In this document: positions 1-64,000 of the stretch, piece by piece
Position numbering within the stretch: position 1 is the first letter of the stretch
Layout: every line of letters begins with the position of its first letter
From: Desulfarculaceae bacterium
Lineage (GTDB): Bacteria; Desulfobacterota; Desulfarculia; Desulfarculales; Desulfarculaceae
Direction of reading: 5' to 3'
DNA: 64,000 nucleotides
NCBI GenBank assembly: GCA_021737145.1
Contig: JAIPEN010000003.1
Location: forward strand, 1-64,000
Position numbers and translations under genes: made by a program
The notes under the pieces: generated by a model
Told to the model about the DNA's origin: nothing
Databases searched by the model: none
The model's input: only the letters and a program-made list of their open reading frames with translations

Positions 1-244
1 CGCCCACGCAGGCCCCCATGGAGGCGATCTCGTCCTCCATCTGAATGAAGGGATGGCCCCGGGCGGGAAGCTCGCGGCTCATGTACTCGGTAATCTCGCT
101 GGCCGGGGTGATGGGATAGCCCGCGAAAAAGTTGCAACCAGCCGCCAGGGCCCCCAAAGAGGCCGCCTCATTGCCCTGCAAAAGACGGGATTGGCCACGC
201 GCGGCGCGGGGACGGCGGGTAGTGGCCTTGCTCTTGGTGGCCAT
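1..244 (-). CDS. korA: 2-oxoacid:ferredoxin oxidoreductase alpha subunit (KorA-like), 3' end off window
   Basis: The first 81 codons are present; the rest lies beyond the left edge. After a basic, Arg-rich N-terminus the protein reads LQGNEAASLGALAAGC, then FFAGYPITPASEI and QMEDEIASMGA. These are the hallmarks of the thiamine-pyrophosphate-binding alpha subunit of 2-oxoglutarate/2-oxoacid:ferredoxin oxidoreductases, which decarboxylate a 2-oxoacid to acyl-CoA and reduce ferredoxin in the cytoplasm. The start ATG lies just after the stop of the ferredoxin-like delta subunit (247-567), as in kor operons. The exact substrate (2-oxoglutarate, pyruvate or branched 2-oxoacid) cannot be told from this fragment. 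Confidence 0.85.
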   Translation of the reverse strand, partial: MATKSKATTRRPRAARGQSRLLQGNEAASLGALAAGCNFFAGYPITPASEITEYMSRELPARGHPFIQMEDEIASMGACVG

Positions 245-246
245 GC

Positions 247-567
247 CTAGCCCTCCCCCCCGGCGGACGGGGCCAGGCGCTCGAAGCTGACCTTGGCCGG
301 CTGGGCCGCGTCGCTGCGCTTAACCGGCAGCATGGCGTCCGCCTCGGCATCGCCCTCCATGGTTACGCTGAGGGCGAAGTCCGGGCAAAGCATGGCGCAC
401 AGGCCGCAGCTGGTGCAACGCTCGGGATGCTTTAAATAAGGATGTCCCCACTGGTCCGCCGCCAGGGCGCCGCGCGGGCAAAAGGCCACGCAGTTGCCGC
501 AACGCTTGCACCAAGTGCGATAGATGCTCAGTTTTTCCTTGGGAGGCTCTACCTGAGTTGATTTCAC
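247..567 (-). CDS. korD: 2-oxoacid:ferredoxin oxidoreductase delta subunit, 2x[4Fe-4S] ferredoxin
   Basis: A 106-residue protein with two ferredoxin motifs, CKRCGNCVAFCPRGAL and CTSCGLCAMLCPDFAL, about 25 residues apart, as in the electron-accepting delta subunit of 2-oxoacid:ferredoxin oxidoreductases. A GTG start at 567 is chosen because a purine-rich GAGAGAAG stretch precedes it and longer in-frame versions have no homology-like N-terminus. The C-terminal tail is acidic and poorly conserved. The gene sits two bases from the alpha-subunit start, so the two are almost certainly cotranscribed. The start is the least certain part. Confidence 0.8.
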   Translation of the reverse strand: MKSTQVEPPKEKLSIYRTWCKRCGNCVAFCPRGALAADQWGHPYLKHPERCTSCGLCAMLCPDFALSVTMEGDAEADAMLPVKRSDAAQPAKVSFERLAPSAGGEG

Positions 568-674
568 CGTGAGCTTCTCTCTGTCGCCGGGCTTTGTGGC
601 GGCCGATTGCGAAATCCGTTCAGGCCTCGCCGCCTCCGGCGGGGCGAACCCCGCCGAAGGCGCCAGGCGTTGGC

Positions 675-1670
675 TTAGCGGTAGTACTGCTCCCGCTTGT
701 CCCAGATGCCGATTTCCTTGTAGTACTTGATGGCGCCGGGGTGATAACCCACGGGTACGCCGTCGCTGCCCCGGAAGGCGTTGACCGGCACGTACATCTT
801 GGCCATGGGGTGAATGGTGTCCTTCTCCACCTTGTGGCCATAGACCGCCTTGAGGATGTTGTAGACCATGTCCTCGGACATGTCGGTCCGGCACAGCCAC
901 ATCTGAGGCAGGGTGTAGGTGTGCACATCCTTGTCGATGCCGGGGTACATGCCCTTGGGGAAGGTGATGGGCACCACGTTGCTGAACTTGGCCCGCAGCT
1001 TTTTCAGGGGCTCGCCGTCCACGTTCAGGATGCGGATGGGGATGTCGCGGGCCAGCTCCATCACCGCCGCGATGGGCGCGCCGGCCGCGATCACGCCGGC
1101 GTCGATGGTGTTGTCGCGGATGCCCCGGGCGATCTCATGGAAGGCGATGTACTTGGGGGTGAAGTCCTTGAAGGTGAGGCCATAGGCCACCGGCAGGTGC
1201 TTCTTGCTGTAGATGTTCAGGGTGGCGCTGCCCGCCGGGCCCACACCGATCACCTTGCCCTTGAAGTCATAGGGCGTCTTGATGGGCGAGTCCTTGCGCA
1301 CGATCCAGTGGGTGTCGCTGGTGTGGCCCACCGCGATGAGCTTCACCTTGTTCACGTCCATGCCCTGTTTCTTCAGGGCCTGCAAGGTGCCCATGCAGGC
1401 CAGGCCCATGTCCAGGGCGCCCCGGATGAGCAGACGGCCATTCTCGGTGGAGGCAGCGGTGGACTCGGCGGTCACCCGTACGCCTGGCACGTACCTGTTG
1501 ATGATGGCCGAGAATCCGGCTCCGAGGAAGTAGTAGGTCCCCGCCGGCGATCCGGTGCCGAAAGACAGGAACTTGAGGGCCGAGGCCGGAGTGGGCTTGG
1601 CCACGACCAGGGCCAATGCGACCATGGTCAGGATCAGGGCCGCGCTGATTTTTTTAAGGCTCAACATCAT
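675..1670 (-). CDS. TAXI-family TRAP transporter solute-binding protein
   Basis: A 331-residue periplasmic protein starting with a Sec signal peptide (MMLSLKKISAALIL, Ala-rich cleavage region around residue 30) followed by FGTGSPAGTYYFLGAGFSAIINR, the family-typical GTG..GTYYP-like start of TAXI binding proteins. Internal motifs (TAASTENGRLL, DMGLACMGTLQALKK, YDFKGKVIGVGPAGSATLN) fit the same family. Such proteins deliver carboxylic acids or amino acids such as glutamate to a fused DctQM permease. No permease is adjacent, so it must lie left of the window or elsewhere. ATG 1670 is chosen over the upstream ATG because GGAGGGAAAG precedes it. Confidence 0.9.
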   Translation of the reverse strand: MMLSLKKISAALILTMVALALVVAKPTPASALKFLSFGTGSPAGTYYFLGAGFSAIINRYVPGVRVTAESTAASTENGRLLIRGALDMGLACMGTLQALKKQGMDVNKVKLIAVGHTSDTHWIVRKDSPIKTPYDFKGKVIGVGPAGSATLNIYSKKHLPVAYGLTFKDFTPKYIAFHEIARGIRDNTIDAGVIAAGAPIAAVMELARDIPIRILNVDGEPLKKLRAKFSNVVPITFPKGMYPGIDKDVHTYTLPQMWLCRTDMSEDMVYNILKAVYGHKVEKDTIHPMAKMYVPVNAFRGSDGVPVGYHPGAIKYYKEIGIWDKREQYYR

Positions 1671-1789
1671 CTTTCCCTCCTTGTTTGCGCGGGCTTTGGG
1701 CGCGGCGCGCACGATCTGGCTTGGAGCCGCATTGCGGGCTCCGACCGGCGCCGCCGCCGCAAACCCTTGGGCGCAAATCCCATTGCCCC

Positions 1790-2185
1790 TTAATCAGTGG
1801 GCAGTTCCTTGACCAGAATTGTCGCTTCGTCGGGCATCTTGTCGTAGTACATGGGGAAGGTGCGCGACAGGGTCTTGCCCGGCTCTATGGCCTTTTTCTT
1901 GCGCGGATAGAACCCACCGCCGGCCACTCCGTCGGGTAGCCAAATATTGACCCGGAACCGCTTGGGCACCTTGGCCACGTTCTTGATCTCCACGGTCACG
2001 TGGAGGCGGTTCTTGCCCTTGTACTTCTTGATGGCGTAGCTGTAGTTGGTCACGTCGGCCGAGGTGACCACCTCAAAGTTGGTTGCGGGCTGCATCTCGG
2101 CCACGGCCGGCACGGCCCATAGGGCCAGCGCCGCCAGAAACAGCAGCCCCAAAGCCCATACAGCAGATTTGTTGTTCTTGGCCAT
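1790..2185 (-). CDS. Secreted protein of unknown function in the TAXI operon
   Basis: A 131-residue protein with a clear Sec signal (KNNKSAVWALGLLFLAALAL then VPAVAE). The mature part is basic, rich in beta-forming residues (VEIKNVAKVPKRFRVNIWLP) and has no cysteine. I do not recognise the family; the pattern resembles a small Ig-like beta-sandwich such as FxLYD-type proteins, which is a guess. The start ATG at 2185 follows GAGGAGGG. It lies 119 bases upstream of the TAXI binding protein on the same strand, so an accessory role in that uptake system is plausible. Confidence 0.75.
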   Translation of the reverse strand: MAKNNKSAVWALGLLFLAALALWAVPAVAEMQPATNFEVVTSADVTNYSYAIKKYKGKNRLHVTVEIKNVAKVPKRFRVNIWLPDGVAGGGFYPRKKKAIEPGKTLSRTFPMYYDKMPDEATILVKELPTD

Positions 2186-2228
2186 TTTTCCCTCCTCAAT
2201 TGGCAAGCCAAAGTCCACACGAATGAAT

Positions 2229-2267
2229 CAAAAAACCGCCATGCCCAAAGGAGCCGGGCATAGCGGT
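2229..2267 (-). terminator. Rho-independent terminator facing the secreted-protein gene
   Basis: On the minus strand an inverted repeat (ACCGCTATGCCC pairing with GGGCATGGCGGT) is followed directly by a run of six T. It ends transcription arriving from the decayed GntR remnant and insulates the downstream TAXI operon. Only about 40 bases remain between it and the next start codon, so the operon promoter must be inside or overlap it. Confidence 0.6.
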
Positions 2268-2317
2268 GTCAAATTTTTTAAGGGTTGTCCCTGTCGAAAA
2301 CAAACAAAGGTCTGGGG

Positions 2318-2832
2318 GATGGACTCGGAAATGAACAGCAGAATGGGGTTCCTTGAGATCCTGGCAACTTCGTGATGAAAACGTACATTTTGCAGCCGAG
2401 TCTTTTTTCGCGAAGAGTTCAAGCTCTCACGCGCATTTTCCAGCGCATTTTCAAGGCGATCCATATCCTCATCAGTGTGTTTATGTGCAGCGGCCTTGGA
2501 CAAAGCAGGGTCCTGGTATAGCCGCGCCTCAATCAGGTGAGCAAAATTACCCAAGCTCATTTGCACTAACTCTTGAAAAATTCGTTAAGGGACAGCGCGC
2601 TGGCCTCTGCCGCGAAGTTGCCTCCGCTCCCCCCCCGCTTGATGCAGACCAGCCCAATGCCATGGAGAGCGGGGGACGCATCGCACACCGTTGCCCGGTG
2701 GACCTTGTCCTTCTCAATTAACTCTCCCAGGCCGAAAGCGTCTGCCCTGGGGCGCTCATCCCCGAGGAGGCCTATACTATGTGCAAGGCCTGCACTTCCT
2801 TGGTCAGCGAAGGTTTTCTCAAAAACTTGGAC
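2318..2832 (-). pseudogene. Remnant of a GntR/FadR-family (FCD-domain) regulator
   Basis: Two overlapping frames together spell a decayed GntR regulator. In one frame a segment near 2640 reads GLVCIKRGGSGGNFA, like the wing of a GntR winged helix. The other frame (2566 downward) reads FAHLIEARLYQDPALSKAA, then HKHTDEDMDRLENALENAR and RFHHEVARISRNPILLFI, which is the FCD ligand-binding domain. The helix-turn-helix part is scrambled, there is at least one frameshift near 2570, and the last half of FCD is missing. It cannot make a working regulator. It probably once controlled genes now deleted, such as the synthetase remnant next to it. Confidence 0.6.
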
Positions 2833-3053
2833 TGGCACTCTGCAATCCTGATGTTTAGGGATAATGTATGATGTCATACCTTATATCTGTCATTAACTCG
2901 GTGTCAATAAATTGTTTTATGTAACTATTTATGTTGTATTTACAGGATATTATAAAACATAGCCGTGGGATGTAGGCCAGGCTGACTCCGCCCATCGCCC
3001 TAAATTAACCAGAAGTTTCTCCTGTCGACTGACACTAATCGGGGGAGGTTTAC

Positions 3054-3222
3054 AACCCCACCCGGGTTCAGGGTGGCGTCCGGGCGGCCGTACATGATCA
3101 CCCCGTCCTCTGGGGTCACCTCGCAAAAGTCGCCGTGGAACCACACGTTGGGTAAACCGCGAAATAGGCGTCGTGGTACTTCTGCCCGTCCGGATCGTTC
3201 CAAAACCCCACCACCATGGGCG
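3054..3222 (-). pseudogene. Fragment of an acetoacetyl-CoA synthetase-type AMP-forming ligase
   Basis: About 55 codons survive in two frames: VVGFWNDPDGQKYHDAYFAV, then, after a frameshift near 3150-3155, NVWFHGDFCEVTPEDGVIMY followed by GRPDATLNPGGV. The family (roughly 650 residues) has this block near its C-terminal adenylation core (HGDF, GRSDATLNPGG). Both flanks are gone, so this is a deletion relic. It lies just left of the first tRNA fragment and supports decay at the island edge. Confidence 0.65.
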
Positions 3223-3310
3223 ATACGAAGGGGTGAAGAAGAACTGGATGAAAAAGCAAGGGGCTGTATGATTTTGGATCGATAGAGGAAATTAGGAAGT
3301 CAGGAGGGTT

Positions 3311-3354
3311 TGCCTCCGGAGCCAAAGGCCGTGAGAACCTCGCATCGCCCACCA
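3311..3354 (+). repeat. tRNA-Arg(CCG) 3' fragment, copy A (att-like)
   Basis: The copy runs from within the anticodon loop (CCTCCGGAGCC) through the variable region, a T arm missing four bases (TTCG of the T loop is absent), and the acceptor strand ATCGCCC plus ACCA. It matches copy B from CCTCCGG onwards apart from this deletion. No 5' half lies upstream. It is a direct repeat in the same orientation as copies B and C and is followed by the same terminator, as expected for an integration remnant at a tRNA 3' end. Confidence 0.7.
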
Positions 3355-3361
3355 GTCATCC

Positions 3362-3394
3362 AAGGGGTTAGCCGAGCGCGGCTAGCCCCTTTTC
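3362..3394 (+). terminator. tRNA-type terminator, copy A
   Basis: A strong hairpin (AAGGGGTTAGCC, loop GAGCGC, GGCTAGCCCCTT) is followed by T residues. It is nearly identical to the hairpins at 10242-10274 and 13565-13595. It would be the original terminator of the tRNA gene and has been carried along with each duplicated 3' end. Confidence 0.75.
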
Positions 3395-3622
3395 TGTCGC
3401 CTTCTGTCACATGTTGGATCCCCGCCCTCTTCCCCCAGGAGCAAGAGTGACCCTGTGCCCTGCTCACCCCATACATGACCATGCCCTCAGAGCTTTTCCG
3501 CCCCGCTCAGGGGTAGTGCGGGATCAACTCATACCAAGCCCCACTCTATTTTCACATGATGAGGCAAGGCGGGCTTGCAAGGGCGGGAGCAAGGCGGGGA
3601 GGAGTCAGGTTGATAGAGAGTG

Positions 3623-3660
3623 AAACCCGGCTTCAGCCTTGTTTCCATGACTGAACCGGG
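3623..3660 (-). terminator. Probable terminator after the MBL hydrolase gene
   Basis: On the minus strand CCCGGTTCAG and CTGAAGCCGGG can pair with one bulge and are followed by TTTCACTC. It lies just beyond the stop of the MBL gene at 3679. The U-tract is short, so confidence is modest. Confidence 0.4.
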
Positions 3661-3678
3661 GCTCGGGGGGGAGATCAA

Positions 3679-4626
3679 TCATGCCTGGAAGGTTATTTTA
3701 GTCCCAGACATGTTCAGAATGAATTTGTCCGGCATGGCGGCCTCAATCTGCATGGCGGCCTCTCTGCCGGTGCAGTGAGTTGGCAGGATATAGTCGGGGT
3801 CTATCTCCTTGAGGGCCTCGATGGTCGGTTTGATCACCGGTTCAAAAAACTTACCGGACAGATGAAATCCACCCATGATCGCATGGACCTTGTTGATCCC
3901 CGTTGCCTCACGGGCCCACTTCACCATATTGATGATCCCGCTATGGGCGCAGCCCGCCAAAACGACCAAGCCCTTGCCTTTCAGGTGACAAACCAGGCCC
4001 GAGTCGTCGTCTATGGTGTCTAAATGTTCCTCGTTACCGTCATGGTGGCGAAAGCCGGGCAAACCGGTTTCAAAAGGAACTTGCCGGGGTATCTGGCCCA
4101 AAAAGAGCATCGTATCGTCAAGAAGAGGATATGGCCCCTCTGATTTGATTAGCTCAAACCCGGCTTCTTTTACTTGCTCCTCGGTGAACTGCGCGAATTG
4201 GAGCAGGCTCCCGGCCGGTGTCTTTAGATAGCGGTTATTAATGAAGGCGGCGGGATGAACCACCATGGGCACGTTGCCAAGGCGCTCGGCGACTTCCGCA
4301 AAACCCCCGAGATGGTCCGGGTGGCCGTGAGATAGCGCCACGCATTCAATTTCCTTAAAATCCACTCCAAGGATTTCGGCGTTGTACACCGCGCCGTGCT
4401 CGGAAAAGCCGAAGTCGAACAACAGCTTTCTGGATGCTTGACCGTCATCTACCGAGACCACCGCGGAGTATCCGTGTTCAGCAGCGACACTTTTACGGAA
4501 ATAACCGTCATCGAGCGGCATGGCCCTTTGGACAATATCACTATTATCTTGGGCGACCATGTCCACATAGTTGTCCAGCAGGGTCAATATTTCTATCTTT
4601 TCAATCTCCCGTAGGATCGGTGCCAT
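3679..4626 (-). CDS. MBL-fold hydrolase, dihydropterin-ribofuranosyl-aminobenzene phosphate synthase-like
   Basis: A 315-residue metallo-beta-lactamase-fold protein without signal peptide. It carries the metal motif SHGHPDHLGG near residue 100, a later GCAHSGIINMVKWAREATG block and PTHCTG near the C-terminus. This combination is typical of the DHPS-like MBL branch (MJ0301 type) rather than lactamases or glyoxalase II. The in vivo substrate is usually unknown in bacteria. The ATG at 4626 has GGAGGATACAAG in front. It lies directly downstream of the TRAP binding-protein gene, on the same strand, and probably belongs to that cassette. Confidence 0.85.
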   Translation of the reverse strand: MAPILREIEKIEILTLLDNYVDMVAQDNSDIVQRAMPLDDGYFRKSVAAEHGYSAVVSVDDGQASRKLLFDFGFSEHGAVYNAEILGVDFKEIECVALSHGHPDHLGGFAEVAERLGNVPMVVHPAAFINNRYLKTPAGSLLQFAQFTEEQVKEAGFELIKSEGPYPLLDDTMLFLGQIPRQVPFETGLPGFRHHDGNEEHLDTIDDDSGLVCHLKGKGLVVLAGCAHSGIINMVKWAREATGINKVHAIMGGFHLSGKFFEPVIKPTIEALKEIDPDYILPTHCTGREAAMQIEAAMPDKFILNMSGTKITFQA

Positions 4627-4726
4627 CTTGTATCCTCCAACTTACTAATGTAGTGGAAAAAGGCCAGCCGAGCGAATTTCTTGCGCTCGGCTGGCGATTG
4701 GCGATTAGATAGAATAGGCCTAAAGA

Positions 4727-5866
4727 CTAGACCTTATATTCCCTCAGGAGATAATCGTAGAAGGCCTTTTCCGACGCCACGCTCCACGGGCCGATCTCAT
4801 TGCGGAATTTTTTGAAGCTCTCGTGGGTTTTCTTGGCCATGGCATCCTTGGCGGCCTCTTCCTCCAAGACTTCATCGGCCAGAACCTTCAAGCCCTTCAG
4901 GACGTTGGGCGGGAAAGCTATGACATTGACCTTGTAGACATCGATCAACTTTCGCAGCGCCGCGGAGTTGTCGGCCTCAAAGCCCGTAAGCATCCTGAAG
5001 TTCAGGGTCTGGGTGGTGTAGTCAAGCAGGGCCTGCAGGTCTTTGGGGAGCGAATTGTAGGCATCCGCGTTAAAAGTGGCCTCGCTCACGCTGCCCGGCT
5101 CATGCCACCCCGGGTAGTAATAATAAGGAGCCGCTTTGTACAGTCCCATTTTCATGTCCAAAAGCGGATTCACAAACTCGGCGGCATCGATGACGCCACG
5201 TTCCAGGCTGGTGAAAATTTCGGGAGGAGCTGTCAGGGTAACGGTGCCCCCGGCCTTGGCAACCACCTTGCCGCCCAGCCCGGGGATGCGCATTTTGAGC
5301 CCCTTATAGTCGTCCATGGTCTCGATTTTGCGTCTGAACCAACCGCCCATTTGGCAACCGCAGTTGCCGGCGACGCGCGGAATCAGGTTGAACGGCTTGT
5401 AGGCCTCCTCCCACAGCTGCAATCCGCCTCCATGAAAATGCCATGCATTCATGCCCTGGGCATTGAGTCCAAAGGGCACGCAAGCGAACCACTGGGAGGC
5501 GGGAATTTTACCGGCCCAGAAATACGGCGTACAATGGAAGGCCTGATAGGTGCCTGATGAGACCGCATCGAAGATACCAAAGGCAGGGACCAGCTCGTTG
5601 GCGGCATAGACTTTGATTTTCAGCCGGCCGTCGCTCAACTTGTCGACCATCTTGGCCCATGCCTCTGTCTCGGTCTGCAAATAAGGCATGTTGGGGCCCC
5701 AGGCGGTCACCATCTTCCAACGGTACCTTTTCTTGGCATGCACCGCGGGTGCGCCGACGATGACGCCAGTCGCCGCTGCTGCACCGATCCCCACCTTCTT
5801 AAGGGCTTGGCGGCGGTCCATTTTTTGTCCCTTCTTGCTGGAAGTTTCGTCTTTCCGTCGGTTCAT
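4727..5866 (-). CDS. dctP: TRAP transporter substrate-binding protein (DctP family), Tat-type signal
   Basis: A 379-residue protein with a twin-arginine-like leader (DRRQALKKVGIGAAAATGV then APAVHAKKRYRWKMVTAWGP). The body has DctP features: a Trp-rich start, RIPGLGGKVVAKAGGT near residue 210 with the family arginine, and ERGVIDAAEFVNPLLD. It would capture an organic acid in the periplasm for the adjacent DctQ/DctM. Sequences with this Tat leader and Trp-rich site often bind 2-oxoacids or aromatic acids, which is inference. The start at 5866 has AAGGAGC upstream. Codon use and GC are lower than outside the island. Confidence 0.92.
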   Translation of the reverse strand: MNRRKDETSSKKGQKMDRRQALKKVGIGAAAATGVIVGAPAVHAKKRYRWKMVTAWGPNMPYLQTETEAWAKMVDKLSDGRLKIKVYAANELVPAFGIFDAVSSGTYQAFHCTPYFWAGKIPASQWFACVPFGLNAQGMNAWHFHGGGLQLWEEAYKPFNLIPRVAGNCGCQMGGWFRRKIETMDDYKGLKMRIPGLGGKVVAKAGGTVTLTAPPEIFTSLERGVIDAAEFVNPLLDMKMGLYKAAPYYYYPGWHEPGSVSEATFNADAYNSLPKDLQALLDYTTQTLNFRMLTGFEADNSAALRKLIDVYKVNVIAFPPNVLKGLKVLADEVLEEEAAKDAMAKKTHESFKKFRNEIGPWSVASEKAFYDYLLREYKV

Positions 5867-5954
5867 GTCTGCTCCTTGCTCATTATAGGTTCAGGCCTAT
5901 GTTGTCAGGGCTAAAGGTCAATAGTTTGGTCGTTGGCTGTTTCAACCGTAATTT

Positions 5955-7316
5955 TTAAGGGCCGAACACAACCTTGGGAAGCCAGGTTGCCATTGCGGGA
6001 AACAATACAGTCAGTGCTATTCCAATAATCTGCAGAATAACAAAGGGCACTACTCCTCTATATAACTGAAGCGTATCAATTTCCGGGGGAGCAACCCCCT
6101 TAAGGAAAAAGATTGAAAACCCGAAAGGAGGTGTCATAAAAGAGCACTGAAGGTTTAATCCAACGAGCAAAGCTATCCACAGTGGATCGAATTCGAACGC
6201 AATTAACATTGGCGCTAGCACCGGCAGGAAAATGAAGGATATTTCAATAAACTCCAAAAAGAATCCCAGAACAAATATAATAATCATGACTATGGCCAAG
6301 AAGACCCAACGGGAGTGCGCTTCAACTACTTGACTCGCGAAATCCATAAGGATTTCATCTCCACTCAGGGCCCTAAAAACTAAGCCAAACGCACGAGCTC
6401 CTATGATTATAGTGAAAACCATGCAAGTCAAATTTGTGGTTTCCAGCGCTACTTCTTTGAGCATTTTTAAACTGAATTTACGATTGAATATTGAAAGAAC
6501 AATAGCACCGAATGCACCTACCGAGGCAGCCTCCGTGGGAGACGCGATGCCCGCGAAAATGGAACCCAACACCATAAATATAAGAGCCAATAGCGGAAAA
6601 AGAGTTTTTACGGCTCTTTGAAATACTTCTTTATTGCTATTAACACCTAGCTTACTTCGTGAGACAGCAGGGGCAACACCTTCGACTTTATTTGAATAGA
6701 TAATAATGTAAATAATGTAGAGTCCGGAAAGCAACAGACCGGGAATAACCGCAGCCATGAAAAGGTCGCCCACGGGAATCTGAATTATGTCCGCAACCAC
6801 CACCAGCACCAAAGAAGGTGGGATTATCTGTCCCAGGGTGCCGGAAGACATGATGGTTCCGGTGGCAAGCTCGGGTTTGTAGCCATGGTTCAACATAGCG
6901 GGCAAGGCAATAAGCCCCATAGTGACTACGGTTGCCCCCACGATTCCGGTGGAAGCGCCCAATAAAACTCCAACGACCACCACCGAAATCGCCAACCCGC
7001 CCTTGAGCTTGCCAAACAAAAGCCCCATGGTTTCCAGTAGGTCTTCGGCCAGCCCGGATCTTTCCAAAGCCATTCCCATAAAAATAAACAGGGGGATCGC
7101 CATGAGCACCACATTGGTCATGGTGCCCCAGGCCCTGAGCGGAATGGCTAGCAGTTCTTGGTACCTGAACCCTGTAGTATCTTGAAATAATATGCCTAAC
7201 AGACCGAACACCAGCGAAGTTCCCAATAGCCCAAAGGCAACGGGGTAGCCTCGAAGGATTAAAACAGTGAGAACTACGAACATCCATAGCGCCAAATATT
7301 CGGTTATGAACTCCAT
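5955..7316 (-). CDS. dctM: TRAP transporter large permease DctM
   Basis: A 453-residue hydrophobic protein with about 12 membrane segments, full length for DctM. Family signatures include GASTGIVGATVVTMGLIALP near residue 120, GTIMSSGTLGQIIPPSLVLV, the repeat-related SIFAGIASPTEAASVGAFGA and FMTPPFGFSIFFLKGV. It forms the sodium-coupled transport subunit in the inner membrane. It lies 88 bases upstream of dctP in transcription order and 6 bases after dctQ. Confidence 0.95.
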   Translation of the reverse strand: MEFITEYLALWMFVVLTVLILRGYPVAFGLLGTSLVFGLLGILFQDTTGFRYQELLAIPLRAWGTMTNVVLMAIPLFIFMGMALERSGLAEDLLETMGLLFGKLKGGLAISVVVVGVLLGASTGIVGATVVTMGLIALPAMLNHGYKPELATGTIMSSGTLGQIIPPSLVLVVVADIIQIPVGDLFMAAVIPGLLLSGLYIIYIIIYSNKVEGVAPAVSRSKLGVNSNKEVFQRAVKTLFPLLALIFMVLGSIFAGIASPTEAASVGAFGAIVLSIFNRKFSLKMLKEVALETTNLTCMVFTIIIGARAFGLVFRALSGDEILMDFASQVVEAHSRWVFLAIVMIIIFVLGFFLEFIEISFIFLPVLAPMLIAFEFDPLWIALLVGLNLQCSFMTPPFGFSIFFLKGVAPPEIDTLQLYRGVVPFVILQIIGIALTVLFPAMATWLPKVVFGP

Positions 7317-7322
7317 GAGTTT

Positions 7323-7874
7323 CTATTGCTCCTCAGCGCTGTCATCGCCGAATATGGTTGCTATGCATGAGAGAACGACAGAAAAGCCTTGCAACAAAAG
7401 AAATAAAAATCCTAATGGCAGACATGATTTAATGATAAATCTTAACGGTATTCCACCAGGGTCGCGAGAATGTTCCAGAATTTTTACGGACTCCCATACC
7501 CAGGGTAATGATGCCAAAATGATCATCAGGCATCCTGGTATCAACAGGAATACGGTTCCCAACAAGTTAATCCACGCTTTTTTCTTCTCGCTTGCCCCCT
7601 GGTAGAAAATATCCACCCTTACATGACTATCCCGCTTCAGGGTGTATCCAGCACCGAAAAGGAAAGCCATGGCGAAAACGTGCCATTCCAGTTCCTGCAT
7701 AAAAACATAACTGGTATTGAACAAATAGCGCATGACCACGTCGCAGAAGACAACGGCGACCAAAAGCGTGGTAAACCAAGACGTTATACGGCCCAACCGT
7801 TCGTTAATGGAATCCAAAGCGGCTATAACTCTTTTTAGGCCATTGAAATCTGGTCTTTTAACTTGAGCTTCCAT
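7323..7874 (-). CDS. dctQ: TRAP transporter small permease DctQ
   Basis: A 183-residue protein with four membrane segments and the DctQ signature around residues 60-105 (ELEWHVFAMAFLFGAGYTLK then RDSHVRVDIFY). It is slightly longer than usual because of a charged N-terminal extension of about 25 residues. It pairs with DctM six bases downstream. No good ribosome site precedes the ATG at 7874, so the true start could be a few codons further in. Confidence 0.92.
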   Translation of the reverse strand: MEAQVKRPDFNGLKRVIAALDSINERLGRITSWFTTLLVAVVFCDVVMRYLFNTSYVFMQELEWHVFAMAFLFGAGYTLKRDSHVRVDIFYQGASEKKKAWINLLGTVFLLIPGCLMIILASLPWVWESVKILEHSRDPGGIPLRFIIKSCLPLGFLFLLLQGFSVVLSCIATIFGDDSAEEQ

Positions 7875-7934
7875 TTCGCTGGCATCCCGCTTTGAGATTT
7901 TAGGTCCTTTATCGCTTGGCCGAGCGCCTTGGCA

Positions 7935-8780
7935 TCAATCTTTTAACAGTTGATTGAGTTTTTCGAGCTCTCCGGAGATCATATTGTAGGAGTGCGCTTC
8001 GGTTGGAAAGCTGACTTCTTTAACATCCTTGACGTATGTTTCAAAAGCATCCACAACCTGATCTCCAAGATCAGCGTATCTTTTTACAAACTTGGGCGTG
8101 AATGCCTTGAAAATGCCCAACATATCCGCGCATATCATCAACTGACCATCGGCATACTTACCGGCCCCAATACTGTAAACCGGTATATCCAGCCGATCAC
8201 GAATGATCCGGCAAACCTCCGGCGGAACCGCCTCTACCAACAGCGAGAAAGCACCTGCTTCTTGAATTGCTTCGGCATCGCGAATCAAGCTTATGGCCGC
8301 GTCCGCCGTCGTCCCTTGCGCCTTAAAACCACCCAACTGGCCGGAGCTTTGCGGGGTCAGTCCGATGTGCCCCATGATCAGCATTCCCGCATCCGCGATG
8401 GCTTTAATCTGGCCGCAAACTCTTATCCCACCCTCCAGCTTTACTGCGTCAACCATGGCTTCTTTATAAAACCGGCCCGCATTCAACACAGCATCCGCAT
8501 TGGTGGTTTGGTAGGAAAGAAAAGGCATGTCGCCGATGACGAAGGTATTCGGCGCTGCCCTGCGCACCGCTTCACAGTGCATGATTGCCTGGTCAACGGT
8601 CACCGGGATAGTACCTTCGTACCCGTAAACGCACATTCCCAGGGAATCCCCTACCAGGAGCATGTCCATGCCAGCCTTCTCGGCGAACTGGGCGGTGGGG
8701 AAATCATAAGCTGTCACCCAAGCCACTGCCTTTCCATCTTTCTTCATGCGCTGCAGATCAATTCGGCTAAGCTTGGCCAT
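7935..8780 (-). CDS. panB: PanB-like 3-methyl-2-oxobutanoate hydroxymethyltransferase
   Basis: A 281-residue TIM-barrel protein of the ketopantoate hydroxymethyltransferase/PEP mutase superfamily. The metal ligands are visible (VGDSLGM, GDMPFLSY, KLEGG), as are GHIGLTPQS and the general base region LLVEAVPPEV. PanB makes ketopantoate from 2-oxoisovalerate and methylene-tetrahydrofolate. Here there is no panC/panD; the gene heads a TRAP cassette under an IclR regulator. A catabolic (retro-aldol) use on an imported 2-oxoacid is therefore possible, as inference. The GAGxxCDGQ block reads GAGKYADGQ, losing the usual Cys. ATG 8780 has AAGGAA upstream. Confidence 0.85.
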   Translation of the reverse strand: MAKLSRIDLQRMKKDGKAVAWVTAYDFPTAQFAEKAGMDMLLVGDSLGMCVYGYEGTIPVTVDQAIMHCEAVRRAAPNTFVIGDMPFLSYQTTNADAVLNAGRFYKEAMVDAVKLEGGIRVCGQIKAIADAGMLIMGHIGLTPQSSGQLGGFKAQGTTADAAISLIRDAEAIQEAGAFSLLVEAVPPEVCRIIRDRLDIPVYSIGAGKYADGQLMICADMLGIFKAFTPKFVKRYADLGDQVVDAFETYVKDVKEVSFPTEAHSYNMISGELEKLNQLLKD

Positions 8781-8820
8781 GGTGTCAGTTCCTTTCAAGG
8801 GAGTAGCTACGGTTCATTGT

Positions 8821-8835
8821 GTTCACTATGTGAAC
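8821..8835. promoter_or_regulatory. Palindromic operator in the panB leader
   Basis: A perfect inverted repeat, GTTCAC-TAT-GTGAAC, lies about 22 bases downstream of the -10 box and 41 bases upstream of the panB start. Its position just inside the transcript is typical of a repressor roadblock. The divergent IclR-family gene at 9301 is the obvious candidate regulator. Confidence 0.6.
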
Positions 8836-8857
8836 TTGCCATTTAGTATGTGGTATT

Positions 8858-8886
8858 TTTATAGACCAGATGTATTAGGGTGTCAA
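8858..8886 (-). promoter_or_regulatory. Sigma-70 promoter of the panB-dctQMP operon
   Basis: On the minus strand TTGACA (8886-8881), a 17-base spacer and TATAAA (8863-8858) form a near-consensus promoter. The predicted transcript starts near 8851 and covers the operator at 8821-8835 before panB. Confidence 0.7.
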
Positions 8887-9300
8887 CCCCAAAAACACTA
8901 TTTAGGCTAACCAGAAAACATATTGTAATAATTGCTAATTTAACTTTTTTAGCTCAGTTGACAAAGCTTTCCCCAAAGGTTATAAGTTGGCTGGCGTTTC
9001 TATATTTGAAATTGATTCTTTATAATGACAACAAAAGCCTGGGGCGCTACCCAGCGGCACGAACCCAGGCTGAGGATCAACTACACTGCCTGTATATGGC
9101 ATGGCGGACCCAAGAGAGCGGCCCTAGGCGTTTTAGCTGTTCACTACATTACTTTCTTGGTCTCAACTGGCTTGCAGGCTGGGCCATGCTGTGGCAAACC
9201 CTGCTGGCCCTAAAATGCAAGATACTGAATTTAATTAAATTATTCTTTTTTAGGAGCCTTTGAGACTTCTGCGACACACTACCTGCCAAGGAGTAAAATT
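8887..9300. other. Intergenic region before the IclR gene
   Basis: About 410 bases between the panB promoter and the IclR start. It is AT-rich near both ends. An open frame at 8880-9263 has no recognisable motif or ribosome site and looks like chance. The A/T-rich stretch just before 9290 may hold the IclR promoter, but no box can be fixed with confidence. Confidence 0.4.
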
Positions 9301-10104
9301 GTGAATCAAAAAGAAACTGACAAGGAGAAACCCTATTACCGGATTGGTTCTCTGGAAAAAGGATTAATGGCCCTGGAATTATTGGCGTCACAAGGGCCCT
9401 TGACTGTTTCCGACCTCGCCAAATTGCTTGGGTTTAATCGTAGTGCTGTCTATCGTTTTGTCGCTACTTTAAGAGATATAGGTTATGTAGTTCAGGAGGG
9501 GGATGGTAAATACAGGACCACCTTGCGGATGTATAGTTTTGGACGGTTGGTGGTCGACAGGTTGGAAATCCGGGATTTGGCAAAACATGTTATGTCCGAG
9601 CTTAGTGTTGATTTCGGTGAAACGGTTAATCTTGGTTGCATTGAGAATAACGAACTCGTTGTAGTAGACCTCGTCAAAAGCCAAAAACCACTGAAGTCCG
9701 AGTTGCCGCCCGGTAGCCGTGGAGCTGCCCACGCTACTGCTCTGGGCAAAGCCATTTTGTCGTTTTCCGATGAAAAAACGGTTTCTTCCTATATTCAAGG
9801 TTTTGGGGAGCTCACCCAGAGGACTCCCAATACGATTTCTTCCATCGAGGCATTTCGTTCCGAGCTTAAAAATATAAAAGCGCAAGGCTTCGCCGTGGAT
9901 GACGAAGAATGGGCTGAAGGTATACGCTGCATCGCTGTGCCTATTTTTGACTACACCCAGAAACCGGTTTATTCCCTGAGTATATCCGGCCCCACTCAAA
10001 GAATGACTAAAACATCTGTTTACGAAATGCGGCACCGTTTAAAAGAATCTTCAATGCAGATATCGAGACTACTTGGTTACGATGTGACCAATACTGCTTC
10101 TTAG
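9301..10104 (+). CDS. IclR-family transcriptional regulator
   Basis: A 267-residue protein with an N-terminal winged helix (LASQGPLTVSDLAKLLGF then NRSAVYRFVATLRDIGYV, residues about 28-65) and the IclR effector domain (GAAHATALGKAILSF, GFAVDDEEWAEGIRCIAVPI). The GTG start at 9301 follows AAGGAG with ideal spacing. It is divergent from panB-dctQMP and most likely controls that operon through the palindrome at 8821-8835, sensing the transported acid or a product. Base composition is as AT-rich as the rest of the cassette. Confidence 0.92.
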   Translation: MNQKETDKEKPYYRIGSLEKGLMALELLASQGPLTVSDLAKLLGFNRSAVYRFVATLRDIGYVVQEGDGKYRTTLRMYSFGRLVVDRLEIRDLAKHVMSELSVDFGETVNLGCIENNELVVVDLVKSQKPLKSELPPGSRGAAHATALGKAILSFSDEKTVSSYIQGFGELTQRTPNTISSIEAFRSELKNIKAQGFAVDDEEWAEGIRCIAVPIFDYTQKPVYSLSISGPTQRMTKTSVYEMRHRLKESSMQISRLLGYDVTNTAS

Positions 10105-10184
10105 CACTATGCCTTTCAGGAGTCCGCACGAATGATCAGCGCGGCAATTTACATAGAATCGATGAATGCATAGACTCGCAAGCG

Positions 10185-10234
10185 TTGGCCTCCGGAGCCA
10201 AAGGCCGTGAGTTCGAACCTCGCATCGCCCACCA
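10185..10234 (+). repeat. tRNA-Arg(CCG) 3' half, copy B (att-like)
   Basis: The segment folds as the 3' half of a tRNA: anticodon stem TTGGC/GCCAA with loop CTCCGGA (anticodon CCG at 10192-10194), variable loop AGGCC, T arm GTGAG-TTCGAAC-CTCGC, acceptor strand ATCGCCC, then ACCA. The 5' half is absent: the bases where GGGCGAT and a D arm should lie (about 10158-10184) do not match. This is the best preserved of three direct copies and marks the right end of the TRAP/panB interval. Confidence 0.8.
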
Positions 10235-10241
10235 AAAATTC

Positions 10242-10274
10242 AAGGGGTTAGCCGAGCGCGGCTGGCCCCTTTTT
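10242..10274 (+). terminator. tRNA-type terminator, copy B
   Basis: Hairpin AAGGGGTTAGCC / GGCTGGCCCCTT followed by TTTT. It nearly matches copies at 3362 and 13565. It may now end transcripts of the IclR gene. Confidence 0.75.
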
Positions 10275-10517
10275 GTCACCACTGCCCACTACTTTCAATT
10301 TACGCCGTCCGATGTGCGCCACGGCCGGGCCGGAGAGGCCGCGGCGGCAGGGGGTGTCTCCTTTAGCCAAAAGCAAATATTTTCCCGAACCCTCTGACGA
10401 GATACAGACCTACAGATCACGCCGGCACTATGCTACCATTGGAATCCCTACTAATCCTAGGGGTAGGGCAACCAGCCCGGGTGGAATCAACTTTAATCCT
10501 GCGTGCCACAAGATCCC
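10275..10517. other. Intergenic region before the sulfatase maturase
   Basis: About 240 bases with no recognisable gene. There is no clear sigma-70 promoter or strong ribosome site before 10503/10518. Confidence 0.4.
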
Positions 10518-11669
10518 ATGCAGACACTGCAAAAACCTCTCGCGTCCCTCCTGATAAAGCCCGCGGGCCCGGACTGCAATCTGTCCTGTGATTACTGTTT
10601 CTATCTGGAAAAAGCCGAGCTGTTCAATTCGAAGCAGACGCATCGCATGACCGGGGCCATCCTTGAGGAAGTGGTTCGGCAGGCCATGCGGCAGGCGGGC
10701 AGAGAAATCAATTTCATCTGGCAAGGAGGCGAGCCCACGCTGATGGGGCTGGACTTCTTTAGGAAGGCGGTCGAACTCCAACAAAGGTACGGCCGAGACC
10801 AAACAGTGGGAAACGGGCTGCAAACCAACGGCCTATTGATCGATAGCCAGTGGGCGCAGTTTCTCCGGTCCTATCAATGGCTGGTGGGGCTTTCCCTGGA
10901 CGGGCCCCAGCATGTCCACGATCACCACCGGAAGACCGGGCGGGGCCAGGGCACGTGGGAGCCAGTGGTGGAAAGCGCCAAGAGACTGCTCGACGCAGAA
11001 GTGGCGGTGAATGCGCTAGTGGTGGTGACAGACTATTCAGTGCGCTTTGCCCAGGAGATTTACGAGTTCCACAAGAACCTCGGCCTGAACTATATGCAGT
11101 TCATCCCTTGCGTGGAAGCGGATAAACAAGACCCGAGCGCGGTGAGTTCATTTTCCGTTCCCAGCGAGCCGTACGGTCACTTCCTCTGCCAGCTGTTTGA
11201 CCTTTGGATGGACGATTTCACGGATTTGACCCCCACGACTTCCATCCGTTTCTTTGATTCCCTCTTCTATCAATACCTGGGGCTCCCCGCACCCGAATGC
11301 ACTCTGTTGCCAGAATGTGGGAACTATGTGGTTGTCGAACACAATGGCGAGGTTTTTTCCTGTGATTTCTTTGTGCAACCTGCCTGGCGTCTTGGCAATG
11401 TTATGTATTCAAGGCTTTCGGACATGCTCAATGCCGAGAAGCAGAGGCAATTCGGGCGCCGGAAAGCGCATTGGCCCGATACCTGCGGGGATTGCCGGTG
11501 GCTTGGCCATTGCGCAGGAGGCTGCCCCAAGGATCGCCTGCGGGGACAGGGACCAGAGAAGCAAAATCACCTCTGTTCTGCCTATCAAATCTTCTTTGAA
11601 TATTCCGACCAAAGGTTTCGCGATCTGGCGGACAAATGGAAAAGGCGCAACCAATTAACGAAGTTTTAG
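10518..11669 (+). CDS. Anaerobic sulfatase-maturating radical SAM enzyme (anSME)
   Basis: A 383-residue radical SAM protein with CNLSCDYC near residue 20 for the SAM cluster, and two SPASM/auxiliary cluster regions (CTLLPECGNYVVVEHNGEVF then SCDF; CGDCRWLGHCAGGCPKDR; a final LCSAY). It matches the anSME family, which oxidises the active-site Cys or Ser of sulfatases to formylglycine in the cytoplasm without oxygen. The sulfatase 140 bases downstream carries a target CxPSR site and is the evident substrate. Start choice is uncertain: GTG at 10503 would add five residues. Confidence 0.93.
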   Translation: MQTLQKPLASLLIKPAGPDCNLSCDYCFYLEKAELFNSKQTHRMTGAILEEVVRQAMRQAGREINFIWQGGEPTLMGLDFFRKAVELQQRYGRDQTVGNGLQTNGLLIDSQWAQFLRSYQWLVGLSLDGPQHVHDHHRKTGRGQGTWEPVVESAKRLLDAEVAVNALVVVTDYSVRFAQEIYEFHKNLGLNYMQFIPCVEADKQDPSAVSSFSVPSEPYGHFLCQLFDLWMDDFTDLTPTTSIRFFDSLFYQYLGLPAPECTLLPECGNYVVVEHNGEVFSCDFFVQPAWRLGNVMYSRLSDMLNAEKQRQFGRRKAHWPDTCGDCRWLGHCAGGCPKDRLRGQGPEKQNHLCSAYQIFFEYSDQRFRDLADKWKRRNQLTKF

Positions 11670-11810
11670 GTATCAGGGTGACTCGGTGGTGGTCTTGATT
11701 TTCGGCAGGGCCATGCGAGAATGTCTTTTAAAAGGTAGCAAATCTGCTCGCGCAATTAAGGGCACTCATCTGGGTTGGAAACAGGCAGTTTTCTACAAAG
11801 GAGGGGTGCG

Positions 11811-13478
11811 ATGCAAGATAAGACACGGCGCGAATTCCTGAAGAAAGGCCTTGCGGCCATGGGCGGGGTCGCGGCGTCCGGTGTGTTGGGTGGCGCCACG
11901 GCCAAGCCTGCCGCGGGGGGGCCGGCATCCAAAGGCGTGGGCACAGCGGGGAACAAACGCCCCAACATCGTGTTGATCATCACCGACCAGCAGCGCCAGG
12001 CCCAGCACTGGCCGGACGGATGGCTCGAGGCGCACATGCCCACCATGGCCCGCCTGCAGAACAACGGCGTGACCTTCACCAACAACTTCGCGGCGGCAAC
12101 TGCCTGTTGTCCCAGCCGGGCAAGCTTCCTGACCGGAGTTTATCCCAGTGTGCACGGCGTCTACAACACCCCGCCGAACCCTATCCTGCGCTCAGACATC
12201 ACCAACATCTTCAAGCTCGCCGAGCAGGCTGGGTACGAGGTGGTCTACAAGGGAAAGATGCATTTGTTCACGCCCCAGAGCAATCCATCCACGACCAATT
12301 TCACCAGTTATGACATCAAATGGGCCTCTGACAATTACCGCATGAACCGGTGGAACCCACCCGACGACGCCACGGACGTGGGGGCCACTGTCTATATGGC
12401 CGGGGGCTGGCCCAACAACGATGCCCGCTATGTCAGCGGCGTGCCGGACACCTTCAACCGCATGACGCCCGCCGTGGGTAAAAGCGAGTCGATTTTTCAA
12501 TACCTGGACAACCATGACACCAAAGGGGACAAGCCATTTCTCCTGGTGTGCTCCTTTGGCAACCCGCATGACATCTCCATCTGGCCCGATCAGAACAAGT
12601 GGGGTTACAACCAAGCGGATTACAAGAATCTCACCGAAATCGGGCTGCCCTCCAACTATAAAGACGACCTCAAAGAGAAGCCCATTGGCCAGACCTGGAT
12701 CAAGAAGCTCTGCGACAAGGCCTTCCCCTGCTCCGACGACCAGGACCGCATTGAATACTGCCGCTTCTATGCGCACCTCCATTCCGTGGTGGACAAACAA
12801 ATCGCAGCCGTGCTGGACAAGCTGGACCAGAAGGGGCTCACCGACGACACCATCATCTTCCGTTTCGCCGACCACGGCGAACAGAGCTTTTCCCACGAAT
12901 TGCAGCAGAAAAGCGTGAACAGCTACGAGGAGTCGATCAACGTCCCCCTGATCATCTCCAACCCCAAGCTCTTCCCCAATGGAACCACCACCTCGTCCTT
13001 TGCCAGCCTGATCGACCTGGTTCCCACCGTGGCGGAAATAACCGGGGCCGCCTCCCCCGCGGAGCTGAAGAGCATGGGCATCTGCGGCAAGTCCCTGGTG
13101 CCCATCATGAGAGACCCCAACGCCAGCGTGCGCGACAACATCATGCTCTACACCGAGGACGTGCAGTACTTCTTTGACGAGTTCCTGGGCAAGAAGAACT
13201 TCTACCAGACCATGCCGGGCAGGATACGCAGCATCCGCTTCGAGGACTGGATGTACGCGGTGTACTTCACCGACAAGGGCACCCAGATACAGTACGAGAT
13301 GTACAACCTGACCGACGATCCAGGGGAGATGACCAACTTGGCGTGGGGATCACGGATGAGGGCCAACCACAAACAGATGCAACAACTGCATGATCGGCTG
13401 ACCGCGGAGTTGGAAACCTACCAGGCGCTGCCAAAGGGATTCCAGTGGCCCGCAAAGGCTGGGACCGAATCGGTCTAG
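11811..13478 (+). CDS. Tat-exported type I sulfatase
   Basis: A 555-residue protein with a twin-arginine leader (TRREFLKKGLAAMGG) and a sulfatase core starting PNIVLIITDQQR. The activation site is CCPSRASFLTG, with Cys99 as the residue converted to formylglycine. Metal and sulfate-binding motifs follow (YKGKMH, SFGNPHDIS, FADHGEQSFSHE). ATG 11811 follows AAAGGAGGGGTGCG; an upstream start would place extra residues before the RR motif. Export is periplasmic. The position next to anSME gives a self-contained cassette lying between tRNA copies B and C. Substrate (aryl, choline or sugar sulfate) is not evident. Confidence 0.93.
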   Translation: MQDKTRREFLKKGLAAMGGVAASGVLGGATAKPAAGGPASKGVGTAGNKRPNIVLIITDQQRQAQHWPDGWLEAHMPTMARLQNNGVTFTNNFAAATACCPSRASFLTGVYPSVHGVYNTPPNPILRSDITNIFKLAEQAGYEVVYKGKMHLFTPQSNPSTTNFTSYDIKWASDNYRMNRWNPPDDATDVGATVYMAGGWPNNDARYVSGVPDTFNRMTPAVGKSESIFQYLDNHDTKGDKPFLLVCSFGNPHDISIWPDQNKWGYNQADYKNLTEIGLPSNYKDDLKEKPIGQTWIKKLCDKAFPCSDDQDRIEYCRFYAHLHSVVDKQIAAVLDKLDQKGLTDDTIIFRFADHGEQSFSHELQQKSVNSYEESINVPLIISNPKLFPNGTTTSSFASLIDLVPTVAEITGAASPAELKSMGICGKSLVPIMRDPNASVRDNIMLYTEDVQYFFDEFLGKKNFYQTMPGRIRSIRFEDWMYAVYFTDKGTQIQYEMYNLTDDPGEMTNLAWGSRMRANHKQMQQLHDRLTAELETYQALPKGFQWPAKAGTESV

Positions 13479-13509
13479 AGACCAGGGCAATCCGGTTGAC
13501 CAGCGGGGC

Positions 13510-13554
13510 TTGAGCCGAGGCCAAAGGCCCAGAGTTCGAATCTCGCATCGCCCA
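13510..13554 (+). repeat. tRNA-Arg 3' fragment, copy C (diverged)
   Basis: The segment shares GGCCAAAGGCC, GAGTTCGAATCTCGC and ATCGCCC with copies A and B, but the anticodon arm is two bases shorter, the T stem is partly unpaired, and CCA has become GCA. It lies 32 bases after the sulfatase stop, is followed by the same hairpin, and marks the right edge of the sulfatase interval. Confidence 0.65.
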
Positions 13555-13564
13555 GCAAAAAATC

Positions 13565-13595
13565 AAGGGGCTAGCCGAACCCGGCTAGCCCCTTT
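13565..13595 (+). terminator. tRNA-type terminator, copy C
   Basis: Hairpin AGGGGCTAGCC / GGCTAGCCCCT with TTT. Related to copies A and B. It now would terminate the anSME-sulfatase transcript. Confidence 0.7.
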
Positions 13596-13651
13596 CGCGT
13601 CGCCGGAGGTTTGGCCGCCGTCCCCTGGCCGCCGCTCCCCACGGTTTTAGC

Positions 13652-13990
13652 CTATTTGCATTGGTATGCCTTGCCCTTGGCCACGGGCCGCCGGTTGCCC
13701 ACGTAGTTTATGAGCACCACATCCGTGGCCCCCATCTCGCCGGCCCGCTGCAACAGGTCGTCCCGTGCGGTGAGGCGGGCCAGGGGCACGTTGCCGGACT
13801 TGGTGGGCTCGGCATATCCGTTGACCTCGCCCAGGAAGCGACAGTTTCTCACCTCGCCGGCCTGGGCCAGGCGGGCCGGGGTGGGCACCTCGGTGCTCAG
13901 CAGCTTGGAAGCGGTTCCCTTGGCGCAGCCGCCCAGGAGAGCCAGGGAGGCCCCGAGCAGCAGCAGGCTGATGGCCTTGCTTTTCATCAT
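13652..13990 (-). CDS. Small lipoprotein, DUF4156-like
   Basis: A 112-residue protein with a lipoprotein signal (LLLLGASLALLGGC, lipidated Cys22). The mature part reads CRFLGEVNGY, then ARDDLLQRAGEMGATDVVLI and ends KAYQCK, the pattern of DUF4156 lipoproteins of unknown function. The ATG at 13990 has GAAAGGA upstream. It lies after the LbtU-type porin, separated by a strong hairpin. Confidence 0.75.
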   Translation of the reverse strand: MMKSKAISLLLLGASLALLGGCAKGTASKLLSTEVPTPARLAQAGEVRNCRFLGEVNGYAEPTKSGNVPLARLTARDDLLQRAGEMGATDVVLINYVGNRRPVAKGKAYQCK

Positions 13991-14050
13991 CGATCCTTTC
14001 ATGCCCTTGGGCTCCGGCTTTGGGAACATTGTCCCATGCCGGGTCCGGGG

Positions 14051-14095
14051 AGCCAATGGCCGGTGCCCGGGAGGGGTCGGCCCCGGCCATTGGCT
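14051..14095. terminator. Strong hairpin between the porin and lipoprotein genes
   Basis: A perfect 13-base inverted repeat (AGCCAATGGCCGG / CCGGCCATTGGCT) with a GC-rich loop lies 13 bases beyond the porin stop. It lacks a U-tract on the minus strand, so it may stabilise or attenuate rather than terminate. Confidence 0.5.
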
Positions 14096-14107
14096 TTGGG
14101 TCGCCGC

Positions 14108-15343
14108 CTAGAAGGCCACCGCCAGTTGGGTGGTCACCAGGTCGCGCTCGTCGTCGTTGTCATAGGTGCCGCGCAGGTACTCCAGGCTGATGGTGGTGTC
14201 GGGCAGGAAGTCCCACGCCACCGTGAAGCCGTACTGCTGATCAGGCTCGTAGTCGCCCAGATCGCCGCCGCCCTCGTAGCGCACCGCGAAGGTCCAGTCC
14301 TCGATGGGCAGGAAGGCCAGCTCCAGGTTGTAGGCGTAGGGCTTGCCCTTTTCAGGCGCAAAGGACAGCTCGCCGGCCTGGAAGTCGTCCAGGGCGGTGA
14401 TGTACTCGGCGTTGAACACCACCCACTTGTACTGGGCGTTGAGCATCAGGCTCAGCCCGCCCACCATGTCTTGCAGCTGTTCGCCCGCCACCTCGTCGCC
14501 CAGGTTGCCCCCGGCGATGTTGTTGGTGTAGGCCGCCCCGAAGTTCAGGTCCACGCCTTCGCCCAGGGCGCCCTCGGGAGCATCGAACTGAGCCCGCACG
14601 TAGAAGGTGTTCAGGTTGTTGTCCGGGGCATCGCTAGCCTGATGCACCGAGGAGTTGAACACGCCCGCGCCCACGTTGAACCAGTCCTGGGACCAGCCGA
14701 TCTCGGCCGCGGTGGCCTGGGTCTCGAACACGTTCTGGGTGATGGGGTCGGAGACCATGTAGGTCTCGAACAGGCCGATGGCCGGATACATGAGGCCACC
14801 CAGGAAGTAGAAGGGCATGTCATCGGTCTGTCCCACCAGGATGAAGGCTTCGTCCACGTTTATGGCATCGCCCTCGCCCTCGTAGAGCAGGTGCACCAGG
14901 CCCTTGACGTACTTGTTGATGGTGGCGTCAAAGAACACCTCGGCCGTGGCGATGCTCAGGTCGCTGTCCGTGGTGCCCTCGCCCTGTTTGGGCTCGTGGT
15001 TCTGGTAGGTGCCTTCCAGCTCGACCGCGCCGTAGATCTTGAGCCGCTTGCCTGCTTCGGTTAGCAGGCCCTCGGGCTGGCGGGAGCGGGTCTTGGCTAT
15101 CTCCTGGGACATCTTCAGCGAGGTGCCCGAGGTCTTGCGGGCCTCCATGGCCGCGTTTTGGGCGTCCCTGGCCGCCTGTTGGGCCTCGGACAGCTTGTTC
15201 TCCAGATAGGTCACCCTATTTTGCAGGGCATCGAGTTTTTTGAGGATGGCCTCCTGGGTGGCGTCGGCGGCCATTGCCGAGGCCGGGGCCAGGAGCATCG
15301 CTCCCAGGGCCAGGAGGGCCCCCATGCGTACCATGCTTCTCAT
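14108..15343 (-). CDS. LbtU-family outer-membrane porin (siderophore-porin type)
   Basis: A 411-residue protein with a Sec signal (ALLALGAMLLAPASAMA), a short coiled coil (LQNRVTYLENKLSEAQQAAR) that may bind peptidoglycan, and a beta-barrel with alternating aromatic strands ending QLAVAF. It resembles LbtU-family porins. LbtU itself imports legiobactin, but homologues are mostly uncharacterised. Position beside feo genes and a GTTAG-repeat upstream suggest iron control. The ATG at 15343 follows GGAAAGGAAG. Confidence 0.75.
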   Translation of the reverse strand: MRSMVRMGALLALGAMLLAPASAMAADATQEAILKKLDALQNRVTYLENKLSEAQQAARDAQNAAMEARKTSGTSLKMSQEIAKTRSRQPEGLLTEAGKRLKIYGAVELEGTYQNHEPKQGEGTTDSDLSIATAEVFFDATINKYVKGLVHLLYEGEGDAINVDEAFILVGQTDDMPFYFLGGLMYPAIGLFETYMVSDPITQNVFETQATAAEIGWSQDWFNVGAGVFNSSVHQASDAPDNNLNTFYVRAQFDAPEGALGEGVDLNFGAAYTNNIAGGNLGDEVAGEQLQDMVGGLSLMLNAQYKWVVFNAEYITALDDFQAGELSFAPEKGKPYAYNLELAFLPIEDWTFAVRYEGGGDLGDYEPDQQYGFTVAWDFLPDTTISLEYLRGTYDNDDERDLVTTQLAVAF

Positions 15344-15626
15344 TGCGCTTCCTTTCCTCTGCTGCGGTGGTTTTTCAAACGCCCTTGGGGCGTTCGCCAG
15401 GGACCTGCTTTCGGCGGCAGGTGCACCCGGCGCAGTTGCCCGGGCAGGAGCACTGGTCCTGGGCATGGTCTTGTTCAGGGGCGGAATTATTCGTTTCTTG
15501 GCTGGTTTTGGGCACAAAGCTCCCCTTTTCCGGCGCGGGGCCGGACTAAATTAGTTCTGGTTTTATGGGCAGTTAGCTAGTTAGCTACCGTGTCGGCGCC
15601 GTCGAGGCCCGGCGAGGGGCCGGCCG
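15344..15626. other. Porin leader region with hairpin and GTTAG repeats
   Basis: No gene is seen here. It holds an AACGCCC...GGGGCGTT hairpin near 15377-15395 in the porin leader. It also holds a direct repeat AGTTAGCTAGTTAGCTA (15571-15587) resembling the GTTAG/CTAAC half-sites upstream of feoA. This is the likely porin promoter and operator region. Confidence 0.4.
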
Positions 15627-15654
15627 AAAAAAGACCCAGCGGCGCTCCCGGTCT
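15627..15654 (-). terminator. Terminator of the feo operon
   Basis: On the minus strand AGACC...AGC-GCC-GCT...GGTCT forms a hairpin followed by six T. It lies about 55 bases beyond the Cys-rich Feo protein and closes the feoA-feoB operon. Confidence 0.7.
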
Positions 15655-15707
15655 AGGCCTCGCGGGAGGGGCGTGCCCACCCCCAGGGCGCATGGTCCAG
15701 GCATGAC

Positions 15708-15902
15708 TCACTTCTCCTTGGGCAGGGGATGAGTGATGGTTTGGGGCTTCGGGGCGCAGCCGCATTCTGCGGCGGACCGGCAGGCGCATGACCCGCAGCA
15801 GCTGCGGCAGGCGGGGCCCTGCCTGGCGGCGCGCCACCAGCGGCGCGCCAACCAGGCAACGGTCAGGCCCACCAGGGCCAGGACGATGATCAGTTGGCCC
15901 AT
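15708..15902 (-). CDS. FeoB-associated Cys-rich membrane protein
   Basis: A 64-residue protein with one N-terminal membrane helix (GQLIIVLALVGLTVAWLARR) followed by a cysteine-rich tail (CRSCCGSCACRSAAECGC). This is the pfam12669-type small protein often coded after feoB. It probably helps ferrous-iron transfer at the membrane. The ATG lies four bases after the feoB stop, so translation is likely coupled. Confidence 0.8.
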   Translation of the reverse strand: MGQLIIVLALVGLTVAWLARRWWRAARQGPACRSCCGSCACRSAAECGCAPKPQTITHPLPKEK

Positions 15903-15906
15903 GGCC

Positions 15907-18045
15907 CTAACCCAGGCCCAACAAACGGCCGCCCTGATACACCAGCAGGGCCAGCACATAGGCCAACACCGTGGTGTAGCCCATGGCGAACAGGGCCCAG
16001 GGCCAGCCCCCGGTCTCGCGGCGGATCATCACCACGGTGACAAAGCAGGGAGCGTAGACCATGACGAAGATCATCAGGGCGAAGGCCATGAGCGGGTTCC
16101 AGGCCGAGTCCTTGGCCAGGCGCTCGCCCAGGCTCTGGCTCTCCTCGGGGTCCACCTCGCCCAGGCTGTAAGCGGTGCCCATGGTGGCCACCACCACCTC
16201 CTTGGCTGCGAAGCCGCCCACCAGGGCCACGTTGGTGCGCCAGTCAAAGCCCAGGGGCGCGGTGACGTAGGTCAGGGCGTGGCCCATGCGGCCGGCCGCC
16301 GAGTAGCGCACCGCGTCCTGGGCCATCTGGTGCTGCAAACCATCCTTGGCCTCCTGGCTCTGGGCCGCGGAGATGCGGCTCTCCCATTGGGCGGCCCGTT
16401 CCTGGGGCAGGCCCGGGAAGGTCATCAGGGCCCACATGATCACGCTCACCCCCAGGATCACGGTGCCCGCCTTTTTCACGTACTGCCAGGTGCGCTCCCA
16501 GGTGTGGATGAGCAGCCCCTTGAGGGTGGGCAGGCGGTAGGGAGGAAGCTCCATGACAAAGGGCGCGGTCTCGCCCTTGAGCAGGGTCCAGCGCAGCACC
16601 CGCGCGGCCAGCAGGGCCAAGCCCCAGGAGATCAGGGTCAGGGCGAAGAGCATGTTGGCCTGCTGGGAGGCGAAAAAGGCCCCGATGAGCAGGGCGTAGA
16701 CCGGCAGCTTGGCCCCGCAGTTCATCAGGGGAACGGTGAGGATGGTGGCCAGGCGGGCCTTGGGGTCCTTCAGGGTGCGGGTGGCCATGACCCCGGGCAC
16801 CGCGCAACCTCCGGAGATGCCTCCGCTGACGATCATGGCGATGACGCTGTTGCCGTGCAGGCCGAAGTGCCTGAGCAGACGGTCCAGGATGTAGGCCACC
16901 CGGGCCATGTAGCCGGTGTCTTCCATGATGGCGATGGCGAAGAACATGAAGGCGATCAGCGGCGCGAAGCCCAGCACCCCGCCCACCCCGTCGATGACCC
17001 CGCTTACGATGAGCGACTGGAACAGGCCCTCGGGAATGACGGCCTCTGCCGCGCCGCCCAGCCATCCGAAAAACTGCTCGAACCAGCCCACCGGGGCCTC
17101 GCTGGCCCAGAACACGAACTCGTAGACCCCGTAGAGAATGGCCAGCAAAAAGGCCGGCCCCAGCAGGCGGTTGGTGAGCACCCTGTCGATGCGGTCGCTG
17201 AGCTCCAGGCGCTGTTGCCGGGTCTCGGTGACCGCCTGGCGGTAGAGCCCGCTGATGAAGCCGTAGCGGTGGTCGGCGATAATCCCCTCGGGATCGTCGT
17301 CCATGGTGTTTTTGATGTGGTCCCAAAGGCGCTGCCGCAGAGGCTCGGTCTCGGCGGCCAGCACCGGATCGCGCGACACCTGCTTTTTGATCTCGCTGTC
17401 GTTTTCCAGCAGCTTGAGGCCCACCCAGCGGGGGCCGAGCGGTTGCCAGTCCCGGCCGCCGGCCTCCAGGTTGGCGGTGAGCTCCGTTAGCGCATGGTCC
17501 ACGTCATGGCCGTAGGACAGCTCCAGGGGGCGCCACTCCTGGCGCCCGGCCGCCACCCGGGCAGCAGTGGCCAGAAGCTCCTGCACACCCTTGCCGGTGC
17601 GGGCCACGGTGGGCACCATGGGCGCGCCCAAAAGCTGGCCCAGCTTTTGCTCGTCAATGCGCAGGCCCCGGGCCTCGGCCACGTCCATCATGTTCAGGGC
17701 GATGACCAGGGGCACCCCCAGCTCCAGAAACTGCACGGCCAGATAGAGGTTGCGCTCCAGGTTGGCCGCGTCCACCACGTGCACCACCACGTCGGGCTTT
17801 TCCTGCACCAGGTAGTCGCGGGCCACCAACTCCTCGGGAGAGTAGGCAGTCAGGCTATAGGTGCCGGGCAGGTCCACCACGGTCACCTCGCCGCCCTGGA
17901 ACTTGGCGGCGCCCCACTTCTTTTCCACGGTCACCCCGGGATAGTTGCCCACGTGCTGGCGCGCACCGGTGAGGGCGTTGAACAGGGAGGTCTTGCCCGA
18001 GTTGGGGTTGCCGGCCAAGGCTATGGTGAGATTGGCTCCAGCCAT
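15907..18045 (-). CDS. feoB: Ferrous iron transport protein B
   Basis: A 712-residue inner-membrane iron transporter. The N-terminal G domain shows G1 GNPNSGKT (residues 12-19), G3 VDLPGTYS and G4 NMMD, then a helical GDI domain. The membrane part has both Gate motifs: GGISGGCAVPGVMATRTLK and CGAKLPVYALLIGAFF. Length is normal. It starts two bases after the feoA stop. Confidence 0.97.
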   Translation of the reverse strand: MAGANLTIALAGNPNSGKTSLFNALTGARQHVGNYPGVTVEKKWGAAKFQGGEVTVVDLPGTYSLTAYSPEELVARDYLVQEKPDVVVHVVDAANLERNLYLAVQFLELGVPLVIALNMMDVAEARGLRIDEQKLGQLLGAPMVPTVARTGKGVQELLATAARVAAGRQEWRPLELSYGHDVDHALTELTANLEAGGRDWQPLGPRWVGLKLLENDSEIKKQVSRDPVLAAETEPLRQRLWDHIKNTMDDDPEGIIADHRYGFISGLYRQAVTETRQQRLELSDRIDRVLTNRLLGPAFLLAILYGVYEFVFWASEAPVGWFEQFFGWLGGAAEAVIPEGLFQSLIVSGVIDGVGGVLGFAPLIAFMFFAIAIMEDTGYMARVAYILDRLLRHFGLHGNSVIAMIVSGGISGGCAVPGVMATRTLKDPKARLATILTVPLMNCGAKLPVYALLIGAFFASQQANMLFALTLISWGLALLAARVLRWTLLKGETAPFVMELPPYRLPTLKGLLIHTWERTWQYVKKAGTVILGVSVIMWALMTFPGLPQERAAQWESRISAAQSQEAKDGLQHQMAQDAVRYSAAGRMGHALTYVTAPLGFDWRTNVALVGGFAAKEVVVATMGTAYSLGEVDPEESQSLGERLAKDSAWNPLMAFALMIFVMVYAPCFVTVVMIRRETGGWPWALFAMGYTTVLAYVLALLVYQGGRLLGLG

Positions 18046-18047
18046 GA

Positions 18048-18290
18048 TTATTCCTCTCCAGACTGCACCAGAATGTGGTCAGCCTCGTTGTTGCGCAGGG
18101 TGAGGTTGTAGCCCTTGAGCTTTATCTCCACCGGATCCTTGAGGGGCGCGCGGCCCATGATCGTGACCCTGGTGCCCGGCACCAGTCCCATGTCCCGTAT
18201 GCGCCGCCCCAACTCGCCGTGGGCCGTGACCTTGGCAATCACCGCCTGTTCGCCCGGTTTGAGCATGCGCAGGGTTTCTGTCGTCTTCAT
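18048..18290 (-). CDS. feoA: Ferrous iron transport protein A
   Basis: An 80-residue SH3-like protein (LKPGEQAVIAKVTAHGELGR, RDMGLVPGTRVTIMGRAPLK, DPVEIKLKGYNLTLRNNEA), matching FeoA, the cytoplasmic partner that regulates FeoB. It is the first gene of the operon and lies close to the palindromic motif at 18304-18329. Confidence 0.95.
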   Translation of the reverse strand: MKTTETLRMLKPGEQAVIAKVTAHGELGRRIRDMGLVPGTRVTIMGRAPLKDPVEIKLKGYNLTLRNNEADHILVQSGEE

Positions 18291-18303
18291 TGATGGCTCC
18301 CAA

Positions 18304-18329
18304 TTTAGTTTGGTGCGTCTAACTTTAGG
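18304..18329. promoter_or_regulatory. Candidate iron-responsive operator upstream of feoA
   Basis: A partial palindrome, TTTAGTTTGGTGCG followed by TCTAACTTTAGG, lies 13 bases before the feoA start. The 23-base core matches the motif at 19051-19073 at 16 positions, including a shared CTAACTTTA. Half-sites GTTAG/CTAAC resemble DtxR/IdeR-type boxes more than Fur boxes, as inference. Confidence 0.5.
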
Positions 18330-18393
18330 TTCAAAAAAAAGACCGCTCCATTAATCCCCGGGACGCGCCGTCCCAAGGTGGGGCCAGCCGGAT

Positions 18394-18543
18394 TTACTTG
18401 TAAGCCCTGAAAAGCGCCTCCTGGTCTGCCGGGCGCCGCATGTCGCAGCCGCACACCAAGCAGCGCACCACTTGGTCATCCACCCCGGTCACCCGGGTCT
18501 CCCGGCTCAGGCAGTTAGGGCAGTGATAGGTGAAGATAGGCAC
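18394..18543 (-). CDS. Small zinc-ribbon protein
   Basis: A 49-residue protein starting VPIFTYHCPNCLSRETRVTG and containing a second knuckle CLVCGC, so four to five cysteines form a rubredoxin-like zinc or iron ribbon. The GTG start directly abuts the TAG of the DUF2325 gene, with GGGGGAGAT overlapping that gene's end as ribosome site. Function unknown; translational coupling suggests it works with the DUF2325 protein. Confidence 0.6.
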   Translation of the reverse strand: MPIFTYHCPNCLSRETRVTGVDDQVVRCLVCGCDMRRPADQEALFRAYK

Positions 18544-19017
18544 CTAGCATCTCCCCCCGCTCCCGGCGGACGGCCGGGCGGCGCGCCGGGGCGCTTGGCT
18601 AAGTTTTTTCAAATGGGATTCCAAGGCGGCCGGGCTGGTGCAGTTGAGCGGGCAAAAAGGGGTGGAGCAGAGCTTGCACTGCTTTTTGACCACGTTCAGG
18701 GCGGCGTGGGAGTTGATGGGGGTAAGAAAGACCACCAGGTCCGACTTGCTCACCATCTGGCGCAGGCGGCGGGCCCCGGAGCGCACCTTGCCGGTGTGGC
18801 ACATGCAGGAGCCGCCCATCTGCTCGATCACCTCGGTGTAGTTCTTTTCCAGTCGGTCCAGCCCGCCAATCACCGCCACCTGACGCCCTTGCAAGGGGCA
18901 GCTCTCCCGGACCGGGCACTGGCAGGGGCAGGACCGGCCGCAGCGTGGGCAGGGATTTTCCATGGCTTCCAGGGACATGAGATGGCCGGGTTGTTTGCGG
19001 TGCGCCGAGCGGGACAA
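18544..19017 (-). CDS. DUF2325 domain protein with N-terminal Cys cluster
   Basis: A 157-residue protein. After a cysteine-rich N-terminus (CPRCGRSCPCQCPVRESCPL) comes the DUF2325 core: VAVIGGLDRLEKNYTEVIEQ, HTGKVRSGARRLRQMVSKSD and LVVFLTPINSHAALNVVKK. A further CKLCSTPFCPLNC cluster follows. DUF2325 has a Rossmann-like fold of unknown role. A TTG start at 19017 is preferred because AGGAG lies seven bases upstream; the first ATG (18978) has no ribosome site. The iron-box-like motif at 19051 suggests iron control. Confidence 0.75.
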   Translation of the reverse strand: MSRSAHRKQPGHLMSLEAMENPCPRCGRSCPCQCPVRESCPLQGRQVAVIGGLDRLEKNYTEVIEQMGGSCMCHTGKVRSGARRLRQMVSKSDLVVFLTPINSHAALNVVKKQCKLCSTPFCPLNCTSPAALESHLKKLSQAPRRAARPSAGSGGRC

Positions 19018-19050
19018 GGCTGAGCTCCTTTTATGTTTTAGATGATTTAT

Positions 19051-19074
19051 ATTGTTAGTAGCACCTAACTTTAT
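19051..19074. promoter_or_regulatory. Second copy of the feoA-type operator
   Basis: ATTGTTAGTAGCAC followed by CTAACTTTAT, a GTTAG/CTAAC inverted repeat, lies 34 bases before the DUF2325 start. It shares 16 of 23 positions with the feoA motif. Confidence 0.5.
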
Positions 19075-19112
19075 CGTGGTCAAGTGTTTTTTGCAGATCG
19101 GCGCAGGCGGGA

Positions 19113-19148
19113 ATAAAAAAAAGAGGCTGCCGAAAACCCGGGAGCCTC
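19113..19148 (-). terminator. Terminator of the nif operon
   Basis: On the minus strand GAGGCT...AGCCTC forms a hairpin followed by eight T and then ATT. It lies about 100 bases beyond the nifB stop. This is a textbook intrinsic terminator. Confidence 0.8.
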
Positions 19149-19248
19149 CCGCCGGTAGGAGGGAAAGACCGTGGCCCGGCATCACCCGTGGGCCACCCCG
19201 GCTGGGCCCGGACCGGCGGCGCCGGCCCGGCCTCCAGCCGCAAATCGC

Positions 19249-20523
19249 TCAGCAGCAGCCCATGCCCTCGCCCGAGCCCATGCCGCCGCAACAGGCCTTG
19301 CCCTTGCGCACCCGCATGGCCGAGAGATCGTCGCCCGCATAGATGGCCTTTAGCGCTTCCTCGATGAAGCCGCCCACCTCCAGGGCCTCCACCCCGTAGC
19401 CGGCCAACACCGCGCGGGGGGTCTCCCCTATTCCGCTCACCAGCACGTTGCGGCAGTCGTCCAGGGACTCGGCCAGTCGCTTCCAGCGCAGCTCCCCGTC
19501 GCCGGACGGGGGGGCGGGCCGCGTCTCGATGAGCTCGAAGCCGTCCACCCCCGGGCCCCAGATCTGAAACTCGGAGGCCTGGCCCAGGTGCAGGTTGACC
19601 AACAGGCCCTCCCGGCTGGCCACGGCCACATGGGGCCGGGTCAGGTCCATGGGTTCGGGCAGCTTGCCGCAGGAAGACAGGCAGCCGGCCATCTCCTTGC
19701 TCTTGTCCTGGCCCAACAGGCCCACCGCGTCGGCCCGGCAGCGGGTGCAGTGGGTCATCTGGTTCATGTGCTTGCCGCAGATCTCCCGTAGCGACTGCAT
19801 CAGGGGACGGCTGGGCTCTCCCCGGCTCTCGAAGGGGGTGCCCTCGGTGGGGTACATGGGCATCAGGTTCATCAGGTCCGCGCCCAGTTCGGCCCCCCAG
19901 CGGGCCACCTCCTCCACGTGGCCGTCGTTGACCCCGGGGATGACGATGGTGTTTAGCTTGACCACGATGCCCCGCTCCTTGAGCCCGGCCACCGCCTCGC
20001 GCTGGCGCGAAAGCAGCAGGCGGGCCGCCTCCTCGCCGCGATAGGCCATCTTGCCGTCCTTGACCCAGGCGTAGATCTGGCCGCCGATGGCCGGGTCCAC
20101 CGCGTTGATGGTGATGGTCATGTGGGTGACCCCCACTTCGGCCAGCTCGTCCAGATGCTCGGGCACGGCCAGCCCGTTGGAGGACAGGCAGTAGAGCATG
20201 TCGGGATAGCGCCGGCGGACCTGGCGCATGGTCTCCAGGGTGCGCCGCGCGTTGGCCATGGGATCGCCGGGGCCGGCGATGCCCGCCACCGAGATGCGGG
20301 GCTCGGCCGCCAGCACCTGCTCCAGATAGGCCACGGCCTGGTGGGGAGCCAGCACCCCGCAGGTCACGCCGGGGCGCGACTCGTTGACGCAGGAGTACTT
20401 GCGGTTGCAGTAGTTGCACTTGATGTTGCAGGCCGGGGCCACGGGCAGGTGCACCCGCCCATGAGAGCCCTTGGCTCCGCGGTTGAAACAGGGATGCTTG
20501 GCGCTGATGTCGTGTGCTTCCAT
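19249..20523 (-). CDS. nifB: Nitrogenase FeMo-cofactor biosynthesis radical SAM protein NifB with NifX-like C-terminal domain
   Basis: A 424-residue protein. The NifB core has HPCFN at residues 10-14, then CNIKCNYC with the SAM-cluster cysteines C32, C36 and C39. Further family blocks are AGPGDPMAN, CTRCRADAVGLL and SSCGKL. From about residue 310 a NifX/NafY-like cofactor-binding domain follows (NLHLGQASEFQIWGP), ending in a GMGSGEGMGCC tail. It makes NifB-co, the 8Fe-9S-C core of FeMo-co. ATG 20523 follows AGGGGAGACATC. It is the last gene of the operon. Confidence 0.96.
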   Translation of the reverse strand: MEAHDISAKHPCFNRGAKGSHGRVHLPVAPACNIKCNYCNRKYSCVNESRPGVTCGVLAPHQAVAYLEQVLAAEPRISVAGIAGPGDPMANARRTLETMRQVRRRYPDMLYCLSSNGLAVPEHLDELAEVGVTHMTITINAVDPAIGGQIYAWVKDGKMAYRGEEAARLLLSRQREAVAGLKERGIVVKLNTIVIPGVNDGHVEEVARWGAELGADLMNLMPMYPTEGTPFESRGEPSRPLMQSLREICGKHMNQMTHCTRCRADAVGLLGQDKSKEMAGCLSSCGKLPEPMDLTRPHVAVASREGLLVNLHLGQASEFQIWGPGVDGFELIETRPAPPSGDGELRWKRLAESLDDCRNVLVSGIGETPRAVLAGYGVEALEVGGFIEEALKAIYAGDDLSAMRVRKGKACCGGMGSGEGMGCC

Positions 20524-20533
20524 GATGTCTCCC

Positions 20534-21910
20534 CTATAGGTATCCGTAACCCACATCGGAATCGTCCTGCTTCTTGGCCAATAGCGCGTTGACCAGGCGG
20601 TCGTAGAGTTCCTGGGCCCCCTGGTAGCCCAGCAGGCGAACCCGCTGGCCGCCGATGCGGTCGTGGATGGGAAAGCCCACCCGCACCAGGGGCGCGCCCA
20701 GCTCGCGGGCCATGTTGTAGCCCTTGGAGTGGCCCACGATGATGTCGGGCTTCAGCTCCCGGCTCAGCTCGGCGATGCGGTAGAAGTCGATGCCCGCCTC
20801 CACCCGGGGCGCCTGGCGGGTCAGGCCCTCGCAAAACTCGCTGATCTTTTCGCCGAAGCCCACGGCCCGGCCGCCCGAGGCGCAGAGCACCGGGGTGATC
20901 CCGATCTCGGCCAAGAAGGCGCTCAGGCCGATGACCAGGTCCTGCTCGCCGTAGACCACCGCCCGCTTGCCCGAGAGGTACTTGTGGCCGTCCACCATGG
21001 AGTCCAGCAGACGGCCCCGCTCCAGGGCGTGCTTGTCCGGGGTGGGCTTGCCGCTGATCTGTTCAAGCGCGGCGAAAAACTCGTCGCTGGCCCTGAGACC
21101 CAGGGGCAGGCCCGGGCTGTGCAGGCTCACCCCGCAGCGCTCGGCCAGGTCGCGGCCCGCGTCCTGGGAGGCCGGGGTCCAGCCCAGGGCAAGGCTGGCC
21201 CGAGCCCCGCCCATGGCCTTGATGGCGGCCAGGGGGGTGCCTCCCTGGGGCAGGATCTCGTAGCTCAGGCTCGCCGGGGCGTCCAGGGGGCGCGAGTAGT
21301 CGGGCAGCAGGGTGGCCTCCAGGCCGAAGTCCGCGGCCACTGCCTGCAAATAACGAATGTCCGCCGGGCTGATCAGGCCGGGCAGCAGGTTGACGCCCTC
21401 GTGGCGGGGCCCCGGCTCGGCCAGCTGGGCCACGGTGGCGGCCACCGCCGCGTAGAAGCCCTCCATGTGGGTGGCCGCGTAGGACGGGGTGGCCGCGTGG
21501 ATCAGGGCGGGCATCTCGGTGCGGGAGCCCTCCAGCACCGCCTCGCCCATGAACTCCTTGACGATGGCCGGCACGTTGTCCCCGATGGTCTCGGTGAGAC
21601 AAGTGGTGGCGATGCCCACCGCCTTGGCCTGGTACTTGTTGATCACGTTGACCAGGCCCTGCTTCAGGTTGGGCCCGCCGCCGAACACCGCCTCGCCCTC
21701 GCCCAGGGCGCTGGAGGCGATGTCCACCGGCTCGCGAAAGTGGCTGATCAAATAGCGCCGCATGTAGGTGGCGCAGCCCTGGGAGCCGTGCAAAAAGGGC
21801 ACGCAGCCCTCGATGCCCTTGAAGGCGATGCAGGCGCCCAGGGGCATGCAGGCCTTGCAGGCGTTGGTGGAGGAAACATAGTCGCGCTTGGGGGCCAGGT
21901 TGTTTTTCAT
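20534..21910 (-). CDS. nifN: Nitrogenase cofactor scaffold subunit NifN
   Basis: A 458-residue NifK-like protein with NACKACMPLGACIAFKGIEG, GSQGCATYMRRYLISHFREP and TTCLTETIGDN. The cysteines that bind the P-cluster-like FeS centre of NifEN are kept. With NifE it forms the scaffold on which NifB-co is matured to FeMo-co. Start ATG overlaps the nifE stop (ATGA). Ten bases separate it from nifB. Confidence 0.93.
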   Translation of the reverse strand: MKNNLAPKRDYVSSTNACKACMPLGACIAFKGIEGCVPFLHGSQGCATYMRRYLISHFREPVDIASSALGEGEAVFGGGPNLKQGLVNVINKYQAKAVGIATTCLTETIGDNVPAIVKEFMGEAVLEGSRTEMPALIHAATPSYAATHMEGFYAAVAATVAQLAEPGPRHEGVNLLPGLISPADIRYLQAVAADFGLEATLLPDYSRPLDAPASLSYEILPQGGTPLAAIKAMGGARASLALGWTPASQDAGRDLAERCGVSLHSPGLPLGLRASDEFFAALEQISGKPTPDKHALERGRLLDSMVDGHKYLSGKRAVVYGEQDLVIGLSAFLAEIGITPVLCASGGRAVGFGEKISEFCEGLTRQAPRVEAGIDFYRIAELSRELKPDIIVGHSKGYNMARELGAPLVRVGFPIHDRIGGQRVRLLGYQGAQELYDRLVNALLAKKQDDSDVGYGYL

Positions 21911-23274
21911 GACAACGCCTCCAGACGGGGCCGCGCCTTGCGGGGGGTGAAGCGCCACACCGGGCTCAGGGCGGTGGCGTGCACCTCCTCGGCGAAGTTG
22001 AGCATGCCCACGAAGCCCTCCAGGGCCAGCTTGCGCTCGTGGTTGTGGTCCACGAAGCCGATGCCCAGCTTGTGGGCGATGGGCCGCTCCTTGACCCCGC
22101 CCACGAACACGTCCACGTCCTTTTCGATCAAGTAGGTCATCAGCTCCAGGGGGTTGGCGTCGTCCACGATCACCGTGCCCGGCTCGCAGATTTCGGCCAG
22201 CTCCTCGTAGTCTTCCTGGGTGCCGGTCTGGGATCCGGCCAAAACCACCTTCATGCCCAGCAGGCGGAAGGATTTGATCAGGCTGAAGGCCTTGAAGGCC
22301 CCGCCCACGTACAGGGCGGCCCGCTTGCCTTCCAGGTCTTTCCTCAGCTCCATGAGCCGGGGGTAGATCTCGCTCAGCTCCCCGCGCACCAGCTCCCGGG
22401 CCTTGGCCATTGCTTCCTCGCTCTCAAAAAACTCGGCCACGTCGTAGAGGGCCTGGGCCATGTCGTCCACCCCCAAATAGCTCACCCGCTTGAAGGGAAT
22501 GCCGTGGGTCTCCTGCATCATCTTGGCCAGCTCCATGGTGGAGCCGGAGCACTGCACCAGGTTCAGCGCCGCGCCGTGGGCCCGCTGCACGTCGGCCACC
22601 CGGCCGTCGCCGGTGATGTTGGCCACCACGCTCACCCCCATGCGCTCAAGGTATTTCCGGATGATCCATATCTCGCCGGCCAGGTTGAAGTCGCCCAGCA
22701 GGTTCACCGACATGGGCGGGATGCCCGTGGTGTCGCCGGTGCCCACCAGGCGGAACATGGCCGCGCAGGCCGCGTAATAGCCGGCCCGCTTGTTGCCCTT
22801 GAAGCCCTCGCTCATCACCGGGATCACCGGGATGCCGTGGCGCCGCTGGGCCATCTTGCACACCGCCGAGATGTCGTCGCCGATGAGCCCCACCATGCAG
22901 GTGGAGTAGACAAAGGCCGCCTTGGGCTTGTGCAGGGGGATCAGTTCGTCCAGGGCCCGGGTGAGCTTGGACTCGCCGCCGAAGATCACGTCGGTCTCGC
23001 CCAGGTCGGTGCTGAAGGAATAGCGGTGCAGCTCCGGGCCCGAGGACAGGGCGCCCCGGATGTCCCAAGTGTAGGAGGCGCAGCCGATGGGGCCGTGGAT
23101 CAGGTGCAGGGCGTCGGCAATGGGATAGAGCACCACCCGCGAGCCGCAGAACACGCAGGCCCGCTGGCTCACCGCCCCGGCCAGGCTTTGCTTGTCGCAG
23201 CTTATGCGGAAGGGCTTGTCGCCGCCCTTTTCATAAATCTGATCCTCGCGTTCGGCAAATATCACCTGGGACAT
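21907..23274 (-). CDS. nifE: Nitrogenase cofactor scaffold subunit NifE
   Basis: A 455-residue protein of the NifD/NifE family. It has ACVFCGSRVVLYPIADALHL, HGPIGCASYTWDIRG and STCMVGLIGDD. It follows the GNAT gene by 10 bases and precedes nifN with a 4-base overlap; order and pairing with nifN distinguish it from a second nifD. Confidence 0.94.
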   Translation of the reverse strand: MSQVIFAEREDQIYEKGGDKPFRISCDKQSLAGAVSQRACVFCGSRVVLYPIADALHLIHGPIGCASYTWDIRGALSSGPELHRYSFSTDLGETDVIFGGESKLTRALDELIPLHKPKAAFVYSTCMVGLIGDDISAVCKMAQRRHGIPVIPVMSEGFKGNKRAGYYAACAAMFRLVGTGDTTGIPPMSVNLLGDFNLAGEIWIIRKYLERMGVSVVANITGDGRVADVQRAHGAALNLVQCSGSTMELAKMMQETHGIPFKRVSYLGVDDMAQALYDVAEFFESEEAMAKARELVRGELSEIYPRLMELRKDLEGKRAALYVGGAFKAFSLIKSFRLLGMKVVLAGSQTGTQEDYEELAEICEPGTVIVDDANPLELMTYLIEKDVDVFVGGVKERPIAHKLGIGFVDHNHERKLALEGFVGMLNFAEEVHATALSPVWRFTPRKARPRLEALS

Positions 23275-23284
23275 GGCTGCTCCT

Positions 23285-23743
23285 CTAAGTCGCCTTTTTG
23301 CGCAGGCAGATCATCCGGGTGTTTTCCCAGCCCAGACGGTGGTGAAAGTCCAATCCCTTGTCATTACCCCGGTCGGCCAAAAGCTGCATGCGGGTGGCTC
23401 CCCGTGCCCGGGCCCAGGCGGCCAGGGCCCACATGAGCCCGCTGCCCACGCCCCGGCCCCGCCACTGCGGGGCCACCACCAGGTCCTCGGCCCACAGGGA
23501 CCAGGCCCCTTCGGCGGTGGAGACCACCAACTGACCGGCCACCATGCCCAGGGCCGCGCCTTGGGCCTCGGCCACCAGCAAGCGGGCGTTGGGCGAGGCC
23601 AGGAGCATCTCCAGGCCCCGCTCCTGCCGCTCGGAGTCGATGGCAAAGTCCCGCTCCACCGCGAACAGCAGACCCAGCAGCCCGCTCAGGGCGGGCAGGT
23701 CCGCGGCGCGGGCCGAGCGTATGGTGAACTGGGCGTGGCTCAT
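23285..23743 (-). CDS. GNAT-family N-acetyltransferase inside the nif operon
   Basis: A 152-residue GNAT fold protein. It starts FTIRSARAADLPALSGLLGL and has the acetyl-CoA-binding motif A (VVAPQWRGRGVGSGLMWALA) and the typical end FHHRLGWENTRMICLRK. The substrate is unknown. It lies in tight series between the [2Fe-2S] ferredoxin and nifE, so it is expressed with nitrogenase. A role in acetylating a Nif protein or a small metabolite is inference only. Confidence 0.85.
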   Translation of the reverse strand: MSHAQFTIRSARAADLPALSGLLGLLFAVERDFAIDSERQERGLEMLLASPNARLLVAEAQGAALGMVAGQLVVSTAEGAWSLWAEDLVVAPQWRGRGVGSGLMWALAAWARARGATRMQLLADRGNDKGLDFHHRLGWENTRMICLRKKAT

Positions 23744-23759
23744 GGCTTGGCTCGCCTGC

Positions 23760-24062
23760 TCAGGCGATCAAATATTGCTCGGGCGGTTCGCCGTCTTCCA
23801 GGCCATCCAGGATGGCGTCGATGGCCTCCTCGCTGTCCACGCCCTTGAACCACCAGTTGTTGGGCTGCACCACCATGGCCGGCCCCTGATCGCACTGCTT
23901 GAGGCAGCCGGTGGCCACCACCATGCAGTCCAGGCCGCGGTCCAGGATCTCTTCTTCCAGGTACTGCAAAAAGCCGTCGGTCTTCTTGTGGCAGATGCCC
24001 TTTTGGTCTCCCTTGAGGCGGAAGCTCTGACAGACCAGAATCTGATTGGCCGGAATTCCCAT
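23760..24062 (-). CDS. Thioredoxin-like [2Fe-2S] ferredoxin
   Basis: A 100-residue protein of the thioredoxin-fold [2Fe-2S] ferredoxin family, with cluster cysteines in VCQSFRLKGDQKGICHKK and ATGCLKQCDQG. Such ferredoxins are found in many nif clusters and may serve electron transfer to nitrogenase or FeMo-co assembly. ATG 24062 follows AAGGAG with eight-base spacing. It lies between the NifB-like gene and the GNAT gene. Confidence 0.9.
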   Translation of the reverse strand: MGIPANQILVCQSFRLKGDQKGICHKKTDGFLQYLEEEILDRGLDCMVVATGCLKQCDQGPAMVVQPNNWWFKGVDSEEAIDAILDGLEDGEPPEQYLIA

Positions 24063-24111
24063 TTTTATGACTCCTTGTTGCGGATCGCTTGCTAGTTCCC
24101 TGGGGCGGGTT

Positions 24112-25278
24112 TTACTTTTTGCCGCCCTTTTTCTTGCCGCCGCCGAAGAGCACGTCCACCAGGCCCTCCACGTTGCCTTCCTGGATGAGCACCGGCAGGC
24201 CCTTGTCGGCCAGGATGCGCCGGGGCGATTCGCCGGCCGCGGCGGCCAGCACCGCGAAACAGTCGCTGAGCACCAGATAGGCCTGTTGCCAGCGGGTGTC
24301 TCCGTCGCCGGGCTCCGGGGCGGGCCGCGTCTCCAAGAGCACCACCGGCCCGTCCTGGGGGCCGTAGATCAAAAAGCGGCCGGCCTGGCCCAGGTGCAGG
24401 TCCACCTCGAAACCGTCCGAACTGCACACCGCCAGGCAGGGCTTGTGCTTGCTGGGCTTGGGCAGCACCACCTGGCTGGCGGCGGGCTCGCCGGAATCCC
24501 ACTCCACCGCCTCCATGCAGGCGGCCAGGTCCACCGCCTGGGCGGGCAGGTGCCGGGCGGCCAACCCGGCCAGACGCTCCAGCTCGGCCGGATCAGCCGG
24601 CTCGCAGGGCTGGGGACAGTCATCGCCTTTGGGCAGGAAGGGGAACAGCTTCATCTCGCTCACCCCCAGCTCGGCCGCCCGCTGGGCGATCTCGCCGATC
24701 TGCTCGGGGTTGATCCAGGGGTAGAGGGTGGTCTTTATCTGCACCGGCACCCCGGCCTCCACCAGGGCGGCGATGGCGTAGGGCTGCTCCTTGACCAGGG
24801 TCTTGGCCGCCTCGCTCAGGGGCAGGGTGCGCTTGCCCGGGCGTATCCAGGCGTAGATGCCTTCCACCACCGCGGGGTCCACCGCGTCCATGAGGATGGA
24901 CACGTGGGCCAGGCCCAGCTTGGCCAGCTCGGGGGCCACCTCCGCCGCGCCCAGGCCCAGGCTGGTCAGGCACAGGCTGACCCCCGGGTAGCGCTCGCGC
25001 ACCAGGGCCAGGGTCTTGAGGCTCAGCGCCGGGGTGGCCAGGGGGTCGCCGGGGCCGTTGAGGTTAACCACCTCGATGGCGTCGCCCTGCCCTTCCAGAT
25101 AATCTAGCCAGTTCAGGGCCTGCTCCGGGGTCAGGGCCCGGGGCAGGGGTTCATCCGGGATGAAGCGCACCCGGGCCAGGGCCCGGGGCGCCACCGGCAG
25201 GTGGATGCGCCCGGAGGAGCGGCGGTGGTCGGCGCAGAAGTCCGGGGCTGATTCGTGGTCGATAATTTCAGTCATCAT
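24112..25278 (-). CDS. NifB-like protein lacking the radical-SAM cysteines, with NifX-like C-terminal domain
   Basis: A 388-residue paralogue of the NifB encoded at 19249-20523. It aligns along its whole length: GRIHLPVAP (residues 23-31), NLNGPGDPLATPALSL, ILMDAVDPAVVEGIYAWIRP, and a C-terminal NifX-like domain (VDLHLGQAGRFLIYGP). At the place of CNIKCNYC it reads ALARVRFI, so all three SAM-cluster cysteines are gone; the CTRC pair is reduced to CPQPC. It cannot be a normal radical SAM enzyme. The frame is intact and lies right after nifK with a ribosome site, so it is probably an active carrier or scaffold for NifB-co or FeMo-co. This role is inference. Confidence 0.85.
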   Translation of the reverse strand: MMTEIIDHESAPDFCADHRRSSGRIHLPVAPRALARVRFIPDEPLPRALTPEQALNWLDYLEGQGDAIEVVNLNGPGDPLATPALSLKTLALVRERYPGVSLCLTSLGLGAAEVAPELAKLGLAHVSILMDAVDPAVVEGIYAWIRPGKRTLPLSEAAKTLVKEQPYAIAALVEAGVPVQIKTTLYPWINPEQIGEIAQRAAELGVSEMKLFPFLPKGDDCPQPCEPADPAELERLAGLAARHLPAQAVDLAACMEAVEWDSGEPAASQVVLPKPSKHKPCLAVCSSDGFEVDLHLGQAGRFLIYGPQDGPVVLLETRPAPEPGDGDTRWQQAYLVLSDCFAVLAAAAGESPRRILADKGLPVLIQEGNVEGLVDVLFGGGKKKGGKK

Positions 25279-25321
25279 GCACCTGCCCTTGGGGTGTGCA
25301 GGGGAGCGCGCCCCTGGTTGC

Positions 25322-26701
25322 CTACATCACCAGTTCGAAGCTCTGCTCCGGGTCGTCGCGGTCCTTGCGGTCCAGCAGGGCGTTGAGAATCTTCTCCAGC
25401 AGCCGGATGCCGCCCTTGTAGCCCACGGTGGGGAAGTACTGGTGGCCCTGCCGGTCCAGGATGGGGAACCCCCAGCGCACCAGGGGGATGTCCTCGTCCC
25501 GGGCGATGTACTTCAAGTAGGAGTTGCCGATGAGAAGGTCCACCGGCTCGTTCTTGATCCACTGGTGCAGCAGGAACATGTCCGCCGTCTGGTCGCACTT
25601 GACGTTGACCTCGTAGGGCAGGCCGGCGGTCAGCTCCCTGATGCGCTTTGCAAAGGCCTTGCCCGGGGTGCCGCTGACCACGTGGGTGGGGCACATGTCG
25701 ATGGAGACCAAAAACTCCACCATGGAGATGAGCTGGTCCGGATCGCCGGCCAGGGCCACCTTCTTGTGGAAGAAGTACTGGTGCATGTCGCTGATGATAT
25801 CCACCAGCTGGCCGCGCTCGTGGCTCAGCTCCTCGGGAACGCTGACCCCGGCGATGATGCGCATGGCGTCCACGAAGCGGTCGGTGGCCATGAGCCCGAT
25901 GGGCATGTCCAGCACCCGGCAGGGCACCTTGTTGTTGGTGTCCAGGTAGCGGGCCCCGTCGGCGCTGCACCACTCGCCCAGGGCCAGGGTGCCGATGGAG
26001 TCGCCGGCGCTCTGTAGCTCCGCCATGGTGGTGCCGCCCTCGGGGAACATCTTGTACTCGCCGGACAGGGGCCCGTTGAGAATGCCCGAGGTGTCGGGGA
26101 ACAGGATGATATCCACCCCAATGAGCCCGGACAGGCGCTTGATCTCCTCCATGTCGGCCGGCTCCACCCAGCCGGGGATCACGTTCACCTTGCCGTTTTT
26201 CACTCCCGTGGTCTCGGCCTTCATGGCCATACCCTTGACCATGTTGGAAAAGCCGGTCACGTGGCTGCCCACGTAACTGGGGGTGTTGGCGTAGATCACG
26301 TGCTTGCCCTTGGGGATCTTGCCGTCCTTGGTGGCCTTGTCGATGATCTGGGGCAGGTCGTCGCCGATGGTCTCGGACAGGCAGGTGGTGTGCACCGCCA
26401 CCACCTCGGGCTCATAGACCGTGAACATGTTGTCGATGGCCTGCAGCAGGTTGGCCTGGCCGCCGAAGACGCTGGCCCCCTCGGTGAAGGAGCTGGTGCC
26501 CGCGCTGATGGGCTCCTTGTAGTGCCGGGTCAGGGCGCTGCGGTGATAGGCGCAGCAGCCCTGGGAGCCGTGGCTGTGGGGCAGGCAGCCGTGCACCCCC
26601 AGCGCGGCGTACATGGCGCCGATGGGCTGACAGGTCTTGGCCGGGTTGATGGTCAGGGCGTGGCGCTCGGTTATCTCTTGAGGCGTATGTCTAAGCAGCA
26701 T
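25322..26701 (-). CDS. nifK: Nitrogenase MoFe protein beta subunit NifK
   Basis: A 459-residue NifK of the short anaerobic type, lacking the N-terminal extension of aerobes. P-cluster cysteines lie in KTCQPIGAMYAALGVHGCLP, GSQGCCAYHRSALTRHYKEP and TTCLSETIGDD. It ends FELVM. With NifD it forms the alpha2-beta2 dinitrogenase. Confidence 0.97.
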   Translation of the reverse strand: MLLRHTPQEITERHALTINPAKTCQPIGAMYAALGVHGCLPHSHGSQGCCAYHRSALTRHYKEPISAGTSSFTEGASVFGGQANLLQAIDNMFTVYEPEVVAVHTTCLSETIGDDLPQIIDKATKDGKIPKGKHVIYANTPSYVGSHVTGFSNMVKGMAMKAETTGVKNGKVNVIPGWVEPADMEEIKRLSGLIGVDIILFPDTSGILNGPLSGEYKMFPEGGTTMAELQSAGDSIGTLALGEWCSADGARYLDTNNKVPCRVLDMPIGLMATDRFVDAMRIIAGVSVPEELSHERGQLVDIISDMHQYFFHKKVALAGDPDQLISMVEFLVSIDMCPTHVVSGTPGKAFAKRIRELTAGLPYEVNVKCDQTADMFLLHQWIKNEPVDLLIGNSYLKYIARDEDIPLVRWGFPILDRQGHQYFPTVGYKGGIRLLEKILNALLDRKDRDDPEQSFELVM

Positions 26702-26728
26702 GGCTTCTGTCCTTGGTCTCGCGGGGCA

Positions 26729-28372
26729 TTATTCCCAAACGTAGGTTGCCGAGAGTTCGGGGTTCTCTTGCCAGGGGGCCTTCATGTAGCCCCAGACCTT
26801 GCTGTTAACCAGGCGGTCGATCTCGCGGTAGAAGTTGATGGCTCCCTTGAAGCCGGCATAGGGGCCGCCGGAGTCGTAGGAGTGGAGCTGCTTCATGGGA
26901 ATGCCCAGCTTCTGGATGGAGAACTTCTCCTTGATGCCCGCGCAGAAGATATCCGGCTTGAGCATCTCCACCATCTTTTCGGCCTCGTACTGGTTAAGGT
27001 CGTCGATGACCATGGTCTTCTCGTCCATGTCCGGGATCATGCCGTCGTAGCTCTTGAAGTCCAGACCGGACTCGGCCAGGGCCTTGAGTTCCTCTTCGCT
27101 CTTGCGGGGGGAATAGAGGGCCTCGTCGGCCTCCACCTCCAGCTCTTCGATGTTGCGGCTGTCGGCGTCCACCTTCAGGCCCGGCAACACGTGGCGGCCC
27201 TCGTAGTCGTCGCGGTGGGCGAACTCGTATCCCGCGCTGATGGTCTTCATGCCCAGTTCCTTGAACAGCTCCTGGTAGTGATGGGCCCGGGAGCCGCCCA
27301 CGAACAGCATGGCCGTCTTGCCCTCGGTGCGGGGGCGCACCTCTTCGGCCACCGCCTGGACCGCGGGCATCTCCTCGGCGATCACCTCTTCCACCCGCTC
27401 GATCAGCTCCTGGTCGCCGAAGTACTGGGCGATCTTCCTCAGGCTCTTGGCCGCGGCCGAGGCCCCGATGAAGTTCACCTTGATCCAGGGGATGCCGTAC
27501 TTGACCTCCAGCATGTCGGCCACGTAGTTGATGGAGCGGTGGCACATCACCGCGTTCAGGTCGGCGGTGTGGGCGCTGGCGAACTGGTCGTAGGAGCTGT
27601 TGCCGCTGAAGGTGGCGTTGTTGGTGATGCCGCACTTGTTGAGCAGGCGGTCGATCTCGAATCCGTCGCCGCCGATGTTGTACTCGCCCAACAGGTTGAT
27701 GCAGTACTTGCCCGGCTTTCCCTCGTCCTCGGCGCCCACCAGGTGCCTAAAGACCTGGTTGTTGGCGATGTGGTGGCCGGCCGACTGGGACACGCCCTTG
27801 TAGCCCTCGCAGGAAAAGGCGAAGACGTTGCAGTCGCCGAACTTCTTCTTCATCTTGGCGGCCACGGCGTGGATGTCGTCGCCGATCAGGCCCACCGGGC
27901 AGGTGGCGAAAACACAGATGCCCTTGGGATGGAACAGGTCGTAGGCTTCCTGGATGGCCGCCTCCAGCTTTTTTTCGCCCCCGAAGATGATGTCCTTGTC
28001 CTGCATGTCCGTGCTGAAGCAGTAGGTCATGTAGTTCTGGGCATCCGGGGCGGTGGCGTCGGTCTGGTTGCGCCGGGTCAGCCAGGAGTAGAACCCGCAG
28101 CCGATGGGGCCGTGGGTGATGTTTACGATGTCCCGGGTGGGGCCCATGATCACGCCCTTGCAGCCGGCGTAGGTGCAGCCCCGCATGGTGATGATGCCGG
28201 GGATGGTGCGCACGTTGGCGGTGATCTCGGGGGTCTCGTTCTCCAGGGCCTCGTTGATCATGATCTGCTTGGCGCGCTTGCGGGCCACCTTGGGGGGATA
28301 CTTGCTGAGCATCTCCTCCTTGATGGCCGCCGGGTCCATGGGCGCCGCCTTGTTGTCATGGGCTGTGGTCAT
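26729..28372 (-). CDS. nifD: Nitrogenase MoFe protein alpha subunit NifD
   Basis: A 547-residue protein. P-cluster ligands are in RGCTYAGCKGV, GPIGCGFYSW and ATCPVGLIGDD. FeMo-co ligands are the Cys of MCHRSINYVAD and the His of QLHSYDSGGPYAGFKGAINF. It includes the roughly 50-residue internal insertion (about 390-440, Glu-rich) typical of clostridial/deltaproteobacterial NifD. ATG 28372 is chosen over the upstream ATG; it starts a typical short lead-in and follows GAGAGAG. Confidence 0.96.
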   Translation of the reverse strand: MTTAHDNKAAPMDPAAIKEEMLSKYPPKVARKRAKQIMINEALENETPEITANVRTIPGIITMRGCTYAGCKGVIMGPTRDIVNITHGPIGCGFYSWLTRRNQTDATAPDAQNYMTYCFSTDMQDKDIIFGGEKKLEAAIQEAYDLFHPKGICVFATCPVGLIGDDIHAVAAKMKKKFGDCNVFAFSCEGYKGVSQSAGHHIANNQVFRHLVGAEDEGKPGKYCINLLGEYNIGGDGFEIDRLLNKCGITNNATFSGNSSYDQFASAHTADLNAVMCHRSINYVADMLEVKYGIPWIKVNFIGASAAAKSLRKIAQYFGDQELIERVEEVIAEEMPAVQAVAEEVRPRTEGKTAMLFVGGSRAHHYQELFKELGMKTISAGYEFAHRDDYEGRHVLPGLKVDADSRNIEELEVEADEALYSPRKSEEELKALAESGLDFKSYDGMIPDMDEKTMVIDDLNQYEAEKMVEMLKPDIFCAGIKEKFSIQKLGIPMKQLHSYDSGGPYAGFKGAINFYREIDRLVNSKVWGYMKAPWQENPELSATYVWE

Positions 28373-28394
28373 TTGTGCTCTCTCTTTGCGTGCT

Positions 28395-28769
28395 CTAGTC
28401 GATGGCCTTGGGGCCGGTTTCCCCGGTGCGCACCCGGGCCGCGTTGCTGACCGGCAGGATGAAAATCTTGCCATCACCGGGCTTGCCGGTTTGGTTGGTC
28501 TCGATCAGGGTCCGCACCACGGGCTCCACGTTCCTGTCGGAGACCACCATGGTCAGCATGCGCTTGGAGTAGAGCTTGCCCTTCTCGCCCAACAGGGCGA
28601 TCGCTTCCTCGTACCCCTCGCTGGCCCCGGCCAGGATCTTCACGTCCACCAAGCCCTTGCCGCGCCCCTGACACTCATGGGCGAACATGGAGTCGATGCC
28701 GATCTTGGTAAGCGCCTGCTTGGTCTGGTTCATGGTGTTCATGCGCACCACGGCGATGATCTCTTTCAT
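28395..28769 (-). CDS. nifI2: PII-like nitrogenase regulator NifI2
   Basis: A 124-residue PII-family protein (MKEIIAVVRMNTMNQTKQAL, CQGRGKG at the T-loop, GKIFILPVSNAARVRTGETG). With NifI1 it forms the complex that, in archaea, binds and inhibits dinitrogenase when ammonium is present. The start overlaps the nifI1 stop by four bases. Confidence 0.95.
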   Translation of the reverse strand: MKEIIAVVRMNTMNQTKQALTKIGIDSMFAHECQGRGKGLVDVKILAGASEGYEEAIALLGEKGKLYSKRMLTMVVSDRNVEPVVRTLIETNQTGKPGDGKIFILPVSNAARVRTGETGPKAID

Positions 28770-29125
28770 GCCGTGGCCTCGGCTTCCTCCACCGGCGCGG
28801 TGTCGTGCACCCCGGAGCTGATGGTGAAGACGTCCTCCACCTCGCTGACGAAGATCTTGCCGTCGCCGAAGGCGCCCTTGCCCTTGGTGCGGGCCGCCTC
28901 CATGATGGTCTTGATCACGAACTCCTGATCCTCGCTGTCGATCACGCTCATCAGCATGGTCTTGGGGATCTCGTCGTAAGTGATCTGGCCGATCTTGATG
29001 CCCCGCTGCTTGCCGCGGCCGGCCACGGCGAATTTGGTCACCGAGGGGAACCCGGCGTCCATCAGCGCCTTGAGGACCTCATCGGCCTTCTCCGGCCTCA
29101 CGATTGCTCTCACCATAATCATCAT
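28766..29125 (-). CDS. nifI1: PII-like nitrogenase regulator NifI1
   Basis: A 119-residue PII-family protein (MVRAIVRPEKADEVLKALMD, GRGKQRGIKIGQ, GDGKIFVSEVEDVFTISSG). The position between nifH and nifI2 is diagnostic for NifI1 of the anaerobe and archaeal type of post-translational nitrogenase switch-off. Confidence 0.95.
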   Translation of the reverse strand: MMIMVRAIVRPEKADEVLKALMDAGFPSVTKFAVAGRGKQRGIKIGQITYDEIPKTMLMSVIDSEDQEFVIKTIMEAARTKGKGAFGDGKIFVSEVEDVFTISSGVHDTAPVEEAEATA

Positions 29126-29159
29126 GTCGTTAACCCATCTCTTGACCGGTTTAGGTTGC

Positions 29160-30284
<1,125 letters not shown>

Positions 30285-30339
30285 GAGAGGGAGCACCTTT
30301 CCCTAGGTTCTGGGTGACTCAAATTTTTGCGGGCCGCGG

Positions 30340-30480
30340 GCGTCTGCATTCACTTTGCCCGCCAGCGGCACAGCCAGGCGGCGGCAGACAAGGCGCGGGC
30401 TAGCGATTTCCACAGGCGTATATGTCAATACGCCGAGGAAACGAGCGCCGCCCGCAACGCAGTATCCCGCCGTCTGGCGA
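30340..30480. repeat. Imperfect palindromic intergenic element
   Basis: The stretch has a central GGCGTAT-ATGTC-ATACGCC palindrome and outer arms CCCGCCAG / CTGGCG. It has no reading frame of note and lies just beyond the nifA stop. It resembles dispersed REP-like elements, but no second copy is seen in this window. Confidence 0.35.
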
Positions 30481-30491
30481 AGCCGCTATGA

Positions 30492-32051
<1,560 letters not shown>

Positions 32052-32195
32052 CAAGGGTGCAAGGATGGTGCCGCCTTGGCCGCCTTGGGCAAGTTGCCGC
32101 TATTACGGATGATTTAATGCCATTGCCCGGCTGGGGGTCACGACGAGCCAGCAAAAAGATACCCACTCGAACCGTAATAGTTTATTTCATACATA

Positions 32196-33116
32196 TTAGT
32201 ATGCCTGTTTTCTTTTAACCACCTTACCGTAGGATAATAAGGTGATAAGCGCGTTGGCGGCCCTGTCCAGCCGTTCCAGGTCCAGGCCCGGCCCCAGACC
32301 CTTGCCGGCCAGGCACTCCGCGGCCTGGCGCAGGCTCAGGTTGGCTGGCGGCGGGCCGGGCAAAAAGGGACACCCGCCCCTGCCTCCCAAAGTGGCGTCC
32401 AGCCAGGCGGCATTGCCCTGCGCCACAGCCTCCAGGTTGGCCGCCAGCTTGTCGGCCGGGCCGTGTAGATGCAGGCCCAGCTCCGCGCGAGGCATTTGTT
32501 CATGTAAATACTCTAATTGTTCCGCGAGGCCTTGGGGAGTGGCCCGGCCGGCGGTGTCGGCCAGGGCCAGGCGCCGCACGCCCAGATCATGAAACGGCGC
32601 AAACCGGCGGGCCAGCTCTTGGGGCGCGGGCGGGGGCAGCAATGGCCCGCCAAAGGCGCATTGCAGGCCCATGCGCACCATTAACCCGGCCTCCAGAGCC
32701 TCACGGGCCAGGTCGCGGGCCCTCTCCAGGCCCTCTTCCACCCCGCGGCCCAGGTTGCGCCGGCTGTGGCGCGGGGAGAGCGAGGCGGAAAGAGCCACGC
32801 CTTGCAGGCCGCAGGCCCGGGCCCGCTCCAGGCCCTGGCGGTTGAGCACCAGGGCCCATATCTCCACCCCGGGCCGGGAGCCGATGGCCTGGATCAGCTC
32901 GTCGGTGCCGGCCATCTGGGGCATGCGGTCGGGCCGCACCAGGGAGCCCACCTGAAAGCGGCGCAAGCCTGATTCGAGCAATTGCTCGAATAGCCGTAGG
33001 CGCACTGGCCAGGGAGTGACCCGGGCGTGCACCTGCAAAGCCTCGCGCAAGGTCTGGTCCTCCAGCTCCGGCCCTGGGCGCGGGCCCTGCGCTTGTCGTG
33101 GCTTGATCTCGGACAT
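32196..33116 (-). CDS. HMG-CoA lyase-like DRE-TIM metallolyase
   Basis: A 306-residue TIM barrel. Similarity to hydroxymethylglutaryl-CoA lyase is seen in GLRRFQVGSLVRPDRMPQMA, LADTAGRATPQG, LHLHGPADKLAAN and GGRGGCPFLPG, the last holding the family catalytic Cys. The first signature RDGLQ is altered to REALQ, so the metal-binding Asp is Glu. This and its length argue against homocitrate synthase NifV. The gene is upstream of nifA on the same strand, 145 bases apart, and may share nif control, but a role in fixation is not shown. ATG 33116 follows TTGGAGG. Confidence 0.7.
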   Translation of the reverse strand: MSEIKPRQAQGPRPGPELEDQTLREALQVHARVTPWPVRLRLFEQLLESGLRRFQVGSLVRPDRMPQMAGTDELIQAIGSRPGVEIWALVLNRQGLERARACGLQGVALSASLSPRHSRRNLGRGVEEGLERARDLAREALEAGLMVRMGLQCAFGGPLLPPPAPQELARRFAPFHDLGVRRLALADTAGRATPQGLAEQLEYLHEQMPRAELGLHLHGPADKLAANLEAVAQGNAAWLDATLGGRGGCPFLPGPPPANLSLRQAAECLAGKGLGPGLDLERLDRAANALITLLSYGKVVKRKQAY

Positions 33117-33339
33117 GCTGTTGCCTCCAAGCGGTTGGTCTTTGGCCGGGCGTGTGGCCCCACCCTCGCACCCGGGCCTGTCTCCCAACAATGCAAAGGA
33201 CGGACCAGCCCTCCCCCTGAGAGGGTCATACTTTTATTAAATGTGATAACAGCCTGTTAGGCCGATAAAGACAAAACCGGAACCAAGATCCCGGTCAAGA
33301 GGAATGTTCAGGCTTGTAGGAAAAATTTCCCTTTTGGAA

Positions 33340-33367
33340 GGTGGGCCCCGTTTTGGCGGGGCCCACC
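33340..33367 (-). terminator. Terminator after the RND efflux operon
   Basis: GGTGGGCCCCG-TTTTGG-CGGGGCCCACC forms a perfect 11-base hairpin 16 bases beyond the RND permease stop. The U-tract is weak (TTCC). Confidence 0.6.
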
Positions 33368-33382
33368 CAGGGATATGCGTCT

Positions 33383-36300
33383 TTAGTCCTTTTTGATCTG
33401 GCCGCCGGAGGTGTAGCCCTTTTCGGGCTCGGCCATGACCTTGCTCTTCATGCGGTCCAGCAAACGCCAGTTGGCCAGCTGATCCAGGTAAGAGTAGATC
33501 ACCGGCACCACCACCAGGGTCAGCACGGTGGAGGAGATCATGCCCCCGGCGATGGCCACCGCGATGGGCTGGCGGCTCTCGGAACCCACGCCAAAGGCCA
33601 GCACCACCGGGATCACGCCACCGATGGTGGACACCGCGGTCATCAGAATGGGCCGGAGCCGGGTGGCCCCCGCCTCTATGAGCGCATCGTGGGCGCCCAT
33701 GCCCTCCAGCCGGAGCTGGCGGGTGTAGTCGATGAGCAGGATGCCGTTCTTGGTGGCCAGGCCCACCAGCAGGATCAGGCCGATCATGGAGAACAGGTTG
33801 AAGGTGTTGCCCATCAAATAGAGCAGGCCAAAGGCCCCGATAAAGGACAGGGGCAGGCCCATCATGATGGCGAAGGGATGCACGAAGCTCTCGAACTGGG
33901 CGGCCAGCACCATGTAGGTGAGCAGGATGGCCAGGATGAAGGCGAACAGGATGTAACCCATCGTCTCTTGCATGGCCTCGGCCCGGCCCGCGAACTTGGT
34001 GGTGTAGCCCTCGGGCAGCATCTCGTCGGCCATGGCCTGGACCTCGTCCATGGCCTCGCCCATGAGCTTGCCCTCCAGGCTGGAGTAGACGGTGGCCGAA
34101 CGGCTGCGGTCCAGGCGGTTGATCACGCTGGGCCCAACCCCCTGCTCCAGGGTCACGAAGCTGGAAACGTCCAACAGACGGCCGTCGGCGGCGCGCAGCC
34201 AGATGCGCTGGATGTCCTCGGGCAGGCTGCGCTGCTCCTCGGCCAGGCGCACCCGCACGTCGTAGCTCTTGCCGCCCTCCTTGTATTCCACCGTCTTGAC
34301 CCCGCCCAACAGGGCGGCCACGGCCGTGGCCACCTCGCGCACGCTCACCCCCGCGTCGGCCGCCCGGTTGCGGTCGATCTTCACCCGGATCTCGGGCTTG
34401 CCGATCTCCAGGTCGCGGGTGATGCCCACGAAGCCGGGGGTTTCGCGCAGGCGCTCCATGATCTGCCGGGAGTACTTGTCAATGCCCTCGATATCAGGGC
34501 CCTGAATCACGAACTGGATGTCCTCGTTGCGCGCGGCGCCGCCCAGGGGGGATATGTCCGCGGTGCCGCCGCGCACGTCGGGCATGGTGCGCAGGATGGC
34601 GCGCACCGCCATCTGCACCTGGGCCTGGCTGCTCTCGCGCTGATCCTTGGGGAACAGGTTTACAAAGGCCAGCGCCTTGTTGGAGCCGTCATAGCCCGAG
34701 ACCGAGAAGAAGCTCTTGACCCCGGGCAGCTTGATGAGCTGGTCCTCAAAGCGCTGCAGCACCGAGTCTGTCTTGTCCAGGGAGTAGGACAGGGGCATCT
34801 CCAGACGCACCATGAAGCGGGCCTGGTCCTCCGGAGTGATGAACTCCTTGCCCAGCAGGCTGAAGATCCAGCCGCCGGCCACCAGCATGGCCAGGGCCAG
34901 GGCGATCACCGAAAGCCGGTGCCTGAGGCACCAGTCCATGAGCCCGCGATAGAAACGGCTGGTGGCGTCCATGGCCCGGTTGAACAGGTTGAAGACGCCG
35001 CCCCCACCCTCGCTCACGGTGAGGAAGCGCGCCGAGAGCATGGGCACCACGGTGAGGGCCACGAAGGTGGAGCAGGCCACCGCAAAGGCCAGGGTGATGG
35101 CGAACTCGAAGAAGAAGCGCCCCACCATGCCGCCCATGAAGGCCACGGGCAAGAACACCCCGCCCAGGGCCACCGTGGTGGCCACCACCGCGAAGGCGAT
35201 CTCCGAGCTGCCCTCCAGGGCCGCCTGCATGGGCCCCTTGTGCAGGGCGGTGCGGTGCCGGAATATGTTCTCCACCATGACAATGGCGTCGTCGATCACC
35301 AAACCCACCGCTGTCACCAGGGCCAGCATGGTCATGTTGTTCATGGTGAAGTCCAGCCAATACATGCAGGCAAAGGTGGACACGATGCTGGTGGGGATGG
35401 CCACCGCGCTGATCAGGGTGGTGCGGATGTTCTGCAGGAACAGGAAGATGACCAGGGCGGCGATGATGGCGCCCAGCAGGAGCTGGAAGCGCACCTCCTC
35501 GATGGAGTCTTCGATGAACACCGTGGAGTCGGTGGCGATCTGCACCAGCACGCCCTCGGGGGCGATGCGCCTGAGCTCGGGCAGGATGGCCTTCACCTTT
35601 TGGGCGATGGCCACCTGGTTGGCCCCGGACTGGGGCGAGACGCCCAGACCCACGGTGCGCTCCCCGCCGTCCTTGGTGGTGAAACGGGCCACGCCCACGC
35701 TCTCCTCGCGGGCGCTCTTGGCGTAGCCCAGGTCCCTCAGGCGCACCGGGGCGCCCTGATGATAGGCCACGATCATGGCGTTGAAGGCCTCGGGCGTGGC
35801 GAACTCACCCTTGGTGCGGATGAGGAACTCCTTTTCCTTGGAGTCGATCTTGCCGCCGGGCACCTCCACGTGCTGGGCCTTCACCGCCAGGATCACGTCG
35901 TTGACCCCCAGGCCGTAGGCGGCCAGGCGCTCCCTATAGAGCCACAGGTGCACCTCTTTCTTGCGGGCCCCGCCCACGCGCACCTCGCCCACCCCTTGGA
36001 TCTTCTGCACCAGGGGCCGAAGCTGCTCGTCGGCGATCTTGGTGAGCTGCTCGATGGCCTGGGGCCCGCTGACCGATATCCAGATGATGGGCTGGGCGTT
36101 GATGTCCAGCTTGTCGATCACCGGGGACTCGGCGTCGTCGGGCAGCTCCCGCAGCTTGACCGAGACCTTGTCGCGCACCTCCTGGGCCGCCACGTCCACG
36201 TTCTTGCCCAGCTCGAACTCCACCACGATGCGGCTGACGCCCTGCATGCTCTTGGAGGCGATGTGCTTGATGCCGCTCACCCCGCTGATGGCGTCCTCCA

Positions 36301-36499
36301 GCTTGTCGGTGATGTCGTTGTCCACCTCCTCGGGGCGGGCGTTCTCCCAGACGGTGGTCACGGTGACCATGGGGAAGTCCACGTCCGGAAAGAGCGCCAC
36401 TCCCAGGCGGAAGAAGCCGATGATCCCGAAGACCACCAAGGCGGTGACCATCATGGTGGAGGCCACCGGCCTCTTGATGGAAAAGTCGGTTAAAAACAT
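33383..36499 (-). CDS. RND efflux permease (AcrB/HAE1 family)
   Basis: A 1038-residue inner-membrane proton antiporter of normal length. It starts MFLTDFSIKRPVASTMMVTA, typical of HAE1 pumps, and carries the TM4 proton-relay stretch TAVGLVIDDAIVMVENI with two Asp. It has two large periplasmic loops and a conserved second half (LRPILMTAVSTIGGVIPVVL). It is third in an operon with outer-membrane channel and adaptor; substrate range is unknown. Confidence 0.96.
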   Translation of the reverse strand: MFLTDFSIKRPVASTMMVTALVVFGIIGFFRLGVALFPDVDFPMVTVTTVWENARPEEVDNDITDKLEDAISGVSGIKHIASKSMQGVSRIVVEFELGKNVDVAAQEVRDKVSVKLRELPDDAESPVIDKLDINAQPIIWISVSGPQAIEQLTKIADEQLRPLVQKIQGVGEVRVGGARKKEVHLWLYRERLAAYGLGVNDVILAVKAQHVEVPGGKIDSKEKEFLIRTKGEFATPEAFNAMIVAYHQGAPVRLRDLGYAKSAREESVGVARFTTKDGGERTVGLGVSPQSGANQVAIAQKVKAILPELRRIAPEGVLVQIATDSTVFIEDSIEEVRFQLLLGAIIAALVIFLFLQNIRTTLISAVAIPTSIVSTFACMYWLDFTMNNMTMLALVTAVGLVIDDAIVMVENIFRHRTALHKGPMQAALEGSSEIAFAVVATTVALGGVFLPVAFMGGMVGRFFFEFAITLAFAVACSTFVALTVVPMLSARFLTVSEGGGGVFNLFNRAMDATSRFYRGLMDWCLRHRLSVIALALAMLVAGGWIFSLLGKEFITPEDQARFMVRLEMPLSYSLDKTDSVLQRFEDQLIKLPGVKSFFSVSGYDGSNKALAFVNLFPKDQRESSQAQVQMAVRAILRTMPDVRGGTADISPLGGAARNEDIQFVIQGPDIEGIDKYSRQIMERLRETPGFVGITRDLEIGKPEIRVKIDRNRAADAGVSVREVATAVAALLGGVKTVEYKEGGKSYDVRVRLAEEQRSLPEDIQRIWLRAADGRLLDVSSFVTLEQGVGPSVINRLDRSRSATVYSSLEGKLMGEAMDEVQAMADEMLPEGYTTKFAGRAEAMQETMGYILFAFILAILLTYMVLAAQFESFVHPFAIMMGLPLSFIGAFGLLYLMGNTFNLFSMIGLILLVGLATKNGILLIDYTRQLRLEGMGAHDALIEAGATRLRPILMTAVSTIGGVIPVVLAFGVGSESRQPIAVAIAGGMISSTVLTLVVVPVIYSYLDQLANWRLLDRMKSKVMAEPEKGYTSGGQIKKD

Positions 36500-36508
36500 G
36501 GTCGCGCC

Positions 36509-37636
36509 TTATTTCTTGTCCGCCGGAGCCTTGGGGGCCTCCTGCTTTGTGCTAACCTCGCTGCCGGGCCTCACCTGGAACTTGCCCTCCAGGATCACCT
36601 CGGCCCCGGGCTCGATCTGATCGGTGATCACCTCGGCCCATTGGCTGGTGACCTTGCCCAGCTTCACGGACACCTTCTTGGCCTTGCCCTTGTCGTTCAG
36701 ATACACGTAGGTCTCGGTCTCGGTCTGGATGACCCCGGCCCAAGGCACGGTGAGGGCCTGCTCCTTGACCTGGGTGACCACGTGCACCCGGGCGAACATG
36801 CCCGGGTTCAGCAGACGCTGGGAGTTGTCCACCCGGGCCTTTACCTTGAAGCTGCGGGTGGCCACGTCCACCACCGGGGAGATGAAGTAGATCTGGGCCT
36901 TGAAGGTGCGCCCCGGGTAGGCCGCCACCATCAGGTCCGCCCCCTGGTCCACGGTGATCCCGGCCTTGTAGCGCTCGGGCATCATGAAGGATATCTCCAG
37001 GGGGTCCAGGCTCACCACGGTGAGGATCTTGTCGCCCACCTTGAGGAAGTCGCCCACCGAGATGTTCCGCGAGCCGGCCACCCCGTCAAAGGGCGCGCGG
37101 ATGTCGGCGTCCTCCATCAGGTCGTGGTGGCGGGCCAGGTCGGCTTGGGCCTGGCTCAGGGTGGCGTCGCTTACCTTGATCTCGGTCTCCAGGTCGTCGT
37201 ACTTGAGCTTGGAGACCAGGTTGTCCTTTACCAAGGGCTTGTTGCGCTCCAGGATGCGCTTTTGATGGGCCAGGCGGATCTTGAGCTGGTGAATGCGCTG
37301 CTGCAGGTTCCGGGCCGTGGCCTTTAGCTTGGCCGTGTCCTGCTTTACCAGTATCTGGCCTTGCTTGACCGCCTTGCCCTCCTTGAACAGGATCTCGGTG
37401 ACCGGCGCGGCCAGCTCGGCCCGCAGGGTCACCATCTTGGGCGAGACCAGGGTGCCCACCTGGTCCAGGGTGTAGACCACCCGCCGGGCCGCCGCCTTGC
37501 CCAAGGTCACCGGGGTGGCCTTCTTGGCCGCCACCTGGGCCTTTTTCTCTTCCTTGCCGCAGCCCGCGGCTCCCAGGGCCATGACCGCCGCCGCGGCCAT
37601 CAACACGCAAGCCAGCAGAGGTTTTTTAGCGAGCAT
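36509..37636 (-). CDS. RND periplasmic adaptor (membrane fusion) lipoprotein
   Basis: A 375-residue protein with a lipobox (LGAAGC, Cys26), a split lipoyl-like domain, a helical hairpin (about 105-165, RIHQLKIRLAHQKRILERNK) and beta-barrel/proximal domains (ADIRAPFDGVAGSRNISVGD). It links the RND pump to the TolC-like channel. It starts 11 bases inside the end of the channel gene. Confidence 0.94.
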   Translation of the reverse strand: MLAKKPLLACVLMAAAAVMALGAAGCGKEEKKAQVAAKKATPVTLGKAAARRVVYTLDQVGTLVSPKMVTLRAELAAPVTEILFKEGKAVKQGQILVKQDTAKLKATARNLQQRIHQLKIRLAHQKRILERNKPLVKDNLVSKLKYDDLETEIKVSDATLSQAQADLARHHDLMEDADIRAPFDGVAGSRNISVGDFLKVGDKILTVVSLDPLEISFMMPERYKAGITVDQGADLMVAAYPGRTFKAQIYFISPVVDVATRSFKVKARVDNSQRLLNPGMFARVHVVTQVKEQALTVPWAGVIQTETETYVYLNDKGKAKKVSVKLGKVTSQWAEVITDQIEPGAEVILEGKFQVRPGSEVSTKQEAPKAPADKK

Positions 37637-39215
37637 TTGCTGTCTCCTTGGGGCCCATGGCGGGCATGATGTTGTAGCGGGAGAGGTTGTCCCCTATGGC
37701 CCGGTGCAGATCGGCCAGACCGGAGTTGAAGTCAGCCACCGCCGCGGCCTTGCGGATGCGGGCGGCGATCACCGAGTTCTGAAAATCCAGAATGCGGAAG
37801 GAGTCGCTCAAGCCTTCGTCCAGGCGGCGGTTCTCCTGCTTGAGGGTGGTCTCGGCCAGGCGCACGAAGCGCTCGGCCACCTGCACCCGCTCCCAGGAGC
37901 GATTCAGGGTCACCAGGGCGTTCTTGAGCTCGGTCTCGGCCGTGCCCTCCAGGCGCTTGAGCCGGTAGATGCCGCGCTTCTTTTCCCAAGCCGCTTGGCT
38001 GTAGCGGGCCTTGGCCGCCCGGTTGCCGATGGGATACTCCATGTCCAGTCCGATGTACCAGGAGTAGCCGTCGCCCCCGGCCATGCTGCTCCAGGAGTCG
38101 CCGTAATCGCCGGCAAAGGGGCTGTTTACCCGCGAGCCGTCAAAGGCGTACTCGCGCTCGGTGCCCGAGAGCCCGTTGGCCGCCAGGCTGCCCTGGGCGT
38201 CCAGGCGGGGAAGCTGCTGGTTGTCGAAATACACCAGCCGGATGTCCAGGGTCTTCAGCTCCAGCCGCTGGTTGATCAGGTCGGGCCGGTGCTTGAGGGC
38301 CAAAGCCAGGGCCTGGCCGAACTTGGGGTAGACCACGTGGGCGTCGGACAGAGGCTGGGGGATTATGGTCACGTTGTACAGGGGATCGCCGGGCCGTATC
38401 TCCAGCAGGTTCTTGAGCTGGTTGGACACCGTCTCCATCTGCTGGCGGGCGTAGACGATCTGCTCATCGCGCGAGGCCACCGCGGTCTTGGCCTCCTGAA
38501 CCTCGGTGACCGGCACCACCCCGGCCTTGAACTTGCGCCGGTTGCCGTCCAAAAGCCCCTGGGCCAGGTTGCGCGACTCGATGCGGTGCTTGAGCACCTG
38601 GTGGGCCAAGGAGAGCAGGTAGTAGGTGTTTTCCACCCGCTGGGCGATGCCCTGGGCCCGATCCAGGTAGTAGTAGCGTGATTGACTCACCCGGTTCTGG
38701 GCGATCCTGAGGTTGGCGGTGTTGACCTCCGGGCCCGCGCCCCGCAGCAGGGGCTGGGTCAAATCCAGGGTCAGATAGGTGCGGTAGCTGGGGTTGAGCC
38801 CCACGATGGCGGAGTTGCTGTCCGCGCCCAGGCTCTCCACTCCCACCCGGGAGCGCAGGCCGGTCTGGAAGCGCTTGCTCACCCCCACCGTGCCGCCGGT
38901 GGATCCCAGATCCTCATGGTCGCCGCCGGCCAGGGCCGAGGCGCTGGGCAGGTGATCCTGGGAGGTGTAGACCGAGGCATCCAGCACCGGGTCGAACTGG
39001 GCGTCCTCCACGGTGCGCTGCTCCTGGCTGACCGGGATGTCCACCTCGGCCATCTTGAGCTCCAGGTTCTTTTCGATGCCCCGAACCAGGGCGTCGCGCA
39101 GGGGCAGGGTCACTCCGGGAGGCTCCCCCTGGGCCTCGCCGGCCCGGGCCGGCAAGACCGGCGCGGCCATCCCGGCGATCATGAGCAGGGCGATTATGGT
39201 ACGAAAGATCGGCAT
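37626..39215 (-). CDS. TolC-family outer-membrane efflux channel
   Basis: A 529-residue protein with a signal peptide (IIALLMIAGMAAPVLPARAG) and two repeated helical segments typical of TolC-like channels (LPLRDALVRGIEKNLELKMA at the start; RAAKARYSQAAWEKKRGIYR further on). It is the first pump gene after tetR in transcription order. Confidence 0.93.
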   Translation of the reverse strand: MPIFRTIIALLMIAGMAAPVLPARAGEAQGEPPGVTLPLRDALVRGIEKNLELKMAEVDIPVSQEQRTVEDAQFDPVLDASVYTSQDHLPSASALAGGDHEDLGSTGGTVGVSKRFQTGLRSRVGVESLGADSNSAIVGLNPSYRTYLTLDLTQPLLRGAGPEVNTANLRIAQNRVSQSRYYYLDRAQGIAQRVENTYYLLSLAHQVLKHRIESRNLAQGLLDGNRRKFKAGVVPVTEVQEAKTAVASRDEQIVYARQQMETVSNQLKNLLEIRPGDPLYNVTIIPQPLSDAHVVYPKFGQALALALKHRPDLINQRLELKTLDIRLVYFDNQQLPRLDAQGSLAANGLSGTEREYAFDGSRVNSPFAGDYGDSWSSMAGGDGYSWYIGLDMEYPIGNRAAKARYSQAAWEKKRGIYRLKRLEGTAETELKNALVTLNRSWERVQVAERFVRLAETTLKQENRRLDEGLSDSFRILDFQNSVIAARIRKAAAVADFNSGLADLHRAIGDNLSRYNIMPAMGPKETANAR

Positions 39216-39239
39216 GCCAAATCTCTCCTCAGGGACCGG

Positions 39240-39818
39240 TTAGGTAAGGGGACTCAAAACGCGGTGTATGAACTCTTCGGTGGCGCTGTCCAAGTCGGTG
39301 TAAGGCGCCAGCCCTATGATGTCGAACTTGGGAAAACTGGCCAGGGTGCACACGATCAAAAAGGCGGTCTCCTCCACCGGGCAGTCCCGGATGGTGCCGT
39401 CCTCCTGCCCCTGCCTGAGGGCGCTGCCCACCAGTTCCAGCAGCCGCTTGAAGTAAAGCCGCACCCCGCCGTTGTAGGGCGAGTCGGAGTTGGTGATGGT
39501 CGAAGGATAGTCCCGGGCCAGGCACAGAATCTCGGTGGAGCGTTCCCGGCGCATGCGGAAATGAAACTCCAAATAGGCCCTAATGGCATCCCAGCCATTG
39601 TCCGTCTTTTCCATGGCATCGTAAATGCCAATGATGTATGCCTCGAAAACGTCTTCGAGGATACCCAGCATGATGTGTTCCTTGGTCTTGAAATAATAGA
39701 AAATAATGCCTTCGGATAGCTCTGCGCGTTCAGCGATCTCGTGGGTGCTGGTGGCGTGGTACCCCTTGGCGGCGAAGAGCTCGATAGCCGCCTTCAAGAT
39801 ATCGGGTTTACGCGACAT
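39240..39818 (-). CDS. TetR-family regulator of the RND operon
   Basis: A 192-residue regulator with an N-terminal HTH (HATSTHEIAERAELSEGIIF then YYFKTKEHI) and a divergent ligand domain. It heads the efflux operon, 24 bases before the TolC gene, and the palindrome at 39914 upstream is its likely autoregulatory operator. Confidence 0.93.
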   Translation of the reverse strand: MSRKPDILKAAIELFAAKGYHATSTHEIAERAELSEGIIFYYFKTKEHIMLGILEDVFEAYIIGIYDAMEKTDNGWDAIRAYLEFHFRMRRERSTEILCLARDYPSTITNSDSPYNGGVRLYFKRLLELVGSALRQGQEDGTIRDCPVEETAFLIVCTLASFPKFDIIGLAPYTDLDSATEEFIHRVLSPLT

Positions 39819-39913
39819 ACCAGGCCTCCGTTAAGGGCTAACCTCGGGTTAAAACATGGCAGGCGGGCCGCGTTTTGCCCGCCTGATCAAGCCAAGTTTG
39901 CGTCACTCAATAA

Positions 39914-39933
39914 AACTGAGTGAGTACTCAGTT
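39914..39933. promoter_or_regulatory. TetR-type operator upstream of the efflux operon
   Basis: A perfect 8-base inverted repeat AACTGAGT-GAGT-ACTCAGTT about 95 bases before the tetR start. Size and symmetry match TetR-family operators. Confidence 0.65.
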
Positions 39934-40038
39934 AATAGCATGTCCGGGAATTTGTCAAGCCCCCCGCCAAACCATTGTGTCGGAATTTTTTACGTCAAAA
40001 AAGAAGCGCCCCCAAATCAGCGTCAAATCAAAAGCTTG

Positions 40039-41010
40039 TCAGGATGCGGGATGATAGACCCTTCGGCCGGACTCCTCATCCACCCGCAACTCGCCCTTGT
40101 TTTCCAGATAGCGCAGGTGGGCCATGGCCTCGCCGGTGGCGAACCACTTCTGGGCCACGGGAAACTCCTGCCATGAGTCGCACTTGATGTCCCAGCTCAT
40201 GCGCGCGGCGGTCTGATAGGCATCCAGGGGCGCGGCGGCCAAAATTTCGCCTATCTCCCGCAAACGGTCGTGGTGATGCTCCTTGAGCTGGGCGATGCGG
40301 GCGGCGCAGTCGGGGATCAGCCCGCGGTGGCCGGGCAGAGCCAGGCGGATGTCCAGGGTGGCGGTCTGGTCCAGGCTGTCCAGATACATGGCCAGGGGAT
40401 CGAAGCCGTCCCGCCAGCACTGGATGTTGGGGGTGATGTCGCCCAGAATGTGGTCGCCGGCGATGAGGATGCCCCGCTCGGCCTCCCACAAACAGGTGTG
40501 CCCCAGGGTGTGGCCCGGGGTGATGCGGCAAATGAAGTTGTAGTCCCCCACGGACAGGGGCTGGCCGTCCTGAATCAGGCTCAGGTGGGGCACCCACTCC
40601 GAGCCGTGCTTGAAGCCGGGATGGGCTTGCAATGCCGCCTCCAGCTCGTGGCGGGGGAAGCCGTTGAGCCCACCGTAGGCGATCATGGGCTCCCAGTGAA
40701 AGCCCGCCTCGATCAACTCGGCCTCGGGCCGGTTGAAGAAGATGCGGCTGGAGGGAGAGATCACCCGGGAGGTCAGCGCGAAGTGGTCGGCGTGCATGTG
40801 GGTGATGAAAAAGTCGGTGCGCTCCAGGTCCACCCCCAGCTCCTGGATGCCCTGTTGCATGGCCTCCAGGCACTCGTCCCGGTTGAGGCCGGTGTCCACG
40901 ATGAGGTTGCGCTCCCCGCCGAGGATGAAATAGGAGTTCAAATACTTCAGGGGGCTGTTGGGCAGGGGGATCTGCACCCGGTACAGGGACGGCGCCACCT
41001 CTTGAATCAT
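40039..41010 (-). CDS. MBL-fold metallo-hydrolase with C-terminal winged helix
   Basis: A 323-residue protein with the MBL metal motif THMHADHF (near residue 78), then TPGHTLGHT, AGDHILGD and LPGHRG. The C-terminal 80 residues (KWFATGEAMAHLRYLENKGE) form a winged helix as in the LACTB2-like branch. Substrate unknown; thioester or phosphodiester hydrolysis is possible. ATG 41010 follows GGGAGACAAC. It is divergent from the IclR gene at 41222. Confidence 0.88.
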   Translation of the reverse strand: MIQEVAPSLYRVQIPLPNSPLKYLNSYFILGGERNLIVDTGLNRDECLEAMQQGIQELGVDLERTDFFITHMHADHFALTSRVISPSSRIFFNRPEAELIEAGFHWEPMIAYGGLNGFPRHELEAALQAHPGFKHGSEWVPHLSLIQDGQPLSVGDYNFICRITPGHTLGHTCLWEAERGILIAGDHILGDITPNIQCWRDGFDPLAMYLDSLDQTATLDIRLALPGHRGLIPDCAARIAQLKEHHHDRLREIGEILAAAPLDAYQTAARMSWDIKCDSWQEFPVAQKWFATGEAMAHLRYLENKGELRVDEESGRRVYHPAS

Positions 41011-41221
41011 GTTGTCTCCCTCAACGGCGTCATCACCTGGCGGCCGGGCTGGGGCGGCCCTGCCGTGTTGTGCCGCCAAATTAATTTTGGGTCAAAGCGG
41101 TCTTTTTATAGGTGACTATATTACTCTTTTGATCCGGGGCGTCCAGGGCGTGGCGGGCGATGCGGCTTGACCGGGGTGGCCAACGATTTTAAGATGGCGC
41201 GTCACAACACAAGGTTCCGCC

Positions 41222-42016
41222 ATGCGTGACAAAAATTTCATCAAATCCCTGGGCAAGGGCATCGCCATGCTGGAGCTGCTGGGCGAGGCGGTTGAGCCCC
41301 TTTCCCTTACCGACATCGCCCGCCGCCTGGACACCAGCAAGACCACGGCGCAGCGCTTCATCCACACCCTCATGGAGCTCGGCTACGTGCGCCGGGTCAG
41401 CGGCAAGCGCTATGTGCTGGGCAACCGGGTCCTGGGCCTGGCCAACCGGTTTCTGCATGGCCAGGGGGTGCTCAACCTGGCCCGCCCCTATCTGGAGGAG
41501 TTGGCCGCCGGCCTGGGGCGCAGCGTGAGCATGGGGGTGCTGGATGGCGGCCAGGTGCTGGTCACCTTCCGCCAGGAGCACACCCGGCCCTATCCCCTGG
41601 CGGTCTACATGGGCTCCCGCCTGCCCATCCACTGCTCGGCCCTGGGCAAGACGCTCCTGGCCTCCCTGCCCCGCAAACGCCTGGAAGAGCTGCTGGACGG
41701 GGTCGACCTGGTCAAGGTGACCCCCCGCAGCAAGACGGCCAAGAGCGCGGTGATCAAGGAGACCGCGGCAACCCGCACGCGGGGCTACGCCATCACCGAC
41801 CAGGAGCTATCTCTGGACCTGATCACCTATGGCGTGCCCCTGCTGGATCACGACGGCAAGGTCGCTGCCGCCGCCGCCCTGTCCCTGAGCATGAGCGACA
41901 AGGAAAACCCCAAGGCCACGAAAGCGGCCCTGGCCAGGCTGATCAAGGCCGGTGAGCGTATTTCCCGGGACATGGGCTACCGTGGGCCCTACCCCCGCAT
42001 CCTTTCGGCGGGATGA
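41222..42016 (+). CDS. IclR-family transcriptional regulator
   Basis: A 264-residue regulator with a winged helix (LSLTDIARRLDTSKTTAQRF, residues about 26-45) and an IclR effector domain (LPIHCSALGKTLLASLPRKR; GYAITDQELSLDLITYGVPL). Its targets may be the convergent alcohol dehydrogenase or the divergent MBL gene. Confidence 0.92.
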   Translation: MRDKNFIKSLGKGIAMLELLGEAVEPLSLTDIARRLDTSKTTAQRFIHTLMELGYVRRVSGKRYVLGNRVLGLANRFLHGQGVLNLARPYLEELAAGLGRSVSMGVLDGGQVLVTFRQEHTRPYPLAVYMGSRLPIHCSALGKTLLASLPRKRLEELLDGVDLVKVTPRSKTAKSAVIKETAATRTRGYAITDQELSLDLITYGVPLLDHDGKVAAAAALSLSMSDKENPKATKAALARLIKAGERISRDMGYRGPYPRILSAG

Positions 42017-42037
42017 CCCAGCCGCGCCCGGCCTTGG

Positions 42038-43141
42038 CTAAAGCTCCACCACGCCGCGCAGGTTCTTGCCCGCCTTCAGGTCATCGAAGCCCTGGTTGAT
42101 CTGTTCCAGGCTGTAGCGTTGGGTGATCAGGCCGTCCAGGTTCAGCCGCCCGATCTTGTACAGGTCCAGGAGCATGGTCAGGTCGGTGCAAAGGTCGCTG
42201 GAGCCGTAATAGCAGGAGAGCAGGGACTTCTCCATGGCCCGCAGAGGGGCCAGGGGCAGGTCCAGCTTTTGGTCCGCCGGGCCCATGCCCACCAGGATCA
42301 CCTTGCCCCCCCGCCGGATCAGCTCCACCGCCGTGGCCACCACCTGGGGGCTGCCCACCATGTCAAAGGCGTAGTCCGCCCCCCGGCCCTTGGTCAGCTC
42401 GATCACCCGCTCCACCAGGCCGCCCGCGCCGGAGTTGATGGTATGGGTGGCCCCGAACTCCCTGGCCTGCTCCAGCTTGCTGTCCAGCAGGTCCACCGCG
42501 ATGATCCGGGTGGCCCCGGCCAGCACCGCGCCCTGGATCACGTTGATGCCCACCCCGCCACAGCCGATGACCACCACGCTGCTGCCCGGCTTCACCTTGG
42601 CGGTGTTGAGCACCGCGCCCACTCCGGTGATGACCCCGCAGCCGGTGAGGGCGGCCACGTCAAAGGGCACGTCCTTGTCAATGGGCAACACGCTGTTTTG
42701 CGACACCACGTTGAAGTGGTTGAAGGTGCCCACCCCCAGCATGATGTGGATGTCGATGTCGCCCTTGCGCAGGCGGTAGGTGCCGTCGGGCATCAGGCCG
42801 CCCCGGGTCAGGTCGCGGAAGTCGCAGAGATAGGGCTGCTCGTGCTGGCAATAGAAGCATCCGCCGCAGGTGGGCGCCCACAGTAGCATCACGTGGTCGC
42901 CGGGCTTTACCTTGTCCACCCCGGGCCCCACCTCGCGCACGATGCCCGCGCCCTCGTGGCCCGGCACCGCGGGCAGGGGCGGCATGGCGAACACCCCGCT
43001 GAGCACCGAAAGGTCGCTGTGGCAGATGCCCGCCGCCTTGATCTCCACCAGGACCTCGCCCTGCCGGGGCGGAGCCAGCTCCAGCTCTTCCACGACCAGG
43101 GGCGTGTTGTGTTCGTAAAGCACCGCGCCGGAGGTTTTCAT
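42038..43141 (-). CDS. Zinc-dependent alcohol dehydrogenase (class III/NDMA-type family)
   Basis: A 367-residue MDR-family enzyme. Catalytic zinc ligands lie in GICHSD, GHEGAG and TGCGVITG. Structural zinc cysteines are in [15 protein letters not shown]. The NAD site is [20 protein letters not shown]. It resembles class III and NDMA-dependent alcohol dehydrogenases that oxidise primary alcohols. It converges on the IclR gene and is divergent from the CPBP gene. Confidence 0.92.
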
Positions 43142-43452
43142 GTTTCCCGCTCTCCTTGGCCGGCGGCCGGGTCCTGTCCGGGCCTCTCATCCGCCGATGA
43201 GCTGCATTCACTTTATGATGCGCGTCAAGTCCCGCGCCTGCTTCTCTCGCTCGATTCATCCACCTTATATTGAATCCTCTTTTACCAGGTCAAGGGCCAG
43301 GGCCGGAGCAGCGGATTGCATGGCCGGCGCGCCCGCCCGCTTTGTGACAAATTGCGACTCCAGCGGTTTTGCCTCGGGAAATCCTTTTTATCGCCCGGCC
43401 TTTTGTTAAAATAAGTTTTGTTACAAACAAGTTAGAATTTGGTGCCTATTTT
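43142..43452. promoter_or_regulatory. Divergent promoter region with two TTTGTNACAAA palindromes
   Basis: The 311-base gap between the divergent alcohol dehydrogenase and CPBP genes holds TTTGTGACAAA (43341-43351) and TTTGTTACAAA (43417-43427). These are 76 bases apart, about seven helical turns. The spacing suggests a dimeric regulator bound at two sites. The regulator is unknown. Confidence 0.45.
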
Positions 43453-44118
43453 ATGACGACTCGCGCCGTCAACAAACAACCCGTTCCCCTCCTGCTCTGG
43501 GCGGAGTGCCTGGGCCTGTTCTTCGCGGCCCCGGTGGGGTTGTATTTCCTGCGGCACCAGCTTGCCCACCGGGTCATCCCCCTGGTGATCATCCTTGCCG
43601 CAGCCTGCGCCTGGTACCTGTTCAAGCTGCGCGATTTCGACCGCCGCTCCCTGTGGCGGGTGGAGGGCCTGGGGCGCCACCTCAAGGAAATCCTGGTGGC
43701 CCTGGCCCTGCCCGCGCTGCCCATCGCCCTGGCCACCTATCTGTTCATGCAGGACCAATTCCTGGCCATGCCCAGCGGCCGGCCCGCGGCCTGGCTGCTC
43801 CTGCTGCTGCTCTACCCTCTGCTCTCGGCCTACCCCCAGGAAGTGGTGTTCAGGGGCTTCTTTTTCCAGCGCTACCGCCGCCTGTTCCCCGACCCCCGCA
43901 TCATGGTGCTGGCCAGCGGGGTGAGCTTCGGCCTGGCCCACATCTTTTACGGCAACTGGGTGGCCCCCCTGGTGGCCGGCCTGGGCGGGGTGCTCTTCGG
44001 CTACCGCTACCTCACCTCCAAGTCCCTGGTGGCGGTGGGTATGGAGCACGGCCTTTGGGGCAACCTGCTCTACACCATCGGCCTGGGCTGGTTCTTCCTC
44101 AGCGGCTCCATCTCCTAG
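43453..44118 (+). CDS. CPBP-family intramembrane metalloprotease (CAAX-like)
   Basis: A 221-residue membrane protein with about six segments. It carries the three CPBP motifs: AYPQEVVFRGFFFQRY (normally EExxxR, here QEVVFR with one Glu), SFGLAHIFYGNW and EHGLWGN. Such proteins process or bind prenyl-like and peptide substrates. The weakened first Glu may lower activity. ATG 43453 is chosen though its ribosome site is poor. Confidence 0.85.
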   Translation: MTTRAVNKQPVPLLLWAECLGLFFAAPVGLYFLRHQLAHRVIPLVIILAAACAWYLFKLRDFDRRSLWRVEGLGRHLKEILVALALPALPIALATYLFMQDQFLAMPSGRPAAWLLLLLLYPLLSAYPQEVVFRGFFFQRYRRLFPDPRIMVLASGVSFGLAHIFYGNWVAPLVAGLGGVLFGYRYLTSKSLVAVGMEHGLWGNLLYTIGLGWFFLSGSIS

Positions 44119-44327
44119 AGGGTTCCGGCCTAATTTTCCGCGCCTGATCCACCCTTGGGGCCATCGCCAAAGCTCGTCTGAACCAGTCTTTCCGGCAAGT
44201 GGAGACTCCCCCCACCCGGCAGCGCGCAAAAGGCCCCGGCAGCGCCTTGGCAAAGCCGGAATTGTCTTTATTTATGCGGCCATGGCGCTACAATGGGGCG
44301 TTCCCCAGCATGAAAAGGAAGCAAGCC

Positions 44328-44756
44328 ATGAACCAGCCCCTGAGCATCGACCAGATAAGCCTCGGCCAGACCTACGAGGTCCAGATAGCTGTGGACGAAA
44401 AACGCATCGCCGCCTTTGCCGAAGCCACCGGGGACAACAACCCCATCCACTTTGACGACGAGGCCGCGGCCAAGAGCATCTTCGGCCGCCGGGTGGCCCA
44501 GGGCATGCTCACCGCGGGCTTTCTCTCGGGCGTGTTCGGCACCCAGTTCCCCGGCTCGGGCACCATCTACCTTTCCCAGAGCGTGAAGTTCGTGCGCCCG
44601 GTCTTTTTGGGAGACAAGGTGACGGTGCGCATGGAGGTGGTGGAGATTATGACCGGCAAGAACCGCTTGCGGATCAAGACCACCTGCCTCAACCAGGCCG
44701 GCCAGGAGGTGCTCACCGGCGAGGCCATGGTGATGCCGCCGCCCAAACAGGCCTAG
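44328..44756 (+). CDS. MaoC-like (R)-specific enoyl-CoA hydratase
   Basis: A 142-residue hot-dog fold protein with the hydratase signature FAEATGDNNPIHFDDEAAAK (catalytic Asp and His) and GRRVAQGMLTAGFLSG. It hydrates trans-2-enoyl-CoA to (R)-3-hydroxyacyl-CoA. ATG 44328 follows AAAAGGAAGC. Confidence 0.9.
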   Translation: MNQPLSIDQISLGQTYEVQIAVDEKRIAAFAEATGDNNPIHFDDEAAAKSIFGRRVAQGMLTAGFLSGVFGTQFPGSGTIYLSQSVKFVRPVFLGDKVTVRMEVVEIMTGKNRLRIKTTCLNQAGQEVLTGEAMVMPPPKQA

Positions 44757-44952
44757 GCCCACTGCCCCAGAGCTTCTTCATTTACTAATGTGATGGCCGG
44801 CCGTGGCACAGACCGATGCATGGCGGCATTGCCGGCAGGCCCGCCGGGGGGGGCCGCCGTTTTATCTTACCCGAGCCAAATTACATCAAATGGGCCAGCC
44901 CCTCGCAGGCGCCCATCTGAATGCCATAAGAAGCAACCGGAAGCGGAGCGGC

Positions 44953-46071
44953 TTAATGCTCGTGGTCGCCTTGGTCGCTGAACTTCTGCTTGATTTCCAG
45001 GATCTCGGACTGGATGGCGAAGAAGGCGTCCACCACGTCCGGATCAAAGTGGGTGCCCCGGTCCTCCTTGATGATCTCCATGGACTTCTCCACCGAGAAG
45101 GCCTCCTTGTAGGGCCGCTTGGAGGTCAGGGCGTCGAACACGTCGCTCAGGGCCGCGATGCGCCCCACCAGGGGAGTCTCGTCGCCCTTGTAGCCGTGGG
45201 GGTAGCCCGCCCCGTCCCAGCGCTCGTGGTGGGTCAGGGCGATTATCTCGGCCAGCTTCAAGTAGCCCGCCTTGGCCCCGGAGAGGATTTGGCCGCCGAT
45301 GGTGGTGTGGGTCTTCATGATCACCCACTCGTCCTCGTCCAGGGGGCCGGGCTTGAGCAGGATGTGGTCCGGGATGCCGATCTTGCCCACGTCGTGCATG
45401 GGCGCGGCGTAGAGGATCCACTGGGCCACCTCGTCGCCCAGCTCCATCTGGCGGGCGATGGCCGCGCCATAGGAACTCATGCGCAGGATGTGGGCCCCGG
45501 TGTCCTCGTCCTTATACTCAGCCGCCCGGGCCAGGCGCATGATGGTGTCCAGGGAGGACTGCTTCAGCCTGCCCAGGGCCTGGCGCAGCTCCATGGTGCG
45601 CCGGGCCACTTCGGCCTCCAGCTTGCTCTGGTAGCCCTCCATGAAATCGTGATACGCCTTCACCTTCATCTGGGAGGCCACCGTGGCCTGCAGCTCCACC
45701 TTGTCCACCGGCTTGGAGAGGAAATCGTTGGCTCCGGACTCCAGGGCCTTCACCCGGTCCTCCACCGCCTTGAGGGCGGTGACCATGACGATGGGGGTGT
45801 TCTGGGTCTTGGCTTCCTGCCTTAGTTTCCGGGCCACCTCGAAGCCGTTGAGGCCCGGCATCATCACGTCCAGCAGGATCACGTCCGGCGGGTCCTGGGC
45901 GGCCATATCCAGGGCGCTCTGACCGTCCGGCGCCGAAGTCACCTCATAGCCCAAGGGAATCAACAGGTCTTCCAGCAGCTCCCGGTTGAGTTCCTCGTCG
46001 TCCACCACCAGGACCTTGCGGGAGGCGTCTTCCGCCTCCGTCGCCAGCCGGCTGATAAGTTCGTTTTCCAT
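44953..46071 (-). CDS. Response regulator with HD-GYP c-di-GMP phosphodiesterase domain
   Basis: A 372-residue protein. The receiver domain (about 20-140) has VLVVDDEE, the phospho-acceptor in LLDVMMPG and lysine in SKPVDK. A coiled coil leads to an HD-GYP domain with HDVGKIGIPD and HHERWDGAGYPHGY. It is the output of the upstream kinases and would lower c-di-GMP when phosphorylated. It ends GDHEH, His-rich. It is last in the signalling operon. Confidence 0.94.
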   Translation of the reverse strand: MENELISRLATEAEDASRKVLVVDDEELNRELLEDLLIPLGYEVTSAPDGQSALDMAAQDPPDVILLDVMMPGLNGFEVARKLRQEAKTQNTPIVMVTALKAVEDRVKALESGANDFLSKPVDKVELQATVASQMKVKAYHDFMEGYQSKLEAEVARRTMELRQALGRLKQSSLDTIMRLARAAEYKDEDTGAHILRMSSYGAAIARQMELGDEVAQWILYAAPMHDVGKIGIPDHILLKPGPLDEDEWVIMKTHTTIGGQILSGAKAGYLKLAEIIALTHHERWDGAGYPHGYKGDETPLVGRIAALSDVFDALTSKRPYKEAFSVEKSMEIIKEDRGTHFDPDVVDAFFAIQSEILEIKQKFSDQGDHEH

Positions 46072-46095
46072 GCTAAGCGCCCAATCTCCCGCTGA

Positions 46096-46467
46096 TCACT
46101 TGTTCAAAAAGGCCGCCACTTGGTTGGCGAACTCTCTGGTGTTGACCGGCTTGGTTATATATCCGTCCGCTCCGGCCTGCACGGCCCTCTCCTGGTCGCC
46201 CTCCATGGCGTGGGCGGTGAGGCACACCACCGGTATCTCGGCGGTGGCTTGGTCTTGTTTGAGCAATTGGGTGGCCTCCAGACCGTCCATTCCCGGCAGA
46301 CCCACGTCCATCAACACGATATCGGGATGCTGTTCCCGGGCGATCTGCAAGCCCTCTTCGGCCGATTGCGCGGCCAGCACCTCGAATCCGAACACCTCCA
46401 ACAGATCCTGGGCCAGCTCCAAGTTCAGGGGATTGTCTTCCACAATCAGGACTGTGCCTTCGGGCAT
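46096..46467 (-). CDS. Stand-alone receiver protein
   Basis: A 123-residue CheY-like receiver: VLIVEDNPLNLELAQDLLEV, VLMDVGLPGMDG with the Asp, and YITKPVNTREFA with the Lys. It lies between the hybrid kinase and the HD-GYP regulator, probably as a phosphate shuttle. Confidence 0.94.
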   Translation of the reverse strand: MPEGTVLIVEDNPLNLELAQDLLEVFGFEVLAAQSAEEGLQIAREQHPDIVLMDVGLPGMDGLEATQLLKQDQATAEIPVVCLTAHAMEGDQERAVQAGADGYITKPVNTREFANQVAAFLNK

Positions 46468-46473
46468 GGTTCG

Positions 46474-49400
46474 TCAGCTCCCGTTAAAAGCCATCTTGGT
46501 GAGGCGGCCGATCTCCTTGAGCAGTTCGGCCTTGCCTCCTCCCTTCAACACCACCGCCTGCACCCTCCCCGCCAGGCTTTGCCGTTCCTCGGGGGACAGG
46601 GACACCCCGGTGAAGATCATGATGGGCGGATGCCAGTCGCCGCCCTGGTCGCGCAGGGCCTCCAGCACGTCCCAGCCGGAGACCTCGGGCATGTGCAGGT
46701 CCAGCACTATCAGATCCGGCTTTTCGCGCAGGGCGATCTCGATGCCCTCCGCGCCTCCCGGAGCCGGGATGATTTGGCAGCCCAGGCCGCTGAGGATGTC
46801 GGTGACCAGCTCCACGTCGGCCGGGTCGTCGTCCACCACCAACACCTTGCCAAAGCCATCACCCGAGCAAGGAGTGATGCCCATCAGCGAGTTCAGGAGC
46901 CTGCTCTTGTCCACCGGCTTTTGCAAAAACTCGGCGGCGCCCAGGCGAACGCCCTTTTCGTGGTCGTCGCTGATGGAAACGATGATCACCGGTATGGTGG
47001 AGGTCTTCTGGTCTTCGCGCAGCTGGCGCAACACCTCAAAGCCGTTGATGTCCGGCAGCATGATGTCCAGGGTTATGGCCGCGGGACGAATTTTGCGAGC
47101 CAGCTCCAGGCCCTTGGCGCCGTTGGCCGCGGACACCACCTGGAAGCCTCCCTCCTTAAGATAGCCCTCCAAGAGCTCCCGGGCCATGGGGTCGTCGTCG
47201 ATGACCAGCACATGTTCCCCGCCTTCGCCTTCCTGGCCGACGGCGCCCCGGACTTCCTCAGCCGCCGCAGAGGCCGCTTCATCCTGGGCGCTGTCAGAGG
47301 TGCGCAGGGGGATGGTGAAGCCGAAGGTGCTGCCCTGGCCTTCGCCCGCGCTCTCCACCCAGATGTCGCCGCCGTGCAGATCCACCAGCTTGCGGGTCAG
47401 GGCCAGGCCCAGTCCGGTTCCCTGCTGATTGCGGGAGTAGGTGGAGTCCACCTGCTCGAACTCGTCGAAGATGCGCTTCTTGTCCTTTTCGGCGATGCCC
47501 ACCCCGGTGTCGCTCACGCTCACCTTCACCTTGCCGTCCTCCTGGGCGGCCTCGATGGTGATGGAACCGCCGTCCGGGGTGAACTTGGCCGCGTTGGACA
47601 GCAGGTTGAACATGATCTGCTTGAGCTTGCGCTCGTCGGCATGGAAGTTCAGTTCCCCGACCTCCTGGGGGCAGTCCAGCTTCAGGGAAATGCCGTGCTT
47701 GGTGGTCTTTTCCTTGATCAGAACCATGGTCGAGTCCAACCATTCGTTCAGGTTGATCGGGGAAAGCTCCAGCTCCATCTTGCCGCTCTCCACCTTGGAC
47801 AGGTCCAGGATGTCGTTGATCAGCGAGAGCAGATGGCGGCCGCTGTCCAGGATGTGCTTGGTCTGGCGCGACTGTTTTTGGTTCAGTTCCCCGAAGGTCT
47901 GGTCCAACAGTATCTCCGAGAAGCCGATGATGGCGTTGAGCGGAGTGCGCAGCTCATGGCTCATGTTGGCCAGGAACTCGCTCTTGATGCGGTTGGCTTC
48001 CTCGGCCGCCTCCTTGGCCCCGCGCACCGCCTCCTCTGCCTCCTTGCGCTCGGTGATGTCGCTCTCCACGGCCACGAAGTTGCTTACCCCGCCCTTTTCG
48101 GAGCGCACCGGCTGCACATCCAGCGACAGCCAATACTTGCGCCCACTCTTGCCGTAGTTGACCACCTCCACGTTGAAGCCCTCGCCTTCGACCAGGCGTT
48201 GGCGCATGTATTCCACCGTGGCGGGGTCGGTGTCCGGGCCGTGCAGCATGTCTCCCGGCTTCCGGCCCAGGGCCTCCTCCATGGTGAAGTCGCTGATGCG
48301 GGTGAAGGCGTCGTTGACCCACTGTATCCTGCCCTCCCCGTCGGTGATCATCACCGCGTTGTCGGTGCGCTGGGCCACCAGGGAAAGGCGCTCGATCTCG
48401 GCCCGGTCCTTCAGCTTCTCGCTGATGTCCTGGACGATGGCCACGAAGACCTGGTTGAGCTGACGTGAGGAAAGCTGCAGGTTGCTCTCCACCGGATAGG
48501 TGGTGCCGTCCTTGCGCCGGTGCAGGGTGGTGAAAACGATGCGTTCCTCGGTCCCGTCGCGCAGCGGCTTGACCAGCTCCTCGAAGCTCTCCCGGGTGAA
48601 CTCGGGCTTCACGTCCAGGGCGGTCATCTGGTTCATCTCCTCCATGGTGTAGCCCATTTCCTGGCGCGCCCCCCGGTTCACCTGCAGGATCTTGAGGGTG
48701 TTGGCGTCGAAGATGAGTATCTCGTTGAGCGAATCCTCCAAAACCTGACCCAGCCGGGCGCTGTCTTCCTCGGCCATTTTGCGCTGGGTGATGTCCATTA
48801 TGGCGCCGTCGAGCCACTGGTTGCCCTCCTCGTCGGTCACCGCCGCGCCCTTTTCATAGATCCAGCGCACCTCGCCGTCCTGGCGGGTTATGCGGTAATC
48901 CAACTCAAAGGTCTGGCCTTCGTTCAGGGACTCCACCACCGCGGCGCTCACCCGCTCCCGGTCGTCAGGATGGATCACCTCGGCGTAGGCGCGCCGCTTG
49001 TTGTCGATGAAGTCCTCGGCCGGATAGCCGGAGATGGCCTCGATGGGCTCGCTTATGAAGCGCATGGTCCAGTGCTCGTCGTTTTCGCAGCGGTACACCG
49101 CGCCCGGCACGTTGCGCACCAGGGTGCGGAAGCGCCGCTCCCTTTCCTTGATGGCCGCCTCGGCCTTGGTCTTTTCGGTGATGTCCTGGATGATGGCCAC
49201 GAAAACCTGGTTGATCTGCTGAGAGGAAAGCTGCAAGTTGATCTCCACCGGATAGGTGGTGCCGTCCTTGCGTTGGTGAACGGTGTTGAACTGGATCCTT
49301 TTCTGGCTTCCCGAGACCAGAGGTTCTATCAGCTTCTCGAATTTTTCCGCGGTGAACTCCGGCTTTATATCCAGGGGGGTCATCTGGCTCAACTCGTCCA

Positions 49401-49482
49401 TGTCGTAGCCCAGGTTGCGGCGCGCCCCCTGGTTGACCTGCAGGAACTTGAGCGTCTGGGCATCGAAGATGAAAATTTCGTT
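46474..49482 (-). CDS. Hybrid sensor kinase, C-terminal part (after frameshift)
   Basis: This frame continues the gene that starts at 51923. It opens with [20 protein letters not shown] inside a PAS domain and adds three more PAS domains. A HisKA domain ([20 protein letters not shown]) and HATPase follow ([32 protein letters not shown]). Two receivers complete it ([11 protein letters not shown].. [18 protein letters not shown].. VLDLHMPE). The PAS domains with [16 protein letters not shown] and [16 protein letters not shown] are recent duplicates. No proper start exists in this frame, so it is expressed only if the frame is restored. Confidence 0.8.
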
Positions 49483-51923
49483 AGCGACTCCTCCAAGACC
49501 TGACCCAGGCGCAGGTTGTCCTCCTCGGCTCTCTTGCGCCGGTCGATGTCCTCCACCACCGATATGAAGAAATCCGGCTCGCCGTTCTGGTCGCGCACCA
49601 GGGACACGGTGAGGTTTATCCAGACTATGGACTGGTCCTTTTTGATGTAGCGCTTTTCCAGAGAATATGAATCCGTCTCGCCGTCCAGCAGCTCCTGGAC
49701 CAGGCTCAGGTCCGCCTCCAGGTCGTCGGGATGGGTTATGCTTTGGAAAGCGTCGCCCAAGATCTCCTCGCGGCTGTAGCCCAGGATGGAGCAGAGCCTG
49801 CTGTTCACCCTCAGCCAGGTGCCGTCCGGAGCCACGTGGGCTATGCCCACGGCCGCCTGTTCGAAGGTGGACTGGAACAAAAGCATGCTCTCGGCCCGCT
49901 CGCGCTCGATTTCCTTGCGCTGGGTGATGTCCATCACGATGCCCACGAAGCCCTTGATGGTCCCGTCGGAGTCTTTTTGGGGCACGGCCCGGCCGTAGAA
50001 CCAAACCATCTCGCCGTCGGGATGCTGGAAACGGTACTCGCCCTCAAAGGGGTTACCCGTTTTGGCGGTGCGCTCCCAGTCCTGCCATATGGCCTCGCGG
50101 TCCTCGGGGTGGATCGCCTGGGCCCACCCATCGCCCATGGCCTGGTCCGCGCTTATGCCCGCCATCCGCAACCACTGCTCGTTGACATAGGTGCACATGC
50201 CTGTCGGATCGGTGTGGAAGATGCCCACCGGGGCCGCCTCGGCCAGGGACTTGTAGAGCTGCTGGGACTGCCGCAGGGAATCCTCGGCCGCGCGCAGGGC
50301 GGTTATGTCGCGGATGATACCGGTGAACAGCCGGGTCTCGCCCACCTTCACCTCGCTCACCGCCAGGCTCATGGGGAACAGGCTGCCGTCCTTGCGGCGG
50401 CCGTGTTCCTCGCGGCGCTGGCCGATGATGTGGGGCTCGCTGGTCTCCAGATAGCGCTTTAGGTACTCATCGTGGTGGCTGGCCACATCGGGCGGCTGCA
50501 GCATGTTCACCTTTTGGCCCACCACCTCCTCGGCGGTGTAGCCAAAAATTTTCTCGGCCCCCTTGTTGAACGACTGCACCACCCCCTTGGTGTTGATGGT
50601 GATGATGGCGTCAACCGTGTTGTCCAGAATGGCCCGGGTGCGGGCCTCGTTCTGCACCAGGCTTTGGTTGCTCTGCTCCAGCTCCTCGGTGCGAGCCGCC
50701 ACCTTGGACTCCAGCTCGTTGTAGAGGCTCTGCAGGCGCCCGGCCATTTCGTTGAACCCATCGGACAGGGTCCCCATCTCGTCGCGGCTGTGCACCTGGC
50801 TGCGGGCCGACCAGTCTTCCTGGCTGAAGCGCTTCATGGTGGCGGCCAACTCCAGCAGCGGGTTGACCACGATTCTGCCGCTGCTCCAGGCCAACAGAAT
50901 GGCGATGAGCATGGCGGCGATAGTCACCGCGGTCAAAACCCAGCCAAACTGGGAGATGTAGACCCCGATCCCCACCGGCGGAGCCAAATGAATGATGGCC
51001 AGCCATTTGTCGCGGCCGCGCTGCAGGTCCACCGCGGCGGCGTAGGCGGTCACCTGCCCGCTTTCCCGATCCATCTGGGTGTCTTGGCCGGCCAGGAAAT
51101 CCCGGCAGGTGCGTCCGAATTCCTGTTGGCAGTTTTTTCCCGTGTCCAGGTCCCTGGGCGCCCCCCAGAGCATCTCCGGCCGGGTGTTGTGGTAGAGGTA
51201 ATAGCCGTCCTGGCTCATTATCATCCAGGTTCCGCCGGTGCGCTCGGGCATGCCGCCCAGGGCGTCCTGGAACATGCGATTGGCGTAGAAATTGAGCACC
51301 ACCACTCCCAGCAGGCGGCCTTGGGCGTTGCGCAGCGGCGAGACGAAGCGAAGCATGGGCTTGTAGGGCTTTTCGATCTCGCCCCGCTCCCGGTTCAGGT
51401 CCACGTCCGAGACAAAGACCTTGCCCATGGGCAGACGGGCGGCCTCGGTGAAATAGTAGCGTTTGCTCTTGTCCTGCAAGCCCGACCTGGGCACCTCCTC
51501 GGCCCGGCCGTCCACCAAATTGACCCGCAGCACCTCCTGCCCCTTGGCGTCGAGCAAGCGGGCCTGGTCGTAGACCTGCTTGGCATCCATGAAGGAGATC
51601 AGGCCGCTCAGGGAATCCCGGTATGCCCAGGAATAGGCTTCTCCGGTGACGGGGTCCACCCCGCCGGAGTTCACCGACCGGGCCAGGCTGCCCAGGTCGG
51701 GCAGCTCGGCCAGAAAGGCGGCGTCCGACTTGGCCATTTGGATCAGGAAATCCAGGCGGGAGGCAACGCGGCTCAGAGTGGCCTCTTCCATCAATCTGGT
51801 CTGGCTGGTGTAGGACCTCTCGACCAGGCGGATGGTTACCCAAACCGATCCCGCCAGCAAGGGCAGCATGGTCAGGGCGGTGATAACCAGGAGCTTTTTA
51901 CGTATTCCCCAATAAACAGACAT
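49483..51923 (-). CDS. Hybrid sensor kinase, N-terminal part (before frameshift)
   Basis: About 814 codons of one very large kinase. A first membrane helix (residues 9-30) is followed by a periplasmic dCache-like sensor (about 40-315) and a second helix (about 330-355). HAMP ([20 protein letters not shown]) and three full PAS domains follow ([60 protein letters not shown]). A fourth PAS begins with [10 protein letters not shown], where one base is missing and the frame is lost; the shifted frame stops at 49389. The start at 51923 has AGGGAG upstream. Confidence 0.8.
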
Positions 51924-51958
51924 TAAGAACTCCCTGTCTCGCGGGGCAGGCGGGGCGG

Positions 51959-53749
51959 CTAGGCCGGTTCCGCGCCCTGATCATCTTCAGGCGATGCCGG
52001 CTCATCCTGGCTCAGGGGAAGGCTGAAGGTAAAGGTGCTCCCTTTATCCTTCCCCGGGCTATGGGCCCAGATGCGGCCGCCATGCAGCTCCACCAATTTG
52101 CGGCATAGGGCAAGGCCCAATCCGCCTCCCTCGAACTGCCGGTTCAAACCGGATTCAGCCTGAAAAAATGGGGTGAACAACTTCTGGGCGTCTTGGGGGG
52201 AAAACCCGATCCCACTGTCCTCGACGCTGATCTGCAACTCGTCCGCCTCTGGCTCCAGGTGGGCGGCCAGGGTCACCTGGCCCCCCTCGGGCGTAAACTT
52301 GACCGCGTTGGTCAACAGGTTGGTAAGCACCTTTGCCAGCTTGGCCTGGTCGGCGTTCAACTTCAAGGAGGCTGCCTCGGAACTCACCGCCTTGTTCAGG
52401 CGCACCTTGTGAGCCTCCGCTTCACTGCTCACCGAGGCCAGGATGTTGCCCAGCCAGGCACCCACCGGAATCAAATCCAATTGCAGGCTGACGCGGCCCG
52501 CTTCTATCTGGGAGACATCCAGCACCGCGTCCACCAAATTCAACAGCCGGCGCCCGGCGGCCAGGATGTTCTCCAGCTTGCGGGCCTGCCGTGGGGCCAC
52601 CTCGCCGTAGGTGCCCGTGCTCAAGGCCTCAGAAAAGCCGATGATGGCGTTGAGCGGGGTGCGCAGCTCGTGGCTCATGGTGGCCAAGATGTGGCTCTTG
52701 AGCTGGTCCGAGGCCTCGGCAGCGTCCCGGGCCCTGGCCATGGCCTCCTCGGCCAGCTTGCGCGCGGTTATTTCTATTCCCAGGGCAAATACCTGTCTGC
52801 CACCCTGGGCGTGGATGAACTGGAACAAGTAGTGGCGTCCTCCGACGGAGATCTCCGTTTCCTTGCATGGTTCGGCTTGGGAGCCTTGCCCAAAACAGTT
52901 CTCGAACAGTTGGCCTACCTTGAGGCCGGGGTCGTCGTACGGCCCCGGCATTCGGGCCAGCAATTCCTCGGCCCCGTGGTTCAAGGTCATCAACCGGCCA
53001 TCGGGGTACAGCTGAATTATGGGAGTGGGGCTCTCGAGCACAAAGGAGGCCAGGCCGCTGCGCTCCTGCTCCACCTCCCCCAGGACCTCGTTCAGCTTCT
53101 TGCCGGTGGGACGCAGGACGAAAACGCCCAACAGAACCAGAAGCAACATCATGGAACCCAGGACCGCGTAGCCGATCAGGCTGGCCCCCCGCACCCTTTG
53201 GGCGGAGTCGCGCTCCAGAGTGGCCACGACGCGATCCATTTTTTCCACATACTGCCGCTGGCTGGCCAGGGCCGTGAGCAGGGCCTCTTTGCGAAGGGTG
53301 GCCACCATGGGAGATTCCGCTATCCTGCCGGCCACCAGGAAGATGTTCACCGCATCGGCCAATTGCCGGAACGCTGGTTCAATGGTCACGAACATCTCGG
53401 CCACGGGCTCGTTGCGCGCGCCGGTGAGGTGGATACCCAGGTCTCCGTGCCAGAGGCCGTGGTGATAATGCTCCCAGTTGTCCAGGGTTTTCCTGAGCAG
53501 GACCAGGTTGGCGTGGTGCTTGGCATCCGGGAAAAGCACCGAGGCCAGCATGAGCTTGGTCAGGCGCTCCGACAGCATCCTTTGGCGGCCAGCCATGTTG
53601 ACCTCGTGGGCGTCCCCCTGGGCCCGGTCAAGGGACCACTGCTCAAACAGCCCGCCGACAATCACCAAGGCGGCCAACAGGCCGAGCGAAGCGATATAAG
53701 CGACGCTGAAGCGGCGGGCCACCTTTTTTGTCAGGTCAGTGGCAGGCAA
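51959..53749 (-). CDS. Membrane histidine kinase with type IV pili/NarX-like sensor domain
   Basis: A 596-residue kinase. A membrane helix is followed by a PilJ/NarX-like helical sensor ([20 protein letters not shown], residues about 50-70) and a second membrane helix near 205. A PAS-like region, HisKA ([20 protein letters not shown]) and HATPase ([32 protein letters not shown]) complete it. No receiver. It starts the four-gene signalling operon with a TTG; an internal GTG is possible. Confidence 0.88.
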
Positions 53750-54111
53750 ATCTTAATCCCAACCGTGGCGCCAAGTTTTGCCGAAGTGCTCAAGGCATCA
53801 TCCAGAACCCCCTTCTTGGTTCGCCATCCCGCGGCCAAGCGAGGATCTTAGGGATATCATTAGTATGCATGTAGGACAGGAGCGCGCACAACCACCTGAG
53901 ATAACAGAGGCTCATCCACCAAAAGGGCGAAGGCGGCCGCCTCGCCTGGCCCCGCCCCAAGGATTGGCGCCAGGGCACCTCGCGCTTGACCGAGGCAACC
54001 CAGCGGCTCTCCTCCGACAACCAGACCCCGCATATCTCGTTGATTTTTTGTTGATTAGCATGCAGCGGACCTGCCCGCGCGGACACAGTGGGGCAAGGCG
54101 CATTTTTGGGT
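53750..54111. other. Intergenic region between kinase and tetR
   Basis: No recognisable gene or structure. Short frames here lack motifs and ribosome sites. Confidence 0.4.
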
Positions 54112-54140
54112 TTGACCTTTATATCGAACGCTCGTTATGT
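54112..54140 (+). promoter_or_regulatory. Promoter and operator of the TetR gene
   Basis: TTGACC (54112-54117), a 17-base spacer and TTATGT (54135-54140) form a sigma-70 promoter. A short palindrome AACG-CT-CGTT (54127-54136) lies inside the spacer, where a bound TetR dimer would block RNA polymerase. Confidence 0.5.
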
Positions 54141-54185
54141 TAAAAATCATTTCCCGCCAGTCAGAGAAAGGATACGCCGCGCTGT

Positions 54186-54773
54186 ATGGCCAGGCCTCCG
54201 CTCAACAAAGACAAACTGGTGGCCACCGCAACTGAGCTTTTTTCATCCAAGGGGTATCAAGCCACTTCAGTCAGGGACATCGCCGCGGCGATGGACATGA
54301 CGGTTTCCAACATCTATCACTACTTCGGAAGCAAGGAAGGCCTGCTCCGGGCCGTCCTGGAACACTACTCCAAGGTTCTGCTGGACCAACTGCGCGACGC
54401 GGTTTCCCAAGACCTGGAGCCTGTGGAGCGCTTCCGCCTGTTGCTCAGCACCCACCTCAGGGTGGCCGGCACCCGCCCCCGGGAAAACAAGATCTTCCTC
54501 TTGGACGACGAGCGCCTTTCCCCCGAGGGCCGCGAGGACAGCCGCGCCGTGCAGCGCGAGGTGATGAGCATCTATATCAATGAGCTTCGCAACCTGGACC
54601 GCCACGGCCTGCTCCGAGACCAACAGCTGCGCATCCAGGCCTTCAACATCTTCGGCATCATCAACTGGCATATGCGTTGGTACCGGCCCCAAGGGTCCCT
54701 GACCCTGGACGAAACCATCGACGGGATTTGCGACTTCATCCTGTTGGGAATGATAAAGCGCTCCGACGGTTAG
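54186..54773 (+). CDS. TetR-family regulator
   Basis: A 195-residue protein with an HTH (YQATSVRDIAAAMDMTVSNI then YHYFGSKEGLL) and a ligand domain similar to those of fatty-acid or acyl-CoA-responsive TetR proteins. The ATG lies about 40 bases beyond the promoter at 54112. The target may be itself or genes now lost near 54843. Confidence 0.92.
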   Translation: MARPPLNKDKLVATATELFSSKGYQATSVRDIAAAMDMTVSNIYHYFGSKEGLLRAVLEHYSKVLLDQLRDAVSQDLEPVERFRLLLSTHLRVAGTRPRENKIFLLDDERLSPEGREDSRAVQREVMSIYINELRNLDRHGLLRDQQLRIQAFNIFGIINWHMRWYRPQGSLTLDETIDGICDFILLGMIKRSDG

Positions 54774-54842
54774 GCGGCAAATGGCCGCGGCCGGACGGGA
54801 GAGCCCAGTTTCTTTAGCCGAAAAGTCTTGGCCAGTGGAATC

Positions 54843-55370
54843 ATGATGGGCTGTACCATCGACATCGACACCGGCGGCACTTTTACCGACGGCTACTTCG
54901 TGCAGGACGGACGGGTGGCCACGGTGAAGGTCTCCACCACCCCCCACGACCTGACGGTCTGCTTCCAGGAGTGCATCAAGGCCGGGGCCATGAGCCTGGG
55001 CCTGGACACTCCCCAGTTGCTCTATCAGACCGACATCATCCGCTTTTCCAACACCATCGGCACCAACACCATCATCCAGCGCAACGGCAGCAAGATCGGC
55101 ATGCTGGTCAGCCGGGGCGTGGAGCTTATCAACCTGCTGAAGCCCGAGACGCCGGCTCCGGCCGGGCCTCCCGCCCCGCCCGCCCCGGTTTCCCTGTGCC
55201 TGCGGGTGGAGGACCTGGACGGCCTGCACCAGCGCCTGAGCGATGCGGGCTGGCATCCCTTCACCCCGGTGGCCGAGACGCCCACCCCCACCGGCGAGAT
55301 GATGCGCATCTTCTGCATCCGCACCGAAGAAAACGTGTTGTGGGAGTTTATCGAGATTCCCGAGGCCTGA
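54843..55370 (+). CDS. Chimeric ORF: hydantoinase A N-terminal part fused to a VOC-domain half
   Basis: A 175-residue frame. Residues 1-100 match the N-terminus of hydantoinase A/acetone carboxylase-type ATPases (CTIDIDTGGTFTDGYFV; RFSNTIGTNTIIQRNGSKIG), which are normally about 700 residues long. Residues 101-115 are a Pro/Ala linker. Residues 116-175 (VSLCLRVEDLDGLHQRLSDA; GEMMRIFCIRTEENVLWEFI) match the second half of a glyoxalase/VOC domain. Neither domain is complete, so an in-frame deletion that joined two genes is the likeliest origin. It may be non-functional. The ATG is arbitrary between two adjacent Met codons. Confidence 0.6.
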   Translation: MMGCTIDIDTGGTFTDGYFVQDGRVATVKVSTTPHDLTVCFQECIKAGAMSLGLDTPQLLYQTDIIRFSNTIGTNTIIQRNGSKIGMLVSRGVELINLLKPETPAPAGPPAPPAPVSLCLRVEDLDGLHQRLSDAGWHPFTPVAETPTPTGEMMRIFCIRTEENVLWEFIEIPEA

Positions 55371-55381
55371 GCCCCGGCGGA

Positions 55382-56395
55382 TCAGGCCGCCTTGGCCCGA
55401 GCGGCCAGGCTGGACAGGCGCTTTTGCAGGCTCCGCGCGTCGCGGCCCATGAACTCCGCGAGCAGGCGGCTTTCCAGGCGCTGCAAATCCACTGCCTCGC
55501 CTTGCAGGCGAAGCTCCACCACCTTGTGGTCCTGGCTGGTGAACTGGGCCTCCAGATGCCCCTCCGGGCTCTGCCCCTTCCAGTGGTGCAGAAACAGGCC
55601 GGCCCGCACCTTGACCTTGCGGTGCGGGCGGGGCTTGCGCCGGCGATAGGTCCATTCCGGCGAGAGCAGGCGGCGGCCCAGGCGCTCCATGGCCGAGCGC
55701 AGCTCATCGTCCACTGTGCGCTTTTCTAGGGGGCCCAGCACCTCCGCAAAACGGGCGGCCAGGCAGTCGTAGAGCGCCTCGTCGTCCAGGGCCGCCTCGC
55801 GCTTTGCCCCCAGCTCGCGGCGCAGGGAGGTGAGCTGGCTTTCCATGTGGCCATGAAAGCAGCGGCGGAAGGCCTCGTCCGGGGCGCGCAGCACCCGGGC
55901 CATGGCCGCGCAGTCGAAACGGCGCATGAGGTTGCCCACAAAGGCCACCGAGTCGCCGATCTCGCCCGCGCCGGTGCCCGCGATGCGCCGCCCTCCCACG
56001 GCCACGTCGTTGACCGGGGCCACCCTGGCGGGCGCGCCCAGGTCTTGATACGCCGCCACCACCGGGGCCAGCAGGCGGTTGTAGAAGCGCTGCCGGTTCA
56101 GGCTCACCAGGGGATGGTTCCGCTTCAGCACCACCTGCCAGAAAAGTTGATGTCGGTCCAGGTAGACCGCGCCACCGCCCACCTCTCGCCGAAACACCGG
56201 CAGCCCGGCCTCCGCGCAATAGGCCAGGTCAAGCTCCTGGGCCGGGTCCTGGGAATAACCCACCGACACATAGGGCCGCTCCGGTGAGCAGAGCACCAGC
56301 CCCTCCCGGCCCAGGTGGGCCAGGGCGTGGTAGGCCAGCTGGCTCTCCTGCCAGGAGACCCTGCCCAGGCGATACAAATGCATGGTGTCTAACAT
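55382..56395 (-). CDS. lplA: Lipoate-protein ligase A family protein
   Basis: A 337-residue cofactor ligase with PVFRREVGGGAVYLDRHQLF, the lysine-bearing family motif region APVNDVAVGGRRIAGTGAGE, and a C-terminal accessory domain (YRRRKPRPHRKVKVRAGLFL). It attaches lipoate to acceptor lysines. It is the last gene of the operon that contains the GcvH-like carrier at 58302, its obvious substrate. The conserved VGGRRIAG has Arg where the catalytic Lys usually lies, which may affect lipoyl-AMP formation. ATG 56395 is a choice without strong ribosome site. Confidence 0.88.
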   Translation of the reverse strand: MLDTMHLYRLGRVSWQESQLAYHALAHLGREGLVLCSPERPYVSVGYSQDPAQELDLAYCAEAGLPVFRREVGGGAVYLDRHQLFWQVVLKRNHPLVSLNRQRFYNRLLAPVVAAYQDLGAPARVAPVNDVAVGGRRIAGTGAGEIGDSVAFVGNLMRRFDCAAMARVLRAPDEAFRRCFHGHMESQLTSLRRELGAKREAALDDEALYDCLAARFAEVLGPLEKRTVDDELRSAMERLGRRLLSPEWTYRRRKPRPHRKVKVRAGLFLHHWKGQSPEGHLEAQFTSQDHKVVELRLQGEAVDLQRLESRLLAEFMGRDARSLQKRLSSLAARAKAA

Positions 56396-56415
56396 GAAGG
56401 CTTCAAGGGACTTTC

Positions 56416-57084
56416 TTACCGGCCCGCCCTGAGCACCATCTGGATGGCATTTGACGCGCAGGTCGAGACACACAGGCCGCATCCGTAGCATTTGTCCTGA
56501 TGAAACACCACCGCTCCCGCTTCCCCGCTCTGAGCGCCAAAAACGCAACGTTCCACACACTCACCGCACTGCACGCATGCATCGCTGTCCACCACGGCCA
56601 CATAATCAGCGTGAGCCACCAGATCGGGCCGCCCGAGCTTCTTCATGAACCCGATATCATGACAACAGCATTCGCAGCAGCTGCAGAGCGCATACACATG
56701 CTGCTCGGGGTTGTATATGGTCAGGTGGACCAGCCCGTGCTCATTCGCCAGCTTCAGCGTCTCTGCCGCCTCCTCCAGATCCACGCGGCGGGCCGAACCC
56801 TGCTCGACTTTTGTGTCGGCCACATCGTTGATATAAAAACAGGTCTCCAGCGGATTGTCGCAGCGCTTGTGCTTGGTCCTGCACAAGCAGTCCGCCAGCG
56901 CGAACGATCGCGAGTTCCGCAGAATTTCCAGCACCTGCTGCGTGGGCAATACCCACTGCAAAAACTCCACCGCCTGACGCACCGGGATTACCTTGGATGA
57001 GCACGGAATCTTCCCTTCCTTTACCCATCCGTCAAATGTATGCATCCGTTGCTCAAGCTCTTCATCCCGTTCTTCAATTTCCAT
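56416..57084 (-). CDS. 4Fe-4S ferredoxin-type iron-sulfur protein
   Basis: A 222-residue protein. It has an N-terminal helical part with extra cysteines (LADCLCRTKHKRCDNPLETC and LCSCCECCCHD) and a C-terminal double [4Fe-4S] ferredoxin domain (CVQCGECVERCVFGAQ; CYGCGLCVSTCASNAIQ). This layout is seen in deltaproteobacterial electron-transfer proteins associated with oxidoreductases. The start follows AAAGGGGATT. It would link the CCG proteins upstream to other carriers. Confidence 0.88.
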   Translation of the reverse strand: MEIEERDEELEQRMHTFDGWVKEGKIPCSSKVIPVRQAVEFLQWVLPTQQVLEILRNSRSFALADCLCRTKHKRCDNPLETCFYINDVADTKVEQGSARRVDLEEAAETLKLANEHGLVHLTIYNPEQHVYALCSCCECCCHDIGFMKKLGRPDLVAHADYVAVVDSDACVQCGECVERCVFGAQSGEAGAVVFHQDKCYGCGLCVSTCASNAIQMVLRAGR

Positions 57085-57115
57085 ACCGCAATCCCCTTTG
57101 GCCCCACAATCCGGG

Positions 57116-58264
57116 CTAAATATCCAGCGAAGCCCGCACCAGTTGGGCCACGTCCATGACCTTCAGGGGCAGCTTGTTGCGCCGGGCGTGGGTGGCCATG
57201 GTGCGCAGGCATTGCTGGCAGCCGCTGACCACCGCCTCGGCCCCGGTGGCCAGCACCTGCTCCACCTTGCGCCCGGCTATCTTCGCGTTAAGCGCCTGGT
57301 CGATCATTTCCAAATTTCCCCCACCCCCGCAGCACAGGCACTTCTCGCGGTTGTCGGCCAGCTCCACCAATGCGACCCCAGGGAGGGCTCGTATGACCCG
57401 CCGGGGCGCCTCGAACACCCGCGCGGCCCGGCCCAGGTCGCAGGGGTCGTGATAGGTCACGGTCAGCTCGCGCTCCCTTAGGGGCAGGCGGCCCGAGGCC
57501 AGCAGGCCGTCCAAAAACTGGGTGGCGTGGCTGAGCTTGAGCCCAGCCTCGGGGTAGTGCTCGCGCCACATCATGTAGCAAGAGGGGCAGGCGAACACCA
57601 CCTCGCGGGCCCCCTTGGCCTTGACCATCTCCAGGTTGTGTTCGATCAGCTCCCGCGCGGCCGGCAGGCTTCCCGCGCCCAGCAGGGGGAAGCCGCAGCA
57701 CCATTCATCCTCGCCCAGCAGGGTGAAGTCCACCTGCCCGGCCTCGAGCACCTCGGCCAGGGCCACGGGTATCTGTTGGGCCAGGGGAAAGAAGGAGGCC
57801 ACGCACCCGGTGAAGTAGACCACCTCGGCCTGCTCCTTGATGAACAGGTCGTCCGGCGGCTCGTCCAGATCCTCCACCCACTCGGCCCGGTCTTCCTGGT
57901 CCTCTCCGAACACGTTGCGGCTCTCGGCCAGGTTTTCGCCGATCATCTCCACCTTGGCGGGATAGTCCCCCCGGTCCACCAGTTCCTGGCGCAGGTTGAG
58001 CCACAGATCCTTGAGCCCGATGCCCGCCGGGCAGACCTCGGCGCAGTTGCCGCACAGGGTGCAGCGGAACACCGTCTCCGAAAAGGCCCTCCAGGCCTCA
58101 CCGCCCGGGGGGCGGCCGCCGAAAAGCCGCCGCAGCCGGCCCGCCCCGGCCCGCCGCCGCCAGTCCAGGCGATAAAAACCGGAGAGCCGCCCGTCGCCCG
58201 AGGCCCCCACCGCCGGGCAGGCCTCCACGCAGGCGGCGCAGCCGGTGCAGGCGTCCAGGGACAT
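57116..58264 (-). CDS. HdrD/GlcF-like (Fe-S)-binding CCG-domain protein
   Basis: A 382-residue protein. It has two [4Fe-4S] motifs (CTGCAACVEACP; CTLCGNCAEVCPAG) and two CCG domains (ECCG-like DEWCCGFPLLG and CLCCGGGGN, plus CQQCLRTM). CCG domains bind non-cubane [4Fe-4S] clusters in heterodisulfide reductase and act on disulfides or quinones. Next to a lipoyl carrier it may reduce or oxidise the lipoyl disulfide, as inference. ATG 58264 (AAGGGG upstream) is preferred over TTG 58297. Confidence 0.9.
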   Translation of the reverse strand: MSLDACTGCAACVEACPAVGASGDGRLSGFYRLDWRRRAGAGRLRRLFGGRPPGGEAWRAFSETVFRCTLCGNCAEVCPAGIGLKDLWLNLRQELVDRGDYPAKVEMIGENLAESRNVFGEDQEDRAEWVEDLDEPPDDLFIKEQAEVVYFTGCVASFFPLAQQIPVALAEVLEAGQVDFTLLGEDEWCCGFPLLGAGSLPAARELIEHNLEMVKAKGAREVVFACPSCYMMWREHYPEAGLKLSHATQFLDGLLASGRLPLRERELTVTYHDPCDLGRAARVFEAPRRVIRALPGVALVELADNREKCLCCGGGGNLEMIDQALNAKIAGRKVEQVLATGAEAVVSGCQQCLRTMATHARRNKLPLKVMDVAQLVRASLDI

Positions 58265-58301
58265 GAGCTGCCCCTTGCTGTACAGGCGGTTGTTCAACTC
58301 C

Positions 58302-58727
58302 CTAGCCTTCCGTGGCGTGCTTGGCTATCTCGGCCTCCACCCAGGGGGTGATGGCCTCGGCCCCGTGCAGCAGGTCGTCCAGTTCGCTCAGGTCCTTGGC
58401 CTTGAGGCGGTACATCCAGCCCGCGCCGTAGCAGTCCTGGTTGATCAGCTCGGGGCTGATCTCCAGCTCCTCGTTGACCGCGATGAGCTCGCCGTTTACC
58501 GGCGAAAGAATCTTGCCCAGCCACTTGCCGGACTCCACCTTGGCCAGCTTCTTGCCCTTCTTGAGCTTCTTGCCCTCGTCGGGCAGCTGCACGAACACGA
58601 TGTCTCCGGCCAGCTTTTGGGCGAAGTCGTCCATGCCCATGACCAGCTCGTCGCCCTCCACCCGCACCCAGTAGTGCTCCGGATCGTAGAAAAGCTCCTC
58701 GGGAAAGTTGTAGCCGCTTATTTCCAT
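58302..58727 (-). CDS. GcvH-like lipoyl carrier protein
   Basis: A 141-residue GcvH-fold protein. The lipoyl site is AKVESGKWLGKILSPVNGEL with Lys68; genuine GcvH has ESxKxxSDxxSP at this place, so the site is unusual. The core GDIVFVQLPDEGKKLKKG and the end DLLHGAEAITPWVEAEIAKH are otherwise typical. No gcvT or gcvP is near. It lies between two CCG/GlcF-type Fe-S proteins, with a lipoate ligase downstream, so it is probably a lipoyl electron or acyl carrier for this oxidoreductase, like LbpA of sHdr systems. ATG 58727 has GAGGTG upstream. Confidence 0.88.
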   Translation of the reverse strand: MEISGYNFPEELFYDPEHYWVRVEGDELVMGMDDFAQKLAGDIVFVQLPDEGKKLKKGKKLAKVESGKWLGKILSPVNGELIAVNEELEISPELINQDCYGAGWMYRLKAKDLSELDDLLHGAEAITPWVEAEIAKHATEG

Positions 58728-58743
58728 GACAGGCACCTCGTCA

Positions 58744-59853
58744 TTATTCGGAATCTTCAATCAGTTCCATTAGGAACTGGGGTGTGGTCATCACTTTGAA
58801 CTTTTGGGCCCGAAGCTTGGCATTGGAAAGGTTGTGCACGCAGGAGTTGCACTCGGTGAGCAGGATCTGCGCCCCGCTCTGTTCCACCTGGGCCAGGCGC
58901 CGCCGGGCCATGGCCAGGGAGTTCTTGGCATAGGCCCCGCGCACCCCGCCGCCGGCCCCGCAGCACAGGGCTTCCTGGCGGTTGTCGGCCAGCTCCACGA
59001 AGTCCGGGGCCACCGCCGAGATGGTCCGGCGGGGCTCCTCGTAGATGCCGCAGTGCCGGCCCAGGTCGCAGGGATCGTGATAGGTCACCTTCAGGCCGCT
59101 GTGGAGGCCCAGGTCGCGGCCGGCCAGGAACTGGCTCAAATGCATGATGGCCAGGCCCGCCTCCCGGAGCGGGGCGTAGGCGTCCTGCTGGCTGAAGGTG
59201 CGATAGCAATAAGGGCAGCCGGTGACCAGGGTCTTCGCGCCGGTGGCCAAAATGCGCTCGATGTTGGCGCTCGCCAGGCGGGGCTTGAGGGCATAGCCCA
59301 CGTCCTCCAGCACCCCGGAGCAGCACACCTCGTCGATGAGGGTGTAGTCCACCTCCAGGTGGTCCAGCAGGTCCAGGGCCGCCTCGCTGGCCTCCTCCTC
59401 GCGGTACTGGCCCACGCAGCCCAGGAAAAACACCACCTCCGCTTGGCCGCCCCGCTCCCGGTCAAAGTCCTCGGGCTCGTCCTCGGCGTAGATGTTGTCG
59501 TGCTCGTTGAGCACCTGGTCCATGCCGCTGAAAGCGGGGTGGCAAGTGCCCAGGCCCACCATCTCCTTGCGCGCTGCCTTGATGATGGCGGGCACATCCA
59601 CCCCAGAGGGACAATTGACCGCGCAGGAGCCGCAGGTGGTGCACTGGAACAGGCTCTCCACAAGCTCTTCGCCCAGCTCCAGGCGGCCCTCCAGCACTTC
59701 CTTGAGGAGCAGCATCTTGCCCCGCGCGTTCAGGGCCGGCCGCCGGGTGCCCCCGAACACCGGGCAGTGGGCCTGGCAAAAACCGCAACGCGAGCAGCGC
59801 TGGATTTGATCGCGAAACTTTTCCAATAGGGGATGTTGGTCAGCCATGTTCAT
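58744..59853 (-). CDS. GlcF-like (Fe-S)-binding subunit of a 2-hydroxyacid dehydrogenase
   Basis: A 369-residue protein with CSRCGFCQAHCPVFGG and CTTCGSCAVNCPSG, two [4Fe-4S] motifs. Two CCG domains follow (DEVCCSGVLEDVG with a Ser in place of Gly, and ALCCGAGGGVRGAYAKN). It pairs with the GlcD-like flavoprotein upstream; its ATG overlaps that gene's TGA. It takes electrons from the FAD subunit. Confidence 0.92.
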   Translation of the reverse strand: MNMADQHPLLEKFRDQIQRCSRCGFCQAHCPVFGGTRRPALNARGKMLLLKEVLEGRLELGEELVESLFQCTTCGSCAVNCPSGVDVPAIIKAARKEMVGLGTCHPAFSGMDQVLNEHDNIYAEDEPEDFDRERGGQAEVVFFLGCVGQYREEEASEAALDLLDHLEVDYTLIDEVCCSGVLEDVGYALKPRLASANIERILATGAKTLVTGCPYCYRTFSQQDAYAPLREAGLAIMHLSQFLAGRDLGLHSGLKVTYHDPCDLGRHCGIYEEPRRTISAVAPDFVELADNRQEALCCGAGGGVRGAYAKNSLAMARRRLAQVEQSGAQILLTECNSCVHNLSNAKLRAQKFKVMTTPQFLMELIEDSE

Positions 59854-61229
59854 ACGTCCAGGGCCATCTTGCCGGGGTTGAGGATGTTGTTGGGGTCGCA
59901 GACCTTCTTGATGGAGCGCATCAAATCCATGGCCACCGGATCGTGCTCCAGGGTCATGTAGGCCGCCTTGGACAGCCCGATGCCGTGCTCGCCGGTGAGG
60001 GTGCCGCCCAGGTCCACGGCCAACTGGAACAGGTCGCCGGCCGCGGCCTCCACCCGGCCGCGCTCGTCCTGGTCAGCCCCGTCATAGAGGAACTGGGGGT
60101 GCAGGTTGCCGTCGCCGGCGTGGCCGAAGGTGGCGATCTGCACCTGGTGGCGGGCGGCGATGTCCTGCACCCCGCGCAGCATGGGGGCCACCTGGCTCAT
60201 GGGCACGGTGATGTCTTCCAGCGTGAAGTTGGGCCTGAGCCGGGCCAGCACCGCATAGCAGCTCTTGCGAGCCTTCCACAGCTCGGCCGCCTGAGACGCG
60301 CTCTCGGCCCGCTTCACCTCGCGGGCGTTGTGGGCGCTGAACTGCTCCACCACCCGCTCCATCTGGTAGTCCGCCTCGCCCTGGGTGTAACCGTCGGTCT
60401 CGGCCAGGAGCATGGCGTCCACCTCGGGCAGGTTGAGTTCGGTGTTCTGGTTGATGGCCTTGAGGGTCTCGCGGCCCAGAATCTCCAGCACGCTGGGGAT
60501 GACCCCGCTGGCCATGACCCCGCTCACCGCGCGGCCCGCGTCCTCCAGGTCGTCGAAGATGGCCAAGGTGGTGGCCGTGGCCAGGGGCTTGGGGGAAATC
60601 TTGAGGATGATCTCGGTGACGATGCCCAGGGCGCCCTCGGAGCCCACGAACAGGCGGGTCAGGTCAAAGCCGGACACGCTCTTCATGGCCCGGTTGCCGG
60701 TCTTCATCAGGCGGCCGTCGCCCAGCACCACGCTCAATCCCAGCACGTAGTCGCGGGTGGTGCCGTACTTGGCCCCCTTCACCCCTCCCGCGTTGGTGCC
60801 CACGTTGCCCCCCAGGGTGCAGGCCTTGCCCGAGGCCGGATCGGGCGGGAACACGTAGCCGTGGGGCGCGAGCGCTTTTTCCAGGCTGGCGTAGACCACC
60901 CCGGGCTGCACCACGGCCACCCGGTCGCCGATGCTGATGTCCAGGATCTTGTCCATGCGGCCCAGGTCCAGCACCAGGCCTCCCTGGGCGGGCACCGACA
61001 AGCCGCTGAGCCCGGTGCCCGCGCCTCGCACGGTGACCGGGAAGCCCTCGGCATTGGCCAGCCCCACGATGGCCTGGATTTCCTCGGCGCTATCGGCCCA
61101 CACCGCGGCCTGGGGCCGGTGGGCGTGCTCCGAGGCGTCGGAGGAATAGCTCACCAGGTCGATGAGCTGGTCGCTGAAATTGGCCTCGCCCACGATGGAG
61201 CGGAGCTGATCTTTGGTCTCGGGTCTCAT
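59850..61229 (-). CDS. GlcD-like FAD-linked oxidase (lactate/glycolate dehydrogenase subunit)
   Basis: A 459-residue flavoprotein with the FAD_binding_4 motif VTVRGAGTGLSGLSVP, GGNVGTNAGGVKGAKYG, and the C-terminal oxidase signature FGHAGDGNLHPQ and GEHGIGLSK. It oxidises D-lactate, glycolate or a related 2-hydroxyacid and passes electrons to the GlcF-like subunit. ATG 61229 is used; an upstream ATG at 61241 overlaps the cytochrome gene's end. Confidence 0.92.
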   Translation of the reverse strand: MRPETKDQLRSIVGEANFSDQLIDLVSYSSDASEHAHRPQAAVWADSAEEIQAIVGLANAEGFPVTVRGAGTGLSGLSVPAQGGLVLDLGRMDKILDISIGDRVAVVQPGVVYASLEKALAPHGYVFPPDPASGKACTLGGNVGTNAGGVKGAKYGTTRDYVLGLSVVLGDGRLMKTGNRAMKSVSGFDLTRLFVGSEGALGIVTEIILKISPKPLATATTLAIFDDLEDAGRAVSGVMASGVIPSVLEILGRETLKAINQNTELNLPEVDAMLLAETDGYTQGEADYQMERVVEQFSAHNAREVKRAESASQAAELWKARKSCYAVLARLRPNFTLEDITVPMSQVAPMLRGVQDIAARHQVQIATFGHAGDGNLHPQFLYDGADQDERGRVEAAAGDLFQLAVDLGGTLTGEHGIGLSKAAYMTLEHDPVAMDLMRSIKKVCDPNNILNPGKMALDV

Positions 61230-61230
61230 G

Positions 61231-62448
61231 TCACTTCCCATGTTTGGTCTCGCCGCCCGCCTTGACGGCCAGCCACAGGGGGGCCAGCAGGATATGGCGC
61301 AAACGGCTGAAGGGCAGATAGGCCACAAAAGCGGCGTAACAGATGGCATGCGCGTACCACAGGTAGGCATATGCGGTTTGCAGGCCCGGGCCCGGGGTGA
61401 ACAACCGGCTCAGGGCAGCGCCGACAAAGGCCCAGGCAGGGCCCGCGTAGCCGGTGAGGCTCATGCGGGCCGCCTCGGTGATGAAGCCGCTGAGCACGAT
61501 GAGCCCCAGCAGGGCCAGGGCCGGCCAGTCGGGCCGGGGCAGGCCGGGCGCCGTGGGGCCGCGCCGCCAGCGGCGGGCCATGGCCAGGAGCCCTCCGGCC
61601 AGGACCATAAGGCCGGTGAGGTCGAAGAACAGGGCCGTGGCCGGGTGGTTCTTGGCCAGCATGGCCTGGGTCAGTCCCGCGCCCGGCTCCCAACGCCCCA
61701 GGACCAGGGCGGCCAGGGCCCAGGCCAGGCGGGCCGCAAAGGGCAGAAAGATGAGCGCGTGCACCAGCCAGCGGCCCCGCGACAGGCGCCACAGGCGGCG
61801 CTGCAACAGGCCGTCCAGAAGCAGAGCGCTCAGGGCCGGGCCCATGCGCCAGGCGCGCTGGTGATGCGCGGCCGGGGCCGGGCCCTCCCCTCCCCCGCTG
61901 AGCCAGAAGCCCAGCGAGCCGAGGAGCCCCAGCACCAGCAGGGCCAGGGCTATGCGCGAGGGCCAGTCGGCCAGGCTGAGAGTGGCGGTGTGGCAGGCCA
62001 GGCAGAGCGCGCTCTTGGGCGGCAGCACCGCGGCCGGGGCGCCCACCTGGTTGCCCACGAAGTGGCAGCGCTGGCAGGATGCTTCGCTGGCCACCGGCGC
62101 CAGGGCGTGCGGGCCGGCCTCGCCGCCGAAGTGGCAGGCCTGGCAGGACACCCCGACGTGCAGGTCGCCGGTGGCCTCCTCGTTGTGGGGCTGGTGGCAG
62201 TTCAGGCAGGAGGTCGGCTCCAGGTTCTCGTGGGGCACCTTCTCTGCGCCCTGGTGGCACTCCAGGCAGCTCATATCCGCATGCGGCCCCAGGTCCTGGC
62301 CCTTGCCGTCGGCCAGGCCTTCGGAGGCGTGACACTGGAGGCAGGCCGTTGCGGCCGGGGCAGAGGCGGCCCCCACCGGAGCGGCCATGACCAGGGCCAG
62401 CAACAGGGCAGCCAGAAGCAGGCCGCCTATGGGTAGGCAGCGGCGCAT
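61231..62448 (-). CDS. Six-haem cytochrome c fused to a NarI/DsrM-like membrane domain
   Basis: A 405-residue protein. After a signal peptide come six CxxCH haem sites (CLQCH, CLECH, CLNCH, CQACH, CQRCH, CLACH) within about residues 35-155. A helix near 165 follows, then five or so membrane helices with HALIFLPFAARLAW, FITEAARMSL and WYAHAICYAAFVAY, which resemble NarI/DsrM cytochrome b subunits that react with menaquinone. It could anchor the GlcD/GlcF enzyme to the quinone pool and connect to periplasmic cytochromes. The start overlaps the universal stress protein stop (TGATG). Confidence 0.88.
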   Translation of the reverse strand: MRRCLPIGGLLLAALLLALVMAAPVGAASAPAATACLQCHASEGLADGKGQDLGPHADMSCLECHQGAEKVPHENLEPTSCLNCHQPHNEEATGDLHVGVSCQACHFGGEAGPHALAPVASEASCQRCHFVGNQVGAPAAVLPPKSALCLACHTATLSLADWPSRIALALLVLGLLGSLGFWLSGGGEGPAPAAHHQRAWRMGPALSALLLDGLLQRRLWRLSRGRWLVHALIFLPFAARLAWALAALVLGRWEPGAGLTQAMLAKNHPATALFFDLTGLMVLAGGLLAMARRWRRGPTAPGLPRPDWPALALLGLIVLSGFITEAARMSLTGYAGPAWAFVGAALSRLFTPGPGLQTAYAYLWYAHAICYAAFVAYLPFSRLRHILLAPLWLAVKAGGETKHGK

Positions 62449-62933
62449 CAGGCCCCAGCGCCCCGGACGCGGGCCAGGTGGCCCCGATGCTGGTCGCCGC
62501 GCACCGAAACCACCGTAACCGGGCTGTGGCGGTAGACCTTGTCCGCGTTGGAGCCCAGCAGGGTGCGGGCAAAGTCGCCCCTGCCCTTGGTTCCCATGAC
62601 GATGTAGGCCACCTGCTCGCGCTCGGCCGTGTCCAGAATGACCTCCCAGGGCACCCCCACCCCCACCAGCACCTTGGCCTCAAGGCCCTGCTGGTGCAGC
62701 AAGGTCTCCAGCCGCTCCCGCCGGGAGGCGGTGCGCTGGGCCACCGCCTGGTCGCTCTGCACCAGCTCGGTGGTGGCCTGGATGAACTTGAGCTCGTCCA
62801 CGGTGCGCTGGTGCAGCACGTTCAGGGCCACCAGCTCCGCCCCCAGGCAACGGGCCAGCTCGCCGGCCACGCCGGCCGAGTCGCCGCTGTAGTCGGAAAA
62901 ATCCACCGCCAAAAGCACCTTGACCGCCGCCAT
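62448..62933 (-). CDS. Universal stress protein (UspA family)
   Basis: A 161-residue Usp fold with VLLAVDFSDYSGDSA at the start and VMGTKGRGDFARTLLGSNAD then HSPVTVVSV, the ATP-binding type. USPs are often coded with TRAP permeases and modulate transport. The start follows AAGGAGGG. Confidence 0.92.
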   Translation of the reverse strand: MAAVKVLLAVDFSDYSGDSAGVAGELARCLGAELVALNVLHQRTVDELKFIQATTELVQSDQAVAQRTASRRERLETLLHQQGLEAKVLVGVGVPWEVILDTAEREQVAYIVMGTKGRGDFARTLLGSNADKVYRHSPVTVVSVRGDQHRGHLARVRGAGA

Positions 62934-62954
62934 GGCCGCCCTCCTTGCTCCTGC

Positions 62955-64000
62955 CTACTGATAGGCCACGGTTGGCAGCCAGATGACCAACTGGGGCCAC
63001 ATGGCCACCATCACCAGGCCGATGACTTGCAGGATGATGAAGGGCACCACGCCCTTGTAGATTTCTATGAGTTCCACGTCCGGTGGGCACACCCCTTTCA
63101 AGTAGAACAAGGCAAAGCCCACCGGTGGCGTGAGGAAACTGGTTTGCAAGCTCACCGCCACCAGGACCACGAACCACACCAACTCCGGGTTCTCCACCAC
63201 CCCGTGGCCCTCCACCTGGATGCCCAGGGAGCTGATTACCGGGGCCAGCAGGGGCAGCACGATCAGGGTGATCTCGATCCAGTCCAGGAAAAATCCCAGG
63301 ATGAAGATGACCGCCAGGATCACGGCCATGATGCCGTGGGGCCCCAGGGGGATGCCGGTGAGGGCCGCCTCGATGAACTCGTCGCCGCCCAGGCTGCGCA
63401 GAACCAAGGCAAAGGTGGTGGCCCCCAGGAAAATGGCGAAGATATAGGCCGTGGTGTTGAAGCAGGCGAAGGTCACTTCCTTGATGACCTTGAAGCTGAG
63501 CTTGCGGTTGTAGGCGGCCAGGAGCGTGGCCCCCAGGGCGCCCACCCCGCTGGCCTCGGTGGGGGTGGTGATGCCCGCGAAGATGGAGCCCAGCACCGCC
63601 AGGATCAGTGCCGCCGTAGGCAGGATGGTCTTGAACACGTCCCAGACCATGCCCCACTGCAGGGGTTTGCGGTCCGGGCTTAGCGGAGCGGCCTCGGGCT
63701 TGAAGAAGCAGTAGATAAGAATGAAGCTGATGTAGAGCGCGCCCAGAATCACTCCGGGCACCACCGCGCCCATGAACAGATCGCCCACCGACAGGCCCAG
63801 CTGGTCGGCCATGATAACCAGCATGATGCTGGGCGGGATGAGAATGCCCAGGGTGCCCGAGCCCGCGATGGTGCCCAGGGCCAGGGGCCGCGAGTAGCCT
63901 TGGGCCATCATGGCCGGCATGGACAACAGGCCCAACAGCACCACCGAGGCCCCGATGATGCCGGTGGAGGCGGCCAGGATTATGCCGATCATGGTCACGG
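62955..64000 (-). CDS. dctM: TRAP transporter large permease DctM, 5' end off window
   Basis: At least 347 residues of the DctM C-terminal part are present. Signatures include ASTGIIGASVVLLGLLSMPA, GTIAGSGTLGILIPPSIMLV, SIFAGITTPTEASGVGALGA and FLTPPVGFALFYLKGV. The gene starts beyond the right edge. It is the upstream part of the operon shown here and probably imports the hydroxyacid oxidised by the GlcD-like enzyme, as inference from position. Confidence 0.95.
   Translation of the reverse strand, partial: VTMIGIILAASTGIIGASVVLLGLLSMPAMMAQGYSRPLALGTIAGSGTLGILIPPSIMLVIMADQLGLSVGDLFMGAVVPGVILGALYISFILIYCFFKPEAAPLSPDRKPLQWGMVWDVFKTILPTAALILAVLGSIFAGITTPTEASGVGALGATLLAAYNRKLSFKVIKEVTFACFNTTAYIFAIFLGATTFALVLRSLGGDEFIEAALTGIPLGPHGIMAVILAVIFILGFFLDWIEITLIVLPLLAPVISSLGIQVEGHGVVENPELVWFVVLVAVSLQTSFLTPPVGFALFYLKGVCPPDVELIEIYKGVVPFIILQVIGLVMVAMWPQLVIWLPTVAYQ

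Follow-up and report, generated by a model that had tools for sequence, protein, structure and literature searches.

The way in which FeMo-co and its precursor pass among NifB, NifEN and NifDK has long been a subject of study, mostly in Azotobacter and Klebsiella. NifX, a stand-alone carrier of NifB-co, ligates NifB-co through H35 in NifENX and binds NifE through its C-terminal helices (PMC13128457). In NafY, a chaperone of the apo-MoFe protein, H121 of the corresponding His-Phe-Gly motif is the key FeMo-co ligand on the NifX-like core, and the N-terminal domain binds apo-NifDK (PMC8496260). NafY and NifY both bind the cofactor-less MoFe protein and depart on cofactor insertion (PMC6016461), and NifY is described as being without the cofactor His (PMC13128457).

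Here we describe pB, a NifB paralogue without the radical-SAM (RS) cysteines, encoded in the nif operon of a 64-kb window (the whole stretch of 64,000 nucleotides that was analysed). A role as carrier or scaffold is the best reading of its predicted protein. The genes run in the order nifH, putative nifI1, nifI2, nifD, nifK, pB, ferredoxin, GNAT acetyltransferase, nifE, nifN and nifB, with the following features.

29160–29984, minus strand: nifH (TIGR01287, above cut-off)
28395–29125, minus strand: two small genes (28766–29125 and 28395–28769), putative nifI1 and nifI2
26729–28375, minus strand: nifD (TIGR01282, above cut-off)
25322–26701, minus strand: nifK, immediately 5' of pB
24112–25278, minus strand: pB, RS-less NifB paralogue of 388 residues (open reading frame, alignment to NifB, conserved clade)
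25159–25182, minus strand: residues 33–40 of pB (ALARVRFI), in place of CxxxCxxC (alignment)
24535–25212, minus strand: degenerate NifB-type radical-SAM barrel of pB, residues about 23–248, with GPGD and IRPG kept
24145–24441, minus strand: NifX-like domain of pB (PF02579), residues about 280–378, including His295
24115–24144, minus strand: Lys-rich tail of pB, residues 379–388, replacing the Cys-rich tail of NifB
23760–24062, minus strand: [2Fe-2S] ferredoxin, FdxN/thioredoxin-like type (NF041612, below cut-off)
23285–23743, minus strand: GNAT-family acetyltransferase
21907–23274, minus strand: nifE
20534–21958, minus strand: nifN (best matches nifK and nifN, below cut-off; named by position)
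19249–20523, minus strand: nifB with CxxxCxxC

The pB frame has 388 codons and no internal stop, with 43 nt between the stop of nifK and its own start and 49 nt between its end and the ferredoxin gene, in keeping with an earlier note that had placed a stop-free frame directly after nifK. This is the same place, beside nifK, that nifY takes in Klebsiella and Azotobacter. The ribosome site also claimed for the frame has a candidate upstream, AAGGGCAGG, but judged by eye this is only a fair match, and sigma-70 and terminator scans of the nif operon gave scores no better than shuffles. The two small genes, which had no NCBIfam match at 1e-20, we take from their position to be nifI1 and nifI2; their D. 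vulgaris counterparts are annotated as P-II family. After nifB comes a gene for a DUF2325 protein (18544–19185, minus strand), followed by genes that are presumably feoA and feoB. The GNAT acetyltransferase gene follows the ferredoxin gene in most of the nif loci examined, including some without pB.

pB aligns with the NifB of its own operon over residues 12–380, at 38% identity (E 9e-63), and its residues 33–40 face CNIKCNYC; the earlier description of a frame colinear with NifB through the NifX-like domain, with ALARVRFI at the cysteine motif, is thus borne out. This NifB is the sole other full match in the window's own genome, a third match being short and weak. Among solved structures, the matches of pB are to NifB (6y1x, 7bi7, 7jma and 7jmb; E 4e-25 to 5e-23), with a weak one to NifX (9ian; E 0.0094, or 0.00086 by sequence profile). 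It scores 126.4 bits against the NifB model TIGR01290, for which the NCBIfam cut-off is 343.65, and 35.1 bits against PF02579, above the gathering score of 26.3; the NifX equivalog TIGR02663 gave no match at E up to 0.001.

None of six NifB fingerprint motifs, taken from PMC5715403, is intact in pB. Cx3Cx2C is absent, as are the approximately ten residues that bear the ExRP loop with its RS/K1 switch ligands, a segment deleted in pB and in 43 of 43 clade members. HPC reads PDFC (although clade member L058 does read HPC), AGPG reads NGPG with G-P-G itself kept, TxTxN reads SILMD, and of the K2-ligand motif Cx2CRxDAxG there is a single cysteine, Cys254, with no CxxC. Judged by these fingerprints, pB is not NifB, a two-domain protein (radical-SAM plus NifX-like) which has the RS cysteines, the switch loop and the Cys-rich tail and falls in a separate clade. 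We rejected the idea of a true NifB with shifted cysteines, the pB frame being without CxxxCxxC. An H-[FL]-G motif of the cofactor-binding type is present as H295-L-G, a likeness to NafY (PMC8496260).

An AlphaFold2 model based on 31 pB sequences has a mean pLDDT of 84.4 and a pTM of 0.63, with values below 50 for residues 1–20, 255–269 and the tail; another, based on a mixed alignment, has a mean pLDDT of 76.6, and residues 1–20 are unordered in both. In a Foldseek search with the model from 31 pB sequences the best matches were NifB structures, with a barrel TM score (by target) of 0.71–0.90 to the five NifB chains listed. The mixed-alignment model had a structural match to NifX 9ian as well, which was not among the 50 rows listed for the other model. 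No helix is predicted after residue 377.

In a set of 98 related genomes that includes the window's own, five further members carry a pB orthologue at 59–88% identity, and these define with the window's pB a family of six. A profile of the six members retrieved 31 loci from the whole of a contig collection in which a scan with the single pB sequence found none; with its two peptide patterns, the 31-locus scan favours members that have YAWIRPG. The earlier note had allowed that homologues elsewhere might still carry CxxxCxxC, this copy simply decaying, and the motif occurs in just one of the 31 loci, L082, which is a true NifB. By record titles and NCBI ranks, the pB loci come from Desulfarculia, Desulfobulbia, Desulfobacteria and Desulfovibrionia, plus a few unassigned or oddly assigned MAGs, so the clade spans at least four classes of Thermodesulfobacteriota. 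Cultured species with the gene include Desulfofustis glycolicus (L072) and Desulfopila aestuarii (L076). Of 394 genomes of the phylum with completeness of at least 80, 73 gave a profile match at E up to 1e-50, and pB is present in at least 17 of these 73; sequences were read for about half of the 73, and only for the higher-scoring matches. A second match called NifB by score accompanies pB in 15 of these 17 genomes (the NifB cysteines were read in part of them), and in the remaining two, fragments of NifB lie at contig ends. The D. vulgaris plasmids encode NifB but not pB.

In a tree of 43 pB and 38 NifB sequences (363 columns), pB forms one side of a single branch with support of 100/100 and a stem length of 1.02, two pB rows being long and the bootstrap not fully settled. 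The simple reading of this tree would be a single origin of pB by duplication of NifB, within or before the phylum Thermodesulfobacteriota. A catalytically dead NifB retained in the nif operon, as the earlier note had proposed, agrees with the missing CxxxCxxC, with the conserved clade and with the purifying substitution seen in the nearest pair of genomes (below). Of 31 pB members compared with curated models, all match TIGR01290 and all match PF02579 at E up to 0.001; among the NCBIfam and Pfam models listed for them there is none specific to pB, and a search for RS-less NifB in the open-licence PMC literature found no description of it. NifB-like matches cannot be counted as NifB, and a search by similarity only would credit pB genomes with two. 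In PMC5715403, 28% of 390 putative NifB sequences were excluded, most of them without Cx3Cx2C and taken as NifX; members of the pB clade may be among them.

The neighbourhood of pB is conserved on both sides. Neighbours were identified by tblastn with the window's proteins, nifK being scored as the upstream neighbour where no other recognised gene came between and the distance was within about 300 nt. It holds this position in 6/6 family genomes, in 10/10 further genomes and in 25 of 27 testable contig loci (L062 begins at pB, L068 has inserted genes and L077 has other genes there). A ferredoxin gene follows in 6/6, 10/10 and 25/26 of the respective sets (L070 is without it; L057 and L084 end too soon). 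nifE, nifN and nifB follow pB in some loci, lie kilobases off in L065, L066 and G199, and are not on the stretch covered in L059, L069, L076, L085, G306 and G380. nifK stays next to pB also where nifEN and nifB are distant or lie on a different contig. With nifK and ferredoxin constant and nifEN and nifB variable, the fixed unit is nifDK-pB-ferredoxin.

Related genomes also have nif clusters without pB. In a sister genus (G013, G016 and G017), nifK is followed directly by ferredoxin and there is one NifB only, with no other NifX domain in the nif cluster stretches read; assembly there thus does without pB. G013 and G016 have one PF02579 match each elsewhere in the genome. In G007, of the same genus as the window's genome and 82% complete, NifB is cut by a contig end and there is no pB match. 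Two genomes, G199 and G344, carry pB beside nifK and a separate small NifX of the HFG type beside nifB, as would be expected of a pB that is no plain substitute for NifX (counts of stand-alone NifX cover the genomes with listed or inspected matches). The idea that pB merely stands in for an absent NifX was rejected on the clusters of G013 and G016, which have neither, and on G199 and G344, which have both. Small stand-alone NifX-like HFG frames lie directly beside nifB at L129:2357–2695, L122:817–1143 and L046:8770–9078, all on the minus strand.

We next consider which part of pB is constrained. Sequences of both pB and NifB were available from 14 genomes, and in 13 of these each protein could be scored for its two domains (NifB of L064 is cut). 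Over the 63 pairs with a genome from outside the window's family, identity averages 40% for the barrel and 55% for the NifX-like domain of pB, against 60% and 54% for those of NifB; the NifX-like domain is the better conserved in 63/63 pairs for pB and in 0/63 for NifB, genome pairs sharing ancestry and so not being independent. With the window's family left out, the counts are 21/21 and 0/21. Within the family, however, the NifX-like domain leads in 14/15 pB pairs and in 15/15 NifB pairs, so the shift of constraint shows only at distance. Between distant genomes, the constrained part of pB is thus the NifX-like domain and not the dead barrel.

None of the 43 pB sequences keeps Cys at the first or second RS position, or the Cys and Glu of the loop, and 2/43 have Cys at the third RS position; these rows were partly chosen for lacking CxxxCxxC, and the less biased view is that of the profile-found loci, 30/31 of which lack it, and of the high-scoring phylum matches. 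At the former cluster site, ARxRF is kept as R36 in 37/43, R38 in 38/43 and F39 in 38/43. G75, G77, Y142, W144, R146 and P147 are present in 43/43, the last four partly by selection of rows. In the NifX-like domain, Asp293, His295 and Cys340 are invariant (43/43), and His295 aligns to NifX H35. NifB shares the His in 37 of the 37 rows with letters there, and the Cys in 35 of 37, so His295 is no mark of the pB clade. Cys285, considered as an extra ligand of this domain, was rejected: it is kept in 6/6 of the family and in only 6/43 of the clade.

From these comparisons we propose, with moderate confidence, that pB is a non-catalytic, NifB-derived cofactor carrier or a chaperone of apo-NifDK, in which the dead barrel may serve as a docking module. 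His295 would hold NifB-co or FeMo-co in the manner of NifX H35 and NafY H121. The barrel might be the counterpart of the NafY N-terminal domain, and pB once docked might bring cofactor to apo-NifDK or prop apo-NifDK open. With its gene placed after nifK, pB would more likely have apo-NifDK than NifEN as its partner, gene order being weak evidence for a partner. Retention of GPGD, IRPG and ARxRF counts against the barrel being a mere spacer, which would not need them. The best reading places pB within the NifX/NafY carrier family, its carrier function being putative; it differs from NafY and NifY of Azotobacter and Klebsiella in having a degenerate NifB barrel as its N-terminal domain, and from NifY also in having the cofactor His (PMC13128457). 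If the proposal is right, a carrier has been assembled from the enzyme that makes its cargo, in anaerobic sulfate reducers, and pB offers a single gene to test in diazotrophs with little-known assembly factors.

The chief rival, which we regard as unlikely but worth weighing, differs in partner and cargo: pB would be a NifX-like carrier or buffer that accepts NifB-co from NifB and passes it on to NifE. The conserved His corresponds to NifX H35, the NifX domains of the 64-kb window occur only in nifB and pB, nifEN and nifB lie in the same gene run as pB here, and NifB ancestry could give a ready interface with the partners of NifB. The linkage across genomes, however, is to nifK and ferredoxin, with nifEN and nifB kilobases off or elsewhere in various loci, and G199 and G344 keep their separate small NifX beside nifB. 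pB also differs from NifX itself in not being a stand-alone domain and in having no predicted helix past residue 377, where NifX has the helices that bind NifE (PMC13128457).

The carrier and docking roles could also be combined in a two-site handler of metalloclusters, a more speculative scheme to which we give a low probability. His295 would hold one apex of NifB-co or FeMo-co, and the mouth of the old active site, with the conserved Arg36 and Arg38 in the former place of the radical-SAM cluster, would hold the anionic cofactor or homocitrate and dock on apo-NifDK, so that one chain would both receive and deliver the finished cofactor.

That pB is instead a cluster-holding scaffold, binding a K1-type [4Fe-4S] or K/L cluster through Cys15, His26 and Cys103 with no SAM chemistry, seems improbable. 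In the alignment to Methanothermobacter NifB (7bi7), His26 falls on H31 and Cys103 on C115, which are K1 ligands (PMC9692996), and Cys15 lies near the HPC Cys (C18); the three residues persist in 6/6 of the window's family while the RS ligands are lost. Cys15, however, is two columns away from the HPC Cys in the alignment, so that its equivalence would be indirect, and residues 1–20 are unordered in both models. Across the clade His26 is kept in 15/43 and Cys103 in 7/43, and the two occur together with an upstream Cys in 7/43, these being L057 and the six family members; retention of K1 ligands as a general mechanism was rejected on this count. The K2 pair is gone, Cys254 being single throughout the family. 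The earlier note had singled out Cys15 and a CPQPC pair for a test of conservation: Cys15 holds in the family and not in the wider clade, and CPQPC, found in only 2/6 close relatives, fell away as a metal site.

We think it similarly improbable that the RS-free barrel has taken on a new enzymatic or regulatory role, such as ligand sensing or control of NifB through mixed complexes. GPGD, IRPG and ARxRF at the former cluster site are conserved, as such a role would have it, but the barrel is the less constrained domain between distant genomes.

dN/dS was estimated by the Nei-Gojobori method with our own script, leaving out nifN rows with G004 (10 codons); strong codon bias makes the absolute values rough. 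Between the window's genome and its nearest relative, G006, the values are 0.218 for pB, 0.184 for nifB, 0.213 for nifE, 0.239 for nifN and 0.188 for nifK, so that pB resembles nifE and nifN and is under purifying substitution. Against G004, G005, G009 and G010 the ranges are 0.36–0.56 for pB, 0.31–0.55 for nifB, 0.18–0.40 for nifE and 0.17–0.29 for nifK, and among G004, G005 and G010 pB (0.24–0.38) exceeds nifB (0.20–0.26), nifE (0.12–0.17) and nifK (0.14–0.15). We give almost no credence to pB being a relaxed or decaying duplicate: its barrel is less conserved than that of NifB and its values against four relatives are above those of nifK and nifE, but it is not out of line with nifB in the same four pairs, its value in the closest pair is low, and the 43 frames of one clade in a conserved place, with many invariant residues, already contradict it. 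The frameshifts or relaxed selection in close relatives that the earlier note had raised as an outcome were not seen; every sequence of the family of six is full length and free of stops. A chance frame was rejected by homologues and synteny, and an assembly error or frameshift by the intact pB of independent genomes.

Several observations concern NifB itself. G010 has a second NifB with CxxxCxxC and no NifX domain in the frame (L051:9553–10668, minus strand), on a contig other than that of the nif cluster, and shorter NifB matches also occur in G014 and G019. In N. vulgaris RCH1 the nifB match (L086:9001–10446, NC_017311.1) is in two pieces, of which only the NifX part is listed as a gene, the plasmid gene table omitting pseudogenes; in strain DP4 nifB is one frame. 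The three-domain form of NifB is said to be confined to Firmicutes (PMC5715403). A frame that reads as a NifN-NifB fusion is found in Thermodesulfobacteriota (L017:1468–4158, minus strand), and in several other genomes of groups f4 and f45 the NifB match falls within a frame of about 930–1100 residues, similar in length to this fusion.
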